NCBI GenBank assembly: GCA_003151155.1
Contig: PLWX01000176.1
Location: 1 to 43,770, forward strand
DNA from: Acidobacteriaceae bacterium
Lineage (GTDB): Bacteria > Acidobacteriota > Terriglobia > Terriglobales > Acidobacteriaceae
DNA: 43,770 nucleotides
Direction of reading: 5' to 3'
Shown: positions 1-43,770 of the stretch, piece by piece
Layout of the letters: every line of letters begins with the position of its first letter
Numbering within the stretch: position 1 is the stretch's first letter
Notes under the pieces: model-generated
Seen by the model: only the letters and a program-made list of their open reading frames with translations
Told to the model about the DNA's origin: nothing
Databases searched by the model: none
Position numbers and translations under genes: made by a program

Positions 1-55
1 ACTCCAACCTGCACATTGAGACGCTCGGCATGTGAAATCAGTTTAGCTAGTCAAA

Positions 56-66
56 ATGGAGTGACC
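56..66 (+). repeat. Left subterminal inverted repeat of the IS1111-type element
   Basis: ATGGAGTGACC matches the reverse complement of 1640-1650 without mismatch. It lies 80 bases before the transposase start. Confidence 0.75.
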
Positions 67-146
67 GGCCCAGTTCGCTGACCGTGGGTTAGGCTGTGAT
101 TCTGGAAAGAAGCACAGTTCAGAGCCACAAGCGGAGAGGACCGGTC

Positions 147-1274
147 ATGAAGGAAAAGGTACGATTTTTGGGCTTGGATGTCCATGCCGAGACGATTGCT
201 GTTGCCATTGCCGAGCCGGATGGCGAGGTTCGCAGCTTGGGGACGATCGCCAACCGCGAAGAGTCGATCCGCAAGTTGATTAAGAAGCTGGGTGCGCCGG
301 AGCATTTGCGTGCCTGCTACGAGGCGGGTCCAACGGGCTATGTGCTGTATTGGCAGTTGACACAGTTGGGGGTCGAGTGCGCGGTGGTGGCGCCAACGCT
401 GGTTCCGACCAAGGCCGGCGACCGAGTGAAGACCGACCGGCGGGATGCCTTGAAGCTGGCGCGCAGTCATCGTTCCGACGATCTGACTGCGATATGGGTA
501 CCGGACGGAGACTCGGAAGCTTTACGTGATTTGGTGCGTACACGCGAGGCGGCCAAACAGGATCAGTTGCGAGCACGGCACCGGCTGAGCAAGTTTCTGC
601 TGCGCACTGGGCGGCGTCCGGCGGTGGGGATGAAGGCATGGACGGAACCTTATATGGCCTGGGTGCGCCAGGTTCAGTTCGAACGACCGGCACAGCAAGC
701 CACGCTTCAGGATTATCTGCACGAGGTCGATCACATGGCAGCACGGGTCAAGCGTCTGGAGCAGGCGATCACGGAAGCGGTAAAGCTGGCATCGCCGCAG
801 GTGCAGGAAGTAGTCAAGGGTTTACAGGCTCTGCGCGGCATCGCGGAGATTTCGGCGGTGACGATCGTGGCGGAGTTAGGCAACATCGCTCGCTTCGATA
901 CGCCGCGGCAGTTAATGGGGTACAGCGGCGCGGTTCCCAGCGAAGACTCCAGTGGCAAGCGAAAGCGACAAGGGAGCATTACCAAGACAGGCAACGCACA
1001 TCTGAGACGCATCGTTGTCGAAGCGGCATGGAGTTATCGGCACCGGCCTGCGATCGGGCCAAGGTTGCGCAAGCGACAGGAAGGGGTTCCAGAACCAATC
1101 AAGGAGATTGCCTGGAAAGCGCAGGTCCGGCTCTCCAAGCGCTATGCCAGGCTGGCGGCGGCAGGCAAGGACCAGCGCAAGATCATCACCGCAGTGGGGC
1201 GCGAACTGCTGGGCTTCATCTGGGCCATCGGGGTCAAGGTTGAGGCGGCCAGTAAGCAGCCGATGGCGGCATGA
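147..1274 (+). CDS. IS110-family transposase (DEDD_Tnp_IS110 plus Transposase_20)
   Basis: A 375-residue transposase. The N-terminal RuvC-like DEDD domain opens with FLGLDVHAETIAVAIAEPDG, where the first catalytic Asp sits in LDVH, and it continues through the segment KTDRRDALKLAR. The C-terminal Transposase_20 domain (about residues 245-330) has LRGIAEISAVTIVAELG and the typical GYSGAVPSEDSSGKRKRQG region containing the serine used by this family. ATG 147 is chosen because a purine-rich GGAGAGGA lies just upstream and the protein then begins at the usual place; an in-frame upstream start at 96 would add 17 atypical residues. Length is near the usual size for the family and the frame is intact, so the element may still be active. 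Known of the family: strand exchange is guided by a bridge/seek RNA. Confidence 0.93.
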   Translation: MKEKVRFLGLDVHAETIAVAIAEPDGEVRSLGTIANREESIRKLIKKLGAPEHLRACYEAGPTGYVLYWQLTQLGVECAVVAPTLVPTKAGDRVKTDRRDALKLARSHRSDDLTAIWVPDGDSEALRDLVRTREAAKQDQLRARHRLSKFLLRTGRRPAVGMKAWTEPYMAWVRQVQFERPAQQATLQDYLHEVDHMAARVKRLEQAITEAVKLASPQVQEVVKGLQALRGIAEISAVTIVAELGNIARFDTPRQLMGYSGAVPSEDSSGKRKRQGSITKTGNAHLRRIVVEAAWSYRHRPAIGPRLRKRQEGVPEPIKEIAWKAQVRLSKRYARLAAAGKDQRKIITAVGRELLGFIWAIGVKVEAASKQPMAA

Positions 1275-1374
1275 CGAACAACGATCCAACAAAAGCAACA
1301 GCAAAAGCAAGAACAAGAACTTTCCAAAGAATGAAAAAACAAAAACGACCCAACCAATGAACAGTGAAATCCAA

Positions 1375-1575
1375 TTCGAGGACAGCGCCAGCAGCAGCCG
1401 GAGCAAGCACGAAGGAGAATCCTCGTCTTCCCTATGCGACAGGCTCAGCCGGACTCGCGACTCTAGTCAGAGGCAGCTCCCGACGGATCATGATTATGCG
1501 GTTCCGACCCGCGAATATCAGACTGATCAATCGTCGCTCAATCCTGCCCCGACTGCTGCTTGCCCTGTCCTCGAA
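1375..1575 (+). ncRNA. Candidate IS1111 guide (bridge/seek) RNA stem region
   Basis: In the 3' non-coding region of the IS, 1375-1407 is nearly complementary to 1543-1575. The outer 11 bases pair perfectly (TTCGAGGACAG with CTGTCCTCGAA), followed by blocks of 2, 8, 3 and 3 pairs separated by single mismatches, about 28 pairs over 33 positions. The arms enclose about 135 bases. T-free A/C-rich tracts flank the structure (1286-1320 and 1572-1619), as expected of unstructured linkers. IS1111-type elements are known to encode their guide RNA between the transposase stop and the right end. That this stem is the guide RNA is inference; the exact RNA ends and the target/donor loops were not determined. 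Confidence 0.45.
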
Positions 1576-1639
1576 AGAGAAACGAACAACGACAACGACA
1601 ACAACAAAAACAACCCCACTGATGTGCAGCGGTTGACGG

Positions 1640-1650
1640 GGTCACTCCAT
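1640..1650 (-). repeat. Right subterminal inverted repeat of the IS1111-type element
   Basis: GGTCACTCCAT is the exact inverse of 56-66. Only about three bases separate it from the IS5-family left end. Confidence 0.75.
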
Positions 1651-1653
1651 ATC

Positions 1654-1672
1654 AGGGAATCTCTGAATAAGG
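1654..1672 (+). repeat. Left terminal inverted repeat of the IS5-family element
   Basis: It begins AGGGAATCTCTGA and matches the inverse of 2801-2819 at about 15 of 19 positions. Confidence 0.6.
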
Positions 1673-1783
1673 ACCATTGTTAAGGCAGAGCCGGTATTCC
1701 CCGACAACAAATTCTTGGGAGAGATTCGCGTTTTCGTTGTTCGTCGGGTGCGACGGAGCGGCGCGTGTATGTCCGGCGCCAGC

Positions 1784-2743
1784 TTATGCCGTCGCGCGGA
1801 GCAGTTTCGGACGTGCCAGAAACAGGTTCACCAGGGCGCAGGTCGCGAACAGCCGGTTGGCGTTCTTCGCCAGACCTCGGTAGCGGACCTTCACGAACCC
1901 AAACTTCAGTTTCATGATGCCAAACACGTGTTCCACCCGCGAGCGCACTTTCGACTTGATTCGATTCTTCTCCCGTTCCCCTTCGTCGATACCATTCTTA
2001 TAGCGATACCGCCGATGCGTGCAGTCCTTGGCTTGCCGCGCCACCTGCTGAATCACCTCCCTCTGCCCGCGATACGCTTGATCGCCCCACACCCGCCTTT
2101 CTTCGCCGTGCAGCAGTTCCGGCAACACGGTCGCATCGGCCACGTTCGCTGCCGTCGCCACCACCGTGTGAATCATCTTGGTTTTGCTGTCGACGCCGAC
2201 ATGCGCTTTCATTCCGAAATGCCACTGGTTACCCTTCTTCGTCTGGTGCATCTCCGGATCGCGCTGCCGTTCGCGGTTCTTCGTCGAACTCGGCGCCTCG
2301 ATGATGGTCGCGTCGACGATGGTACCGGTCGTGATCCGCACTCCCTTGGCTTGCAGGTGCAGATTCACCGTCTCCAACATCTCCCCGCCCAACTGGTGCT
2401 GCTCCAGCAAATGCCGGAACTTGCAGACCGTGGTTTCGTCCGGCACCGGCTCGCGTCCCAGGTCGATGCCCACGAACTGCCGCATCAACACCGAGTCGTA
2501 CAAGGTCTCTTCCACCGCCGGGTCCGACAGGTTGAACCACTGTTGCAGAAAGTAGATTCGCAGCATCCGCTCCACGCCCACCGGAGGACGACCGTTACCC
2601 GGCTTGGGATAGTGCGGCTCGACCAGCGCGCACAACTTCTTCCACGGCACGACTTGCTCCATCTCTTCCAAAAACACCGCTCGCCGCGTCTTCTTGCTGT
2701 ACCGCTCGAATCCGGTCATCATCGCCAGCGTCCTCTGCTTCAT
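1784..2743 (-). CDS. IS5-family DDE transposase
   Basis: A 319-residue DDE transposase. The N-terminal IS5-type segment contains GNGRPPVGVERMLRIYFLQQ and the DSVLMRQFVGIDLG motif. The catalytic core follows: the first Asp in TIVDATIIEAPSS, the second in VWGDQAYRGQ, and the Glu in SRVEHVFGIMKLKFG, which also gives the family Y/R-E-K signature. The frame is open from end to end. ATG 2743 is preferred over an in-frame GTG at 2770, since MKQRTLAMMTGFERY is a normal beginning for the family. The gene fills most of the element, so the IS could still move. Confidence 0.92.
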   Translation of the reverse strand: MKQRTLAMMTGFERYSKKTRRAVFLEEMEQVVPWKKLCALVEPHYPKPGNGRPPVGVERMLRIYFLQQWFNLSDPAVEETLYDSVLMRQFVGIDLGREPVPDETTVCKFRHLLEQHQLGGEMLETVNLHLQAKGVRITTGTIVDATIIEAPSSTKNRERQRDPEMHQTKKGNQWHFGMKAHVGVDSKTKMIHTVVATAANVADATVLPELLHGEERRVWGDQAYRGQREVIQQVARQAKDCTHRRYRYKNGIDEGEREKNRIKSKVRSRVEHVFGIMKLKFGFVKVRYRGLAKNANRLFATCALVNLFLARPKLLRATA

Positions 2744-2800
2744 GATCTCTGCTCGACCTGCTGCCCGCACTCTAACGCGAAGAGTTGTGGAAAGCAGAGA

Positions 2801-2819
2801 ACTTAATCAGAGTCTCCCT
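2801..2819 (-). repeat. Right terminal inverted repeat of the IS5-family element
   Basis: Partner of the left repeat at 1654-1672, with the four mismatches scattered. Confidence 0.6.
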
Positions 2820-2834
2820 AGGGGAAAAGCATCC

Positions 2835-3068
2835 ATGTCCACCAGAGTTTGTGCTCCTCACGCATTTCGGAAAGTTGCAATCGTTGCCGTCGTTCTGATG
2901 TTTGTGGCCACGGGCAGCGCACAAACTTCTGCGAAGAACTGCACAACTGCAGGTGCCAAGTGCGGGCTGCCTATTGTGTTTCTCGGAGCTGGGGCGTCGG
3001 ACACTGCGAATGTGGCGGCGGAGGTGTTCGCGGCGGTTCGCAGCGCGAATCGGTCCCTTTATCCTTAA
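2835..3068 (+). pseudogene. Truncated paralogue of the secreted protein at 4317-6725
   Basis: The 77-residue product has a signal peptide (FRKVAIVAVVLMFVATGSAQ) followed by KNCTTAGAKCGLPIVFLGAG and ending in ANRSLYP. The complete gene at 4317 reads the same way over this stretch: FRRVLMVALVLMF, GAKCGLPIVSFG, NANPSLYPSDAAYH. Homology stops exactly at SLYP, where a TAA follows and the sequence passes into the leader of the epimerase gene. This is what a deletion or recombination leaves behind. The IS5-family right end lies 15 bases upstream, so the original promoter is probably lost. The stub could still be translated into a short secreted peptide, but nothing points to a function. Confidence 0.7.
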
Positions 3069-3099
3069 GATCATTTTTTTACTGGTCGGAGAGTTTTGA

Positions 3100-4069
3100 A
3101 TGTCGCAATTTCTGGTTACGGGAGCTGCGGGTTTTATAGGACGTTCGATCGCGAAGCGTCTGCTCGAGGAAGGGCATGACGTGCGCGGGATCGACAACTT
3201 TTCCACTGGGAAATGGGAAAATCTCGAAGGGCTGGAGAAAATGGATTTCATGCAGGGCGACATTACAGACACGCACGTGATGGAGCGCGGCTGTGAGGGC
3301 GCGGAAGTGATATTCCACGAGGCGGCGCTGGCCTCAGTGCCGCCTCGTTGCTGGATCCAATTGCCAGCAACCACGCTAATGTGACGGGCACGCTGACGGT
3401 GCTCCAGGCGGCGCGCAAAGCGAAGGTACGGCGCGTAGTGTACGCCGGCTCTTCATCCGCCTATGGCGATACGCCTACACTGCCCAAGCGCGAAGACATG
3501 CTTCCCAAATCCGCTCTCGCCCTACGCAGTGACCAAACTGACAGGTGAGTATTACATGAATTCGTTCTCCAGGGTCTACGGACTCGAGACGGTGACAATC
3601 CGGTACTTCAATGTGTTCGGCCCCTACCAGGACCCGACCTCGCAGTATTCGGGCGTATTGGCAAAATTTATTCCGCAGATGCTCCGCGGTGAGGCGCCGA
3701 CTATCCATGGCGATGGCGAACAAAGCCGTGACTTCACGTTCATTGAGAACGTCGTCAACGGCAACCTGCTCGCGGCCCATGCGCCGGCAGAGAAGGTCTC
3801 GGGAAAGGTTTTCAACGTAGCGACCGGCAACCGAATTACGCTGAACGAAACCCGTCTGGCTATTGCGCAAGATCACCGGCTACCAAGGGCCGGTGCGCTA
3901 CGGAACCGAGCGTGCGGGAGACGTGAAGCACTCGCTGGCAGACATTTTGGCCGCGCGCACCAGTCTCGGCTACGAACCGACAGTTTTCTTCGAGGAAGGA
4001 CTGCGCCGAACCGTAGCCTGGTACAGCGAGATGCTCGCGAAAGATCCCGCACGCCAGGTTTCCTCATAA
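3100..4069 (+). pseudogene. NAD-dependent nucleotide-sugar epimerase, three frameshifts
   Basis: An extended short-chain dehydrogenase, most like UDP-GlcNAc/UDP-glucose 4-epimerases of polysaccharide loci. Visible motifs are the NAD loop TGAAGFIG, SSSAYGDTPTLPK, the catalytic YAVTK, RYFNVFGPYQDPTS and GDGEQSRDFTFIENV. The reading frame changes three times: a base is missing near 3343 (before LDPIASNHANVTG), one is gained near 3507 (AAA where AA would give NPLSPYAVTK), and one is gained near 3855 (before LLRKITGYQGPV). With those corrected the protein would be about 320 residues, the normal family length, running to the TAA at 4067-4069. It is either a decayed gene or a stretch with indel errors. 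The next 247 bases to 4316 hold nothing recognised. Confidence 0.85.
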
Positions 4070-4316
4070 ACGTGCTGCTTGGGGTTTGCGTTTTCCTTCG
4101 CGGCAAGGATGTTGTCTGTCCTACGCTCGATTCCCGAGGCCGGCTTGGCCACGGGAGTCTCGCTGAAAGAAAGCTGTTGATTTTCCGCGCAATGTCGGAT
4201 TAAATCTCACCTTCGCCGCTTTGACAGCTCCCTCACTCCTATGAATGGCTGTTTCGCTTCGTTGTCGGGCTTATGGCGTCGTCATTTCAGTCGTGTATTT
4301 CAAAGGAGAAGACAGT

Positions 4317-6725
4317 ATGGCTGCGAGAATCAATGAGCGCCCGGCTTTTCGGCGGGTCTTGATGGTCGCTCTCGTTCTAATGTTTGCGGTGATGTCAACC
4401 GCGAGCTCTTTCGCGGGCAATTGCTCATCGGTTGGCGCGAAGTGCGGACTGCCGATCGTGTCGTTCGGGTCTGCATCCTCCAGCGATGAAGTGTTTTCCG
4501 GGATGCGCAACGCTAATCCCTCTCTCTACCCGAGCGATGCCGCGTATCACGTGTTCTACGATTCGCGAACCAACAAAGTGAACTTCCAGGACGCCAACGG
4601 CATGACCGTGAAGCCGGATGCCAATGCCCGCAACTTCGTGGTCGCATGGCACGACGGCAGCAGCACCGACTGGCGCTATATCGACGCCGCCCTCGCGGCG
4701 CGTGTTCCCGCAACCGCCAAGGCCGATCAGTTGGCTCACATCGTATGGGCGATCAAGTCCGCCACCCTCGCTCCGCGGGTCATCCTCGGCGGCGGTGCTC
4801 AGGACCTCGCCGATGCCCAGTATTACGTCGCCGGCAAGGCCGCTCCCCAGTTTGGCGGAGCCACCTATGCCTATAACAATGACTTCCACGGCATGCTCGC
4901 CACCGATGGCAAGATCTCGTCCGATGACGCCGCGAAGTTGAATTCCCTCGGCATCTCGACCATCCTCGCCACTACGGCCGCCGATCAGTATCCCAACAAG
5001 TCCATCGCTACCGCCTCCAGTTCCGTGCGCATCGTCGACGGCATCGACGGCGCCTCTGCCAGCATCGGCCGCGGCCAAGCTATTCAGTTCACCAGTAAGA
5101 TGGGCCCGGTAGTATGGTCCGTAATTGAAGGACCGCTGGTCGGCAAGATCGACCGCAACGGCCTCTTCACCGCGATGAGCAGCAAGGGCACCGCCCACGT
5201 GGTGGCAGTTTCGCAGGCCAACCACAGTGTCATCGCCGTCGCCTCAGTCAGCGTGGCGCCCCCGACCAGCGGGCCTACCGTCACCACCAAGGCGATCACA
5301 GGACTTACCTCCTCGGGTGCGACCTTCAATGGTACTGTCAATCCCAACGGAGCTTCCGGCACCGCGGGGTTTGAGTACTCGCTGAGTTCGACATTCGTGC
5401 CAGCCTATAACACGGCAACGGTTCCGGCCTCGGGATCGACAACGACTCCGATTTCTGTAGCGGAGACTCGATTGAGCGTCGGTACTAAGTATTATGTTCG
5501 AGCCCTCTTCAGCGACAGTACCTCGCACAAGACGACATTTGGGAACTCGATTTCATTCACGACTTGGGGTTCGTTCATCACTACTACGAATGGTTCGGCA
5601 GCAACTAGTTCGGGCGCGACGCTGAACGCGATCGTGAACGCAGGCGGGGTAGCAGGCTTCGTTTATTTCAAGTACAGTCCCGACAATTTTGTTCACGTTT
5701 ATCAGACGCCCCACATCGCAGTAGCGGGCGACTTTACGACGCACACCGTGTCATACACGGTCACAAAGTTACTCACGGCAACGTCTTACAAGTACGAACC
5801 CATATTCGACCAGAGCGGGGCGGGCGGTACAGTCCGTACTGGCGCGGTAAAGACTTTCAAGACTTTTGGCATCTTTGCAGAGAATTCTCAGCCGGTGTGG
5901 GCCACTTCGATCACCCAGCATGGCGCAACTTTCCCCGGCAAATATGGAACCGGCGGAGGTCCTGCGGAGGTCTGGATTGAAATATCCTCGAATCCTGCTG
6001 GCCCGTTTAGCGTTTACCACCCCTTCAACGTTGCGGCCGGTGTCACCACCTACCAATCCGCGAGTATTACCGTGAACACCCTGTCGTCGGGGACCACGTA
6101 CTACATCCGCTACGCGATCAAGAATACGGACAACGGTTACACCTACCGCTATCCGTATACTCGAAGCTTCACCACCTTGGGCGCGCAGTCCGTATCTCTC
6201 GCGTCCTCCTTCAACCGCGAAGGCATTGTGACCGACGGCACTACGTTCGCCTCCGGCCTCACCACCGCGTATGACGGCGGATGCTGCTCGCTCTCCGCGA
6301 CCTTGCTGGGATCGAGTACCACATTTGCCGGGATCAAGTACTCGTACGGTGCTGCGAACACCACGAATACCGTCTATGGTACTGGCCAGACGATCAATTT
6401 GCCCGCTGGAAACTGGTCCAACCTCAAGTTCCTCGGCAGTGGGGTCAACGGTAACCAGAGCGGTACCTTTGTCGTCAACTATACCGATGGTACGAATAGC
6501 ACCTTCAGTCAGAACATGAGCGATTGGTTCACCCCGCAGAGCTATGTGGGTGAGTCGATCGCGGCGACCACAGCTCATCGCGACTTGAATGGCGGCGGAA
6601 CGGATAACCGTACCTTCTATGTGTACGGATATTCGTTCGCGGTCAACAGCGCGAAAACCATTAAGAGCATTACGCTCCCGACCAATTCAAATATCAACGT
6701 GCTTGCTATTACGCTGAACCACTAA
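4317..6725 (+). CDS. Large secreted Ig/FN3-type surface protein
   Basis: An 802-residue protein with a Sec signal peptide (FRRVLMVALVLMFAVMSTASSFA). The N-terminal region (about 40-270) is without recognised function. An Ig-like BIG2-type domain (about 250-318) contains GPVVWSVIEGPLVGKIDRNG. Two or three fibronectin-type repeats (about 320-640) repeat SSGATFNGTVNPNG- and GTKYYVRALF-like motifs. The C-terminal domain (about 640-802) ends with DNRTFYVYGYSFAVNSAKTI, a pattern recalled from the tails of many secreted acidobacterial proteins. ATG 4317 has AAAGGAG upstream. Standing at the edge of a glycan locus, it is likely an extracellular adhesin or matrix protein; this is inference. The stub at 2835 is its truncated paralogue. 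A strong terminator follows, so it is a separate unit. Confidence 0.85.
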   Translation: MAARINERPAFRRVLMVALVLMFAVMSTASSFAGNCSSVGAKCGLPIVSFGSASSSDEVFSGMRNANPSLYPSDAAYHVFYDSRTNKVNFQDANGMTVKPDANARNFVVAWHDGSSTDWRYIDAALAARVPATAKADQLAHIVWAIKSATLAPRVILGGGAQDLADAQYYVAGKAAPQFGGATYAYNNDFHGMLATDGKISSDDAAKLNSLGISTILATTAADQYPNKSIATASSSVRIVDGIDGASASIGRGQAIQFTSKMGPVVWSVIEGPLVGKIDRNGLFTAMSSKGTAHVVAVSQANHSVIAVASVSVAPPTSGPTVTTKAITGLTSSGATFNGTVNPNGASGTAGFEYSLSSTFVPAYNTATVPASGSTTTPISVAETRLSVGTKYYVRALFSDSTSHKTTFGNSISFTTWGSFITTTNGSAATSSGATLNAIVNAGGVAGFVYFKYSPDNFVHVYQTPHIAVAGDFTTHTVSYTVTKLLTATSYKYEPIFDQSGAGGTVRTGAVKTFKTFGIFAENSQPVWATSITQHGATFPGKYGTGGGPAEVWIEISSNPAGPFSVYHPFNVAAGVTTYQSASITVNTLSSGTTYYIRYAIKNTDNGYTYRYPYTRSFTTLGAQSVSLASSFNREGIVTDGTTFASGLTTAYDGGCCSLSATLLGSSTTFAGIKYSYGAANTTNTVYGTGQTINLPAGNWSNLKFLGSGVNGNQSGTFVVNYTDGTNSTFSQNMSDWFTPQSYVGESIAATTAHRDLNGGGTDNRTFYVYGYSFAVNSAKTIKSITLPTNSNINVLAITLNH

Positions 6726-6762
6726 ACTTCGTAGCGGTAGAGTGGTTACGCTGAAAACATTG

Positions 6763-6790
6763 AGCCCGGCCACGAGGCCGGGCTTTTTCC
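6763..6790 (+). terminator. Rho-independent terminator
   Basis: A perfect 9-base stem AGCCCGGCC/GGCCGGGCT with loop ACGA is followed by a T tract. It lies 37 bases after the stop codon of the large secreted protein and separates it from the downstream methyltransferase. Confidence 0.92.
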
Positions 6791-6871
6791 TTCGAAGGCG
6801 TCGCTCCTTCCGAGCAGCCCAGAAAAAACGCGCACGATCGAGTGAGATTTCATACACCGCTGGCCACCGCC

Positions 6872-7789
6872 ATGCGTTTAAGAAAATCCTCACTCGAAGC
6901 TGGTAACCTTACTGGCCAGAGGGAACCGCCAGGTAGCGGAAAAACAACAATGGCAAAAGAGCTTCTTCGCCAACTCACAAAAGCTTGCGCTGGTGTCCGC
7001 GGTCTCCGGCGAATTCCTGAGTACTGTCAAAAAAAGCACTCATCAGACGATGGCATATTCACGATCCATGATTTCGATACCGATCTCAAGTATGAATCGA
7101 CCTATTCCTCGCACATCGGCAGCCACGTTTTTTGGATGGGTCAGTATGCACGCAGCGTTCTCGGCCTTATCAGCCGCGTCCTTGATCGACGGGATTCCGT
7201 GGTCTTCGACATCGGAGCGAACGAAGGCGAGGAGACGTTGTTTTGCGCGAAGCGGGTACCGTCCGGCAAGGTCTTTTCCTTCGAACCGAACGCCAGCGTC
7301 CGCGCCCGTTTGGTCAAAAATGTGGCGCTGAACAACTTCACAAACGTATCGATTGAGCCTGTGGGATTGAGCGATGAACCTGGAACCCTGACGCTTTATG
7401 CCCCGGCAGGGCGCCATGCCGATGGGACGTTAAATGCAGGCCAGGCCACTGTCTGCCCGCGGGCGGGGGTCGATAAGCCGATCGGGGAGATCACCCTCTC
7501 AACGATGGACATCTTCGTGAAGGAGCATGAACTTCAACAGGTCGATCTCATCAAGATTGACGTTGAGGGTGCCGAATTGATGGTGTTGAAAGGCGGTAAG
7601 GATGCGCTTCAACGCATGAAGCCAAAATTGATCGTTGAAGTGTGGGAGGGCGAAGAGCGTTCTCGCGAATTGTTGCGATACATCACCGACCTCGGCTACA
7701 TCGTGCACAATATCGCGCCGGACGGATCTTTTCATAAAGCGACGGATCTGAGCCGGACAAGTCGTGACGTATTCTGTATTGCGAATTAA
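6872..7789 (+). CDS. FkbM-family SAM-dependent methyltransferase
   Basis: A 305-residue protein. The FkbM methyltransferase core spans roughly residues 105-280: SAM-binding VVFDIGANEGEETLFCAK, KVFSFEPNASVRARLVKNV, and the family motif VDLIKIDVEGAELMVLKGG with acidic DVEGAE, then PKLIVEVWEGE. FkbM enzymes O-methylate sugars or polyketides; in this neighbourhood a hexose hydroxyl of the glycan is likely. The start is uncertain: ATG 6872 includes a P-loop-like stretch PPGSGKTTMAKELLRQL that does not belong to FkbM proteins, while ATG 6950 begins at MAKELLRQL. Neither has a good ribosome site. The frame is intact and the gene is followed 41 bases later by an O-acyltransferase in the same orientation. 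Confidence 0.85.
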   Translation: MRLRKSSLEAGNLTGQREPPGSGKTTMAKELLRQLTKACAGVRGLRRIPEYCQKKHSSDDGIFTIHDFDTDLKYESTYSSHIGSHVFWMGQYARSVLGLISRVLDRRDSVVFDIGANEGEETLFCAKRVPSGKVFSFEPNASVRARLVKNVALNNFTNVSIEPVGLSDEPGTLTLYAPAGRHADGTLNAGQATVCPRAGVDKPIGEITLSTMDIFVKEHELQQVDLIKIDVEGAELMVLKGGKDALQRMKPKLIVEVWEGEERSRELLRYITDLGYIVHNIAPDGSFHKATDLSRTSRDVFCIAN

Positions 7790-7830
7790 AAAAGGCGTCC
7801 GAAGCTTTTAAGGGCCACGAGTCAATCTGC

Positions 7831-9027
7831 ATGATCACTGCACAGGGAAAATCCACCGGCTTTGCAAGAAAAGGTTCTGTCGCTTCGCAAGGCCAGCCGC
7901 GTACCGGGCGCTTCTATCGCCCGGAATTAGATGCCCTGCTTTTTTTTGCAGCCTTTGGCGTCATCGTCTTCCATTCCTTTCCCAAAGATATTGCCTTCTG
8001 GACCTCGCGCGGTTTCTCTCCGCACGTTGCCGCCCTCATCTACAGCGCGGTGGGTGCCGGTGGCTTCGGTATGGACTTGTTCTTCGCCCTCAGCGCCTTC
8101 CTCATCACCGAACTCTTACTACGTGAGCGCGAGCAACGCGGCACCGTCGATGTCAAGGCCTTCTACATCCGCCGCATCCTCCGTATCTGGCCCCTCTATT
8201 TCTTCTTTATCGCCCTCGCCGCCGTTCTTCCTTTCATTGACAAGACCCAGAACGTCGGCTGGCCCTACGTCGTCTCGTTTCTGTTGCTCGCCGGTAACTG
8301 GGTGGTTGTGATCCTTGGCGATCCAACCTCCGTCATCATGCCCCTCTGGAGCGTTTCCGTCGAAGAGCAGTTCTATCTCATCTGGCCGCAAGTTGTCCGC
8401 CGCCTCGGCAAGCGTGGCATTCATTTCCTCTGCGTAGCCATGCTCCTCGTCGGCGCCCTCTCTCGTTTCCTCCTCGTCCACAACCACCTCGGCGGCAACT
8501 TGATCTGGTGCAATACCTTCGCCCGCTTGGATCCCATCGCTTTGGGAATCTTGTTCGCCTTCGCTGCCCGCCGATATTCATTTGCGATCTCCGTGCCGTG
8601 GCGGATTCTCAGCGTGGCCATCGGAATCTCATTGTGGATGCTCGTAGGACGTTTCGGAAATCTTCACGTGCCCACCACCACCATGGCCAGCGCGCTCCTC
8701 GGATATCCCGCCGTCGCCATCGGAAGCATCTTCTTCCTCGTCAGCGCCTTTCGCGGTCCGGAGCATGGGTTCGGCTTCCTCAAACACCGCTCCCTCACCT
8801 ATCTGGGGCAAATTTCGTACGGCATCTACGTCTATCACGAACTCGGACTGCTGATTTCGCACCATCTCTTCGGCGCTTATACAAAACGCGCCGCCGGCTA
8901 CGCCGTCTACTGGGTCTTCGCCGTGAGCTCAACCATCCTCATGGCCGCAGTGTCCTATCAAGTGCTCGAAAAACCATTCCTCAAACTCAAGGAGCGCTTC
9001 ACTTTCGTCAAGTCGCGTCCGGCTTAG
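7831..9027 (+). CDS. Acyltransferase 3 family membrane O-acyltransferase (OafA-like)
   Basis: A 398-residue integral membrane protein with about ten hydrophobic segments. Family signs are the N-terminal FYRPELDALLFFAAFGVIVFHS with the conserved His in VFHS, MDLFFALSAFLITELLLRE, the basic loop FYIRRILRIWPLYFFF, and SVEEQFYLIWP. It moves an acyl group, usually acetyl, across the inner membrane onto a sugar hydroxyl of a surface polysaccharide. It follows the FkbM gene closely and both probably decorate the same glycan. The end, EKPFLKLKERF, is the usual one for the family. ATG 7831 places a normal cytoplasmic tail before the first membrane segment. Confidence 0.9.
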   Translation: MITAQGKSTGFARKGSVASQGQPRTGRFYRPELDALLFFAAFGVIVFHSFPKDIAFWTSRGFSPHVAALIYSAVGAGGFGMDLFFALSAFLITELLLREREQRGTVDVKAFYIRRILRIWPLYFFFIALAAVLPFIDKTQNVGWPYVVSFLLLAGNWVVVILGDPTSVIMPLWSVSVEEQFYLIWPQVVRRLGKRGIHFLCVAMLLVGALSRFLLVHNHLGGNLIWCNTFARLDPIALGILFAFAARRYSFAISVPWRILSVAIGISLWMLVGRFGNLHVPTTTMASALLGYPAVAIGSIFFLVSAFRGPEHGFGFLKHRSLTYLGQISYGIYVYHELGLLISHHLFGAYTKRAAGYAVYWVFAVSSTILMAAVSYQVLEKPFLKLKERFTFVKSRPA

Positions 9028-9122
9028 TGCCGACGCAGAGATCTCATACGCAACATTGCAACGTTGAAACCACCGGCTGCGAATTGCACGCTAAAGGCGC
9101 ACACAATCGCGTGCAGACCGCG

Positions 9123-9151
9123 TTGTCAAAGGCTGCGCGTTCGGCTATCAT
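9123..9151 (+). promoter_or_regulatory. Sigma-70-type promoter for the ACP/FkbH operon
   Basis: TTGTCA at 9123-9128 and TATCAT at 9146-9151 are separated by exactly 17 bases, each one mismatch from consensus. Transcription would start near 9158 and give a leader of about 38 bases before the TTG start at 9196. A 10-base palindrome, CTCAATTGAG (9179-9188), covers the ribosome-binding area and could be a regulator site; that role is speculative. Confidence 0.6.
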
Positions 9152-9195
9152 CAATACTCAAAGAGTAAGATTCACCTGCTCAATTGAGGTCGTAA

Positions 9196-10119
9196 TTGGA
9201 AATCGCTGCAACCGGTGTCACCAAACAACTGCTCGAAACCCAGCTCTCGGTATTTCCCGCGCACCAGCAATATCTGAATCGGCGCTTTGCGGGTACGACT
9301 GCTGACGAGCTTGCGTTTCTGGAGCAGCTTGCCATCCTGATCGCAAAGGTGATAGACGGGAATGTTATCGGCTACGCAGATGATTATCGATGGCTGGCCG
9401 AGGCTGTGGTGGATGAAGAGATCGAGTTTCGGCGCTCGGGCAAATACCGTTTTACCTCTTTCGACGAAGTGGAAAAAGTCGTGTATGCGGATAAGGTCTT
9501 CATGACTCGATACATGAATGGCCTTCTCCTGTCGCAGCTTTGGTGGCGCAATCACACCGACGTGATGCGGTTTTTCTGTGAGCAGTACCTTCCGGGAAAT
9601 CGTGAGGGCTTCCGTCATCTCGAAATTGGTCCAGGCCATGGTTTGTTCCTCTATTTCGCGGCGGCATCGAAGAACTGTGGCTCCGCCACAGGATGGGATA
9701 TTTCGCCGGCGAGCATCGACCTTGTGCGAAAGGTTCACGGAGTCATTGGTCTGAATCGTCCCGTCTCCTTGGAACTCGTCAACATTTTCGAAGGCCCTTC
9801 CGCACGCTTCGATTCGGTGACCTTCTCAGAGGTCCTGGAACACCTCGAGGAACCCAGGCGAGCGCTGGAAGTGATCTACGATCTGCTCGAACCCAATGGG
9901 CGCGCGTTTATCAACGCCCCGGTTAATTCTCCCGCGCCGGACCATATTTCTCTATTCGGTAGCCCCGAGGAAATCGTCGAGATGATCCGCGAGGCTGGCT
10001 TCGAAGTGGAACAAACATTGTTTGCGCCGACCACGGGCGCAACGCTAGAACGCGCCCGGAAAGTGCGCTTGGCAATCTCAACCGCCGTTATCGCGCGGAA
10101 ACCGGAGAAAAAGTATTGA
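9196..10119 (+). CDS. Class I SAM-dependent methyltransferase
   Basis: A 307-residue protein with an N-terminal helical part of about 130 residues and a Methyltransf_23-like domain (about 140-270): HLEIGPGHGLFLYFAA (SAM loop), GWDISPASIDLVRKV, FDSVTFSEVLEHLEEP and YDLLEPNGRAFINAPV. The start codon is TTG 9196, preceded by GAGGT; no ATG occurs before the domain. Its stop overlaps the TTG start of the ACP gene by four bases (TTGA), so the two are translationally coupled. That coupling suggests it acts on an ACP-bound or ACP-derived intermediate, for example by O-methylating a glyceryl or hydroxyacyl group; this is inference. Confidence 0.82.
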   Translation: MEIAATGVTKQLLETQLSVFPAHQQYLNRRFAGTTADELAFLEQLAILIAKVIDGNVIGYADDYRWLAEAVVDEEIEFRRSGKYRFTSFDEVEKVVYADKVFMTRYMNGLLLSQLWWRNHTDVMRFFCEQYLPGNREGFRHLEIGPGHGLFLYFAAASKNCGSATGWDISPASIDLVRKVHGVIGLNRPVSLELVNIFEGPSARFDSVTFSEVLEHLEEPRRALEVIYDLLEPNGRAFINAPVNSPAPDHISLFGSPEEIVEMIREAGFEVEQTLFAPTTGATLERARKVRLAISTAVIARKPEKKY

Positions 10120-10361
10120 CGACCGATACCGAAATTGTTGACAAGCTGCGCGAGATGGTGAACACCCTCTTCGACGAATATACCGGCCCGGTGACACCGT
10201 CGTTGAGCGCGAACGATGTCGAGCAGTGGGACAGCCTTGGCACTGTGCAACTTGCGGTGATGATCGAGCAGGCATTCAATATTCGGTTCTCGACCGATGA
10301 AATTGCGAAGCTCGACAACCTGGGCACGATCGCCGAGATCATTGCTAAGAAACGGGGCTAG
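10116..10361 (+). CDS. Acyl carrier protein
   Basis: An 81-residue ACP/PCP-like carrier. The phosphopantetheine attachment serine is Ser40 in EQWDSLGTVQLAVMIEQAF, followed by IRFSTDEIAKLDNLGTIAEI, which makes the third and fourth helices. Length and helix layout are standard. It starts with TTG overlapping the preceding methyltransferase stop, and the hydratase follows two bases after its stop. It is not the housekeeping AcpP, which reads DSLDTVEL-like around its serine and sits with fab genes. It resembles stand-alone ACPs that pair with FkbH proteins. Confidence 0.92.
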   Translation: MTTDTEIVDKLREMVNTLFDEYTGPVTPSLSANDVEQWDSLGTVQLAVMIEQAFNIRFSTDEIAKLDNLGTIAEIIAKKRG

Positions 10362-10363
10362 GG

Positions 10364-10774
10364 TTGTCCATCAGACTCGGCGATACGGCGGAGCACGCCT
10401 TTGTGGTGGACGATCAGCAGATGAGCACGTTTCAGGCGCTCTCGAATGACTACAGTCGCATTCACACAGACGATGAGTATGCCCGGAGCCGCGGGTTCGA
10501 ACGCGCAATTGTGTATGGCGGCCTGATGCTGGCGCAACTCTCGCACGTATTAGGAAGAAAGATACCGGGGACGCTGGGGACCTCAGGACGGTGGCACATA
10601 GATTATCGAGCTCCGCTTTACGTGGGCGATAAAGCCGTGATACGGATGGAAGTGACATACGTTTCGAAAGCCACCGGTATTGTGGAAGGGAAGTTTGTGA
10701 TCAACGCCCGCGGAGCTCTGATAGCGACCGGAAAGGTCCAGAGCTTCGTTCCGACATCCGAGATTGCCGATTAA
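10364..10774 (+). CDS. MaoC-like hot-dog hydratase
   Basis: A 136-residue single hot-dog-fold protein of the MaoC/(R)-specific enoyl-hydratase type. The hydratase motif is visible as NDYSRIHTDDEYARSRGFER, with the catalytic pair Asp29 and His34, followed by AIVYGGLMLAQLSHVLG. It starts at TTG 10364, two bases after the ACP stop. The family reversibly adds water to trans-2-enoyl thioesters. Beside an ACP and FkbH it may form or dehydrate a 3-hydroxyacyl-ACP, or act as a thioester-binding partner. The substrate cannot be read from sequence. Confidence 0.85.
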   Translation: MSIRLGDTAEHAFVVDDQQMSTFQALSNDYSRIHTDDEYARSRGFERAIVYGGLMLAQLSHVLGRKIPGTLGTSGRWHIDYRAPLYVGDKAVIRMEVTYVSKATGIVEGKFVINARGALIATGKVQSFVPTSEIAD

Positions 10775-10795
10775 GCCGGAACTCCGCCCAAATTT

Positions 10796-12778
10796 ATGTC
10801 ATTTCGAATCGCGCAGCTGCCGTGGCGTCCTCCCGCCCCCGATGATTGGGGCCAACGATTAGATCGGCTGCTCTCAAACGTGAGTAGCGTTGTGAACGAT
10901 GTCGCCGAGAACGCGTCCTCGGTTACAGCGGACTTCGGAGTTGAGCTCCATGTTCTGGCAAATGCGCAGCTCGGCGATCTACAGCGGATCAAGTTAGGTA
11001 AGTGCGTCAAGAAATTATCGCCTTATCGGCAGCACCTCGCGCCGTTGCGGTCCTTTCGGCTGCTCGCGTTGAGCAATCGCACCTTATCCTGGTTCAATTC
11101 CGAGTTGAGCATCGCTGCTCCTGCCCGTGGGTTGTTTCTGTCGGTGATTGAAGGCGGATTCGACAGCGCTACATCAGTTGCTTTGAATGCAAGCACATCA
11201 GAAGGTCAGGAAGCTTACGACGGCGTGCTGCTGTTCTTTGATCACGCTGCCGTCGTGGCCCCGCCGCGCCTTCTCGCATCGGAAGAGGAAGATGCTTGCC
11301 TCAAAGATGCGAAAAACTGGTTGGGCAACGTAGCGCATTCTCTCAGAGAGAGATACGTTGCGCCGGTGATCCTAGCTACAATCCCTATCCCGCCCGAGCA
11401 TGTGGTCAGCGCAGCTGAAGGGTCGGTTGTGGGTACCTCGTCGCGATTTATTACGAAGCTCAACGAATTTATCGCAGAGGGCGGGAACACCGGAGATTGG
11501 ATCGTTTGGGATGTGCAGGAACTGGCAAACCAAGTGGGGACGCAGTCGTGGTTTGATCCAATTCGATTCCATCAAACCAAGGCGCCATTCGCCATCGAGC
11601 TGTGTCCGCTTGTTGCCGATCACTTTTGTAGCGTGATATCGGCGATGTGCGGCAAAGCCGGTCGCGCGCTGGTGCTGGACTTGGACAATACTTTATGGGG
11701 CGGGGTTATAGCGGATGATGGCCTGGATGGAATTCGTGTAGGGCAAGGCTCCCCGGAGGGCGAAGCCTACGTCGACTTTCAGAAATCTGTACTGCATCTT
11801 CGGGACCGCGGGATCGTCTTGGCAATTTGCTCGAAGAACCAAGACGACATTGCCCGGGAGCCGTTCGAACGCCATCCAGACATGCTGATGAAGCTCGAAC
11901 ACATCAGTTTTTTCCAGGCAAATTGGGCTGACAAAGCCACAAATTTGAAGGCAGTTGCGGAAGGTTTGAATCTCGGTCACGAATCGATCGTCTTCGTTGA
12001 CGATAACCCCGCGGAGCGCGCCAGGATTCGACAATTACTGCCACTGGTCAAAGTGCCCGAGATGGGAGAGGATCCGGCTTTCTTTCGGAGGATTCTGATG
12101 GCCTCTGGGTACTTCCGGCATCTCGTCCTTACGAAAGACGATATGCAACGGCTCGGTGCCTACACGGCAATGGCTGAGCGTGCGAAGGTAACCTCGCAGT
12201 TGGGAAACTACGCGGAATATCTGACATCCTTACAGATGCGGATGACGATTGCTCGCTTTGACAGCATCGGTCGGAAGCGCATCGTTCAGCTCATTAGTAA
12301 GTCGAACCAATTCAATCTGACGACTCGACGCTATAACGACGTGCAAATCGCGTCTATGGAAGAGGATTCGCAGGTCCTGGCCTGGCAAGTACGTCTGAGC
12401 GACAAATTTGGAGATCACGGGATGATAGCCGTCGTGATCGTTCGAAAAGAAGGTGATCGATGGATTATCGACACCTGGCTGATGTCGTGCCGGGTGCTGG
12501 AGAGGGGGGTAGAGCAGACGATCATGAACCATTTAGTCGCGCGCGCTCTCAAGGAAGGCGTGAAGCGCATAGAAGGCACATTCCTGCGCACGGATCGTAA
12601 TGCGCTGGTTGCGGATTTTTATCCGCGGATGGGATTCAAAGAAGTCTCGCGGCAATCGGATGACAGCTCAATTTCATACCTCCTTGATACGCATTGCTTC
12701 GAAGGCTTCAAGTCAACTATCGACGTGGAGTTGCTCGATGTGCGCGCCGCAAATGCCGCGCCTCAGGCGAATCGGTAA
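10796..12778 (+). CDS. FkbH-like HAD-IIIC protein, glyceryl-ACP synthase type
   Basis: A 660-residue protein. The N-terminal part (1-285) matches the SGNH-like FkbH N-terminal domain found in long family members. The HAD-IIIC domain begins near residue 290 with ALVLDLDNTLWGGVIADDG, containing the nucleophile pair DLDNT, followed by VLAICSKNQDD and IVFVDDNPAERARIRQLLP. A GNAT-like C-terminal part (about 490-640) contains KSNQFNLTTRRY and FYPRMGFKEV. Known of the family: FkbH proteins dephosphorylate 1,3-bisphosphoglycerate and load D-glyceryl onto an ACP thiol. The upstream ACP is the obvious partner. The 3' end overlaps the convergent GNAT gene by 16 bases. No ketosynthase is nearby, so this is not a polyketide starter system. 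Confidence 0.9.
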   Translation: MSFRIAQLPWRPPAPDDWGQRLDRLLSNVSSVVNDVAENASSVTADFGVELHVLANAQLGDLQRIKLGKCVKKLSPYRQHLAPLRSFRLLALSNRTLSWFNSELSIAAPARGLFLSVIEGGFDSATSVALNASTSEGQEAYDGVLLFFDHAAVVAPPRLLASEEEDACLKDAKNWLGNVAHSLRERYVAPVILATIPIPPEHVVSAAEGSVVGTSSRFITKLNEFIAEGGNTGDWIVWDVQELANQVGTQSWFDPIRFHQTKAPFAIELCPLVADHFCSVISAMCGKAGRALVLDLDNTLWGGVIADDGLDGIRVGQGSPEGEAYVDFQKSVLHLRDRGIVLAICSKNQDDIAREPFERHPDMLMKLEHISFFQANWADKATNLKAVAEGLNLGHESIVFVDDNPAERARIRQLLPLVKVPEMGEDPAFFRRILMASGYFRHLVLTKDDMQRLGAYTAMAERAKVTSQLGNYAEYLTSLQMRMTIARFDSIGRKRIVQLISKSNQFNLTTRRYNDVQIASMEEDSQVLAWQVRLSDKFGDHGMIAVVIVRKEGDRWIIDTWLMSCRVLERGVEQTIMNHLVARALKEGVKRIEGTFLRTDRNALVADFYPRMGFKEVSRQSDDSSISYLLDTHCFEGFKSTIDVELLDVRAANAAPQANR

Positions 12779-13764
12779 TAGATATCAGAATCAAGATATG
12801 ACAGGCGCGCTACTGTGTTGATCTGACTTGATGCCGATGTCAGATTATAGAGAGGATACTCAAAGTCCAATCTCCGGAATCCGGCATGCGCCAATGAGCT
12901 GATGATTGCTTTATCAACGCGCGACACAAGTGTATTGACCGAGCCGCCTCCCTGGTGCTCGATGAGTCTGAGGCAGCACTCGATACAGTCGGAAATCGCT
13001 TCCTCGCTGCCTGCGCTTACCAACAGCGCCGCCTTCCACTCTTCTGGTGTCTCGCGCGAACGCCAGGCAAGCGCGCTGGCCTCTGAATGCCGAGTTTCGC
13101 ACGACCAAGTCTCTAAACCGGGACACCGCAACAGCCGCCATTCGAGATCAGCGTGGGTGTACGACGGCTGAAACTTGCCTTCGGAACTGATCGCGCTCAG
13201 TGAGTCATGCCGAATATGTTCGAGCCCTTGGGAGACATTGACAGCATTACGATAGGAGCGAAAACGTGGGATGGGGAATCGATTCAGTGATCCTAGCTGA
13301 AGAGATGCTGGTAACACGCCCCGGCGCTTCAGGGCCATGGCGATCCCAGAAAGCGTCACATGTTTACGGAAAACTAGCCCAGCTGAGCCATCGCAGGTGG
13401 GAGAGATGCGAGATAAGATTTTCCTGGTGACATCTGCTCCCCCGAGAGCGACCGTCGCGTCGGAGCTTCTCTGGGCAGCATTGAGGAGCTGTAGGCCGTA
13501 CGCTCCGCGGACCGTGTGGCTGACCGACCAATCACACGCCCAGCAGCCATGGATGGAACGGCTCCCGTTAGAGAATTCGACCGGAATCAAGCCGATGAAG
13601 CCAGCGACGTCCTCGCCATGAACGAGTGCAAATCCACGCTCTCGGTCTGCCATGCTGACATTATCAAAATATTTCCATCGCGCGATGTCAGCATGCATTC
13701 CCACTTTTCCTAAATAGTCCACTAGGGATCTTGGCGATACTTGATGCAGCGGAACAATATCCAT
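12763..13764 (-). CDS. GNAT-like N-acyltransferase family protein
   Basis: A 333-residue soluble protein. Its first half resembles GNAT-type acyltransferases of polysaccharide loci: KVGMHADIARWKYFDN, GEDVAGFIGLIPVEF (the central strands) and HGCWACDWSVSHTVRGAYGL, in the place of the CoA-binding turn. The second half (about 200-333) holds DLEWRLLRCPGLETWSCE and a second GNAT-like unit without a clear motif. The likely role is transfer of an acyl group to an amino sugar; the acyl donor is unknown. It is convergent with, and overlaps, the FkbH gene, and is followed upstream on its strand by a NodB-like gene. Function confidence is moderate. Confidence 0.6.
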   Translation of the reverse strand: MDIVPLHQVSPRSLVDYLGKVGMHADIARWKYFDNVSMADRERGFALVHGEDVAGFIGLIPVEFSNGSRSIHGCWACDWSVSHTVRGAYGLQLLNAAQRSSDATVALGGADVTRKILSRISPTCDGSAGLVFRKHVTLSGIAMALKRRGVLPASLQLGSLNRFPIPRFRSYRNAVNVSQGLEHIRHDSLSAISSEGKFQPSYTHADLEWRLLRCPGLETWSCETRHSEASALAWRSRETPEEWKAALLVSAGSEEAISDCIECCLRLIEHQGGGSVNTLVSRVDKAIISSLAHAGFRRLDFEYPLYNLTSASSQINTVARLSYLDSDIYYRFA

Positions 13765-13830
13765 CTTTAATAACCACCCACGTGTTGCAATCTGAGAACA
13801 TCTTGTTATGTCGATATTAAGGTTAGCAGC

Positions 13831-14721
13831 TTACAAACTGCCGGTAGCGCGCACGGTCCTCAGAGCGGCAGTATCGATCGCCTTAAGCTCCTGATACCCC
13901 AGGATCCGGACCGAGGGATTTTTGGCAAGCGCGGATATGCAACGAAGGCTGGATTCAACCCGAAGATCGTAGTCATGGCTGCAAAGGGCACCCATAACAG
14001 TTCTCGGAGAACGTTGCAGCAGACGCGCGATATTACGATTAAAATCCTCGATACGGTCCGGGCCAGAACATCCAATCAACGTCTGTACGCAATTTATATC
14101 ACCCTGGCCGGTAGCGATGCGGAAAGGCTCTCCGGCAGGAATCGATTGAGTCATCAGGATTCGATGAGAGAACTGATTTCTAAACCACGGCGAATGTGAG
14201 AATGAGAAATCAAGGCCAAAACCTTTTTCGGCGAGCTTCGCCAAAAGGTCGCTGTTAACGAACCACCATCCGGCGGAGTAGATCGGCTGGATTGGAACTT
14301 TATATTGGTCGAACCAATCGAGGTCCGATTCAACCTGCTGCATGACTGAGGCTTTTACGAAGTTATTGCAACGGATCTCACTCTCATATTCCTGGAAGTC
14401 GTTAGGCGCTATCCAAAAGTGGCCATGATAACCAAGAGTTGCGACAGCGGCTAATTCGTGCATTCGACCCGCGATGGTATCCATGGATACGTGGGCTTTG
14501 GCAGCGCCATCTCGCACCCGCGCGTTGGCCCCACTCATCAGAGCACAGATCGGCTCCACCCCAGTCTCTTCAGCAAAACCATTACAGAATGAAATCAGGT
14601 TTTGAAATAACGTGTCGTCATACATCTGCTCCACGTGAAAGACGAACAGAAAGGCGCATTGTTTGTCCGGAAACGCAGACGGGCGGAGAGTGTAGTAGAT
14701 GCGCTTTAACACTTGTCTCAA
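13831..14721 (-). CDS. Putative polysaccharide deacetylase-like (NodB-fold) protein
   Basis: A 296-residue protein without a signal peptide. It has a TIM-barrel deacetylase look: strand-like FLFVFHVEQMYDD at the start, ATLGYHGHFWIAP with two His in the position of the NodB HxxxH metal motif, QPIYSAGWWFVNSDLLAKL, GFGLDFSFSH, and MGALCSHDYDLRVESS near the end. The metal residues are not in canonical spacing, so it is a diverged family member or an inactive relative. Its ATG overlaps the stop of the upstream GNAT gene (ATGA), so the two are coupled. Deacetylation of an amino sugar before re-acylation by the neighbours is a reasonable inference, not shown. Confidence 0.5.
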   Translation of the reverse strand: MRQVLKRIYYTLRPSAFPDKQCAFLFVFHVEQMYDDTLFQNLISFCNGFAEETGVEPICALMSGANARVRDGAAKAHVSMDTIAGRMHELAAVATLGYHGHFWIAPNDFQEYESEIRCNNFVKASVMQQVESDLDWFDQYKVPIQPIYSAGWWFVNSDLLAKLAEKGFGLDFSFSHSPWFRNQFSHRILMTQSIPAGEPFRIATGQGDINCVQTLIGCSGPDRIEDFNRNIARLLQRSPRTVMGALCSHDYDLRVESSLRCISALAKNPSVRILGYQELKAIDTAALRTVRATGSL

Positions 14722-15608
14722 AATATGTCCTTGGCTCCGGCAAACAGGTTGAACCTCGCGTCCGCGGTCTGCCGCTTTAAGTCAAAGAGAACCAGGGGCT
14801 CGGTGTGCATCGCTGGTCGAACCTGTTTAAAAAGTGCCGCGTACTGATTGGTGTGGTGCATTACAAATTGAATGTAGGTCGGTTTGTAAACGCCCACCAG
14901 TTTGGCGACGAGCTGCCCGAAGAAATGAGGGTTGTTGATGATCATGCCCCCGCAATCAAAGTAGGACAACGTGAGCGGACCCGCTTTTCGCTTCCGCATC
15001 CTACCCCAAATCAGATTGTGGTAGTCCTCCACGACCAAAATCTCGCCTCCAGATTCCTGCTTTTTGAGGACGATGAGCTGGTGTTCGTTCTGAGAGTATG
15101 AATTCTCAACTACCAGCGTTTCGATATCGCTCCAGTGGCGCAGATTCCGCGTCGGGAGCAGCCAGTTCGACGGGATCAGGGCCTTTGACATTGGAGACGA
15201 CGTGAATCCCAACTCCGAAGTGAAAATTGCGCCAGAATCGGCATTCGGAAAGCCGAGGATGAACGCAGAACCTCTCTCCTTGAGAATTGCCTTCGCTTCT
15301 TCTATCAGATTATTGAAGATGCGTTTCCCGCGATGATTAGGATTGGTCGCGGTCCAGCAACTCTGATGGCAATTCACGATATCCCCATTCCAGATAAGGT
15401 CGTGAGAGATGAATCCATTGAATCCGATCAATTCTTCACCGATGAATGCGCCAAGGTAGAGCGACGGCGAGACGGTGCTCTTGGTCCAGGTATTCAGGCG
15501 AACTCTTTGGCTGTGGATATCTGAGTTGAACGTGACGCGAAGCAGATTTGTCACCTTTGTCTCAGCGACCGGATCGAACAGATCCACTTCCTTGATGTCA
15601 TAATCCAT
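14718..15608 (-). CDS. GNAT-family acyltransferase
   Basis: A 296-residue protein. The N-terminal 150 residues are a GNAT fold: LYLGAFIGEELIGFNGFI (central beta strands), CHQSCWTATNPNHRGKRIFN (pyrophosphate-binding turn with NPNHRGKRIF in place of Q/RxxGxG/A), then NLIEEAKAILKERGSAFILG and FPNADSGAIFTSELGF. The second half is divergent. It is the first gene of a coupled pair with the deacetylase-like gene. It probably N-acylates a sugar in the repeat unit. The 264 bases upstream hold only a doubtful short ORF. Confidence 0.7.
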   Translation of the reverse strand: MDYDIKEVDLFDPVAETKVTNLLRVTFNSDIHSQRVRLNTWTKSTVSPSLYLGAFIGEELIGFNGFISHDLIWNGDIVNCHQSCWTATNPNHRGKRIFNNLIEEAKAILKERGSAFILGFPNADSGAIFTSELGFTSSPMSKALIPSNWLLPTRNLRHWSDIETLVVENSYSQNEHQLIVLKKQESGGEILVVEDYHNLIWGRMRKRKAGPLTLSYFDCGGMIINNPHFFGQLVAKLVGVYKPTYIQFVMHHTNQYAALFKQVRPAMHTEPLVLFDLKRQTADARFNLFAGAKDIF

Positions 15609-15872
15609 GGTGGGAGGCTTTCCTCAAACGGCATCGGATGTGGCTCGGACCAACCAAATGACCGAGCGCGGTTGCGACTTTATTGCGTTGTCCCAGAAGG
15701 ATTGCACAGAGCTCGAAGCGGATCAAGAGCGCAGGACTCATTTCCCTGGCGTCAACGTCAAAGGCAGCTCCGGTTCCATCAAATAGCGAAGGGTCCACGC
15801 CGCCACCGGGGTGCCTTGTATCGTCGGCGACCGTGTTCGATGTGTATCAGGAATTGAGTGGCCGGCCACCGC

Positions 15873-17591
15873 CTAGTTGCCGTTCGAACTCGTTGCCCCT
15901 GCCGAGGTCGCGAACGCGAGCTTGCCATCGAACACAAAACTTTGCGCACTGCAGCTACGCGGATAGGTACCGACGTTCATCCCGCCTCTCACAATAGTGG
16001 GCCAATAAAAAAGATGTCCCCCTGTCTCATCCTGGCAGATCAGAAAATCGAGGTGCGAGCCGGCCACAAGGTGCGCGATGACGCTAGATGCCACGTCCGC
16101 ATGAAGGACAACTTTCTGGAGGCTGCCGGAGGAGGCGTCAAAGCTCACGGTGTGCCTCGCGTCTGGCAACGAGAAGGAAGCGTCCTGCAAATGCGACTGG
16201 GAGGTGTCGGCTCCTGCTATTGTTGTGGTCGTTCTGACCAGGGCACCAAATGGAGACCATTCGCCAGGGGTTCCTTCCTTGACGACGACCCATCCAACGT
16301 ACCCGGTGCGATCGGGATCACTGCTAAACACGACTTCTCCAACTTGGTGCTCGCCGGAGACCGGCGGCGTAAGAGAGGCGCTGAATTTGTGTGCATTGGT
16401 CCCTCTACCAATCGAGAAGCCATTGGGAAACCGTATTTGCGCGGCTCCTCCATCCGCTTTATTGGTCGAAAACGAAAGCACGGTCCCATTGCCCAACTCG
16501 CCATAGATCAGATCCCACCAGCCCACCTCTCCTTTTTGATATTCGAGTCGATATGGCAAGGACCCATCGGTTGCAGAGAAGCTGAGGACGCCACGCGGCA
16601 CATCGCCCGCAAATCCGAGCGTCGCCGCAAGCTTGGGATCTTTTTGATTGCGAACCGTCCAGTTTGGCGATAGGTGTCCGTCGATGGCGAGATAACCACT
16701 GCCTTGAACCGGTCCGAACAGCCCGCCAATCACCATCGAAGGACTTTCAATGTGATTGTCCGGTTGCCCGCTCTCGGTATAGGAGCCAATGAAGATACTA
16801 CGTGCATTCCGATTCGTGACCGCGTACCCGCCCTTTTTGTTGTTCTCAGTGTGACACCCGACGTATGTATTGCCGAGGAAAGATTCGTCGAGAAATCCCC
16901 ATCCCCCATTGCCCATCGAGGAGACGCCGATCGCGACCCCTGCGTTAGCGTCAGCACCAACAACGTGGATTCCATGGCCACCATTGGCTTCGACAAATAG
17001 GTTATCCATGCTCCAGTTGTTCGCATTAGTATTGGGTCCGTTCCCTCGCGCCCAAGCAGCGATTTCAACTCCGTTGCCCCCGAACCCACGCACGTAGACG
17101 TTTTCAAGATGGGCCCGGGCATGCATGGTGATGCCGTTCGCGTTTCCACCTTGCGCGGAGGCAAGAACGGCAAGATCGCGGATGACCGTCCAATCCCCCG
17201 CGCCCCCATCATCGGAGGTAGTTGAGCGATCAATGATGATGCCGTCCACGCCCGGGTCGAAGACCAATACCGTTCCCGCGTTTCGCCCTGCACCGGATCC
17301 GCCTTCTAGAACCATGCCGCGGTTAACGTGCAGCGGCGCACTGAAGCGGTAACGGCCGGGCGGGATGAATAGCCGCGCTCCGTGACTTTTATCCGCCGTC
17401 AAGGTTCGAATCGCCTGTCGAAAAGAACCTAGGTTATCGCCTTTGCCGTCGTTACGGGCTCCAAATTGCGTCACTGAAGGGATCGCAGTCTTGTCAGCCT
17501 TGGATGCCTCGACTGCTTGCGAGAATACTGACGGAACGCACGCGATTGGGGCAAACAACAGAAATGAGAGTAAGAGTCCGCGGAATTTCAT
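15873..17591 (-). CDS. Secreted right-handed beta-helix protein (pectate lyase 3-like)
   Basis: A 572-residue exported protein. The signal peptide MKFRGLLLSFLLFAPIACVPSVFS is followed by the Pectate_lyase_3 beginning SVTQFGARNDGKGDNLGSFR and LFIPPGRYRFSAPLHVNRGM. Beta-helix coils run from about 90 to 300 with the usual Asn/Gly turns: NANGITMHARAHLENVYVRG, GGHGIHVVGADANAG, YVGCHTENNKKGGYAV. A second, non-helical part (about 330-572) is unassigned. The family includes polysaccharide lyases and depolymerases, and such enzymes inside exopolysaccharide loci trim the product or edit failed export. ATG 17591 is chosen for the signal peptide and an upstream GAGG; an in-frame start 54 bases earlier is less likely. 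Confidence 0.82.
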   Translation of the reverse strand: MKFRGLLLSFLLFAPIACVPSVFSQAVEASKADKTAIPSVTQFGARNDGKGDNLGSFRQAIRTLTADKSHGARLFIPPGRYRFSAPLHVNRGMVLEGGSGAGRNAGTVLVFDPGVDGIIIDRSTTSDDGGAGDWTVIRDLAVLASAQGGNANGITMHARAHLENVYVRGFGGNGVEIAAWARGNGPNTNANNWSMDNLFVEANGGHGIHVVGADANAGVAIGVSSMGNGGWGFLDESFLGNTYVGCHTENNKKGGYAVTNRNARSIFIGSYTESGQPDNHIESPSMVIGGLFGPVQGSGYLAIDGHLSPNWTVRNQKDPKLAATLGFAGDVPRGVLSFSATDGSLPYRLEYQKGEVGWWDLIYGELGNGTVLSFSTNKADGGAAQIRFPNGFSIGRGTNAHKFSASLTPPVSGEHQVGEVVFSSDPDRTGYVGWVVVKEGTPGEWSPFGALVRTTTTIAGADTSQSHLQDASFSLPDARHTVSFDASSGSLQKVVLHADVASSVIAHLVAGSHLDFLICQDETGGHLFYWPTIVRGGMNVGTYPRSCSAQSFVFDGKLAFATSAGATSSNGN

Positions 17592-17652
17592 CGGGGAGAC
17601 CTCGTTGAGGAGAATGCCAAAGCAGAACCCTTCGACGGATGGCACGAATCTG

Positions 17653-19017
17653 TTAGGAAGTGCCAGTTCGCCGCAAAGGCCAAACGGAAGCGATGAGGAT
17701 CAACAACAGCGGAGTGAACTGTGTGCGCTGGCGGATCAGTAGGCCGAAGTTACTCAGCGCCAGGGAAAATACCGCTGAGAAGATGACTCCAAAGGAAACC
17801 ACGTAGGTCACGAAAGGTTCCGAACTCCAATGTCGCAACATTCTTGCGATTGGAACGCGCACTCGCCAGAGAAAATACAGGATCACAAGCGCTTCCACCG
17901 TCGCCAACAGGGCTAGCGGATTGGGGATCTCCCACGGAAACGGTCGGAACATTAAGAAAGGCGAGAGCAAAAGCTTCAGCGGAGCGCTTTGAGCGGCGCC
18001 AAAGGAACTGCCCCCATGCATGGTCCCGGACCCCAATTTCTCGATTCGTTCCAGACCTCCCGCCGCAGAGTCCACGTTTAGCAATTGGGTTGCGTTCGTT
18101 ACGAGGTACCAGACACCGAAGGCCATCGCGGGGGTGCCCAGGAGTCTTGCTAAAGATGCGACCGTTCCTTGGTTGCCTTTTCTGAATGTATACGCGAGGA
18201 AAATGGCGATCGCCACAATCCCGATAACGTGGGGGCGTGTGAGTGCTCCAAGCGCCATGGCGGGCAACATGAAAGAGAATCCCCTCAACAGCCGTGCCGA
18301 AAGCAATTCCGCAAAGCCGTAAGAAACCATACCGATGCTCAACATCATTAACGCATCCTTGCCAAGCGCGGCGTTCCAAAATTGACAAGAAGGGAGAAGG
18401 AAGAGCAGCAACGCGCCGAATTCCTTTCGTCCCGCAGGGAAGGCCTCTCTAAAAGCCGCATAGAAAAAATAAATCCCCCAGAATGCGGCGCTTGCAAACA
18501 GCACATTGATTGTTGGGAATGTCGGCCCAATCAAATTGATTAGAATCGCCGCGACCAGGTTGAGGAACGACGTCCCCCACACGTGTCCCACAATTGGATA
18601 ATCACCGTGCGCTGAGAAGTACGCTGCCCATTGTTTGCCGACGGAGTAGTAGGTGCTGGCATCCGCGCCCTTGACGTAATACACGAAAAGCAGCGTCATG
18701 TATCCGCCGGAACTCGCAATCTTCATCGCATAAGAAACCAGCATGAGCTTTCCTAATACAGGCGTTTGTTTAGTGATTCGGAAGATCAATAAGAAGTTGA
18801 TCAAGCAAAGCAGCGGGACAAAGATCAGTGCCGACCCGAATTCGTAGTTGCCAGCGAAGAAGAGGGACCAAACCCAGAACGGAGAGGCCAAAAGCAGAAG
18901 CAAGCTTACCCCGAGCATCAGGTTGCGCTGACCGGTGCTCAGAGACAAGTCTTCACGGCGACACGTCGCCGCCACTGAACTCGCGGAGATGGACATCGTG
19001 CCTGAATGACTCATCAC
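17653..19017 (-). CDS. Polytopic inner-membrane protein, possible second polymerase
   Basis: A 454-residue protein with about ten to eleven hydrophobic segments, from LMLGVSLLLLLASPFWVWSL to FTPLLLILIASVWP. The large loop between about residues 300 and 350 is hydrophilic (NVDSAAGGLERIEKLGSG). No family motif is certain: it lacks the Wzy_C signature seen in the gene at 26270, but overall shape (many helices, one long periplasmic loop, location in the cluster) is like EpsG/Wzy-type polymerases. It lies 61 bases before the beta-helix gene on the same strand, probably one transcript. I do not recognise it more precisely. Confidence 0.6.
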   Translation of the reverse strand: MMSHSGTMSISASSVAATCRREDLSLSTGQRNLMLGVSLLLLLASPFWVWSLFFAGNYEFGSALIFVPLLCLINFLLIFRITKQTPVLGKLMLVSYAMKIASSGGYMTLLFVYYVKGADASTYYSVGKQWAAYFSAHGDYPIVGHVWGTSFLNLVAAILINLIGPTFPTINVLFASAAFWGIYFFYAAFREAFPAGRKEFGALLLFLLPSCQFWNAALGKDALMMLSIGMVSYGFAELLSARLLRGFSFMLPAMALGALTRPHVIGIVAIAIFLAYTFRKGNQGTVASLARLLGTPAMAFGVWYLVTNATQLLNVDSAAGGLERIEKLGSGTMHGGSSFGAAQSAPLKLLLSPFLMFRPFPWEIPNPLALLATVEALVILYFLWRVRVPIARMLRHWSSEPFVTYVVSFGVIFSAVFSLALSNFGLLIRQRTQFTPLLLILIASVWPLRRTGTS

Positions 19018-19421
19018 AGCCTAGCCGGGTAGTTCGTCATGACCACCGACGACCGATCATGAGGCTAACCCGCGGAAAATTGAGCGATCTACGAACGATC
19101 TTGAATTGCACGGAGGGAAGAAGCGTCGGCAATTTGCCATCAGAATGTGCTTGGGCCGCCACGAACCATTAAAATCTCCTCCGGCCGATCTTAATCGAGT
19201 CACATATTCCACAGGGCCCTCCATGCTTCTTACGTCATGTGAACGTTCGGTTCTCTAGGCGTGATGGGTATTCCAGATGCCGTGCGTGTGGCCGCGATTG
19301 CAGATATTATAACGTCAATCCAGGCTGCGTAAAATTCGATTGAGTGTTTTGCAGGATAAAGCCACCGTATGCAAGAGTTCGCCGAAATGCAACAAACCGC
19401 AAATCCCTCGATCAATGACCC
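19018..19421. other. Divergent intergenic region, 404 bases
   Basis: It separates the minus-strand membrane-protein gene from the plus-strand GT4 gene and must hold promoters for both. An ATTATAAC box near 19313 could be a -10 element for the plus strand, but no good -35 box is found at proper spacing. No ORF with coding character, repeat or RNA gene is seen. Confidence 0.4.
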
Positions 19422-20564
19422 ATGGCGATGAGGGTATTGCATGTGATCGAAAGTCTAGCTCCTGCGGGTGCCGAACAAGTGCTGCTCGAGACCTTGCCCG
19501 CGATGGCGAATATAGGTGTTGTGGGAGATGTCGCGGTGCTTTGGCCCCCTTACGATCTCGCAATATCGCTCCGCGAGCGCGGGACCCGCGTCCAAGAACT
19601 TGATATCCCATCCACATGGAGCGTGCGTAGGGGAAGATCCGCTTTGCAGAGGCTCGCAGCCGAGGGGCAATATGACTTGATCCATGCGCACCTGCCAATG
19701 GCGGTATTCTACTCCGCCATCGTGAGAGGTCCGGTGCCAGTCGTGGCGACCTTCCACGGACTTAGTTTCGAGTATTATCCGGCGAGCACCATCTTCAAGA
19801 AAATGCGCCGAATCGCCGAACGCTGGTGGACGAACCATTGCATCGACTCCTTTATCGCGGTGTCTTGTGCGGTTGCAGATCATTACAGCCAAGTGCTCCA
19901 CATTCCCCGCGAGAAGATCGAGATTATTCCCAACGGCTTCCCTGTGAAGACGTTAATCCGAAATCCTGCCCTTGATGTTCCTTCCGTGCGAAGGACATTG
20001 GGCTTCGCGGCAGAGGATTTTCTGTTATTGCATGTGGGAAGATTCGTCCGTCAGAAAGGGCACATGCACCTTCTGAGGGCGGTACAGGAGTTAACTAGGC
20101 GAGGATTGAAGTTCAAGCTCCTGTTGCTCGGTCAGGGGCCAATGCGGGCGGAACTTGAGTCTTTTCTTGGGCTCCACCATCTGGATGAACTTGTGAAAAT
20201 CTGTGCGCCTGTATCGCATCCAGAATTGTTGAAAGTTCTGCAAGCGTCCGATCTATTTGTCTTTCCAAGCGTGTCCGAGGGGTTCGGGATGGCTGCGGGC
20301 GAGGCGATGTGCATGGGCGTCCCGGTCGTCGCTTCGAATCTACCCGGAATCGCCTCACTAATCGAAGACGAGGTTTCCGGAGTTCTCGTGCCTCCTGGAG
20401 ATCCCGAAGCGCTGGCAACCGCAATCGAACGATTGGCAACCGATCCTGCTACTCGTTACCGTTTGGCTGCGGAAGCTCGTAAGCGCATCGAGCAGGAATT
20501 CTCCATCGAAAAGATCGCGCTCAAGATTGCCAATGTTTACCGCAGGCTACTCCGTATCGATTAG
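19422..20564 (+). CDS. GT4-family glycosyltransferase
   Basis: A 380-residue GT-B enzyme. The N-terminal acceptor domain begins RVLHVIESLAPAGAEQVLLE, the glycine-rich start typical of GT4, with YDLIHAHLPMAVFYSA. The C-terminal donor domain carries IPNGFPVKTL, LHVGRFVRQKGHMHLLRAV and VFPSVSEGFGMAAGEAMCMG, holding the E-x7-E motif. It transfers a sugar from an NDP donor to the lipid-linked repeat unit with retention. ATG 19422 or 19428 are both possible. It is single on its strand and runs tail-to-tail, overlapping by 18 bases, into the Wzx flippase gene. Confidence 0.92.
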   Translation: MAMRVLHVIESLAPAGAEQVLLETLPAMANIGVVGDVAVLWPPYDLAISLRERGTRVQELDIPSTWSVRRGRSALQRLAAEGQYDLIHAHLPMAVFYSAIVRGPVPVVATFHGLSFEYYPASTIFKKMRRIAERWWTNHCIDSFIAVSCAVADHYSQVLHIPREKIEIIPNGFPVKTLIRNPALDVPSVRRTLGFAAEDFLLLHVGRFVRQKGHMHLLRAVQELTRRGLKFKLLLLGQGPMRAELESFLGLHHLDELVKICAPVSHPELLKVLQASDLFVFPSVSEGFGMAAGEAMCMGVPVVASNLPGIASLIEDEVSGVLVPPGDPEALATAIERLATDPATRYRLAAEARKRIEQEFSIEKIALKIANVYRRLLRID

Positions 20565-22085
20565 CTTCTCTTCCGCAGCGTTCCCGTTCCCCGGCCGCAA
20601 TGCCGCCTTGATCGCCCGAAGGTTATGCCCACTGAGTTGGTAGAGCACCGCGGTAGCCACGACGAAAGTGATTCCATTCACGATCCAGCACGGCCAAGGC
20701 GAATTCCATTGCGTTACCCCCAGCACGCAGAGATACACGAAAAGCGCGGCGGAAATGCGTCCCATGCGGTAAGGCACATGGAAGAGGCGTTGGGCGAAGA
20801 AGTACATCAGGACCGCGATCACGATGAATGCGATCATGTTGGCATACGCCGAGCCGTACATGCCATAGCGCGGCACCAGCACGAAATTCAGCAGGATATT
20901 CACCGCGAACGCACCCGAACTCGATGCAAACAGGAAGATGCTGCGTTTGGCCTGCATCGCCGACAACATGCTCAGCGCATACAGCCCTTGAAACAGGAAT
21001 GATCCCACGATCCAGGGTGCCACTTGCGCTGCGCCGCGATACCTCGCGTCCAGGAACTGAACGACAAAAACTTCCACCGCGAGCGAACCCGTTACCGCGA
21101 TCCACGTCAGGAAGATCGCGATCATCGATGTCAGCCTTCCGAGTCGATCTTTGGAGGCATCCCCATGTCGCGCGAGTGCGAAAAACGTAGGAGACCACGC
21201 TTGGCAGACGGAAAGTCCAACCATGTACATTGACTTTCCAATCGTGTATGCAAGCGAATAGACCCCGACTTCGGCAATCGAGCGATACCGCGCCAGGATA
21301 AATCGGTCCGCAACATCCAAGCCGTAACCAGTGAGGTAGTGTGGGATCAGCGGGAAGGAAAGCAATAACGTCTCGCGCAGATAATGCCATTTCCAGCCAC
21401 CCGAGAACCACCGTCGCATGAGGTACAGGCAGATTCCCGCGATTCCGACTGCGGCGAGTAGCTTAGCCAGCAACATCCCGTATGCACCCATACGAAAAAT
21501 CACCAAGTAGGTGACGGCGAAGCTCACCGTCAGGAGGAACGATGTCGCAGAAACCGCGAGATATTTCCCCGGTGCTGACTCAACTTGGTAGAGCGTCTGA
21601 CGATAAAGCAGCACATGGAGGCCAATCGCGGCGCCCACTGAGAGGGCAATGTACGGATAAAAGGGGACCTCGAAGTTCGGCACGAAGCGATGCATGATCG
21701 CCGGCACCACCGTAAACGAGAACACCAGCATCAGCCCAATCGTGCCAAGCACACTCCACAGCACACTACTGACGTACGCCTTCAGTTCCTCGGCAGAATC
21801 AATGTATTGAAAATAAAGGCGCCGGAGACTGTCATCTAACGACAGCCCGAGTCCTCGAACAATGAACTGGCCAATGCTGTCAGAGAGAGCGATGATTCCG
21901 TACGCGGATGGGGTGAGAAACTTCGCGTAGAGGGGCACCAGAACGAAGAAGCTGATGACCTTGTCACCGATATTTGCGAGCGCATATAGCGCCGATCCGC
22001 GCACCAGTTTCCCTGACAGAGACTTGCCGGATGGAACGGTGGTTGTTTCCTCACTCGTTTCCGGGGACTGCGATGCGTTTCTCAA
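20547..22085 (-). CDS. wzx: Wzx-type polysaccharide flippase
   Basis: A 512-residue MOP-superfamily membrane protein with about fourteen hydrophobic segments. The N-terminal Polysacc_synt region begins LVRGSALYALANIGDKVISF, then FLTPSAYGIIALSDSIGQFI; conserved charges follow in GYGLDVADRFILARYRSIAE and the C-terminal half has LLNFVLVPRYGMYGSAYANM. It flips undecaprenyl-linked repeat units to the periplasm. The start is TTG 22085, supported by an AAGGA ribosome site five bases upstream; the ATG at 22107 is out of frame. It stands divergent from the tyrosine-kinase operon, sharing a 291-base control region. Confidence 0.9.
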   Translation of the reverse strand: MRNASQSPETSEETTTVPSGKSLSGKLVRGSALYALANIGDKVISFFVLVPLYAKFLTPSAYGIIALSDSIGQFIVRGLGLSLDDSLRRLYFQYIDSAEELKAYVSSVLWSVLGTIGLMLVFSFTVVPAIMHRFVPNFEVPFYPYIALSVGAAIGLHVLLYRQTLYQVESAPGKYLAVSATSFLLTVSFAVTYLVIFRMGAYGMLLAKLLAAVGIAGICLYLMRRWFSGGWKWHYLRETLLLSFPLIPHYLTGYGLDVADRFILARYRSIAEVGVYSLAYTIGKSMYMVGLSVCQAWSPTFFALARHGDASKDRLGRLTSMIAIFLTWIAVTGSLAVEVFVVQFLDARYRGAAQVAPWIVGSFLFQGLYALSMLSAMQAKRSIFLFASSSGAFAVNILLNFVLVPRYGMYGSAYANMIAFIVIAVLMYFFAQRLFHVPYRMGRISAALFVYLCVLGVTQWNSPWPCWIVNGITFVVATAVLYQLSGHNLRAIKAALRPGNGNAAEEKLIDTE

Positions 22086-22189
22086 ACGAATCCTTCTCGG
22101 CGCTCATGTTACATCACCTGCGGAATTCCCCTCAGGGCACGCGTAAGTGTGCTAAGGCTTGACCTTAGGTGGTTTTTAAAATTCGAGCA

Positions 22190-22218
22190 GTCGCAATTTT
22201 GCTTTTCGTCGCTATAAT
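22190..22218 (+). promoter_or_regulatory. Promoter of the core export operon
   Basis: A perfect TATAAT lies at 22213-22218. The -35 region at 17-base spacing (22190-22195, GTCGCA) is poor, so the promoter may depend on an activator. The transcript would begin near 22225 and carry a leader of about 150 bases before the kinase gene. Confidence 0.5.
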
Positions 22219-22296
22219 ACCTTCACCGTACCGCACAGGGTTCCAAGCTTTCAGTCTTGCTGCGCCGCAACGTCTATTGCTTCGCTTGTGAACCCA

Positions 22297-22327
22297 AGCG
22301 TGCCCCACGCCCCTATTGGGCCACGCT
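22297..22327 (+). other. Leader hairpin ahead of the tyrosine-kinase gene
   Basis: AGCGTGCCCC (22297-22306) and GGGCCACGCT (22318-22327) form a 10-base stem with a single mismatch around an 11-base loop. It lies 50 bases before the start codon without a following T tract, so it is not an obvious terminator. It could affect RNA stability or translation; no known riboswitch pattern is recognised. Confidence 0.4.
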
Positions 22328-22376
22328 CAAATGCGCCATTACCATTGAGAACCCAGGTCCAGAGCGCTGAAACTTG

Positions 22377-24689
22377 ATGATGAATAACGAACTTCCTGTC
22401 ACGAGAAACTCACAGAAGGACTTTTCTGTCTCAATGGGCCCATTTCCCGCGGGTGCGAGTGAGTTCATTGCGACCGTCCAAGAGACCGGTCTGCTCGACT
22501 ACTGGCGAATGCTGGTCAATCGAGGCCGGTTGATCCTTTACGTCGCCGTGGTGGTGTTCACCCTCGTCGCCCTCGTCACGTTCAAGATGACGAGGAAGTA
22601 TGAAGCGATCGGCCGGATCATGGTAAGCCGCGATAACGGAGATGTTGTTGCCGACCAGATCACCCAGCAGGCAGGTGGCGGTAGTGGCGGCGGCGATATC
22701 AACACTGAGATCGAAACCCAGGCCAACATCGTTCAGAGCGACAGCCTTGCGCTCGCTGTCATTCAGCAGATGCACTTGTATCAGGAGCCGGATTTTGCGG
22801 GCAAGTACGCGAAGATCAACTACGACGGTGGCGTCACCCCGCTGGGCACCCCTCCGGACATGGATCCGAAGTTGCAGGAAGAGATGCTGAATATCTTCAA
22901 GGCGAACCTGTCAGTCGTGGAAGTTCCGAACACCCGCATCATCGAGATCCACTACTTCAGCCCGAATCCGAAGTTGGCAGCCGATATCGCTCAGCAGATC
23001 GCCGACACTCTTGAGCAGCGTGGTACGCAGGTAAGATATGAGGCGACCACGCATGCCACAGATTGGCTCTCGAGCGAATTGAACGATCTGAAACGGCAGG
23101 TCGAGCAGTCGGAACAGAGTCTCGTCGAGTATCAAAAGAAGGCTGGAATCGTAGGCCTCGACGACAAGCAGAACACGATCATGACCAAGCTTGATGACCT
23201 CAATCACGCGCTCACGCTGGTTCAGAATGATCGTGCCGCCAAGCAAGCTAACTTCGAATCGATCCAGTCCAGCAAACCCGAACTGAGTGCCGCCGTCCCT
23301 GGAACCAGCCAGATTTACAAGCTCCGTCAGCAGGAAACAGACCTGAAGGGCCAATACGCGCAGGCGATGGCCCAATTTGGCGAGCAGTACCCGAAGGCGG
23401 TCGCAATTGCAAACCAGTTGAAAGAACTTCAGGTTGCAATTGCACTGGAAAACGATCGGATCGCCGCTTCTCTGAAAAGTGACTTTCAGATCGCGAAGTC
23501 ACACGAACAGAGCTTGAACGATATCTTCGAGCAGCAAAAACAAGACGCGATTGATCTCAGCGAGCGCTCCGTGGAGTACAAGATCCTGGAGCGCGATGCA
23601 AACAGTTACCGTGACCTTTACGAGTCTCTGACGAAGACCCTGAAGCAGGCTGAGGTTCTGGCAAGTTTGCAGTCGAGTAACATCAGCGTGATTGATGCTC
23701 CCGTCGTTCCGTCTCACCCGACCAAGCCGAACATCCCGCGAAATCTAGCGATTGGCTTGGTGGTGGGTCTCGCGCTCGGCGTTGCGGCTGGATTTACCTC
23801 CGAGATGTTGGATAACCGGGTGTACCGGGCGGAAGATGTTCCTCCCATTGCCAAGCTTCCGGTCTTGGTAAGTATCCCCTTCTTCAGTTTCCCTGTGCCC
23901 GAGAAATCCGAGGAAGAGTTGCCAATTCCCGCAGACAAACACCTTGGTCTCATTTCCGCGCAGCAACCGCGCTCAGAATGGGCAGAGGCCTATCGTGCAC
24001 TTCGCACTTCCGTGCTGCTGTCGTCTTCTGGAGCTCCACCGAAATTACTGCTGGTGACCAGCGGTCTCCCACAAGAAGGAAAAAGCACGACTAGCTTTAA
24101 CCTCGCCACCGTGATGGCCCAGCGCGGCGGTCGTGTGCTGTTGGTTGACGCTGACCTCCGCCGACCCACCGTCCATATCATTGCTGGCGTCAAGCCGGAG
24201 TCAGGGCTCAGCACGATTCTTACGGGCTCGACTACGTTGAAAGACTCGACCCTTAAGACGGAAATTCCCGGTCTCGATATATTGCCCGCTGGTCCCATAC
24301 CGCCAGCGCCGGCTGAGTTGTTGGGATCAGACGCAATGAAGGGCGTGCTCGCGCAGTGCAAAGCGGAATATGATTTTGTGATTCTGGACGCGCCGCCGGT
24401 CCTCTCCGTCACCGATGCCGTAATCCTCTCCGTCGAGGTTGATGCCGTGCTCGTTGTAGTCCGAGCCGCGGTCACCACGAAGCACTGTATCCGCCGCACC
24501 CGGGAATTGCTTTCAGCGGTGGGAGCGAAGGTGCTCGGAATTATCGTGAATGCGCAGACGACGTCGTTTGCGGATGATTATTACTATTACGGAAAATCGA
24601 AGTACTCCAAATATTACTCAGCGCACGGGGAAGACAACTCCGGTGGTAACGGTTCCGGTTCAGGGCAAGGACGATCGGCAACAGTGTAG
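22377..24689 (+). CDS. wzc: Wzc-like BY-type tyrosine kinase / polysaccharide co-polymerase
   Basis: A 770-residue inner-membrane protein. A Wzz domain follows the first membrane helix (GRLILYVAVVVFTLVALVTF) and ends at a second (NLAIGLVVGLALGVAAGFTS, about 460-480), with a long periplasmic coiled-coil between. The cytoplasmic BY-kinase domain (about 530-745) has Walker A LPQEGKST, Walker A' RVLLVDADLRRPTVH and Walker B FVILDAPPVLSVTDAV. The tail holds a tyrosine cluster, DDYYYYGKSKYSKYYSAHG, the autophosphorylation site. It sets chain length and, with Wza, spans the envelope. Start codons at 22374 (TTG), 22377 and 22380 (ATG) are contiguous; 22377 is chosen arbitrarily between the ATGs. First gene of the export operon. 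Confidence 0.95.
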   Translation: MMNNELPVTRNSQKDFSVSMGPFPAGASEFIATVQETGLLDYWRMLVNRGRLILYVAVVVFTLVALVTFKMTRKYEAIGRIMVSRDNGDVVADQITQQAGGGSGGGDINTEIETQANIVQSDSLALAVIQQMHLYQEPDFAGKYAKINYDGGVTPLGTPPDMDPKLQEEMLNIFKANLSVVEVPNTRIIEIHYFSPNPKLAADIAQQIADTLEQRGTQVRYEATTHATDWLSSELNDLKRQVEQSEQSLVEYQKKAGIVGLDDKQNTIMTKLDDLNHALTLVQNDRAAKQANFESIQSSKPELSAAVPGTSQIYKLRQQETDLKGQYAQAMAQFGEQYPKAVAIANQLKELQVAIALENDRIAASLKSDFQIAKSHEQSLNDIFEQQKQDAIDLSERSVEYKILERDANSYRDLYESLTKTLKQAEVLASLQSSNISVIDAPVVPSHPTKPNIPRNLAIGLVVGLALGVAAGFTSEMLDNRVYRAEDVPPIAKLPVLVSIPFFSFPVPEKSEEELPIPADKHLGLISAQQPRSEWAEAYRALRTSVLLSSSGAPPKLLLVTSGLPQEGKSTTSFNLATVMAQRGGRVLLVDADLRRPTVHIIAGVKPESGLSTILTGSTTLKDSTLKTEIPGLDILPAGPIPPAPAELLGSDAMKGVLAQCKAEYDFVILDAPPVLSVTDAVILSVEVDAVLVVVRAAVTTKHCIRRTRELLSAVGAKVLGIIVNAQTTSFADDYYYYGKSKYSKYYSAHGEDNSGGNGSGSGQGRSATV

Positions 24690-24704
24690 GCGGAAAACAA
24701 GCGA

Positions 24705-26273
24705 ATGCGATTCGAAATCCCAATGCAGTCGGCGGTCGTGCGAGTTTTCCTCGGGCTAGCACTTCTATCGGGTTTCACGTTCCTGACTTATCGAGCGGAA
24801 TCTGCCTACTTTGCTGATCGGTTCTCAAAGATCCCGCTCTTTGGAACGGAACTCGCCATTCAAACCCAGCCCCAGGATCCTCAGTATGAGTTTCAGCTGG
24901 GAAATTACTGGATGATCGGTGCCCAACAACCTGCGACGGCGCTGTTACATTTTGTCCGCGCAACCCGACTTAATCCTTACAGCGGTCGCTATTGGGGACA
25001 ACTCGCAATTGCCTATCAACAAACCGGCGATTCCCAACGCGCAACTGAATCCATACTGCGCAGTCTGACCGCCGATCCGACCACACCCGACCTTCTTTGG
25101 CAGGCCGCCAATGTGTATTCATTCTTGGGCGAAAAAGACAAGGCCATCGATGCTATACATCGCTTTGTCCTTGCCAGCCCAGATCAAATTCCCATCGCTG
25201 CACAACTCGGATGGCGTGCAACCCGTGATGCAAACCTGCTCCTCGATCGCGTTTTACCAAAGGGCCCGAATTCTGATTTGAGCTTGTTAATCGCCCTGGT
25301 ACGAATGCAGGATCCCGAGGCGAGCGCCCGCATTCAAACCTTGGATGTCGACCCGAAGAACTTCTTCGTTCACAATCTTGCAAGTCTCGCTGTTCCGCAA
25401 CCTAGCAATGTGGATGCCAACGCGCAGGCTACGGTCGACTTGGCCGCTGAACGGGAAAAGGCTCGTGCCAACATGCTGAAGCTCATCGCGATCAAGAGCG
25501 GCAGGGATTGGACTAAGACGGAAAGCGAGCTAATAAAGGAGCACCAGGCGCGAGTGGACGAAACCTACCGGCAGAAGCAGGCTGATAAAGCAGACAAACT
25601 GGCGGATGGAGCCGAAGCTTTCACCGCCGCTGTGCTTGCCTGTAAACGCCTGATGGCCGAGCCCGAAAACTTTGATATTCGCTTTGCTCTCCCATACATC
25701 CAAATGCTCGTCGATACCGACCAGGATCGCGCTGCCGAGGACGCTTGGGCGTCAGCTGTGAATCGGGAAACAAGGCTGAAGAATTGGTCAACGGGGAACA
25801 ATCTAATCAAGAATTCAAGCTTCGAATATGAGCTCCTCAACGGCGGGCTCGATTGGCAATACACCCCCTCCGAGGCGACTGATTTAGCCATTGATCATCA
25901 CACCAGTAAAGATGGAGGCTCGTCGTTGTTAATGCGGTTCAAGGACAAGCCGATGGCCGACGTTGGCATCGTCCAGTACGTGCCCGTGAGACCTGCGACG
26001 GCATATGATTTTTCCGGGTTTCTTAAAACGGACTCCGTTGAAGGCGCGACGGGAGTTCGGTTCCAGGTGCAAGATACCGATGCCGGAGAACCCTATTTTG
26101 AAAGTGCGGACGTGAAGGGGACGGCCAACTGGACGAAACTTACGGGGCGTTTCACGACGCGGCCTTCCGCCCATTTCGTCGCAATCAGGGTCATACGAAA
26201 CCCGGCGAATACCTTGATCAAAGGGCAGGCGTGGGCGGACGCATTGAACCTCGTCGAAGCAGGTGCGAAATGA
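24705..26273 (+). CDS. TPR protein with C-terminal carbohydrate-binding-like domain
   Basis: A 522-residue protein with an N-terminal anchor or signal (VVRVFLGLALLSGFTFLTY). TPR-like helices cover about 60-350: EFQLGNYWMIGAQQPATALL, AIAYQQTGDSQRATESIL, VYSFLGEKDKAIDAIHRFV. The C-terminal 150 residues look like a CBM4/9-type beta-sandwich: NNLIKNSSFEYELLNGGLDW, YDFSGFLKTD, GVRFQVQDTDAGEPYF, WTKLTGRFTTRP. It sits between the kinase and the Wzy gene, and its stop overlaps the Wzy start (ATGA). A periplasmic scaffold that grips the growing polymer near the polymerase is likely; this is inference. The fusion of TPR and a sugar-binding domain is unusual for a core export operon. Confidence 0.75.
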   Translation: MRFEIPMQSAVVRVFLGLALLSGFTFLTYRAESAYFADRFSKIPLFGTELAIQTQPQDPQYEFQLGNYWMIGAQQPATALLHFVRATRLNPYSGRYWGQLAIAYQQTGDSQRATESILRSLTADPTTPDLLWQAANVYSFLGEKDKAIDAIHRFVLASPDQIPIAAQLGWRATRDANLLLDRVLPKGPNSDLSLLIALVRMQDPEASARIQTLDVDPKNFFVHNLASLAVPQPSNVDANAQATVDLAAEREKARANMLKLIAIKSGRDWTKTESELIKEHQARVDETYRQKQADKADKLADGAEAFTAAVLACKRLMAEPENFDIRFALPYIQMLVDTDQDRAAEDAWASAVNRETRLKNWSTGNNLIKNSSFEYELLNGGLDWQYTPSEATDLAIDHHTSKDGGSSLLMRFKDKPMADVGIVQYVPVRPATAYDFSGFLKTDSVEGATGVRFQVQDTDAGEPYFESADVKGTANWTKLTGRFTTRPSAHFVAIRVIRNPANTLIKGQAWADALNLVEAGAK

Positions 26274-27628
26274 GGCCACTTCATTCCGTAGGATCGGTTC
26301 GCGGCATTCGGGGACGCCTGAAGCGATTAATCGCGAGAATCCAGCAACTCGAGCCGCGAGTGCTTGAAGACACAGTCTTCTGGGGATGGTTGGCTCTCCT
26401 CGCCTTCGGCGTCCTGACCTTTGGAGCTGTTGAGCCTTGGTCGTTGGCGATGTTTCAAATTGGGGCTTGCGTCGTCTTCCTGTGGTGGGTCGTAGTCGGC
26501 ATGCGCAGCGGAAAGCTCCGCGTTGCCTTCCCAGGTATTTTCGTCCCAGGTCTGGCTTTCTTCGGGCTAATCGCTTTCCAAATCTTCGCAAATGTTACGG
26601 CCTACCGCTTCGCGTCAGAGAGCACGCTCTCTGTCTACTTCACTTATGGCATCGGCATTTTTCTGGGAGCGCAGCTCCTAAACTCTGAGCGGAGATTTCA
26701 GTCTTTTGCCATAGCCGCCAGCGGTTTTGGTTTCGTGATTGCCTGCTTGGCGATTTTGCAAGCGGTCACTTCTCCGGGTGAGATCTACTGGACCGTCGTT
26801 CCGACATTTGGGGACGGTGTATTCGGCCCCTACGTAAACCATAGTCACTATGCGGGATTAATGGAACTGTTGATACCCTTCCCGTTCGTGCTCGGTCAAA
26901 GCAGAAACTTGCCGCAGGGTTTCCGGCACATAGCGTTCATCGCCGGTACGGTGATGCTCGGGTCCGTGTTCATGTCGGGCTCTCGCGGCGGGATCGTGGC
27001 GGTTGTGGTTGAGCTATGCCTGATGTACGTCTTCATTTTTCGCAGATCGGAGGAACGCAACGGGCATCGTGCCTTCCGATGGATGAACCTGTGGGCTGCC
27101 CTCGGGGCGCTCGCTCTAGTGATCCTCCTCGGCGGTCAAGAAATGTTCATGCGGATCTCGACCCTGAAGGATCCCTACGGTCAAACCGTCGGAGCGACGC
27201 GAATTGCGATTGCGAAGGATTGCCTGGTGATGTTCGGCCGCCATCCTCTTTTCGGTTGGGGAGCCGGTACATTTCAAGACACCTACCCTGCTTTCCGCAG
27301 TTTCTCGACAAATCTGGTCGTCAACGCGGCTCACAATGACTACCTCCAATTGCTCGTTGAATTCGGCTTAGCTGGATTTGCCATCTGCGTGTTGTTCCTA
27401 GCATGCGCCTATCATCGTTTGCCAAAGCTACTCGCAAACTGGAAGGATTCCTGGCCGCATGCAGCAAGTCTTGCGGCGGCCTTGGGAGCCGCCGGTATCC
27501 TGGTGCATAGCCTGGCTGACTTCAATCTCCAGGTGCCGGGCAATGCCGCCATTTTCTATGTGATGTGCATGGTTTCGTCGCTAAGCCCGCCGGAACCAGA
27601 CGTGGTCCTCGCTCATGACCGACTCTGA
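26270..27628 (+). CDS. wzy: O-antigen polymerase/ligase family protein (Wzy_C)
   Basis: A 452-residue membrane protein with about twelve hydrophobic segments. The Wzy_C (PF04932-type) signature is clear: GPYVNHSHYAGLMELLIPFP, MLGSVFMSGSRGGIVAVV, and the loop FGRHPLFGWGAGTFQDTYPA with VNAAHNDYLQLLVEFGLAG, including the conserved His-Asn-Asp. It polymerises repeat units in the periplasm or ligates chains. ATG 26270 overlaps the upstream stop by four bases; an in-frame GTG- or TTG-type start at 26231 would give a 13-residue extension without support. Its 3' end overlaps the Wza gene by 14 bases. Confidence 0.92.
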   Translation: MRPLHSVGSVRGIRGRLKRLIARIQQLEPRVLEDTVFWGWLALLAFGVLTFGAVEPWSLAMFQIGACVVFLWWVVVGMRSGKLRVAFPGIFVPGLAFFGLIAFQIFANVTAYRFASESTLSVYFTYGIGIFLGAQLLNSERRFQSFAIAASGFGFVIACLAILQAVTSPGEIYWTVVPTFGDGVFGPYVNHSHYAGLMELLIPFPFVLGQSRNLPQGFRHIAFIAGTVMLGSVFMSGSRGGIVAVVVELCLMYVFIFRRSEERNGHRAFRWMNLWAALGALALVILLGGQEMFMRISTLKDPYGQTVGATRIAIAKDCLVMFGRHPLFGWGAGTFQDTYPAFRSFSTNLVVNAAHNDYLQLLVEFGLAGFAICVLFLACAYHRLPKLLANWKDSWPHAASLAAALGAAGILVHSLADFNLQVPGNAAIFYVMCMVSSLSPPEPDVVLAHDRL

Positions 27629-28637
27629 GCTCTACCGAAATAACAGCCTGATGAGAATGCAAATGCGTGCAATGACGAATAAGACCTGTCTCGTATCTCG
27701 AGTGATCTTCGCTCTCGGAATCGTTTTTCTCTGCGCTCTAGCGGGCGTTTCTCAAACCGCCCCTGTTTCGACGATGGCTGGCACGAAAACACCGGTGAGC
27801 CCGGTGCTTCAATCGCCTGCCATCCTCATCGGCGTCGGTGACCAGATCGATATGACGGTCTTCAACGTCCCGGAAATGACTCAACGTCAAAGAGTGGATG
27901 AGAACGGAGAATACTCCGTTCCATTGGTCGGAGAGGTGAAGGTCGCTGGGCTGAGCGTTCAACAGGCCCAGGCGCTGATCGCGAATCGGTTGGAACAAGG
28001 CAAGTACATCCGCCCGGCTTCGGTCTCTCTCTTCATTAGCGACTTTGCCACCCAGGGCGTATCGGTGATGGGGGAAGTCACGAAGCCTGGAGTTTACCCC
28101 GTGTGGGGTGAGCGCCGCCTCTTTGACATGATCGCGGAAGCGGGTGGTCTGACGCAAAGAGCCGGAAAGTCTGCCACCGTAACCCGTCGCGATCATGCCG
28201 CCGAAGCGCAGACCTACGATTTCAGCGCTGGCGATGCTCGAGACCCCAAAATCAATCCTGTCGTCAATGCCGGGGATACCATCGTAATCACCAAGATTGG
28301 TCTCGTTTACGTACTCGGAGAGGTTGGCCGCCCAGGCGGATTCCCCCTCGACAATCCCCGCGGCTTATCCTTGCTCCAAGCGCTTTCCCTTGCCGAGGGA
28401 ACTACCCGGACCGCGAAGGTTGGCTCGGCCGTTCTCATTCGAAATGGTCCGAGTGGGCGACAGCAATTTCCCGTCAATCTCAAGAATGTGGTGAAAGGGA
28501 ATTCCCCGGACCTCCCGCTACAAGCCGATGACATCATCTATATTCCCAACAGCGCGTTGAAAACCATCGCCGATCGCACGTTGCCACAAATCATCTCTGG
28601 TACAACGACCGCAGCCGTGTACACCGGCCTTCGCTAA
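27615..28637 (+). CDS. wza: Wza-type outer-membrane polysaccharide export protein
   Basis: A 340-residue protein, or about 321 if ATG 27672 is used. A signal peptide LVSRVIFALGIVFLCALAGVSQ follows MTNKTC. The Poly_export domain (about 70-155) has AILIGVGDQIDMTVFNVPEM and NGEYSVPLVGEVKVAGLSVQ. Two SLBB domains follow: GVSVMGEVTKPGVYPVWGER and GLVYVLGEVGRPGGFPLDNP. It forms the outer-membrane translocon with Wzc. No lipobox fits well, unlike E. coli Wza, so membrane attachment may differ. Several in-frame ATGs (27615, 27651, 27657, 27663, 27672) precede the signal sequence; the longest is given. Confidence 0.93.
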   Translation: MTDSELYRNNSLMRMQMRAMTNKTCLVSRVIFALGIVFLCALAGVSQTAPVSTMAGTKTPVSPVLQSPAILIGVGDQIDMTVFNVPEMTQRQRVDENGEYSVPLVGEVKVAGLSVQQAQALIANRLEQGKYIRPASVSLFISDFATQGVSVMGEVTKPGVYPVWGERRLFDMIAEAGGLTQRAGKSATVTRRDHAAEAQTYDFSAGDARDPKINPVVNAGDTIVITKIGLVYVLGEVGRPGGFPLDNPRGLSLLQALSLAEGTTRTAKVGSAVLIRNGPSGRQQFPVNLKNVVKGNSPDLPLQADDIIYIPNSALKTIADRTLPQIISGTTTAAVYTGLR

Positions 28638-28646
28638 CCCGAAATC

Positions 28647-29531
28647 TTGACGAGCCGCTGCAATGCTGAACGGGTTACTGATACGTTAGGAAATGCCGTG
28701 CCCAATTCCGACCCACGAACGGTTGCAGGTTTTGGTGAAGAGTGGACCGCATTTGATCAGCGGAAACTTCCGGAAGCCGCGTTGCTTTTCGCGCAATATT
28801 TCAATGTATTTCCTTGGGAGCAACTACCCGCAGATGCCCGCGGCTTCGACCTTGGTTGCGGTAGCGGTCGATGGGCTCTTTTCGTAAGTGAGCGGGTCGG
28901 GAAACTTTACTGTATTGACGCGAGCGAGTCGGCGTTAGCGGTAGCGCGGGCAAACTTGCAGCACCGCACGAACTGCGAGTTCTGCCACGCATCCGTCGAC
29001 GCGATCCCCCTTCCAGATAGTTCAATGGATTTCGGATATTCGCTAGGCGTCTTGCATCATGTTCCGAACACGAGAAGGGGAATGGCTTCGTGCGTGACCA
29101 AGCTTAAGCCGGGAGCGCCATTCTTGGTCTACCTGTATTACGCATTCGACAATCGGCCTCGATGGTTCAGAACGTTATGGGTGATGAGTGACCTTTTTCG
29201 GCGCTTCGTCGCCAGGCTTCCATTCAGAGCCCGCAAATTGGTAACGGATGTCATCGCCGGATTGATTTATTGGCCCATTGCACGAACCGCATTGTTATTG
29301 GAAAAGATGGGCTTTGCCAAACTGATCAAGCACATGCCACTCTCTCCATACCGGTATCGAAGTTTCTACTCAATGCGAACGGACTCGCTCGACCGTTTTG
29401 GAACTCGACTCGAACATAGGTTTACGGCCGCCGAAATTCGTCGGATGATGGAAGATTCTGGGCTCGAGAACATACAAATATCCACGAATGAACCCTTTTG
29501 GTGCGCGGTTGGAAGGAAGCGTTCTGGGTAG
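28647..29531 (+). CDS. Class I SAM-dependent methyltransferase
   Basis: A 294-residue protein with a Methyltransf_11-type core: the SAM loop GFDLGCGSGRWALFV, then LYCIDASESALAVARANL, the motif IPLPDSSMDFGYSLGVLHHV and TRRGMASCVTKLKPGAPFLV. The C-terminal 120 residues (about 165-294) are basic and hydrophobic and could contact the membrane or acceptor. TTG 28647 is the likely start, nine bases after the Wza stop. Methylation of the repeat unit or of the chain end (a known chain-length terminator in some O-antigens) is possible; the acceptor is unknown. Confidence 0.85.
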   Translation: MTSRCNAERVTDTLGNAVPNSDPRTVAGFGEEWTAFDQRKLPEAALLFAQYFNVFPWEQLPADARGFDLGCGSGRWALFVSERVGKLYCIDASESALAVARANLQHRTNCEFCHASVDAIPLPDSSMDFGYSLGVLHHVPNTRRGMASCVTKLKPGAPFLVYLYYAFDNRPRWFRTLWVMSDLFRRFVARLPFRARKLVTDVIAGLIYWPIARTALLLEKMGFAKLIKHMPLSPYRYRSFYSMRTDSLDRFGTRLEHRFTAAEIRRMMEDSGLENIQISTNEPFWCAVGRKRSG

Positions 29532-29592
29532 AGTTTTCATCGGATCCGACTGGCAAATCGAAGTCGGCAATTTCTTCTATTCAACAACCTTT

Positions 29593-30699
29593 ATGATTCG
29601 AGCTCTCTTTCTCACGAAATACGATCGAAAGGCAGCGAGTGCCCGGCTCCGGATGATCCAGTATTTTCCCCTTCTGGAGAAGGAAGGTATCTCCTGTCAA
29701 CTTTCCCCGCTGCTCGACGATGACTACCTGTCGAGAAAGTTTTCTCAAGGCACGACAAGCTTGAGCAAACCGTTCCAAGCCTTCTTCTCTCGGTCAGGGG
29801 CGATTTTATCCGCGGGAAGCGCAGATGTCGTGGTGATTCAGTGTGATTTGTACCCCTACTTGCCGGGGTTCTTTGAAGCGCTGCTGAGGTCTCGGAAGAT
29901 CCCATACATCTACGATTATGACGATGCGATTTTCCACTATTATGATATGCATCACTCGGCGTTTGTTCGACGCTTCATGGGCAACAAAATTCGTAATACG
30001 ATTCGAGGCGCGCATGCGGTGCTCGCGGGCGCTCCCTACCTCGTGGAGTATGCACGAGCCATAAATCCCAATGTCGAATGGTCACCAACTTGTATTGACA
30101 TCTCCCGTTTCAGAACCAAGACGTGGAGAGACGATTCAATTGAGCCGTTCACGATAGGGTGGATTGGAGCCCCGACCTCTGCGCAGTTCTCCGCTGAGGC
30201 GATGCCAGCGATCCGCGAGCTTTCAAAGCGCATGCCAATTAGGGTTGTTTTTGTAGGCTCCGGTCCAGTGTTTTATGAAGGTTGCGAGGTCGAGGTCCGA
30301 GAGTGGTCGGAATCAACCGAAGTGGCGGAAATGTTGAGATTTGACGTCGGCATTATGCCACTGCCGGATGAGCCTTGGACGCGAGGAAAATGTGCTTTCA
30401 AGCTGATCCAATACATGGCTTGCGGATTGCCAGTAGTTGCATCGCCGGTGGGTATGAACAATGACGTTGTCACTCACGGCTCAAACGGCTTCTTGGTTGC
30501 TTCGACCTCTCAGTGGTTAAGCGCATTCCAAGCTCTTGCAAACAGCGTGGAGCTACGTCGCCAAATGGGTGCCGCAGGCCGCCGGATCGTGGAGCAGGGG
30601 TTTACAACCTCTTTGGGAGGCGCCAAGTTGTTACGCGCAATTCAGTCGGTACCTAGCGTCGCATCGGCATTTGCCAAGGGGGCTCACCTTAACAGGTGA
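29593..30699 (+). CDS. GT4-family glycosyltransferase
   Basis: A 368-residue GT-B enzyme. It begins MIRALFLTKYDRKAASARLR, typical of this subfamily, with YIYDYDDAIFHYYD as an acidic loop. The donor domain shows WIGAPTSAQFSAEAMPAIRE and ARGKCAFKLIQ-type TRGKCAFKLIQYMACGLPVV ahead of ASPVGMNNDVV. ATG 29593 is preferred because the protein then starts at the first beta strand; an upstream in-frame ATG at 29488 would overlap the methyltransferase. It is the last gene of the export operon and converges on the next GT4 gene. Confidence 0.9.
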   Translation: MIRALFLTKYDRKAASARLRMIQYFPLLEKEGISCQLSPLLDDDYLSRKFSQGTTSLSKPFQAFFSRSGAILSAGSADVVVIQCDLYPYLPGFFEALLRSRKIPYIYDYDDAIFHYYDMHHSAFVRRFMGNKIRNTIRGAHAVLAGAPYLVEYARAINPNVEWSPTCIDISRFRTKTWRDDSIEPFTIGWIGAPTSAQFSAEAMPAIRELSKRMPIRVVFVGSGPVFYEGCEVEVREWSESTEVAEMLRFDVGIMPLPDEPWTRGKCAFKLIQYMACGLPVVASPVGMNNDVVTHGSNGFLVASTSQWLSAFQALANSVELRRQMGAAGRRIVEQGFTTSLGGAKLLRAIQSVPSVASAFAKGAHLNR

Positions 30700-30722
30700 A
30701 AAGTTTCGCAATTAACCCAGTT

Positions 30723-30739
30723 CGGGAGATCAACTCCCG
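30723..30739. terminator. Hairpin between convergent glycosyltransferase genes
   Basis: A perfect 6-base stem CGGGAG/CTCCCG with loop ATCAA. No T tract follows on either strand, so if it ends transcription it does so weakly or with Rho. Its position between two converging genes is the main support. Confidence 0.3.
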
Positions 30740-30817
30740 TGCTGAGTGAGCGAGATGGCAACGGCCCTAATCCCAACAATCGTGCGTGTGTGGTTCTTCG
30801 AGGAGGGCGCACTATGA

Positions 30818-32143
30818 TCACCTGCGGTCGAGAACCTCACGAATCAACGCTTCGTACTTACGAACACCCGATTCCAAACTGAATAGTGTTTCGGAATATC
30901 TCCGGCCGAAAGCGAGGGTCTCGCTTTCGCTGGGGAAAAAGGCGATGTGGCGGGCAGACCGCTCCAGACAGTCCTTGGACAAATCGTGAAGGGAGATCCC
31001 TGAACCAGCATCTCGAACGATCGCGGCAATCTCGCTGTTACAGCCGTAGTGAATTGGACGCACCTCGCAAGCGAGCATCTCCGCGAGCTTCGTTGGTACC
31101 GACCCGCGCTTCGCTAGGGTTTCTTGCAAAAGAAGAAAACCCCAATCCATCCTGTTGAGCCACATAGGCATATCCTGGTGAGTAGACTCGACGATTGTAA
31201 CGTCGCAGTCTGAGATATGTGCGTCGCGTGTCAGGATACGCGCGACATCCGACTGGCGCGTTACCCAAAGCAGGTGGGCGTCTTCACGAAGCCCTCGTAA
31301 CAGCCGAAACAGATGAAGTGCTTCCTTCGAATAGTAAGAGGCGTTTATCGCACCCATCATTCCAATCACTAGCTTGCCTGCCAGTCGTGCCTTGTTCGCT
31401 TCTGGAATCGGGAGGGTAAGAGCGGGATCTCGCCGAAACTTCGCAAAGTCAGTGCACGTTGGAATTACGGCGATTGGGATTCGATCATCGTGGTGCAGTG
31501 TTCCAGATCTTACGTCGTCTGCCATGAGTCGAGTGAGCGTCACAATTCCCGAAGCATGGCGGAACATGCACCGCTCGATGAGTTTTGCAATTTTGTAGGA
31601 CGTTGACGAGGTGAACCAAGCCCCTTCCGCCGCTTTTTCATCGATCCAATAGCCCCGAGCGTCGAAGAGGTAGGGAGTACGGCTTCGAAACCGTAGGTAA
31701 CAAGCTATAGCAGCGGTGACATGAGCCCGAGCGTGGATCAATCCGACCGGTCGCGCACGAATCAGATTGAGCGCCTCCCGCGTCATGATTCGGATATTCT
31801 CGAATACGAGTTTTGCACCGCCTTGTCGATAAGGGAGACGAATCCACTTGATGCCATGGCCGGCGAGTAAATCCTCCGTCTCGGCCAGCAGGTCTTGGTT
31901 TGCCAAGTCACGATCTCGTTCGAGGGAAAGCAGCGTATACGAGAATCCTTGATTAGCAAGGCCCGTGAGATATCCAATTACCTGGGACCGCCCCAGAGGC
32001 TCGAGTACTCCATCGAACGTCAAATACAATATCTGTTGCGGGCTCGTTGGATCAGAAAGATTTCGCTCTGTTGTATGAATGCTCTGCAATTGAACCAATC
32101 GTGGGGTGGAGAAGCCGCTCAGCAGTATAGCAACGGCAATCAC
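30818..32143 (-). CDS. GT4-like glycosyltransferase
   Basis: A 441-residue GT-B protein. The acceptor domain has ILYLTFDGVLEPLGRSQVIG and LIHARAHVTAAIACYLR, with YLFDARGYWIDEKAAEGAW. The donor domain has KLVIGMMGAINASYYSKEAL and GSVPTKLAEMLACEVRPIHY, which replaces the usual E-x7-E region. The first 35 residues are hydrophobic and then variable and may not belong to the enzyme; no better ATG lies before ILYLTF, so the start is uncertain. It opposes the export operon and is divergent from the deacetylase gene at 32372. The sugar added is unknown. Confidence 0.83.
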   Translation of the reverse strand: MIAVAILLSGFSTPRLVQLQSIHTTERNLSDPTSPQQILYLTFDGVLEPLGRSQVIGYLTGLANQGFSYTLLSLERDRDLANQDLLAETEDLLAGHGIKWIRLPYRQGGAKLVFENIRIMTREALNLIRARPVGLIHARAHVTAAIACYLRFRSRTPYLFDARGYWIDEKAAEGAWFTSSTSYKIAKLIERCMFRHASGIVTLTRLMADDVRSGTLHHDDRIPIAVIPTCTDFAKFRRDPALTLPIPEANKARLAGKLVIGMMGAINASYYSKEALHLFRLLRGLREDAHLLWVTRQSDVARILTRDAHISDCDVTIVESTHQDMPMWLNRMDWGFLLLQETLAKRGSVPTKLAEMLACEVRPIHYGCNSEIAAIVRDAGSGISLHDLSKDCLERSARHIAFFPSESETLAFGRRYSETLFSLESGVRKYEALIREVLDRR

Positions 32144-32371
32144 CTTTTGAAAATCGCTGCCTTCCCGCGGTCATTCCGCCTTAGGCCACGCTATACAAAA
32201 ACATTCGCGATATGAGAAAGTTGTGAAAAGAGGCAACAACCGTTGTACGGGTTGGGAGCGGCCTCATCCAGAATGGACTTCGCTGGATATCAACGAGCAC
32301 GCTTCGCAGACGATTCGGGGTGGGGAATCGATCCTTCCGGTCGGCGCTCATGAAAATGGCTTGAACAACTC

Positions 32372-33394
32372 ATGACTCACTCCGCAGCCATCAACGCGTC
32401 CAAACCTTGTTTCCTGGTATCACTGGACTTTGAGCTCTTTTGGGGACTCAAGGATCACGTTCGCTTGGAAGACTACTCCGAAAACCTTCTCGGGGTTCGC
32501 AAAGCCATCCCCGGAATGCTGTCGCTCTTTCGGCAATACGGCGTACACGCGACTTGGGCGACCGTTGGAATGCTGTTTTACGAAAATCGCGACCAGCTTT
32601 TCGACGCCCTGCCGTCGCTCAAGCCCGCTTACGTTCAGAGCCATCTCTCAAACTACTCTCACCTGTCGGATGTCGGCGAAAACGAAGATTCGGATCCCTT
32701 TCACTTCGGCGCATCTTTGATACGAAAAATTCTGGATACGCCCAGTCAGGAACTCGCAACCCATACTTTTTCTCACTACTATTGTCTGGAAGCCGGCCAG
32801 ACCGTTGAAACTTTCCGCGCTGATTTGGTAGCCGCCGTCCAAGCCGCCAAGCGTTTTGGCGTGACGTTAAAGAGCATCGTCTTCCCACGGAATCAGTCCA
32901 ATCCGCTCTACCTACGCGCATGCTCGGATGCCGGCTTGGTGGCCTACCGGGGTAATGCCCCGCACTTCCTATATCGCCCGAATTCCAGCGCGAAGGAAAA
33001 ACGCTCGTACATTAAGCGCGGTTTGCGTCTCGCCGACAACTATGCTCCCATCGCCGACATCGGTCCGCAGTCGCCGTCACACAACTCTGAGGGCATGCTC
33101 GACATTCCTGCCAGTAGATTCTTGCGCCCTTACTCCAGAAGGCTCCGCCGATTCGAGCATTTGCGCCTTCACCGCATTCAAAATGAACTTGAAGTTGCCG
33201 CTCGATCCCGCTCTCTGTATCACCTCTGGTGGCATCCTCACAATTTCGGCATTAATACCACAGAGAATCTCTCGTTCCTCGAGCGAATCCTTGAGAAGGT
33301 CGCAGCTTTGCGCGACACCTATGGCATGACGTGCCCCTCGATGGCGGAATTAGCTGCAGAGACGATCTCGCATTCAGCCGCCGGGGCGAAATGA
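32372..33394 (+). CDS. Polysaccharide deacetylase (NodB/CE4 homology fold)
   Basis: A 340-residue cytoplasmic-looking protein. The NodB-type barrel begins CFLVSLDFELFWGLKDHV, with Asp-Glu in place of the Asp-Asp motif. It continues with HATWATVGMLFYENRDQLFD, the metal motif region QELATHTFSHYYCL (His-x3-His), VVFPR-like IVFPRNQSNPLYL, and HLWWHPHNFGINT near the end. Such proteins N-deacetylate amino sugars of lipid-linked or nucleotide precursors. It has no signal peptide, so it would act before flipping. Its stop is overlapped by the formyltransferase start (ATGA), linking deacetylation with N-formylation. Confidence 0.87.
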   Translation: MTHSAAINASKPCFLVSLDFELFWGLKDHVRLEDYSENLLGVRKAIPGMLSLFRQYGVHATWATVGMLFYENRDQLFDALPSLKPAYVQSHLSNYSHLSDVGENEDSDPFHFGASLIRKILDTPSQELATHTFSHYYCLEAGQTVETFRADLVAAVQAAKRFGVTLKSIVFPRNQSNPLYLRACSDAGLVAYRGNAPHFLYRPNSSAKEKRSYIKRGLRLADNYAPIADIGPQSPSHNSEGMLDIPASRFLRPYSRRLRRFEHLRLHRIQNELEVAARSRSLYHLWWHPHNFGINTTENLSFLERILEKVAALRDTYGMTCPSMAELAAETISHSAAGAK

Positions 33395-34170
33395 ATAGTA
33401 ACGCCCCTCGATTGGTTCTCTTGGCCGGCCAAGGCGAACCCACCAACATCGCGTACCATGCCCTGCGGACCTTTTTACCGCCTTGCGCTGTCATGATTGA
33501 ACAGCCTGTCCCGCGCAGCCGGTTCCTCAAGAATCGTGCCAGGAAACTTGGTTGGCCCACCGTATTTGGTCAGGTCTTGTTCTCCACTCTCATGCTTCCG
33601 CACTTGCGGAAGGCATCCGCACCGCGAAGACAGGAAATTCTTCGCGAATTCTCGATGGAAATCGGGCCAATTTCCGAAGAGATCGTTACCCATGTCGACT
33701 CGGTAAACGATGGGTCTTCCATCGATACCCTCAAGCAATTCAAGCCCGACCTCGTTCTTCTCTGTGGAACCCGGATCGTCGCACGACGCGTGCTGGAAAG
33801 CGTTCCAGCCACCTTCATAAATATTCACGCCGGTATTACGCCTCTTTACCGTGGAGTCCACGGCGCGTATTGGGCCTTGGTCCAGCAGCAACCCGACGCC
33901 TGCGGTGTCACGGTTCATCTCGTGGATCCAGGCATAGACACTGGTTCCATTCTCGCCCACGATCTGATTCATCCTTCTTCCAGCGATACCTTTGCGACTT
34001 ACCCGCTGCTCCAGTTGGGCGCTGGATTACGTCTGCTCAAAGAAGTGATCCAGCGTCTCTCGGCCGGCGAGCGCTGGAAGATCGATCCACCGTACGGAAA
34101 ATCCGCATTGTGGAGTCATCCGACCTTGCGTCAATATTTAAAATATCGTAAACAACTCGGGGTGAAATAA
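33391..34170 (+). CDS. Formyltransferase-fold protein, likely sugar N-formyltransferase
   Basis: A 259-residue protein with a Formyl_trans_N core. The signature is complete: TFINIHAGITPLYRGVHGAY (catalytic Asn-x-His, here NIH), GVTVHLVDPGIDTGSILAHD with the catalytic Asp. It is much shorter than Fmt (about 310) and lacks its C-terminal tRNA-binding part, and is not a purine transformylase. Sugar N-formyltransferases use N10-formyl-tetrahydrofolate to formylate 3- or 4-amino sugars. ATG 33391 overlaps the deacetylase stop; an in-frame upstream start at 33331 is unlikely. No sugar aminotransferase is seen in the window, so the amine may come from the deacetylase. Confidence 0.85.
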   Translation: MNSNAPRLVLLAGQGEPTNIAYHALRTFLPPCAVMIEQPVPRSRFLKNRARKLGWPTVFGQVLFSTLMLPHLRKASAPRRQEILREFSMEIGPISEEIVTHVDSVNDGSSIDTLKQFKPDLVLLCGTRIVARRVLESVPATFINIHAGITPLYRGVHGAYWALVQQQPDACGVTVHLVDPGIDTGSILAHDLIHPSSSDTFATYPLLQLGAGLRLLKEVIQRLSAGERWKIDPPYGKSALWSHPTLRQYLKYRKQLGVK

Positions 34171-34310
34171 TAATTGGATTGCTAACAGAGTTGTTGGCGT
34201 TTGCGGGTAAATATGAGAAACTTACGAAACTTCATCTCTGATCATTCACGTCGCCATTCCTAGTCGCAGTTGCTTGGTCTTGTCTAACGAGCCCCTTATT
34301 CGGAGGGTTC

Positions 34311-35064
34311 ATGAAGGGTATTGTACTCGCGGGAGGCACCGGATCACGCCTTCACCCGCTCACGCGCGTAACCAACAAGCACCTGCTGCCGGTTTACAAC
34401 AAACCAATGATCTACTACCCGATCGAAACCTTGGTCGAGGCTGGCATTCACGAAATCATGATCGTGACCGGCGGCAATAGCGCGGGCGATTTTTTGAAGC
34501 TCCTACGTAACGGCAAGGATTTCGGTCTCCAGCAGTTGAGCTTCGCCTATCAGGAGGGCGAGGGTGGAATCGCTGACGCACTGCGCCTCGCAGAACCCTT
34601 CGTTCGCGGCGAACGCGTGTGCGTCGTCCTTGGCGACAACATCATCGAAGGCTCGGTCCGCGCCGCCAAAGAGCGCTTTGACCGCCAGGAGCGCGGCGGC
34701 ATGGTGATGCTGAAAGAGGTCAACGATCCGGAGCACTTCGGCGTCCCCGTAGTCGATGACGGTAAGATCGTTCGCATCGAGGAAAAAACCCAAAGACCCC
34801 AAGTCCAATTTCGCCGTGATCGGCGTTTATTTCTACGATTGGACCGTCTTCAATCGCGTCCGCACCTTGGAACCCTCCGGCCGCGGCGAATTCGAGATCA
34901 CCGATGTCAACAACTCCTACATCGCTGACGGTGCGCTCTCCCACTGCGTTCTTGATGGCTGGTGGACGGATGCCGGCACTTTCGAATCTCAGTGGCGCGC
35001 CAGTAACCTCGCTCACGAGAAGGCCACGAGAACTGCCGAATTGTCCGTGGGAGCTGCAAAATGA
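34311..35064 (+). pseudogene. rfbA: Glucose-1-phosphate thymidylyltransferase, one frameshift
   Basis: A short-form RmlA-type nucleotidyltransferase of about 250 residues. Clear motifs: MKGIVLAGGTGSRLHPLTRV, NKHLLPVYNKPMIYYPIETL, VVLGDNII, and after the shift SNFAVIGVYFYDWTVF, GRGEFEITDVNNSYI, GWWTDAGTFES. The frame breaks at about 34783, where a run of six A's in GAGGAAAAAACCC gives KTQRP; five A's would give EEKPKDPKSN and restore the whole protein. It catalyses dTDP-glucose formation from dTTP and glucose-1-phosphate. A strong GGAGGG ribosome site precedes ATG 34311. The stop overlaps the rfbB start (ATGA). The single-base gain in a homopolymer could be a sequencing error or a real mutation. 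Confidence 0.9.
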
Positions 35065-36102
35065 AGCTTGCTATCACCGGAGGTGCCGGATTCATCGGCT
35101 CCAATTATGTCCATCACGTTCTCCAGCACTGCCCCGACGACTCCGTCATCGTCATCGATGCGCTCACCTATGCCGGTAATCTCCAAAATCTAGAAGCCGT
35201 CGCCAACGATGAGCGATTGCAGTTCGTGAAGATGGACATTCTCGATCCCCGCGTCGTCGAGGTTCTTCACGGCTGCGACGTCATCGTCAATTTCGCCGCC
35301 GAGAGTCACGTCGATCGAAGCATCGAAAATGCGAAGGCCTTCGTTCGAACCAACGTCGAAGGTACCTACAACCTTCTCCATGCCGCGCGCCGCAAAGGCC
35401 GCCCGCTTCGTGCAGATCGGTACGGATGAGGTCTACGGATCGTTAGGGTCGGAAGGGAAGTTTGTCGAATCGACTCCGCTTTCCCCGAACAGCCCCTACG
35501 CGGCAACCAAGGCTGCGGCCGACCTTCTGGTGCAGTCCTACGTGCGCACCTTTGGTTTTCCCGCAGTGATTACCCGCTGTTCCAACAACTACGGTCCCTA
35601 CCAGTTTCCTGAAAAGTTCTTTCCCCTCATGATCACGCAAGCCATGTCCGGAGAACCTCTGCCCGTGTACGGCGACGGCTTGAACGTTCGCGACTGGATC
35701 CACGTTGAGGATCATTGCTCCGGTATCCACGCGGTTGTCGTAAAGGGACGCGACGGTGAGATCTACAACCTCGGCGGCGAATGTGAAATGCACAACATCG
35801 ATGTGGTGCACAGCATCCTCGACGCGTTCAGCCGTCCCCGCACCTTAGTCCGTTACGTGCAGGACCGCCTCGGCCACGACCGTCGCTACGCCATCGATTG
35901 TTCCAAGTCCAAGTCGGAGTTGGGATGGAGTCAGCAGTGGAATTTTGATCGCGGTTTGCGGGATACGATTCGCTGGTACCGCGACAATCGAGCTTGGCTG
36001 GAAGGCGTTCGCACCGGTGCTTACATGGAATATATGAAACGGCAGTATGATGATCGCACCGTCCTCATGCAGTCGCTGTCTACGGGCGCTTCCTCCAATT
36101 AG
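35061..36102 (+). pseudogene. rfbB: dTDP-glucose 4,6-dehydratase, one frameshift
   Basis: An extended SDR of about 346 residues when the frame is restored. Motifs: KLAITGGAGFIGSNYVHHVL, ALTYAGNLQNLEAV, FAAESHVDRSIENAK, then after the shift FVQIGTDEVYGSLGSEG, the catalytic SPYAATKAAADLLV, ITRCSNNYGPYQFPEK and YGDGLNVRDWIHVEDH. The shift lies near 35391, in GCGCGCCGCAAAGG, where one C fewer would give AARAKAARFVQIG. The normal product converts dTDP-glucose to the 4-keto-6-deoxy sugar, the branch point for rhamnose or amino-deoxy sugars. rfbC and rfbD are not in the window. Coupled with rfbA by a four-base overlap and followed nine bases later by the amidotransferase gene. Confidence 0.9.
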
Positions 36103-36111
36103 GATCCGAAG

Positions 36112-38109
36112 ATGTGTGGCATCACTGGATTTATTGATTTCAGAGCAGCTACTTCAGCCGAGACTCTCCGTTCGCAAGTCCGGCGCATGGCCGATGCCAT
36201 CCGTTATCGCGGGCCCGACAGTGATGGCTACTGGGAAGAAACAAAATCTGGCGTCGCATTAGGTCATCGCCGCCTCGCCATTATCGATCTATCCGAAGCC
36301 GGCCACCAGCCGATGCACTCCGCCTCCGGACGCTTTGTGCTCGTCTTCAATGGCGAAATCTATAACTTCCAGGACTTGCGTCGCCAACTTCTGGACGACG
36401 ATCCTTCTCTAAGATTTCGCGGTCACTCCGATACCGAAATGATGCTCGCCGCCTTCGAACGGTGGGGGATTTACGACTCTCTGCAAAAATTCAATGGCAT
36501 GTTTGCCTTCGCCCTCTGGGACCGTTCCACCAGGGCCCTCTCCCTTGCGCGCGATCGCATGGGCGAAAAGCCCCTCTATTACTCGCTCCAAGGCTCTACG
36601 TTCCTGTTCGGCTCCGAACTCAAAGCGCTACGTGCGAATTCTGCGTTTTCTGCAAACATTGACCGGACCGTCGTCGCCTCGTACCTTCGCCTCAATTGCG
36701 TTCCGGGTCAGTCCTCGATCTACGAGGGTGTCTATAAACTCGCCCCCGGCTGCCTGCTGGAACTCGGTGCAGATCGCACCCCGCACATCACACCTTACTG
36801 GAGCCTCGAACAAGCGGCGAAGCAATCCCTCGCAAATCCCTTCACGGGCTCGGAAGACGACGCCATCGAAGAATTGGATCGCCTTCTGCGCGATGCGGTG
36901 TCGATACGCATGCTCGCCGACGTGCCCTTGGGTGCATTTCTCTCCGGAGGCATCGATTCCTCCACCGTCACCGCTCTCATGCAGGCGTCGAGTGCCAGCC
37001 CCGTGGGAACTTTTTCGATCGGTTTCGATCAGGCTGACTTTGATGAAGCCAAGAATGCGAAGCAGATCGCGGAGCACCTTCACACGGAGCACACGGAACT
37101 GGTGGTGACGGCGGAAGAAGCTCGCGGGGTCATTCCGACTCTGCCTCACATGTACGATGAGCCTTTCGGAGATTCCTCGCAGATCCCGACGCATCTCGTC
37201 GCCCGCATGACACGTAAGTATGTGACCGTGGCGCTCTCCGGCGATGGTGGCGATGAACTCTTCGGAGGCTACAACCGGCACGCTTGGTTGTCGAAGCTCT
37301 GGGGGAAGGTCGGCGGCTATCCGCTGAAGATGCGTCAGGCCGCAGGTTACGCGCTTTCGACGCTTTCTCCCAATGCATGGGATGGACTGTTCCGGGCCTT
37401 TGATTGGGCGTTGCCTGGTGACGCCAACCAGCGTGCGCGAGGCGAGAAGATTCACAAGATCGCCAATATCGTCGATGCAGAAGATCCGTTTGCCATGTAC
37501 TCCCGGCTGCTGTCCCACTGCTCCGAAGCAGACGACATCGTCGTCGGTGTGGCGCCCTCACTAGTCTGGGATAGCAGGGGCGACTGGCTGAAAACGCTCG
37601 GCATCGCGGATCAAATGATGTTTCTCGACATGGGAAATTACCTGCCCGACGACATCCTGGTTAAGGTGGATCGTGCTGCGATGGCGGTGAGCTTGGAGGG
37701 AAGAATTCCGTTCCTGGACCATCGTGTGGTTGAATTCGCCTGGCGATTACCGCTAGCTTTCAAGATTCGAGATCAGCAGGGGAAGTGGATCCTTCGGCGG
37801 TTGCTCTCGCGTTACGTTCCACCCGAGCTTTTTGAGCGACCGAAAGCAGGTTTCGCCATACCGTTGGCTGAGTGGCTGCGTGGTCCCTTGTTCGAATGGG
37901 CGGAATCTCTCCTTAGCGAAGACCGACTTCGTCGCGAGGGATACCTCAATCCGAAAGCAGTGCGCAAGAGTTGGTCTAAGTTCCTAAAGGGCGGTAGGAA
38001 TTTGCAGTTTCATATCTGGGACGTGTTGATGTTTCAGTCGTGGCTGGAGTCCATCACTCAGCGCGAAGCGTCGGAAGTGAGTTCTGCAATTCCAGGAGGT
38101 ACACAGTGA
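36112..38109 (+). CDS. asnB: Asparagine synthase (glutamine-hydrolysing)-like amidotransferase
   Basis: A 665-residue protein with the class II glutaminase domain first: MCGITGFIDF supplies the nucleophile Cys2, with YRGPDSDGYWEE, LAIIDLSEAGHQPM, FNGEIYNFQDLR. The synthetase domain (about 245 to the end) has the ATP motif LGAFLSGGIDSSTVTALM and then ALSGDGGDELFGGYNRH and GRIPFLDHRVVEFAWRLP. AsnB-like proteins in surface-glycan loci amidate sugar uronic acids or amino-acid substituents; here the substrate is unknown, and plain asparagine synthesis is possible. The frame is open, in contrast to rfbA and rfbB just before it. Confidence 0.9.
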   Translation: MCGITGFIDFRAATSAETLRSQVRRMADAIRYRGPDSDGYWEETKSGVALGHRRLAIIDLSEAGHQPMHSASGRFVLVFNGEIYNFQDLRRQLLDDDPSLRFRGHSDTEMMLAAFERWGIYDSLQKFNGMFAFALWDRSTRALSLARDRMGEKPLYYSLQGSTFLFGSELKALRANSAFSANIDRTVVASYLRLNCVPGQSSIYEGVYKLAPGCLLELGADRTPHITPYWSLEQAAKQSLANPFTGSEDDAIEELDRLLRDAVSIRMLADVPLGAFLSGGIDSSTVTALMQASSASPVGTFSIGFDQADFDEAKNAKQIAEHLHTEHTELVVTAEEARGVIPTLPHMYDEPFGDSSQIPTHLVARMTRKYVTVALSGDGGDELFGGYNRHAWLSKLWGKVGGYPLKMRQAAGYALSTLSPNAWDGLFRAFDWALPGDANQRARGEKIHKIANIVDAEDPFAMYSRLLSHCSEADDIVVGVAPSLVWDSRGDWLKTLGIADQMMFLDMGNYLPDDILVKVDRAAMAVSLEGRIPFLDHRVVEFAWRLPLAFKIRDQQGKWILRRLLSRYVPPELFERPKAGFAIPLAEWLRGPLFEWAESLLSEDRLRREGYLNPKAVRKSWSKFLKGGRNLQFHIWDVLMFQSWLESITQREASEVSSAIPGGTQ

Positions 38110-39404
38110 GCACACAAGAGCGACCACTCAAAGTCCTCCGCATCATCGACCGACTGATCTACGGCGGTCCGACGCGAAATGTCGTTTTTCTAACAGAGGG
38201 GCTTGCGCGTCGAGGTTTTGATTGCGACCTGATTACGGGCTTGCCGGCCAAGGGTGAAGGCGACATGACCTTTTGGGCAAAAGAATACGGAGTTCATCCG
38301 ATCATCATCAATCAAATGAGTCGGGAGCTCGGACCGCGTGATGCCGTGGTTATGTGGAAACTCTTTCGGTTGTTCCAGAAGTTGCGTCCGGATATCATCC
38401 ACACTCATAAGTCAAAGGCGGGGGCAGCCGGTCGCCTGGCGGGTTTTTTTTACAAGTGGTGCTCGCCTTCAATTCTGAAGCTACAACCGCGCAAAGTTCG
38501 CATGGTTCACACATTTCACGGCCACATCTTTCACAGCTATTACGGCAAGTTCAAAACCTCAGTGTTTATCCATATTGAACGCGTGCTAGCGTTAATCACG
38601 GATCGCATTGTCACAGTGAGCGAACAGCAAACGGACGAAATCTGTAACGTGTTCAGGATAGGGAAGACGTCTGCGTTTCGCGTCATTCCTCTGGGCGTGG
38701 ATTTTTGTCGAACATCCACGCGATCAGTCTTCCGGCAGCAGAGCGGCATTGATGAAGAAGAATTCTTAGTTGCCGCAGTTGGCCGTCTCTGCGAAGTCAA
38801 GAACTTTAGCCTCCTGATTCAGGCTTTCGCACGTGCACTAAAGGCAGATCCCAAATTCAAGGCCAAACTCGCATTTATAGGCGATGGTCATCTCCGCCCA
38901 CAATTGGAAATGTACGCGCGAGATCTGGCGGTGGAACACAGTGTCATCTTCGCAGGCTTTCAAAGCGATGTCGATGCGCTGTATCCCTCCTTCGATGTGG
39001 CGGCGCTGAGTTCTTTGAATGAAGGAACTCCGCTAACGCTCATCGAATCGATGAGCCACGGTCGTCCGGTACTGACGACCGAAGTGGGCGGGTACGGGGA
39101 TATTCTTGGCAGCAGAGTCCGAGCTTCCGATGGTTTTACCATTTGGGATCACGGGATCAGCGTTCCAAGCGGAAATATCGGCGCCTATGCAAGCGCCTTG
39201 CTCTTTCTGGCCGCTAATCCGTCACTTCGCGGACAAATGGGAGAAAAAGCGCGCGCTTACGTACATCGAGAATTCTCTCGTGAGCGCCTCGTGAGCGATA
39301 TGGCTAGTTTGTATTCCGAGATGTGGGAAGCAATGCCGGCCATGCAACGAACGGGACGCGACCAGAAAATGAAGGCTGTTGGGGGTGGATTCTCGAGTGC
39401 TTAA
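38106..39404 (+). CDS. GT4-family glycosyltransferase
   Basis: A 432-residue GT-B enzyme. The N-terminal part reads LKVLRIIDRLIYGGPTRNVV and PDIIHTHKSKAGAAGRLAGF, with HTFHGHIFHSYYGKFK. The donor domain has VIPLGVDFCRTST, AAVGRLCEVKNFSLLIQAFA and LSSLNEGTPLTLIESMSHGR, carrying the E-x7-E motif. The start is GTG 38106, supported by AGGAGG eight bases upstream and a four-base overlap (GTGA) with the amidotransferase stop. It belongs to the same operon as rfbA-rfbB-asnB, so the sugar made by those genes may be its donor; this is inference. Confidence 0.92.
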   Translation: MSTQERPLKVLRIIDRLIYGGPTRNVVFLTEGLARRGFDCDLITGLPAKGEGDMTFWAKEYGVHPIIINQMSRELGPRDAVVMWKLFRLFQKLRPDIIHTHKSKAGAAGRLAGFFYKWCSPSILKLQPRKVRMVHTFHGHIFHSYYGKFKTSVFIHIERVLALITDRIVTVSEQQTDEICNVFRIGKTSAFRVIPLGVDFCRTSTRSVFRQQSGIDEEEFLVAAVGRLCEVKNFSLLIQAFARALKADPKFKAKLAFIGDGHLRPQLEMYARDLAVEHSVIFAGFQSDVDALYPSFDVAALSSLNEGTPLTLIESMSHGRPVLTTEVGGYGDILGSRVRASDGFTIWDHGISVPSGNIGAYASALLFLAANPSLRGQMGEKARAYVHREFSRERLVSDMASLYSEMWEAMPAMQRTGRDQKMKAVGGGFSSA

Positions 39405-39829
39405 ATGCAGGGTTTGGATGGAAAAAGCAAGCGCAAAACATTTCGAAAATCCGCGCTAGCATTTGGCTCCGGTAATTTAGACATAGCGAAGCGTTTCCTC
39501 GGTAGTCGTTCGCTTCCGCACTCACGAATAGTTGCTTTGGAAATCGATCTGCCGACGGAAGGGTTTCATTTGCCGAGAGTGATGGGGGATTGTGCGGGGC
39601 ATCATGAGGCTGCTAGACTGACGGCCAACGTGATGGTCCATCTGGACCCCAAGAGACATACCCTCGACGGTACCGATTAAAAACTTCGTGATTGACGCTG
39701 GGAGGACGAACTCGAAGGGATATCAACTTTTCGATTAAGGTCTTCAATACAGCTGTTCTTCAGACATGTTGAAGCGCCACCATAAGTCGTATAATTAGCG
39801 GAAAAACAATTGTGGTAACGGATGGAGAA
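39405..39829. other. Gap of 425 bases with a doubtful short ORF
   Basis: A 91-codon open frame begins at the ATG directly after the GT4 stop (39405-39680). It has no ribosome site, no recognised motif, and is mixed in character, so I do not call it a gene. The remainder is AT-rich and contains the promoter of the beta-barrel gene. Confidence 0.4.
39769..39795 (+). promoter_or_regulatory. Promoter of the small beta-barrel gene
   Basis: TTGAAG at 39769-39774 and a perfect TATAAT at 39790-39795 with a 15-base spacer, shorter than ideal. The -10 box lies 35 bases before ATG 39830, so the leader would be short. Confidence 0.5.
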
Positions 39830-40336
39830 ATGGCTTTGAAGAGATGGATTCTACTGTTTTTCTGTATGTTGATGGGCTGTCTGGGATGCCAAGCCCAGGT
39901 TTCATCGCGCGAGTTTACTTTGTACGGCGGCTACAATTACACTCGCACAGGTAGCGGTCTAGAGATGAATGGATTTGATGTCTCTGGCAGCGCTAGCGCC
40001 ACCGACAACATTTATGTCAAGGCCGATTTTAAGACTGGGTTTAAAAACGCCTACGGCCGCGACTTTCACTTATTCACCTATACCGCAGGACCAGTATATT
40101 CATTTCGTGCTGGGAAGCAGGTACGCCCGTTCGCGGAAGTTCTGGTAGGTGGAGCGAGATTCGCCGGTGAGGGTTCCGGCGAAAATGCCATTGCTGTTCA
40201 GTTTGGTGGCGGACTGGACGTGAATCGAACGCGATGGGGACTTCGTGTGGTACAGGTCGATTATCTCTATACTCACTTCAGTGGCGCCGGGCAAAACAAC
40301 CTCCAGATTTCTACAGGTCTTCTTCTACACTTTTGA
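39830..40336 (+). CDS. Small outer-membrane beta-barrel protein
   Basis: A 168-residue exported protein. The signal peptide MALKRWILLFFCMLMGCLGC is followed by QAQVSSREFTLYGGYNYTRT. LMGC is lipobox-like, but cleavage after QAQ is equally possible. Alternating aromatic/polar strands run to the end: DFHLFTYTAGPVYSFRAGK, VRPFAEVLVGGARFAGEG, AIAVQFGGGLDVNRTRWGLR, ending in LQISTGLLLHF with the terminal Phe required by the Bam machinery. Eight strands fit an OmpA/OmpX-type barrel. A GTG 18 bases earlier (39812) is an alternative start. It probably has its own promoter; relation to glycan export is unknown. Confidence 0.78.
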   Translation: MALKRWILLFFCMLMGCLGCQAQVSSREFTLYGGYNYTRTGSGLEMNGFDVSGSASATDNIYVKADFKTGFKNAYGRDFHLFTYTAGPVYSFRAGKQVRPFAEVLVGGARFAGEGSGENAIAVQFGGGLDVNRTRWGLRVVQVDYLYTHFSGAGQNNLQISTGLLLHF

Positions 40337-40999
40337 ACAGACATGCTGCTCATCTGCCGGCTCCGGTTCCTGACAAGGCTCAACGTCGAGCTGACTGACT
40401 GGAAAACAGTTGAACACTCAAGCGTGTCCTTTTGCACCCGTCGGGCCCGACACCCCACCAGTTGCGATCGAATGTGCCGTTTCTGATTGGGATGAGGCGC
40501 ATACGCGGTCCCTCTCGTCATCGGGCGTTTGTAGGGGAAGCACTCGAGATTCCGAGATTCTCGGTTGCCGACGGTCGGATGGCAATTCCTTCTTAAGATG
40601 CGCGCGACCCCACGTGTTCCGTGCTGGCCTTGAAAGCGAAATCCTCACGACCTCCCGAGGATTCAACCGAAGAGATAACGTCGACCTCTAAGAGAGGTTT
40701 TGTTAAAGAGCATCGCATTACAACTTGAACGGCTCTTAATCATGCGGGATGTCAATTGCTTCGGAGGCGCTGAACAAGCGGGCAAGCGCGAACCGGAATT
40801 ATTATGCACGATCCCCCATGGCGCTTTCGTGCACATCAGCCGTGGACCTTGCGGAACCAAGAAATTAACTTTTGAATGACAAGCACTTTGCATTTTGTGT
40901 CCGTTGGTGAGAAAATTTCCACAATCCTTTCTGGCTGAAGTGACTCTCTTACTTTTTGTGCGACCGATCGCGACAGGCAACTGTCGGGAGACTTGGTGA
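40337..40999. other. Long intergenic region, 663 bases
   Basis: No ORF here has coding character on either strand. A weak terminator lies at 40684-40701. AT-rich sequence from about 40860 to 40960 may hold the promoter of the WecA-like gene, but no convincing box pair was found. The stretch from 40400 to 40680 could be decayed coding sequence that I cannot identify. Confidence 0.4.
40684..40701 (+). terminator. Weak rho-independent terminator
   Basis: A 6-base stem ACCTCT/AGAGGT with loop AAG is followed by TTT. The stem is short, so efficiency is doubtful. It lies 348 bases after the beta-barrel gene. Confidence 0.4.
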
Positions 41000-42526
41000 A
41001 TGTTCCTCCTCGCTGTCTGTATTACTACGTTATTAGCAGCAACTCTTCTCTCAGCGGTGTTGACTTGGTTGGTTCGAGGCCTTGCACGGCAAAATCGCTG
41101 GCTGAAGGGCCCAGGGTCAGATCGTCACGTTCATACCGAGCCTGTTCCGCGCATTGGTGGCATTGCCGTCTATCTCACGTTCGTGGCGATGATCTTTTTC
41201 GAGATGGCAATTGCCACTCTTGGCCTCAAACTCCATCGGCCTGAATCAACGCGTCAACTGTTGGGCATTCTGATGCCTGCCACGCTGATGTTTCTCGCGG
41301 GATTGGCCGACGATTTCTTTGGGCTGAGAGCGATCTTCAAACTTGGACTGCAAGTGCTTGCGGGCTTCTGGCTGTTCAAGCTGGGCTGCAGCATTGGCGT
41401 GGCTAGCGTGAGAGTGCACGGAACGGACTACACAATCTGGCTATCGTGTGCCGCTACTGTGATCTGGGTTGTGATGCTTTCTAATGCATTCAATCTGATT
41501 GATGGGTTGGACGGACTGGCCGCGGGATCATCCGTTTTTCCACTCCTGGTATTCTCAGCCGTCGCCGTGTTCCATCATAACGGACAGATGGGAGTTGCGT
41601 CGTTGATTTTGACCGGCGCGCTTCTCGGATTTCTACGTTTCAATTTCAATCCGGCAACGATCTTCCTTGGCGATTGCGGCAGCCTGTTCATAGGGTTCAT
41701 GTTGAGCGCCCTTTCGCTAGCAGGGAGTCAGGCCAAGGCGCCAACCCTGTTATCGGTGGCACTTCCGGTCGTCGCTTGCGGTTTCCCGATCGTCGAGACC
41801 GTTGTTTCCGTAATGCGGCGTTTCCTGAGCGGGCGTCCGATTTTTAGCGCTGACGGTGAACACTTTCACCATCGCCTTCTCAAACTTGGGCTTACGCACC
41901 GACAGGTTGTCGTGCTGCTTTTTGGAGTTTCCGGCGTCTTTTCGTTGATGAGCGTCGTGTTCTTGTTCCCAAAGCTCGACGTGGTCGTCGTGGTGGCAGT
42001 TGCATTGAGCCTGCTGGTATTTGTCGGGGTTGGAAAGTTGGGGTACGCGGAGTTTGAGGAGATCGGTCGTCTCGTCGTGCGGGCCAGCGAACAGAAATCA
42101 GTTATTGCTCAGAATGTGAAGATCCGTCACATCGCTGCCGCCTTGAAAGATGCAGCTACGTGGGAGGACGTCACCCGAGCCCTGCGCGGCGGATTCCATG
42201 GCGGAGACTTTTCGGGATTCGGGTTAGAAGTCTATGGGCAGGCTGCATTTTCAGGGAGCAAGGACGAACTGGTTTATGCCCGCAACGTCACTCTTAACCC
42301 TGATCCGAGCGATATTCAATGGAGCTTAACGCTCGAGTTTGCTGGTGCGGATTTTTCGGGTTACCTTGAACTGCTGTGCCCCTATAAGGTACGGAGCCTG
42401 AGGGTAGACGTGAATGTGCTCCTACAGATTTTAAAGCCTGCCCTGTGCAGAGCCTGCCGAACCATCGGCAGGGGTACACCCACCTTGGTGGAAAAGCAAC
42501 GGTTCACCGCCAAAAGCTCGGCTTGA
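41000..42526 (+). CDS. WecA/TagO-like priming phosphoglycosyltransferase with extra C-terminal domain
   Basis: A 508-residue protein. The first 340 residues are a polytopic MraY/WecA-family enzyme with about eleven helices: DRHVHTEPVPRIGGIAVYLT, the Asp pair LAGLADDFFGLRAI, the sugar-phosphate motif LSNAFNLIDGLDGLAAGSS, TIFLGDCGSLFIGFML, and the His motif DGEHFHHRLLKLGLTH. It moves a HexNAc-1-phosphate (or related) from UDP-sugar to undecaprenyl phosphate, the first step of repeat-unit assembly. A soluble C-terminal part of about 170 residues (YAEFEEIGRLVVRASEQKSV to the end) has no counterpart in WecA, which ends near 360. It seems regulatory. The gene is alone on its transcript. Confidence 0.9.
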   Translation: MFLLAVCITTLLAATLLSAVLTWLVRGLARQNRWLKGPGSDRHVHTEPVPRIGGIAVYLTFVAMIFFEMAIATLGLKLHRPESTRQLLGILMPATLMFLAGLADDFFGLRAIFKLGLQVLAGFWLFKLGCSIGVASVRVHGTDYTIWLSCAATVIWVVMLSNAFNLIDGLDGLAAGSSVFPLLVFSAVAVFHHNGQMGVASLILTGALLGFLRFNFNPATIFLGDCGSLFIGFMLSALSLAGSQAKAPTLLSVALPVVACGFPIVETVVSVMRRFLSGRPIFSADGEHFHHRLLKLGLTHRQVVVLLFGVSGVFSLMSVVFLFPKLDVVVVVAVALSLLVFVGVGKLGYAEFEEIGRLVVRASEQKSVIAQNVKIRHIAAALKDAATWEDVTRALRGGFHGGDFSGFGLEVYGQAAFSGSKDELVYARNVTLNPDPSDIQWSLTLEFAGADFSGYLELLCPYKVRSLRVDVNVLLQILKPALCRACRTIGRGTPTLVEKQRFTAKSSA

Positions 42527-42611
42527 ATTCTGTGTGGCAAGATCTTGTGTAGTTCGATAGCGCGAAGGCTCATGTGCGCCGCGCTCGAGCGTGCACTTGG
42601 CTGCTGTTGGA

Positions 42612-42818
42612 CTACGGGAGCCCGGGCTCCATCGATCGCGGCAGGGTGCCCGATTCCGTGAAATCGCCTATCGCTCGATCCGGTCGAGCCTTGGCTAGAA
42701 CTGTCGGGTAAAGCGAGCCTCCTCTCCATTGTGCCCGATCCCACACGCGTTCCGCCATCTCGGCTAGTTCAGAAAGACTGGTCGGCTTCTTGATCAATTC
42801 ATATCCTCTCCAAACTGG
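42612..42818 (-). pseudogene. Remnant of a response-regulator receiver domain
   Basis: The minus strand reads GYELIKKPTSLSELAEMAER, which looks like the C-terminal end of a receiver domain: the conserved Lys-Pro after beta-5 and the last helix. A TGA lies just upstream at 42819-42821, so the phospho-acceptor part is gone. A further 35 residues follow without recognised homology. The remnant is too short for a firm call; it may be chance. Confidence 0.3.
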
Positions 42819-42959
42819 TCACTCAGTGGTGATCGAGGACACGCGCCCTAAGATTTTTGATTTCAGTTCACCCAGCCCTAAAGGGTCCAATTAGAATGAA
42901 GTCTCATCCACTCGCTCGAAAGAGAGGTTGCTCCTGAAATCAAAGTGCTCGAAGGGGGG

Positions 42960-43580
42960 CGGGTAAAATCCGCGCCCATGTTACCGGCATCAGTGGCAAT
43001 CCCTTGCGCGACAGCGATCACGTTGGTCAAACTATCGTGAACGATTTCGGTCGTCCGTTTGGCGCGGACGTGAACAACGTCACCGGAGCGACGGTGCAAG
43101 GCACCGCTAGCATTTTCGGCTTCCAGGGATAGGCCGAGGACCCACATTCGCCCGGCATCGATACCTATTCGCCCGCGCAGACGGCCGCCCTCGCGAGCCT
43201 CCACCGTGTTTCCGCGCCGATGCTCCCGGACAACAGCAGGCAGGACAATGCCGAGATACTGGACTCGTACCTCGGGGTCAGTTGGAAGCGCGCCTACTTT
43301 CAACTTCGGACGCGAGAGCCATTTGGTGGGGTCCGGGCGACAGCGCCATGAGCATGACAAACAACGTCGTGCCGCTATACATGCTCAAGTTCGATCTAGC
43401 TCAGCCTATTACGTTGCCCTGGAAATTCAAACATCTGGGCCCGACCCGCTACCAGATGTTTATGGCTAAGTTGAAGGGGCGTTAGTGTCCGCGACAGCCT
43501 TACTTCCACGGCGAGAAACTCAGCCTGATGCCGACGCAGAATCTGGAGCTTGGTTTCTCTCGCACAACCGTAGCATTCGG
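42960..43580 (+). pseudogene. Wzi-like capsule-assembly protein, decayed fragment
   Basis: The plus strand encodes, in pieces, a Wzi-type outer-membrane protein: HVTGISGNPLRDSDHVGQTI and VNDFGRPFGADVNNVTGATV, a TAG at about 43130 after FGFQG, SAPMLPDNSRQDNAEILDSY, a frame change near 43310, GRES, another before WWGPGDSAMSMTNN, then LPWKFKHLGPTRYQMFMAKL, a TAG at about 43483, and PYFHGEKLSLMPTQNLELGF. Thus at least two stops and two shifts. WWGPG and LGPTRY are hallmarks of the Wzi family, which anchors or assembles capsule at the cell surface. Both ends are missing. Confidence 0.75.
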
Positions 43581-43584
43581 CTTG

Positions 43585-43770
43585 GTATGTTGTCGGCCTT
43601 CGAAATGATCTCCCGAACGCTCTCCGCGTAGGCCTCCGTGCTGGGTGCATGCTGATACTCTCCCACGGTGTAAAGCGCGAATCGACCGCCGTGACCGAGC
43701 GCGCTGAACCCGGTTACATTATTGAACCCCTCTTCGTAGGGTCGGCCAAAGTCATTGATGATGGTCTGTC
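43585..43770 (-). pseudogene. Second Wzi-like fragment, opposite strand, cut by window edge
   Basis: Read on the minus strand from the window edge: QTIINDFGRPYEEGFNNVTG, then GRFALYTVGEYQHAPSTEAY and EIISKADNIP. This aligns with the same part of the Wzi-like protein as the plus-strand fragment (QTIVNDFGRPF, VNNVTG), but is a different copy with an open frame here. Homology ends near 43590, where it meets the 3' part of the plus-strand fragment head to head. It may be the 5' part of a gene that is intact outside the window only upstream; as seen it is truncated. Confidence 0.7.

Follow-up and report, generated by a model that had tools for sequence, protein, structure and literature searches.

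An operon of four genes in an exopolysaccharide (EPS) locus of an Acidobacteriaceae bacterium probably makes a glycerate-derived acyl group on an acyl carrier protein (ACP), which would serve to acylate a glycan of the envelope or one that is exported. The operon, here called the cassette, lies in the window, the whole 43,770-nucleotide stretch of DNA analysed, and encodes a methyltransferase (MT), an ACP, a MaoC-like protein and an FkbH; we infer the substrate, the methylation and dehydration steps, the transferase and the acceptor. A preliminary description of this DNA had claimed four coupled genes; they are intact, lie on one strand and form a single tight operon, with a 4-nt overlap between MT and ACP, followed by gaps of 2 nt (ACP to MaoC) and 21 nt (MaoC to FkbH). 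All four frames are open, MT starting at a TTG codon, and every conserved residue is kept. The same description had credited the operon with a good promoter of its own; the site is real, but the region contains two promoter-like sites against 3.5 ± 1.7 in shuffled sequence, and without such an excess it stands as a candidate only.

9123–9151, + strand: candidate promoter-like site, TTGTCA-17-TATCAT, with 10 of 12 consensus matches
9196–10119, + strand: class I SAM methyltransferase (MT) with an N-terminal extension of ~125 aa (Methyltransf_23, E 2e-16)
10116–10361, + strand: stand-alone ACP with phosphopantetheine Ser40 (PF00550, PP-binding, E 9e-6)
10364–10774, + strand: MaoC/PhaJ-like (R)-hydratase/dehydratase with an Asp29-His34 dyad (PF01575, MaoC_dehydratas, E 3e-10)
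10796–12778, + strand: long-form FkbH of 660 aa (TIGR01686, 298 bits; match to 3slr)

The FkbH protein scores 298 bits against TIGR01686, well above the cut-off of 147, and comprises an N-terminal domain, a HAD-IIIC phosphatase domain and a C-terminal GNAT-like domain. Residues D295, D297, T299, S346, K380, D402, D403 and C565 are conserved with polyketide FkbHs, giving the HAD motifs DxDxT, S, K and DD together with the SCR cysteine (S564-C565-R566) as in polyketide-type references, and the catalytic residues are identical to those of tetronate and methoxymalonate FkbHs. For these, formation of glyceryl-ACP from 1,3-bisphosphoglycerate (1,3-BPG) by FkbH and ACP is the accepted route (PMC7489565), and the window FkbH is predicted from its sequence to load D-glyceryl from 1,3-BPG onto ACP in the same way. 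An AlphaFold model built from three sequences was poor overall (pLDDT 53), with the C-terminal part (~480–650) mostly at pLDDT 60–85; this part matches GNAT folds, and 3slr matches the remainder.

The ACP has the predicted Ser40, which lies in a DSL motif, and its closest solved structure is 2lml (E 7e-11), which we take to be GmACP3 of Geobacter metallireducens, a specialised ACP that has a putative role in LPS. The MaoC protein has the hot-dog PF01575 domain and aligns with the (R)-specific enoyl-CoA hydratase 1iq6 (E 4e-13), including the Asp and His of its SEDFNPLH motif (D29 and H34), which places it among the MaoC/PhaJ (R)-hydratases. Relatives of MT with E < 1e-60 had an FkbH within 3.1 kb in nine of ten genomes, the tenth lying at a contig end, and both plasmid relatives adjoin an FkbH; this MT family thus occurs almost only beside FkbH, and for the window MT we predict O-methylation of the acyl group carried by ACP. 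FkbH, a methyltransferase and a carrier together yield O-methylglycerate in aeruginosin and suomilide modules (PMC10143770), and C. jejuni flagellin is known to bear di-O-methylglyceric acid as a substituent of its glycans (PMC3958885).

The cassette sits amid glycan enzymes, as had been proposed, and the window holds a complete Wzx/Wzy-type EPS locus, with a flippase (Wzx, PF01943), a polymerase (Wzy_C, PF04932), Wzc/BY-kinase (Wzz/GNVR/AAA_31), Wza (Poly_export/SLBB), several glycosyltransferase families and a WecA-type PF00953 enzyme. A search with a FabF seed gave no ketosynthase in the window or any compared neighbourhood, which bears out the earlier claim that no polyketide module is near. 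Derivation of the window cassette from a polyketide or tetronate pathway was rejected, since it lacks a ketosynthase and has different partners. The window FkbH is the only copy in the 5.7-Mb genome. A search with MT gave no match in 249 other genomes of the family, from which we conclude that the cassette was probably acquired. The contig could still be a contaminant, but G+C lends this no support, and of 59 other genomes of the family, 20 share short DNA matches with the flank. The window also contains insertion-sequence genes, as well as sugar genes with disrupted frames.

In a phylogenetic tree, the window FkbH falls within a clade of 46 FkbHs (SH-aLRT 100), whose sister group is the tetronate FkbHs (support 92). 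An ACP lies within 5 kb of FkbH in 42 of the 46, and an MBOAT within the same distance in 32 of 46 (27 of 34 with complete flanks), versus 6 of 54 outside the clade (Fisher p 8.5e-11, on counts uncorrected for phylogeny). Many of these MBOATs have an SGNH partner, and 25 of the 32 end in an acyl-shuttle motif by a loose pattern (20 by the strict pattern FXYXXF), a tail whose Tyr shuttles the acyl group in MBOAT-SGNH systems (PMC12148441). Co-occurrence is therefore not confined to polyketide or tetronate clusters, and the conserved core is FkbH, ACP and MBOAT, often with SGNH, while MT and MaoC are optional.

Recurrence of all four genes together in glycan loci had been suggested as a check: the full set is rare, one other locus having equal order, and it is the core that recurs. 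A peptide-pattern scan of genome contigs gave two loci only, the patterns being overly specific. The order MT-ACP-MaoC-FkbH in a second genome (a stretch of 69% G+C; 58, 54, 53 and 44% identity to the window proteins) indicates that the operon is not a chance arrangement. This locus, L141 on a proteobacterial contig, reads MBOAT-SGNH-MT-ACP-MaoC-FkbH, with an SGNH-like product for the SGNH gene, and pSymB of S. meliloti carries MBOAT-(SGNH position)-ACP-FkbH beside capsule/RkpR export genes, its MBOAT having the C-terminal sequence FLYQGF. Relatives from the same family (L041 and L050–L053) lie among Wzc, Wza, glycosyltransferase and PST genes, and with the narrow profiles used, glycan genes were found near 8 of the 46 clade members. 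No glycan cluster was seen near the FkbH of Tistrella (L087) or of L141; with several complete systems lacking close glycan genes, a polysaccharide acceptor is not general. Some relatives have a ketoreductase linked or fused.

No MBOAT or SGNH was found linked to the window cassette, and acyl transfer there may fall to the upstream acyltransferase-3 (AT3) protein or to the adjacent GNAT-like protein.

7831–9027, + strand: AT3 membrane protein without an SGNH domain (PF01757, E 1e-29)
12763–13764, − strand: GNAT-like protein, convergent with FkbH, an alternative candidate acyl-ACP transferase with relatives beside FkbH/ACP
13831–14721, − strand: unassigned GNAT-operon protein, matched by neither Pfam nor NCBIfam; likeness to a deacetylase judged by eye only
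14718–15608, − strand: GNAT acetyltransferase (PF13527, E 4e-11)

The AT3 gene ends 168 nt upstream of the cassette, in the place where L141 has MBOAT and SGNH. The genome contains seven AT3 matches including this one, so adjacency to one of them is weak evidence, and the donor for AT3 proteins is believed to be acyl-CoA rather than acyl-ACP (PMC9558356); we therefore retain AT3 as a candidate and not as the certain transferase. The lone MBOAT (C238, tail LMYRNF) in the organism's assembly, which lacks ~7% of the genome, was rejected as a dedicated partner, having a 66%-identity copy in a congener in which the MT search found nothing.

It is unlikely, but deserves weight, that the pathway instead performs cytosolic N-acylation, in which the GNAT-like protein would move (O-methyl)glyceryl from ACP to an amino sugar in a precursor linked to a nucleotide or a lipid, with no membrane acyltransferase. 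The missing MBOAT linkage in the window agrees with this, as do relatives of the protein that, in two further genomes from this phylum, adjoin FkbH, ACP and a polysaccharide deacetylase, in the arrangements deacetylase, GNAT, FkbH, ACP, MT, VOC (L086) and FkbH, ACP, GNAT, deacetylase (L070). However, the similarity is weak (21–23% identity; phmmer E 1e-6 and 3e-4), both of those FkbHs fall outside the window's clade, the GNAT-like gene lies on the opposite strand to the cassette, and its fold is without support, with no Pfam or PDB match and an unusable model (pLDDT 36).

FkbH is familiar chiefly from pathways of the polyketide and NRPS kinds, and the acyl-ACP could in principle feed a small secreted metabolite, a cryptic natural product, its position in the EPS locus being accidental. 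The probable acquisition of the set and the lack of nearby glycan clusters in Tistrella and L141 are in keeping with this, but no compared FkbH of the clade has a ketosynthase nearby, linkage to shuttle-motif MBOATs is strong and the window genes lie inside a complete EPS locus, so we regard such a product as quite improbable. Least credible of all is a remnant without output, an acquired fragment that has lost its MBOAT and SGNH: their absence and the insertion sequences and disrupted sugar genes of the window speak for it, but it is hard to square with four open frames whose conserved residues are intact and whose G+C and GC3 match those of neighbouring genes.

Among known systems, a close parallel to glycan acylation from an ACP is the Dlt pathway, in which DltA, DltC, DltB, DltX and DltD carry out D-alanylation of teichoic acids. 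As there, the acyl group would sit on a small carrier with a dedicated loader (ACP and FkbH share an operon), and the family at large would hand it to an MBOAT with the FXYXXF Tyr shuttle and to SGNH; the window may work by analogy with such a Dlt-like MBOAT-SGNH carrier pathway, although its own cassette lacks these two partners. The loaders differ, FkbH using an acyl phosphate without adenylation in place of DltA (no AMP-ligase label of the DltA type occurs near the window cassette), as do the predicted acids, glycerate-derived versus D-Ala. The shuttle motif is fused to MBOAT in cassette relatives, as in PatA and AlgI. These relatives share the MBOAT-SGNH membrane machinery of polysaccharide O-acetylation by PatA/PatB and AlgI/AlgJ, whose donor is acetyl-CoA, with no carrier protein involved (PMC12148441). 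Tetronate and methoxymalonate modules (Mad7/Mad8 type) resemble the cassette in pairing FkbH with a stand-alone ACP, and in the conserved HAD and Cys residues, and the tetronate FkbHs are the sister group, whereas the cassette lacks the ketosynthase/PKS, FabH-like ring former, FkbI/FkbK dehydrogenases and AT, and its family is linked to MBOAT/SGNH and glycan genes. The aeruginosin/suomilide module (FkbH-OMT-PCP) likewise brings FkbH, methyltransferase and carrier together, but as NRPS-embedded domains, unlike the separate proteins seen here.

In the proposed mechanism, FkbH would take the glyceryl group of glycolytic 1,3-BPG onto itself, remove the phosphate and pass D-glyceryl to the phosphopantetheine arm of ACP. 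MT would most likely add an O-methyl group to glyceryl while it is on the carrier, and MaoC may dehydrate glyceryl-ACP to enolpyruvyl/pyruvyl-ACP, which relatives with a ketoreductase could take on to lactyl-ACP. An acyltransferase would then move the acid to a sugar: in the family at large MBOAT and its SGNH partner, in a Dlt-like scheme with FkbH replacing DltA and acyl-phosphate chemistry replacing ATP, and in the window putatively AT3 or the GNAT-like protein. The earlier idea of a glycerate-derived acyl-ACP that decorates the polysaccharide thus gains in part, from the FkbH residues, the dedicated ACP, the lack of polyketide context, the MBOAT/SGNH linkage of the clade and the EPS or K-antigen loci of several members, but not from an MBOAT/SGNH pair in the window itself.

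We give even chances to the broader proposal of a widespread Gram-negative Dlt-like pathway, in which FkbH would charge a dedicated ACP from 1,3-BPG, optional MT, MaoC, SDR or VOC enzymes would tailor the product (to O-methylglyceryl, pyruvyl/lactyl or epimers), and an MBOAT bearing the acyl shuttle, together with SGNH, or another transferase in the window, would place it on exported glycans. The literature searched contained no relevant description of FkbH with MBOAT, with polysaccharide or O-antigen, or with gellan glyceryl transfer, an absence that is no proof of novelty. If our reading holds, this would be a little-studied route for decorating bacterial coats with a product of glycolysis, and an exception to the rule that non-Dlt MBOAT/SGNH pathways use acyl-CoA without a carrier. 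Central glycolysis would be coupled directly to coat chemistry, with an antibiotic-pathway enzyme replacing an ATP-driven ligase; surface glycans would be expected to carry glycerate, methylglycerate or lactate substituents, and a large set of FkbH, ACP and MBOAT genes across phyla, including those of the model symbiont Sinorhizobium meliloti, would gain a function.

The four genes placed in one operon by the preliminary description are all intact and lie in a window that is itself a Wzx/Wzy exopolysaccharide locus; each name is backed by a family match:

9196-10119, + strand, methyltransferase (MT)
10116-10361, + strand, ACP
10364-10774, + strand, MaoC
10796-12778, + strand, FkbH (TIGR01686, 298 bits)

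MT and ACP overlap by 4 nt, and gaps of 2 nt and 21 nt separate ACP from MaoC and MaoC from FkbH, respectively. The operon is real and had been read correctly, including Ser40 of the ACP, which lies inside a DSL motif. Of the good promoter attributed to it, hexamers are present at 9123-9151, but sites of this kind occur no more often than in shuffled sequence.

Conversion of 1,3-bisphosphoglycerate to D-glyceryl-ACP is the accepted route for the FkbH family (PMC7489565), and the catalytic residues are conserved in the window protein, which most likely loads D-glyceryl on the ACP. The solved chain 3slr matches the HAD part of this FkbH, and a partial model, of low overall confidence, supports a GNAT-like C-terminal domain. 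MT would then methylate glyceryl-ACP, MaoC may remove water from the acyl-ACP, and an acyltransferase would transfer the acid to a glycan.

FkbH relatives were detected in 29 of 297 genomes of the window's phylum (its own genome counted), in 51 of 398 sampled genomes of Pseudomonadota, the phylum of a Rhodocyclales relative, and also in two proteobacterial MAGs and 121 plasmids. We compared about 100 FkbH neighbourhoods, labelled with profiles built on seed proteins, the key seeds being Pfam-checked; the counts depend on these home-made profiles, a single quick tree and draft contigs. In the tree of 106 FkbHs, the window protein falls inside a clade of 46 (SH-aLRT 100), whose sister group (support 92) comprises the FkbHs from L201, L202 and L208, which are tetronate polyketide clusters. 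As first described, no ketosynthase is nearby: the ketosynthase seed had no match in the window, nor in any labelled FkbH neighbourhood.

Within 5 kb of the 46 clade FkbHs we found ACP (42), the membrane acyltransferase MBOAT (32), MaoC (13), MT (10), SDR (9) and the MBOAT partner SGNH (at least 9). MBOAT occurs in 27 of the 34 clade loci having full flanks, compared with 6 of 54 outside the clade (Fisher p 8.5e-11, inflated by relatedness, as several rows are close kin); one of the six is the S. meliloti 1021 version, split between frames, of a locus that belongs to the clade. One locus (L041) reads FkbH-ACP-SGNH-MBOAT, flanked by Wza/Wzc and Wzx. In another (L141), MBOAT and a gene judged SGNH-like by eye precede MT, ACP, MaoC and FkbH, which keep the window order and show identities to the window of 58%, 54%, 53% and 44%, respectively. 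S. meliloti has MBOAT first, then a protein occupying the place of SGNH, followed by ACP and FkbH, with capsular polysaccharide and RkpR export genes alongside.

The S. meliloti protein between MBOAT and ACP (L081, 2386-3612; L082, 10412-11641) is annotated 'TonB-dependent receptor', has no Pfam match and is likely misannotated. FkbH on pSymB of strain 1021 (L080, 631229-633081) is split in two frames, while being a single open frame in other strains (L081, L082, L218), so that the pathway may be missing from 1021. Elsewhere (L153, 6585-10833), FkbH, ACP, a fused MaoC-SDR and a 292-aa protein directly adjoin flagellar rod/hook-like genes (by eye), which suggests a flagellar glycan as acceptor there. 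A further glycan-like context is a Streptomyces sp. NBC_00441 plasmid (L206, 3784-13132), where FkbH lies near ACP, glycosyltransferases and dTDP-sugar genes, with no PKS annotated in this interval.

The FkbH-linked MBOATs belong to PF03062 and end, at the last residue, in FIYFQF, FLYFQF, FVYQAF, FIYMGY and similar; the strict FXYXXF motif is present in 20 of 32 and a loose pattern in 25 of 32. In this motif, Tyr ferries the acyl group from MBOAT to SGNH (2025 study, PMC12148441). Other MBOAT/SGNH systems outside the D-alanylation (Dlt) pathway lack a carrier protein because acyl-CoA is used (PMC12148441), whereas the FkbH-linked set has both a carrier (ACP) and a loader (FkbH) and so resembles Dlt. 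A membrane transfer route is strongly suggested in the window's relatives.

Near the window cassette, however, there is no MBOAT or SGNH, and two other genes are candidate transferases:

7831-9027, + strand, acyltransferase-3 membrane protein (AT3), in the same position as MBOAT-SGNH in L141
12763-13764, - strand, GNAT-like protein, distant relatives of which neighbour FkbH, ACP and a deacetylase in two compared loci (L086, L070)

The AT3 candidacy is weakened by the seven AT3 matches in the host genome and because AT3 proteins are thought to use acyl-CoA (PMC9558356). The host assembly, a 5.7-Mb draft (93% complete, 5% contamination), has one FkbH and one MBOAT; we rejected the latter as a dedicated partner, since a 66% identical copy in a complete congener without an MT match shows that it is not specific.

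Among ten Pseudomonadota relatives of the window MT (E<1e-60), nine lie within 3.1 kb of an FkbH and one at a contig end; both plasmid relatives and that of L075 also sit at FkbH. The window MT is therefore, judged by these relatives, an FkbH-pathway enzyme. The aeruginosin-type module, making O-methylglycerate with FkbH, a methyltransferase and a carrier (PMC10143770), is a precedent for this combination. The window MaoC aligns with the (R)-specific enoyl-CoA hydratase 1iq6, including Asp and His of the SEDFNPLH motif. SDR often adjoins MaoC (L047, L074, L141, L161) or is fused to it (L153), and where the two are paired, dehydration and ketoreduction could convert glyceryl-ACP to lactyl-ACP. 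No SDR lies beside the window cassette, which makes the step assigned to its MaoC the least secure. Separately, MT followed by a VOC/epimerase-like (glyoxalase-like) protein recurs beside FkbH (L083, 13846-15278; L149, 12575-13978; L086, 11498-12872); this protein, PF13669 in L083, may epimerise the acyl thioester at the alpha-carbon.

The cassette was probably acquired by this genome, as our search for MT found none in 249 other genomes of the host family; its G+C blends with the surroundings. Three sugar-nucleotide genes of the window, encoding an NAD epimerase, an rmlA-like and an rmlB-like product (3100-4203, 34311-35060, 35061-36102), are split between frames, which looks like assembly indels or real decay. 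Two transposase-like genes at the left end adjoin the broken epimerase:

96-1274, + strand, IS110-like by eye
1784-2770, - strand, IS5-like by eye

The idea that the cassette decorates the polysaccharide is partly supported, and the comparative evidence, which ties the FkbH clade to ACP, MBOAT and SGNH, widens it to a general FkbH-ACP-MBOAT-SGNH system, of which we found no description in the literature searched. Gellan bears L-glycerate. Di-O-methylglyceric acid decorates C. jejuni flagellin (PMC3958885). Glycerate-type substituents on bacterial glycans are thus already known, and what would be new is the FkbH-ACP-MBOAT-SGNH route rather than the decoration itself.
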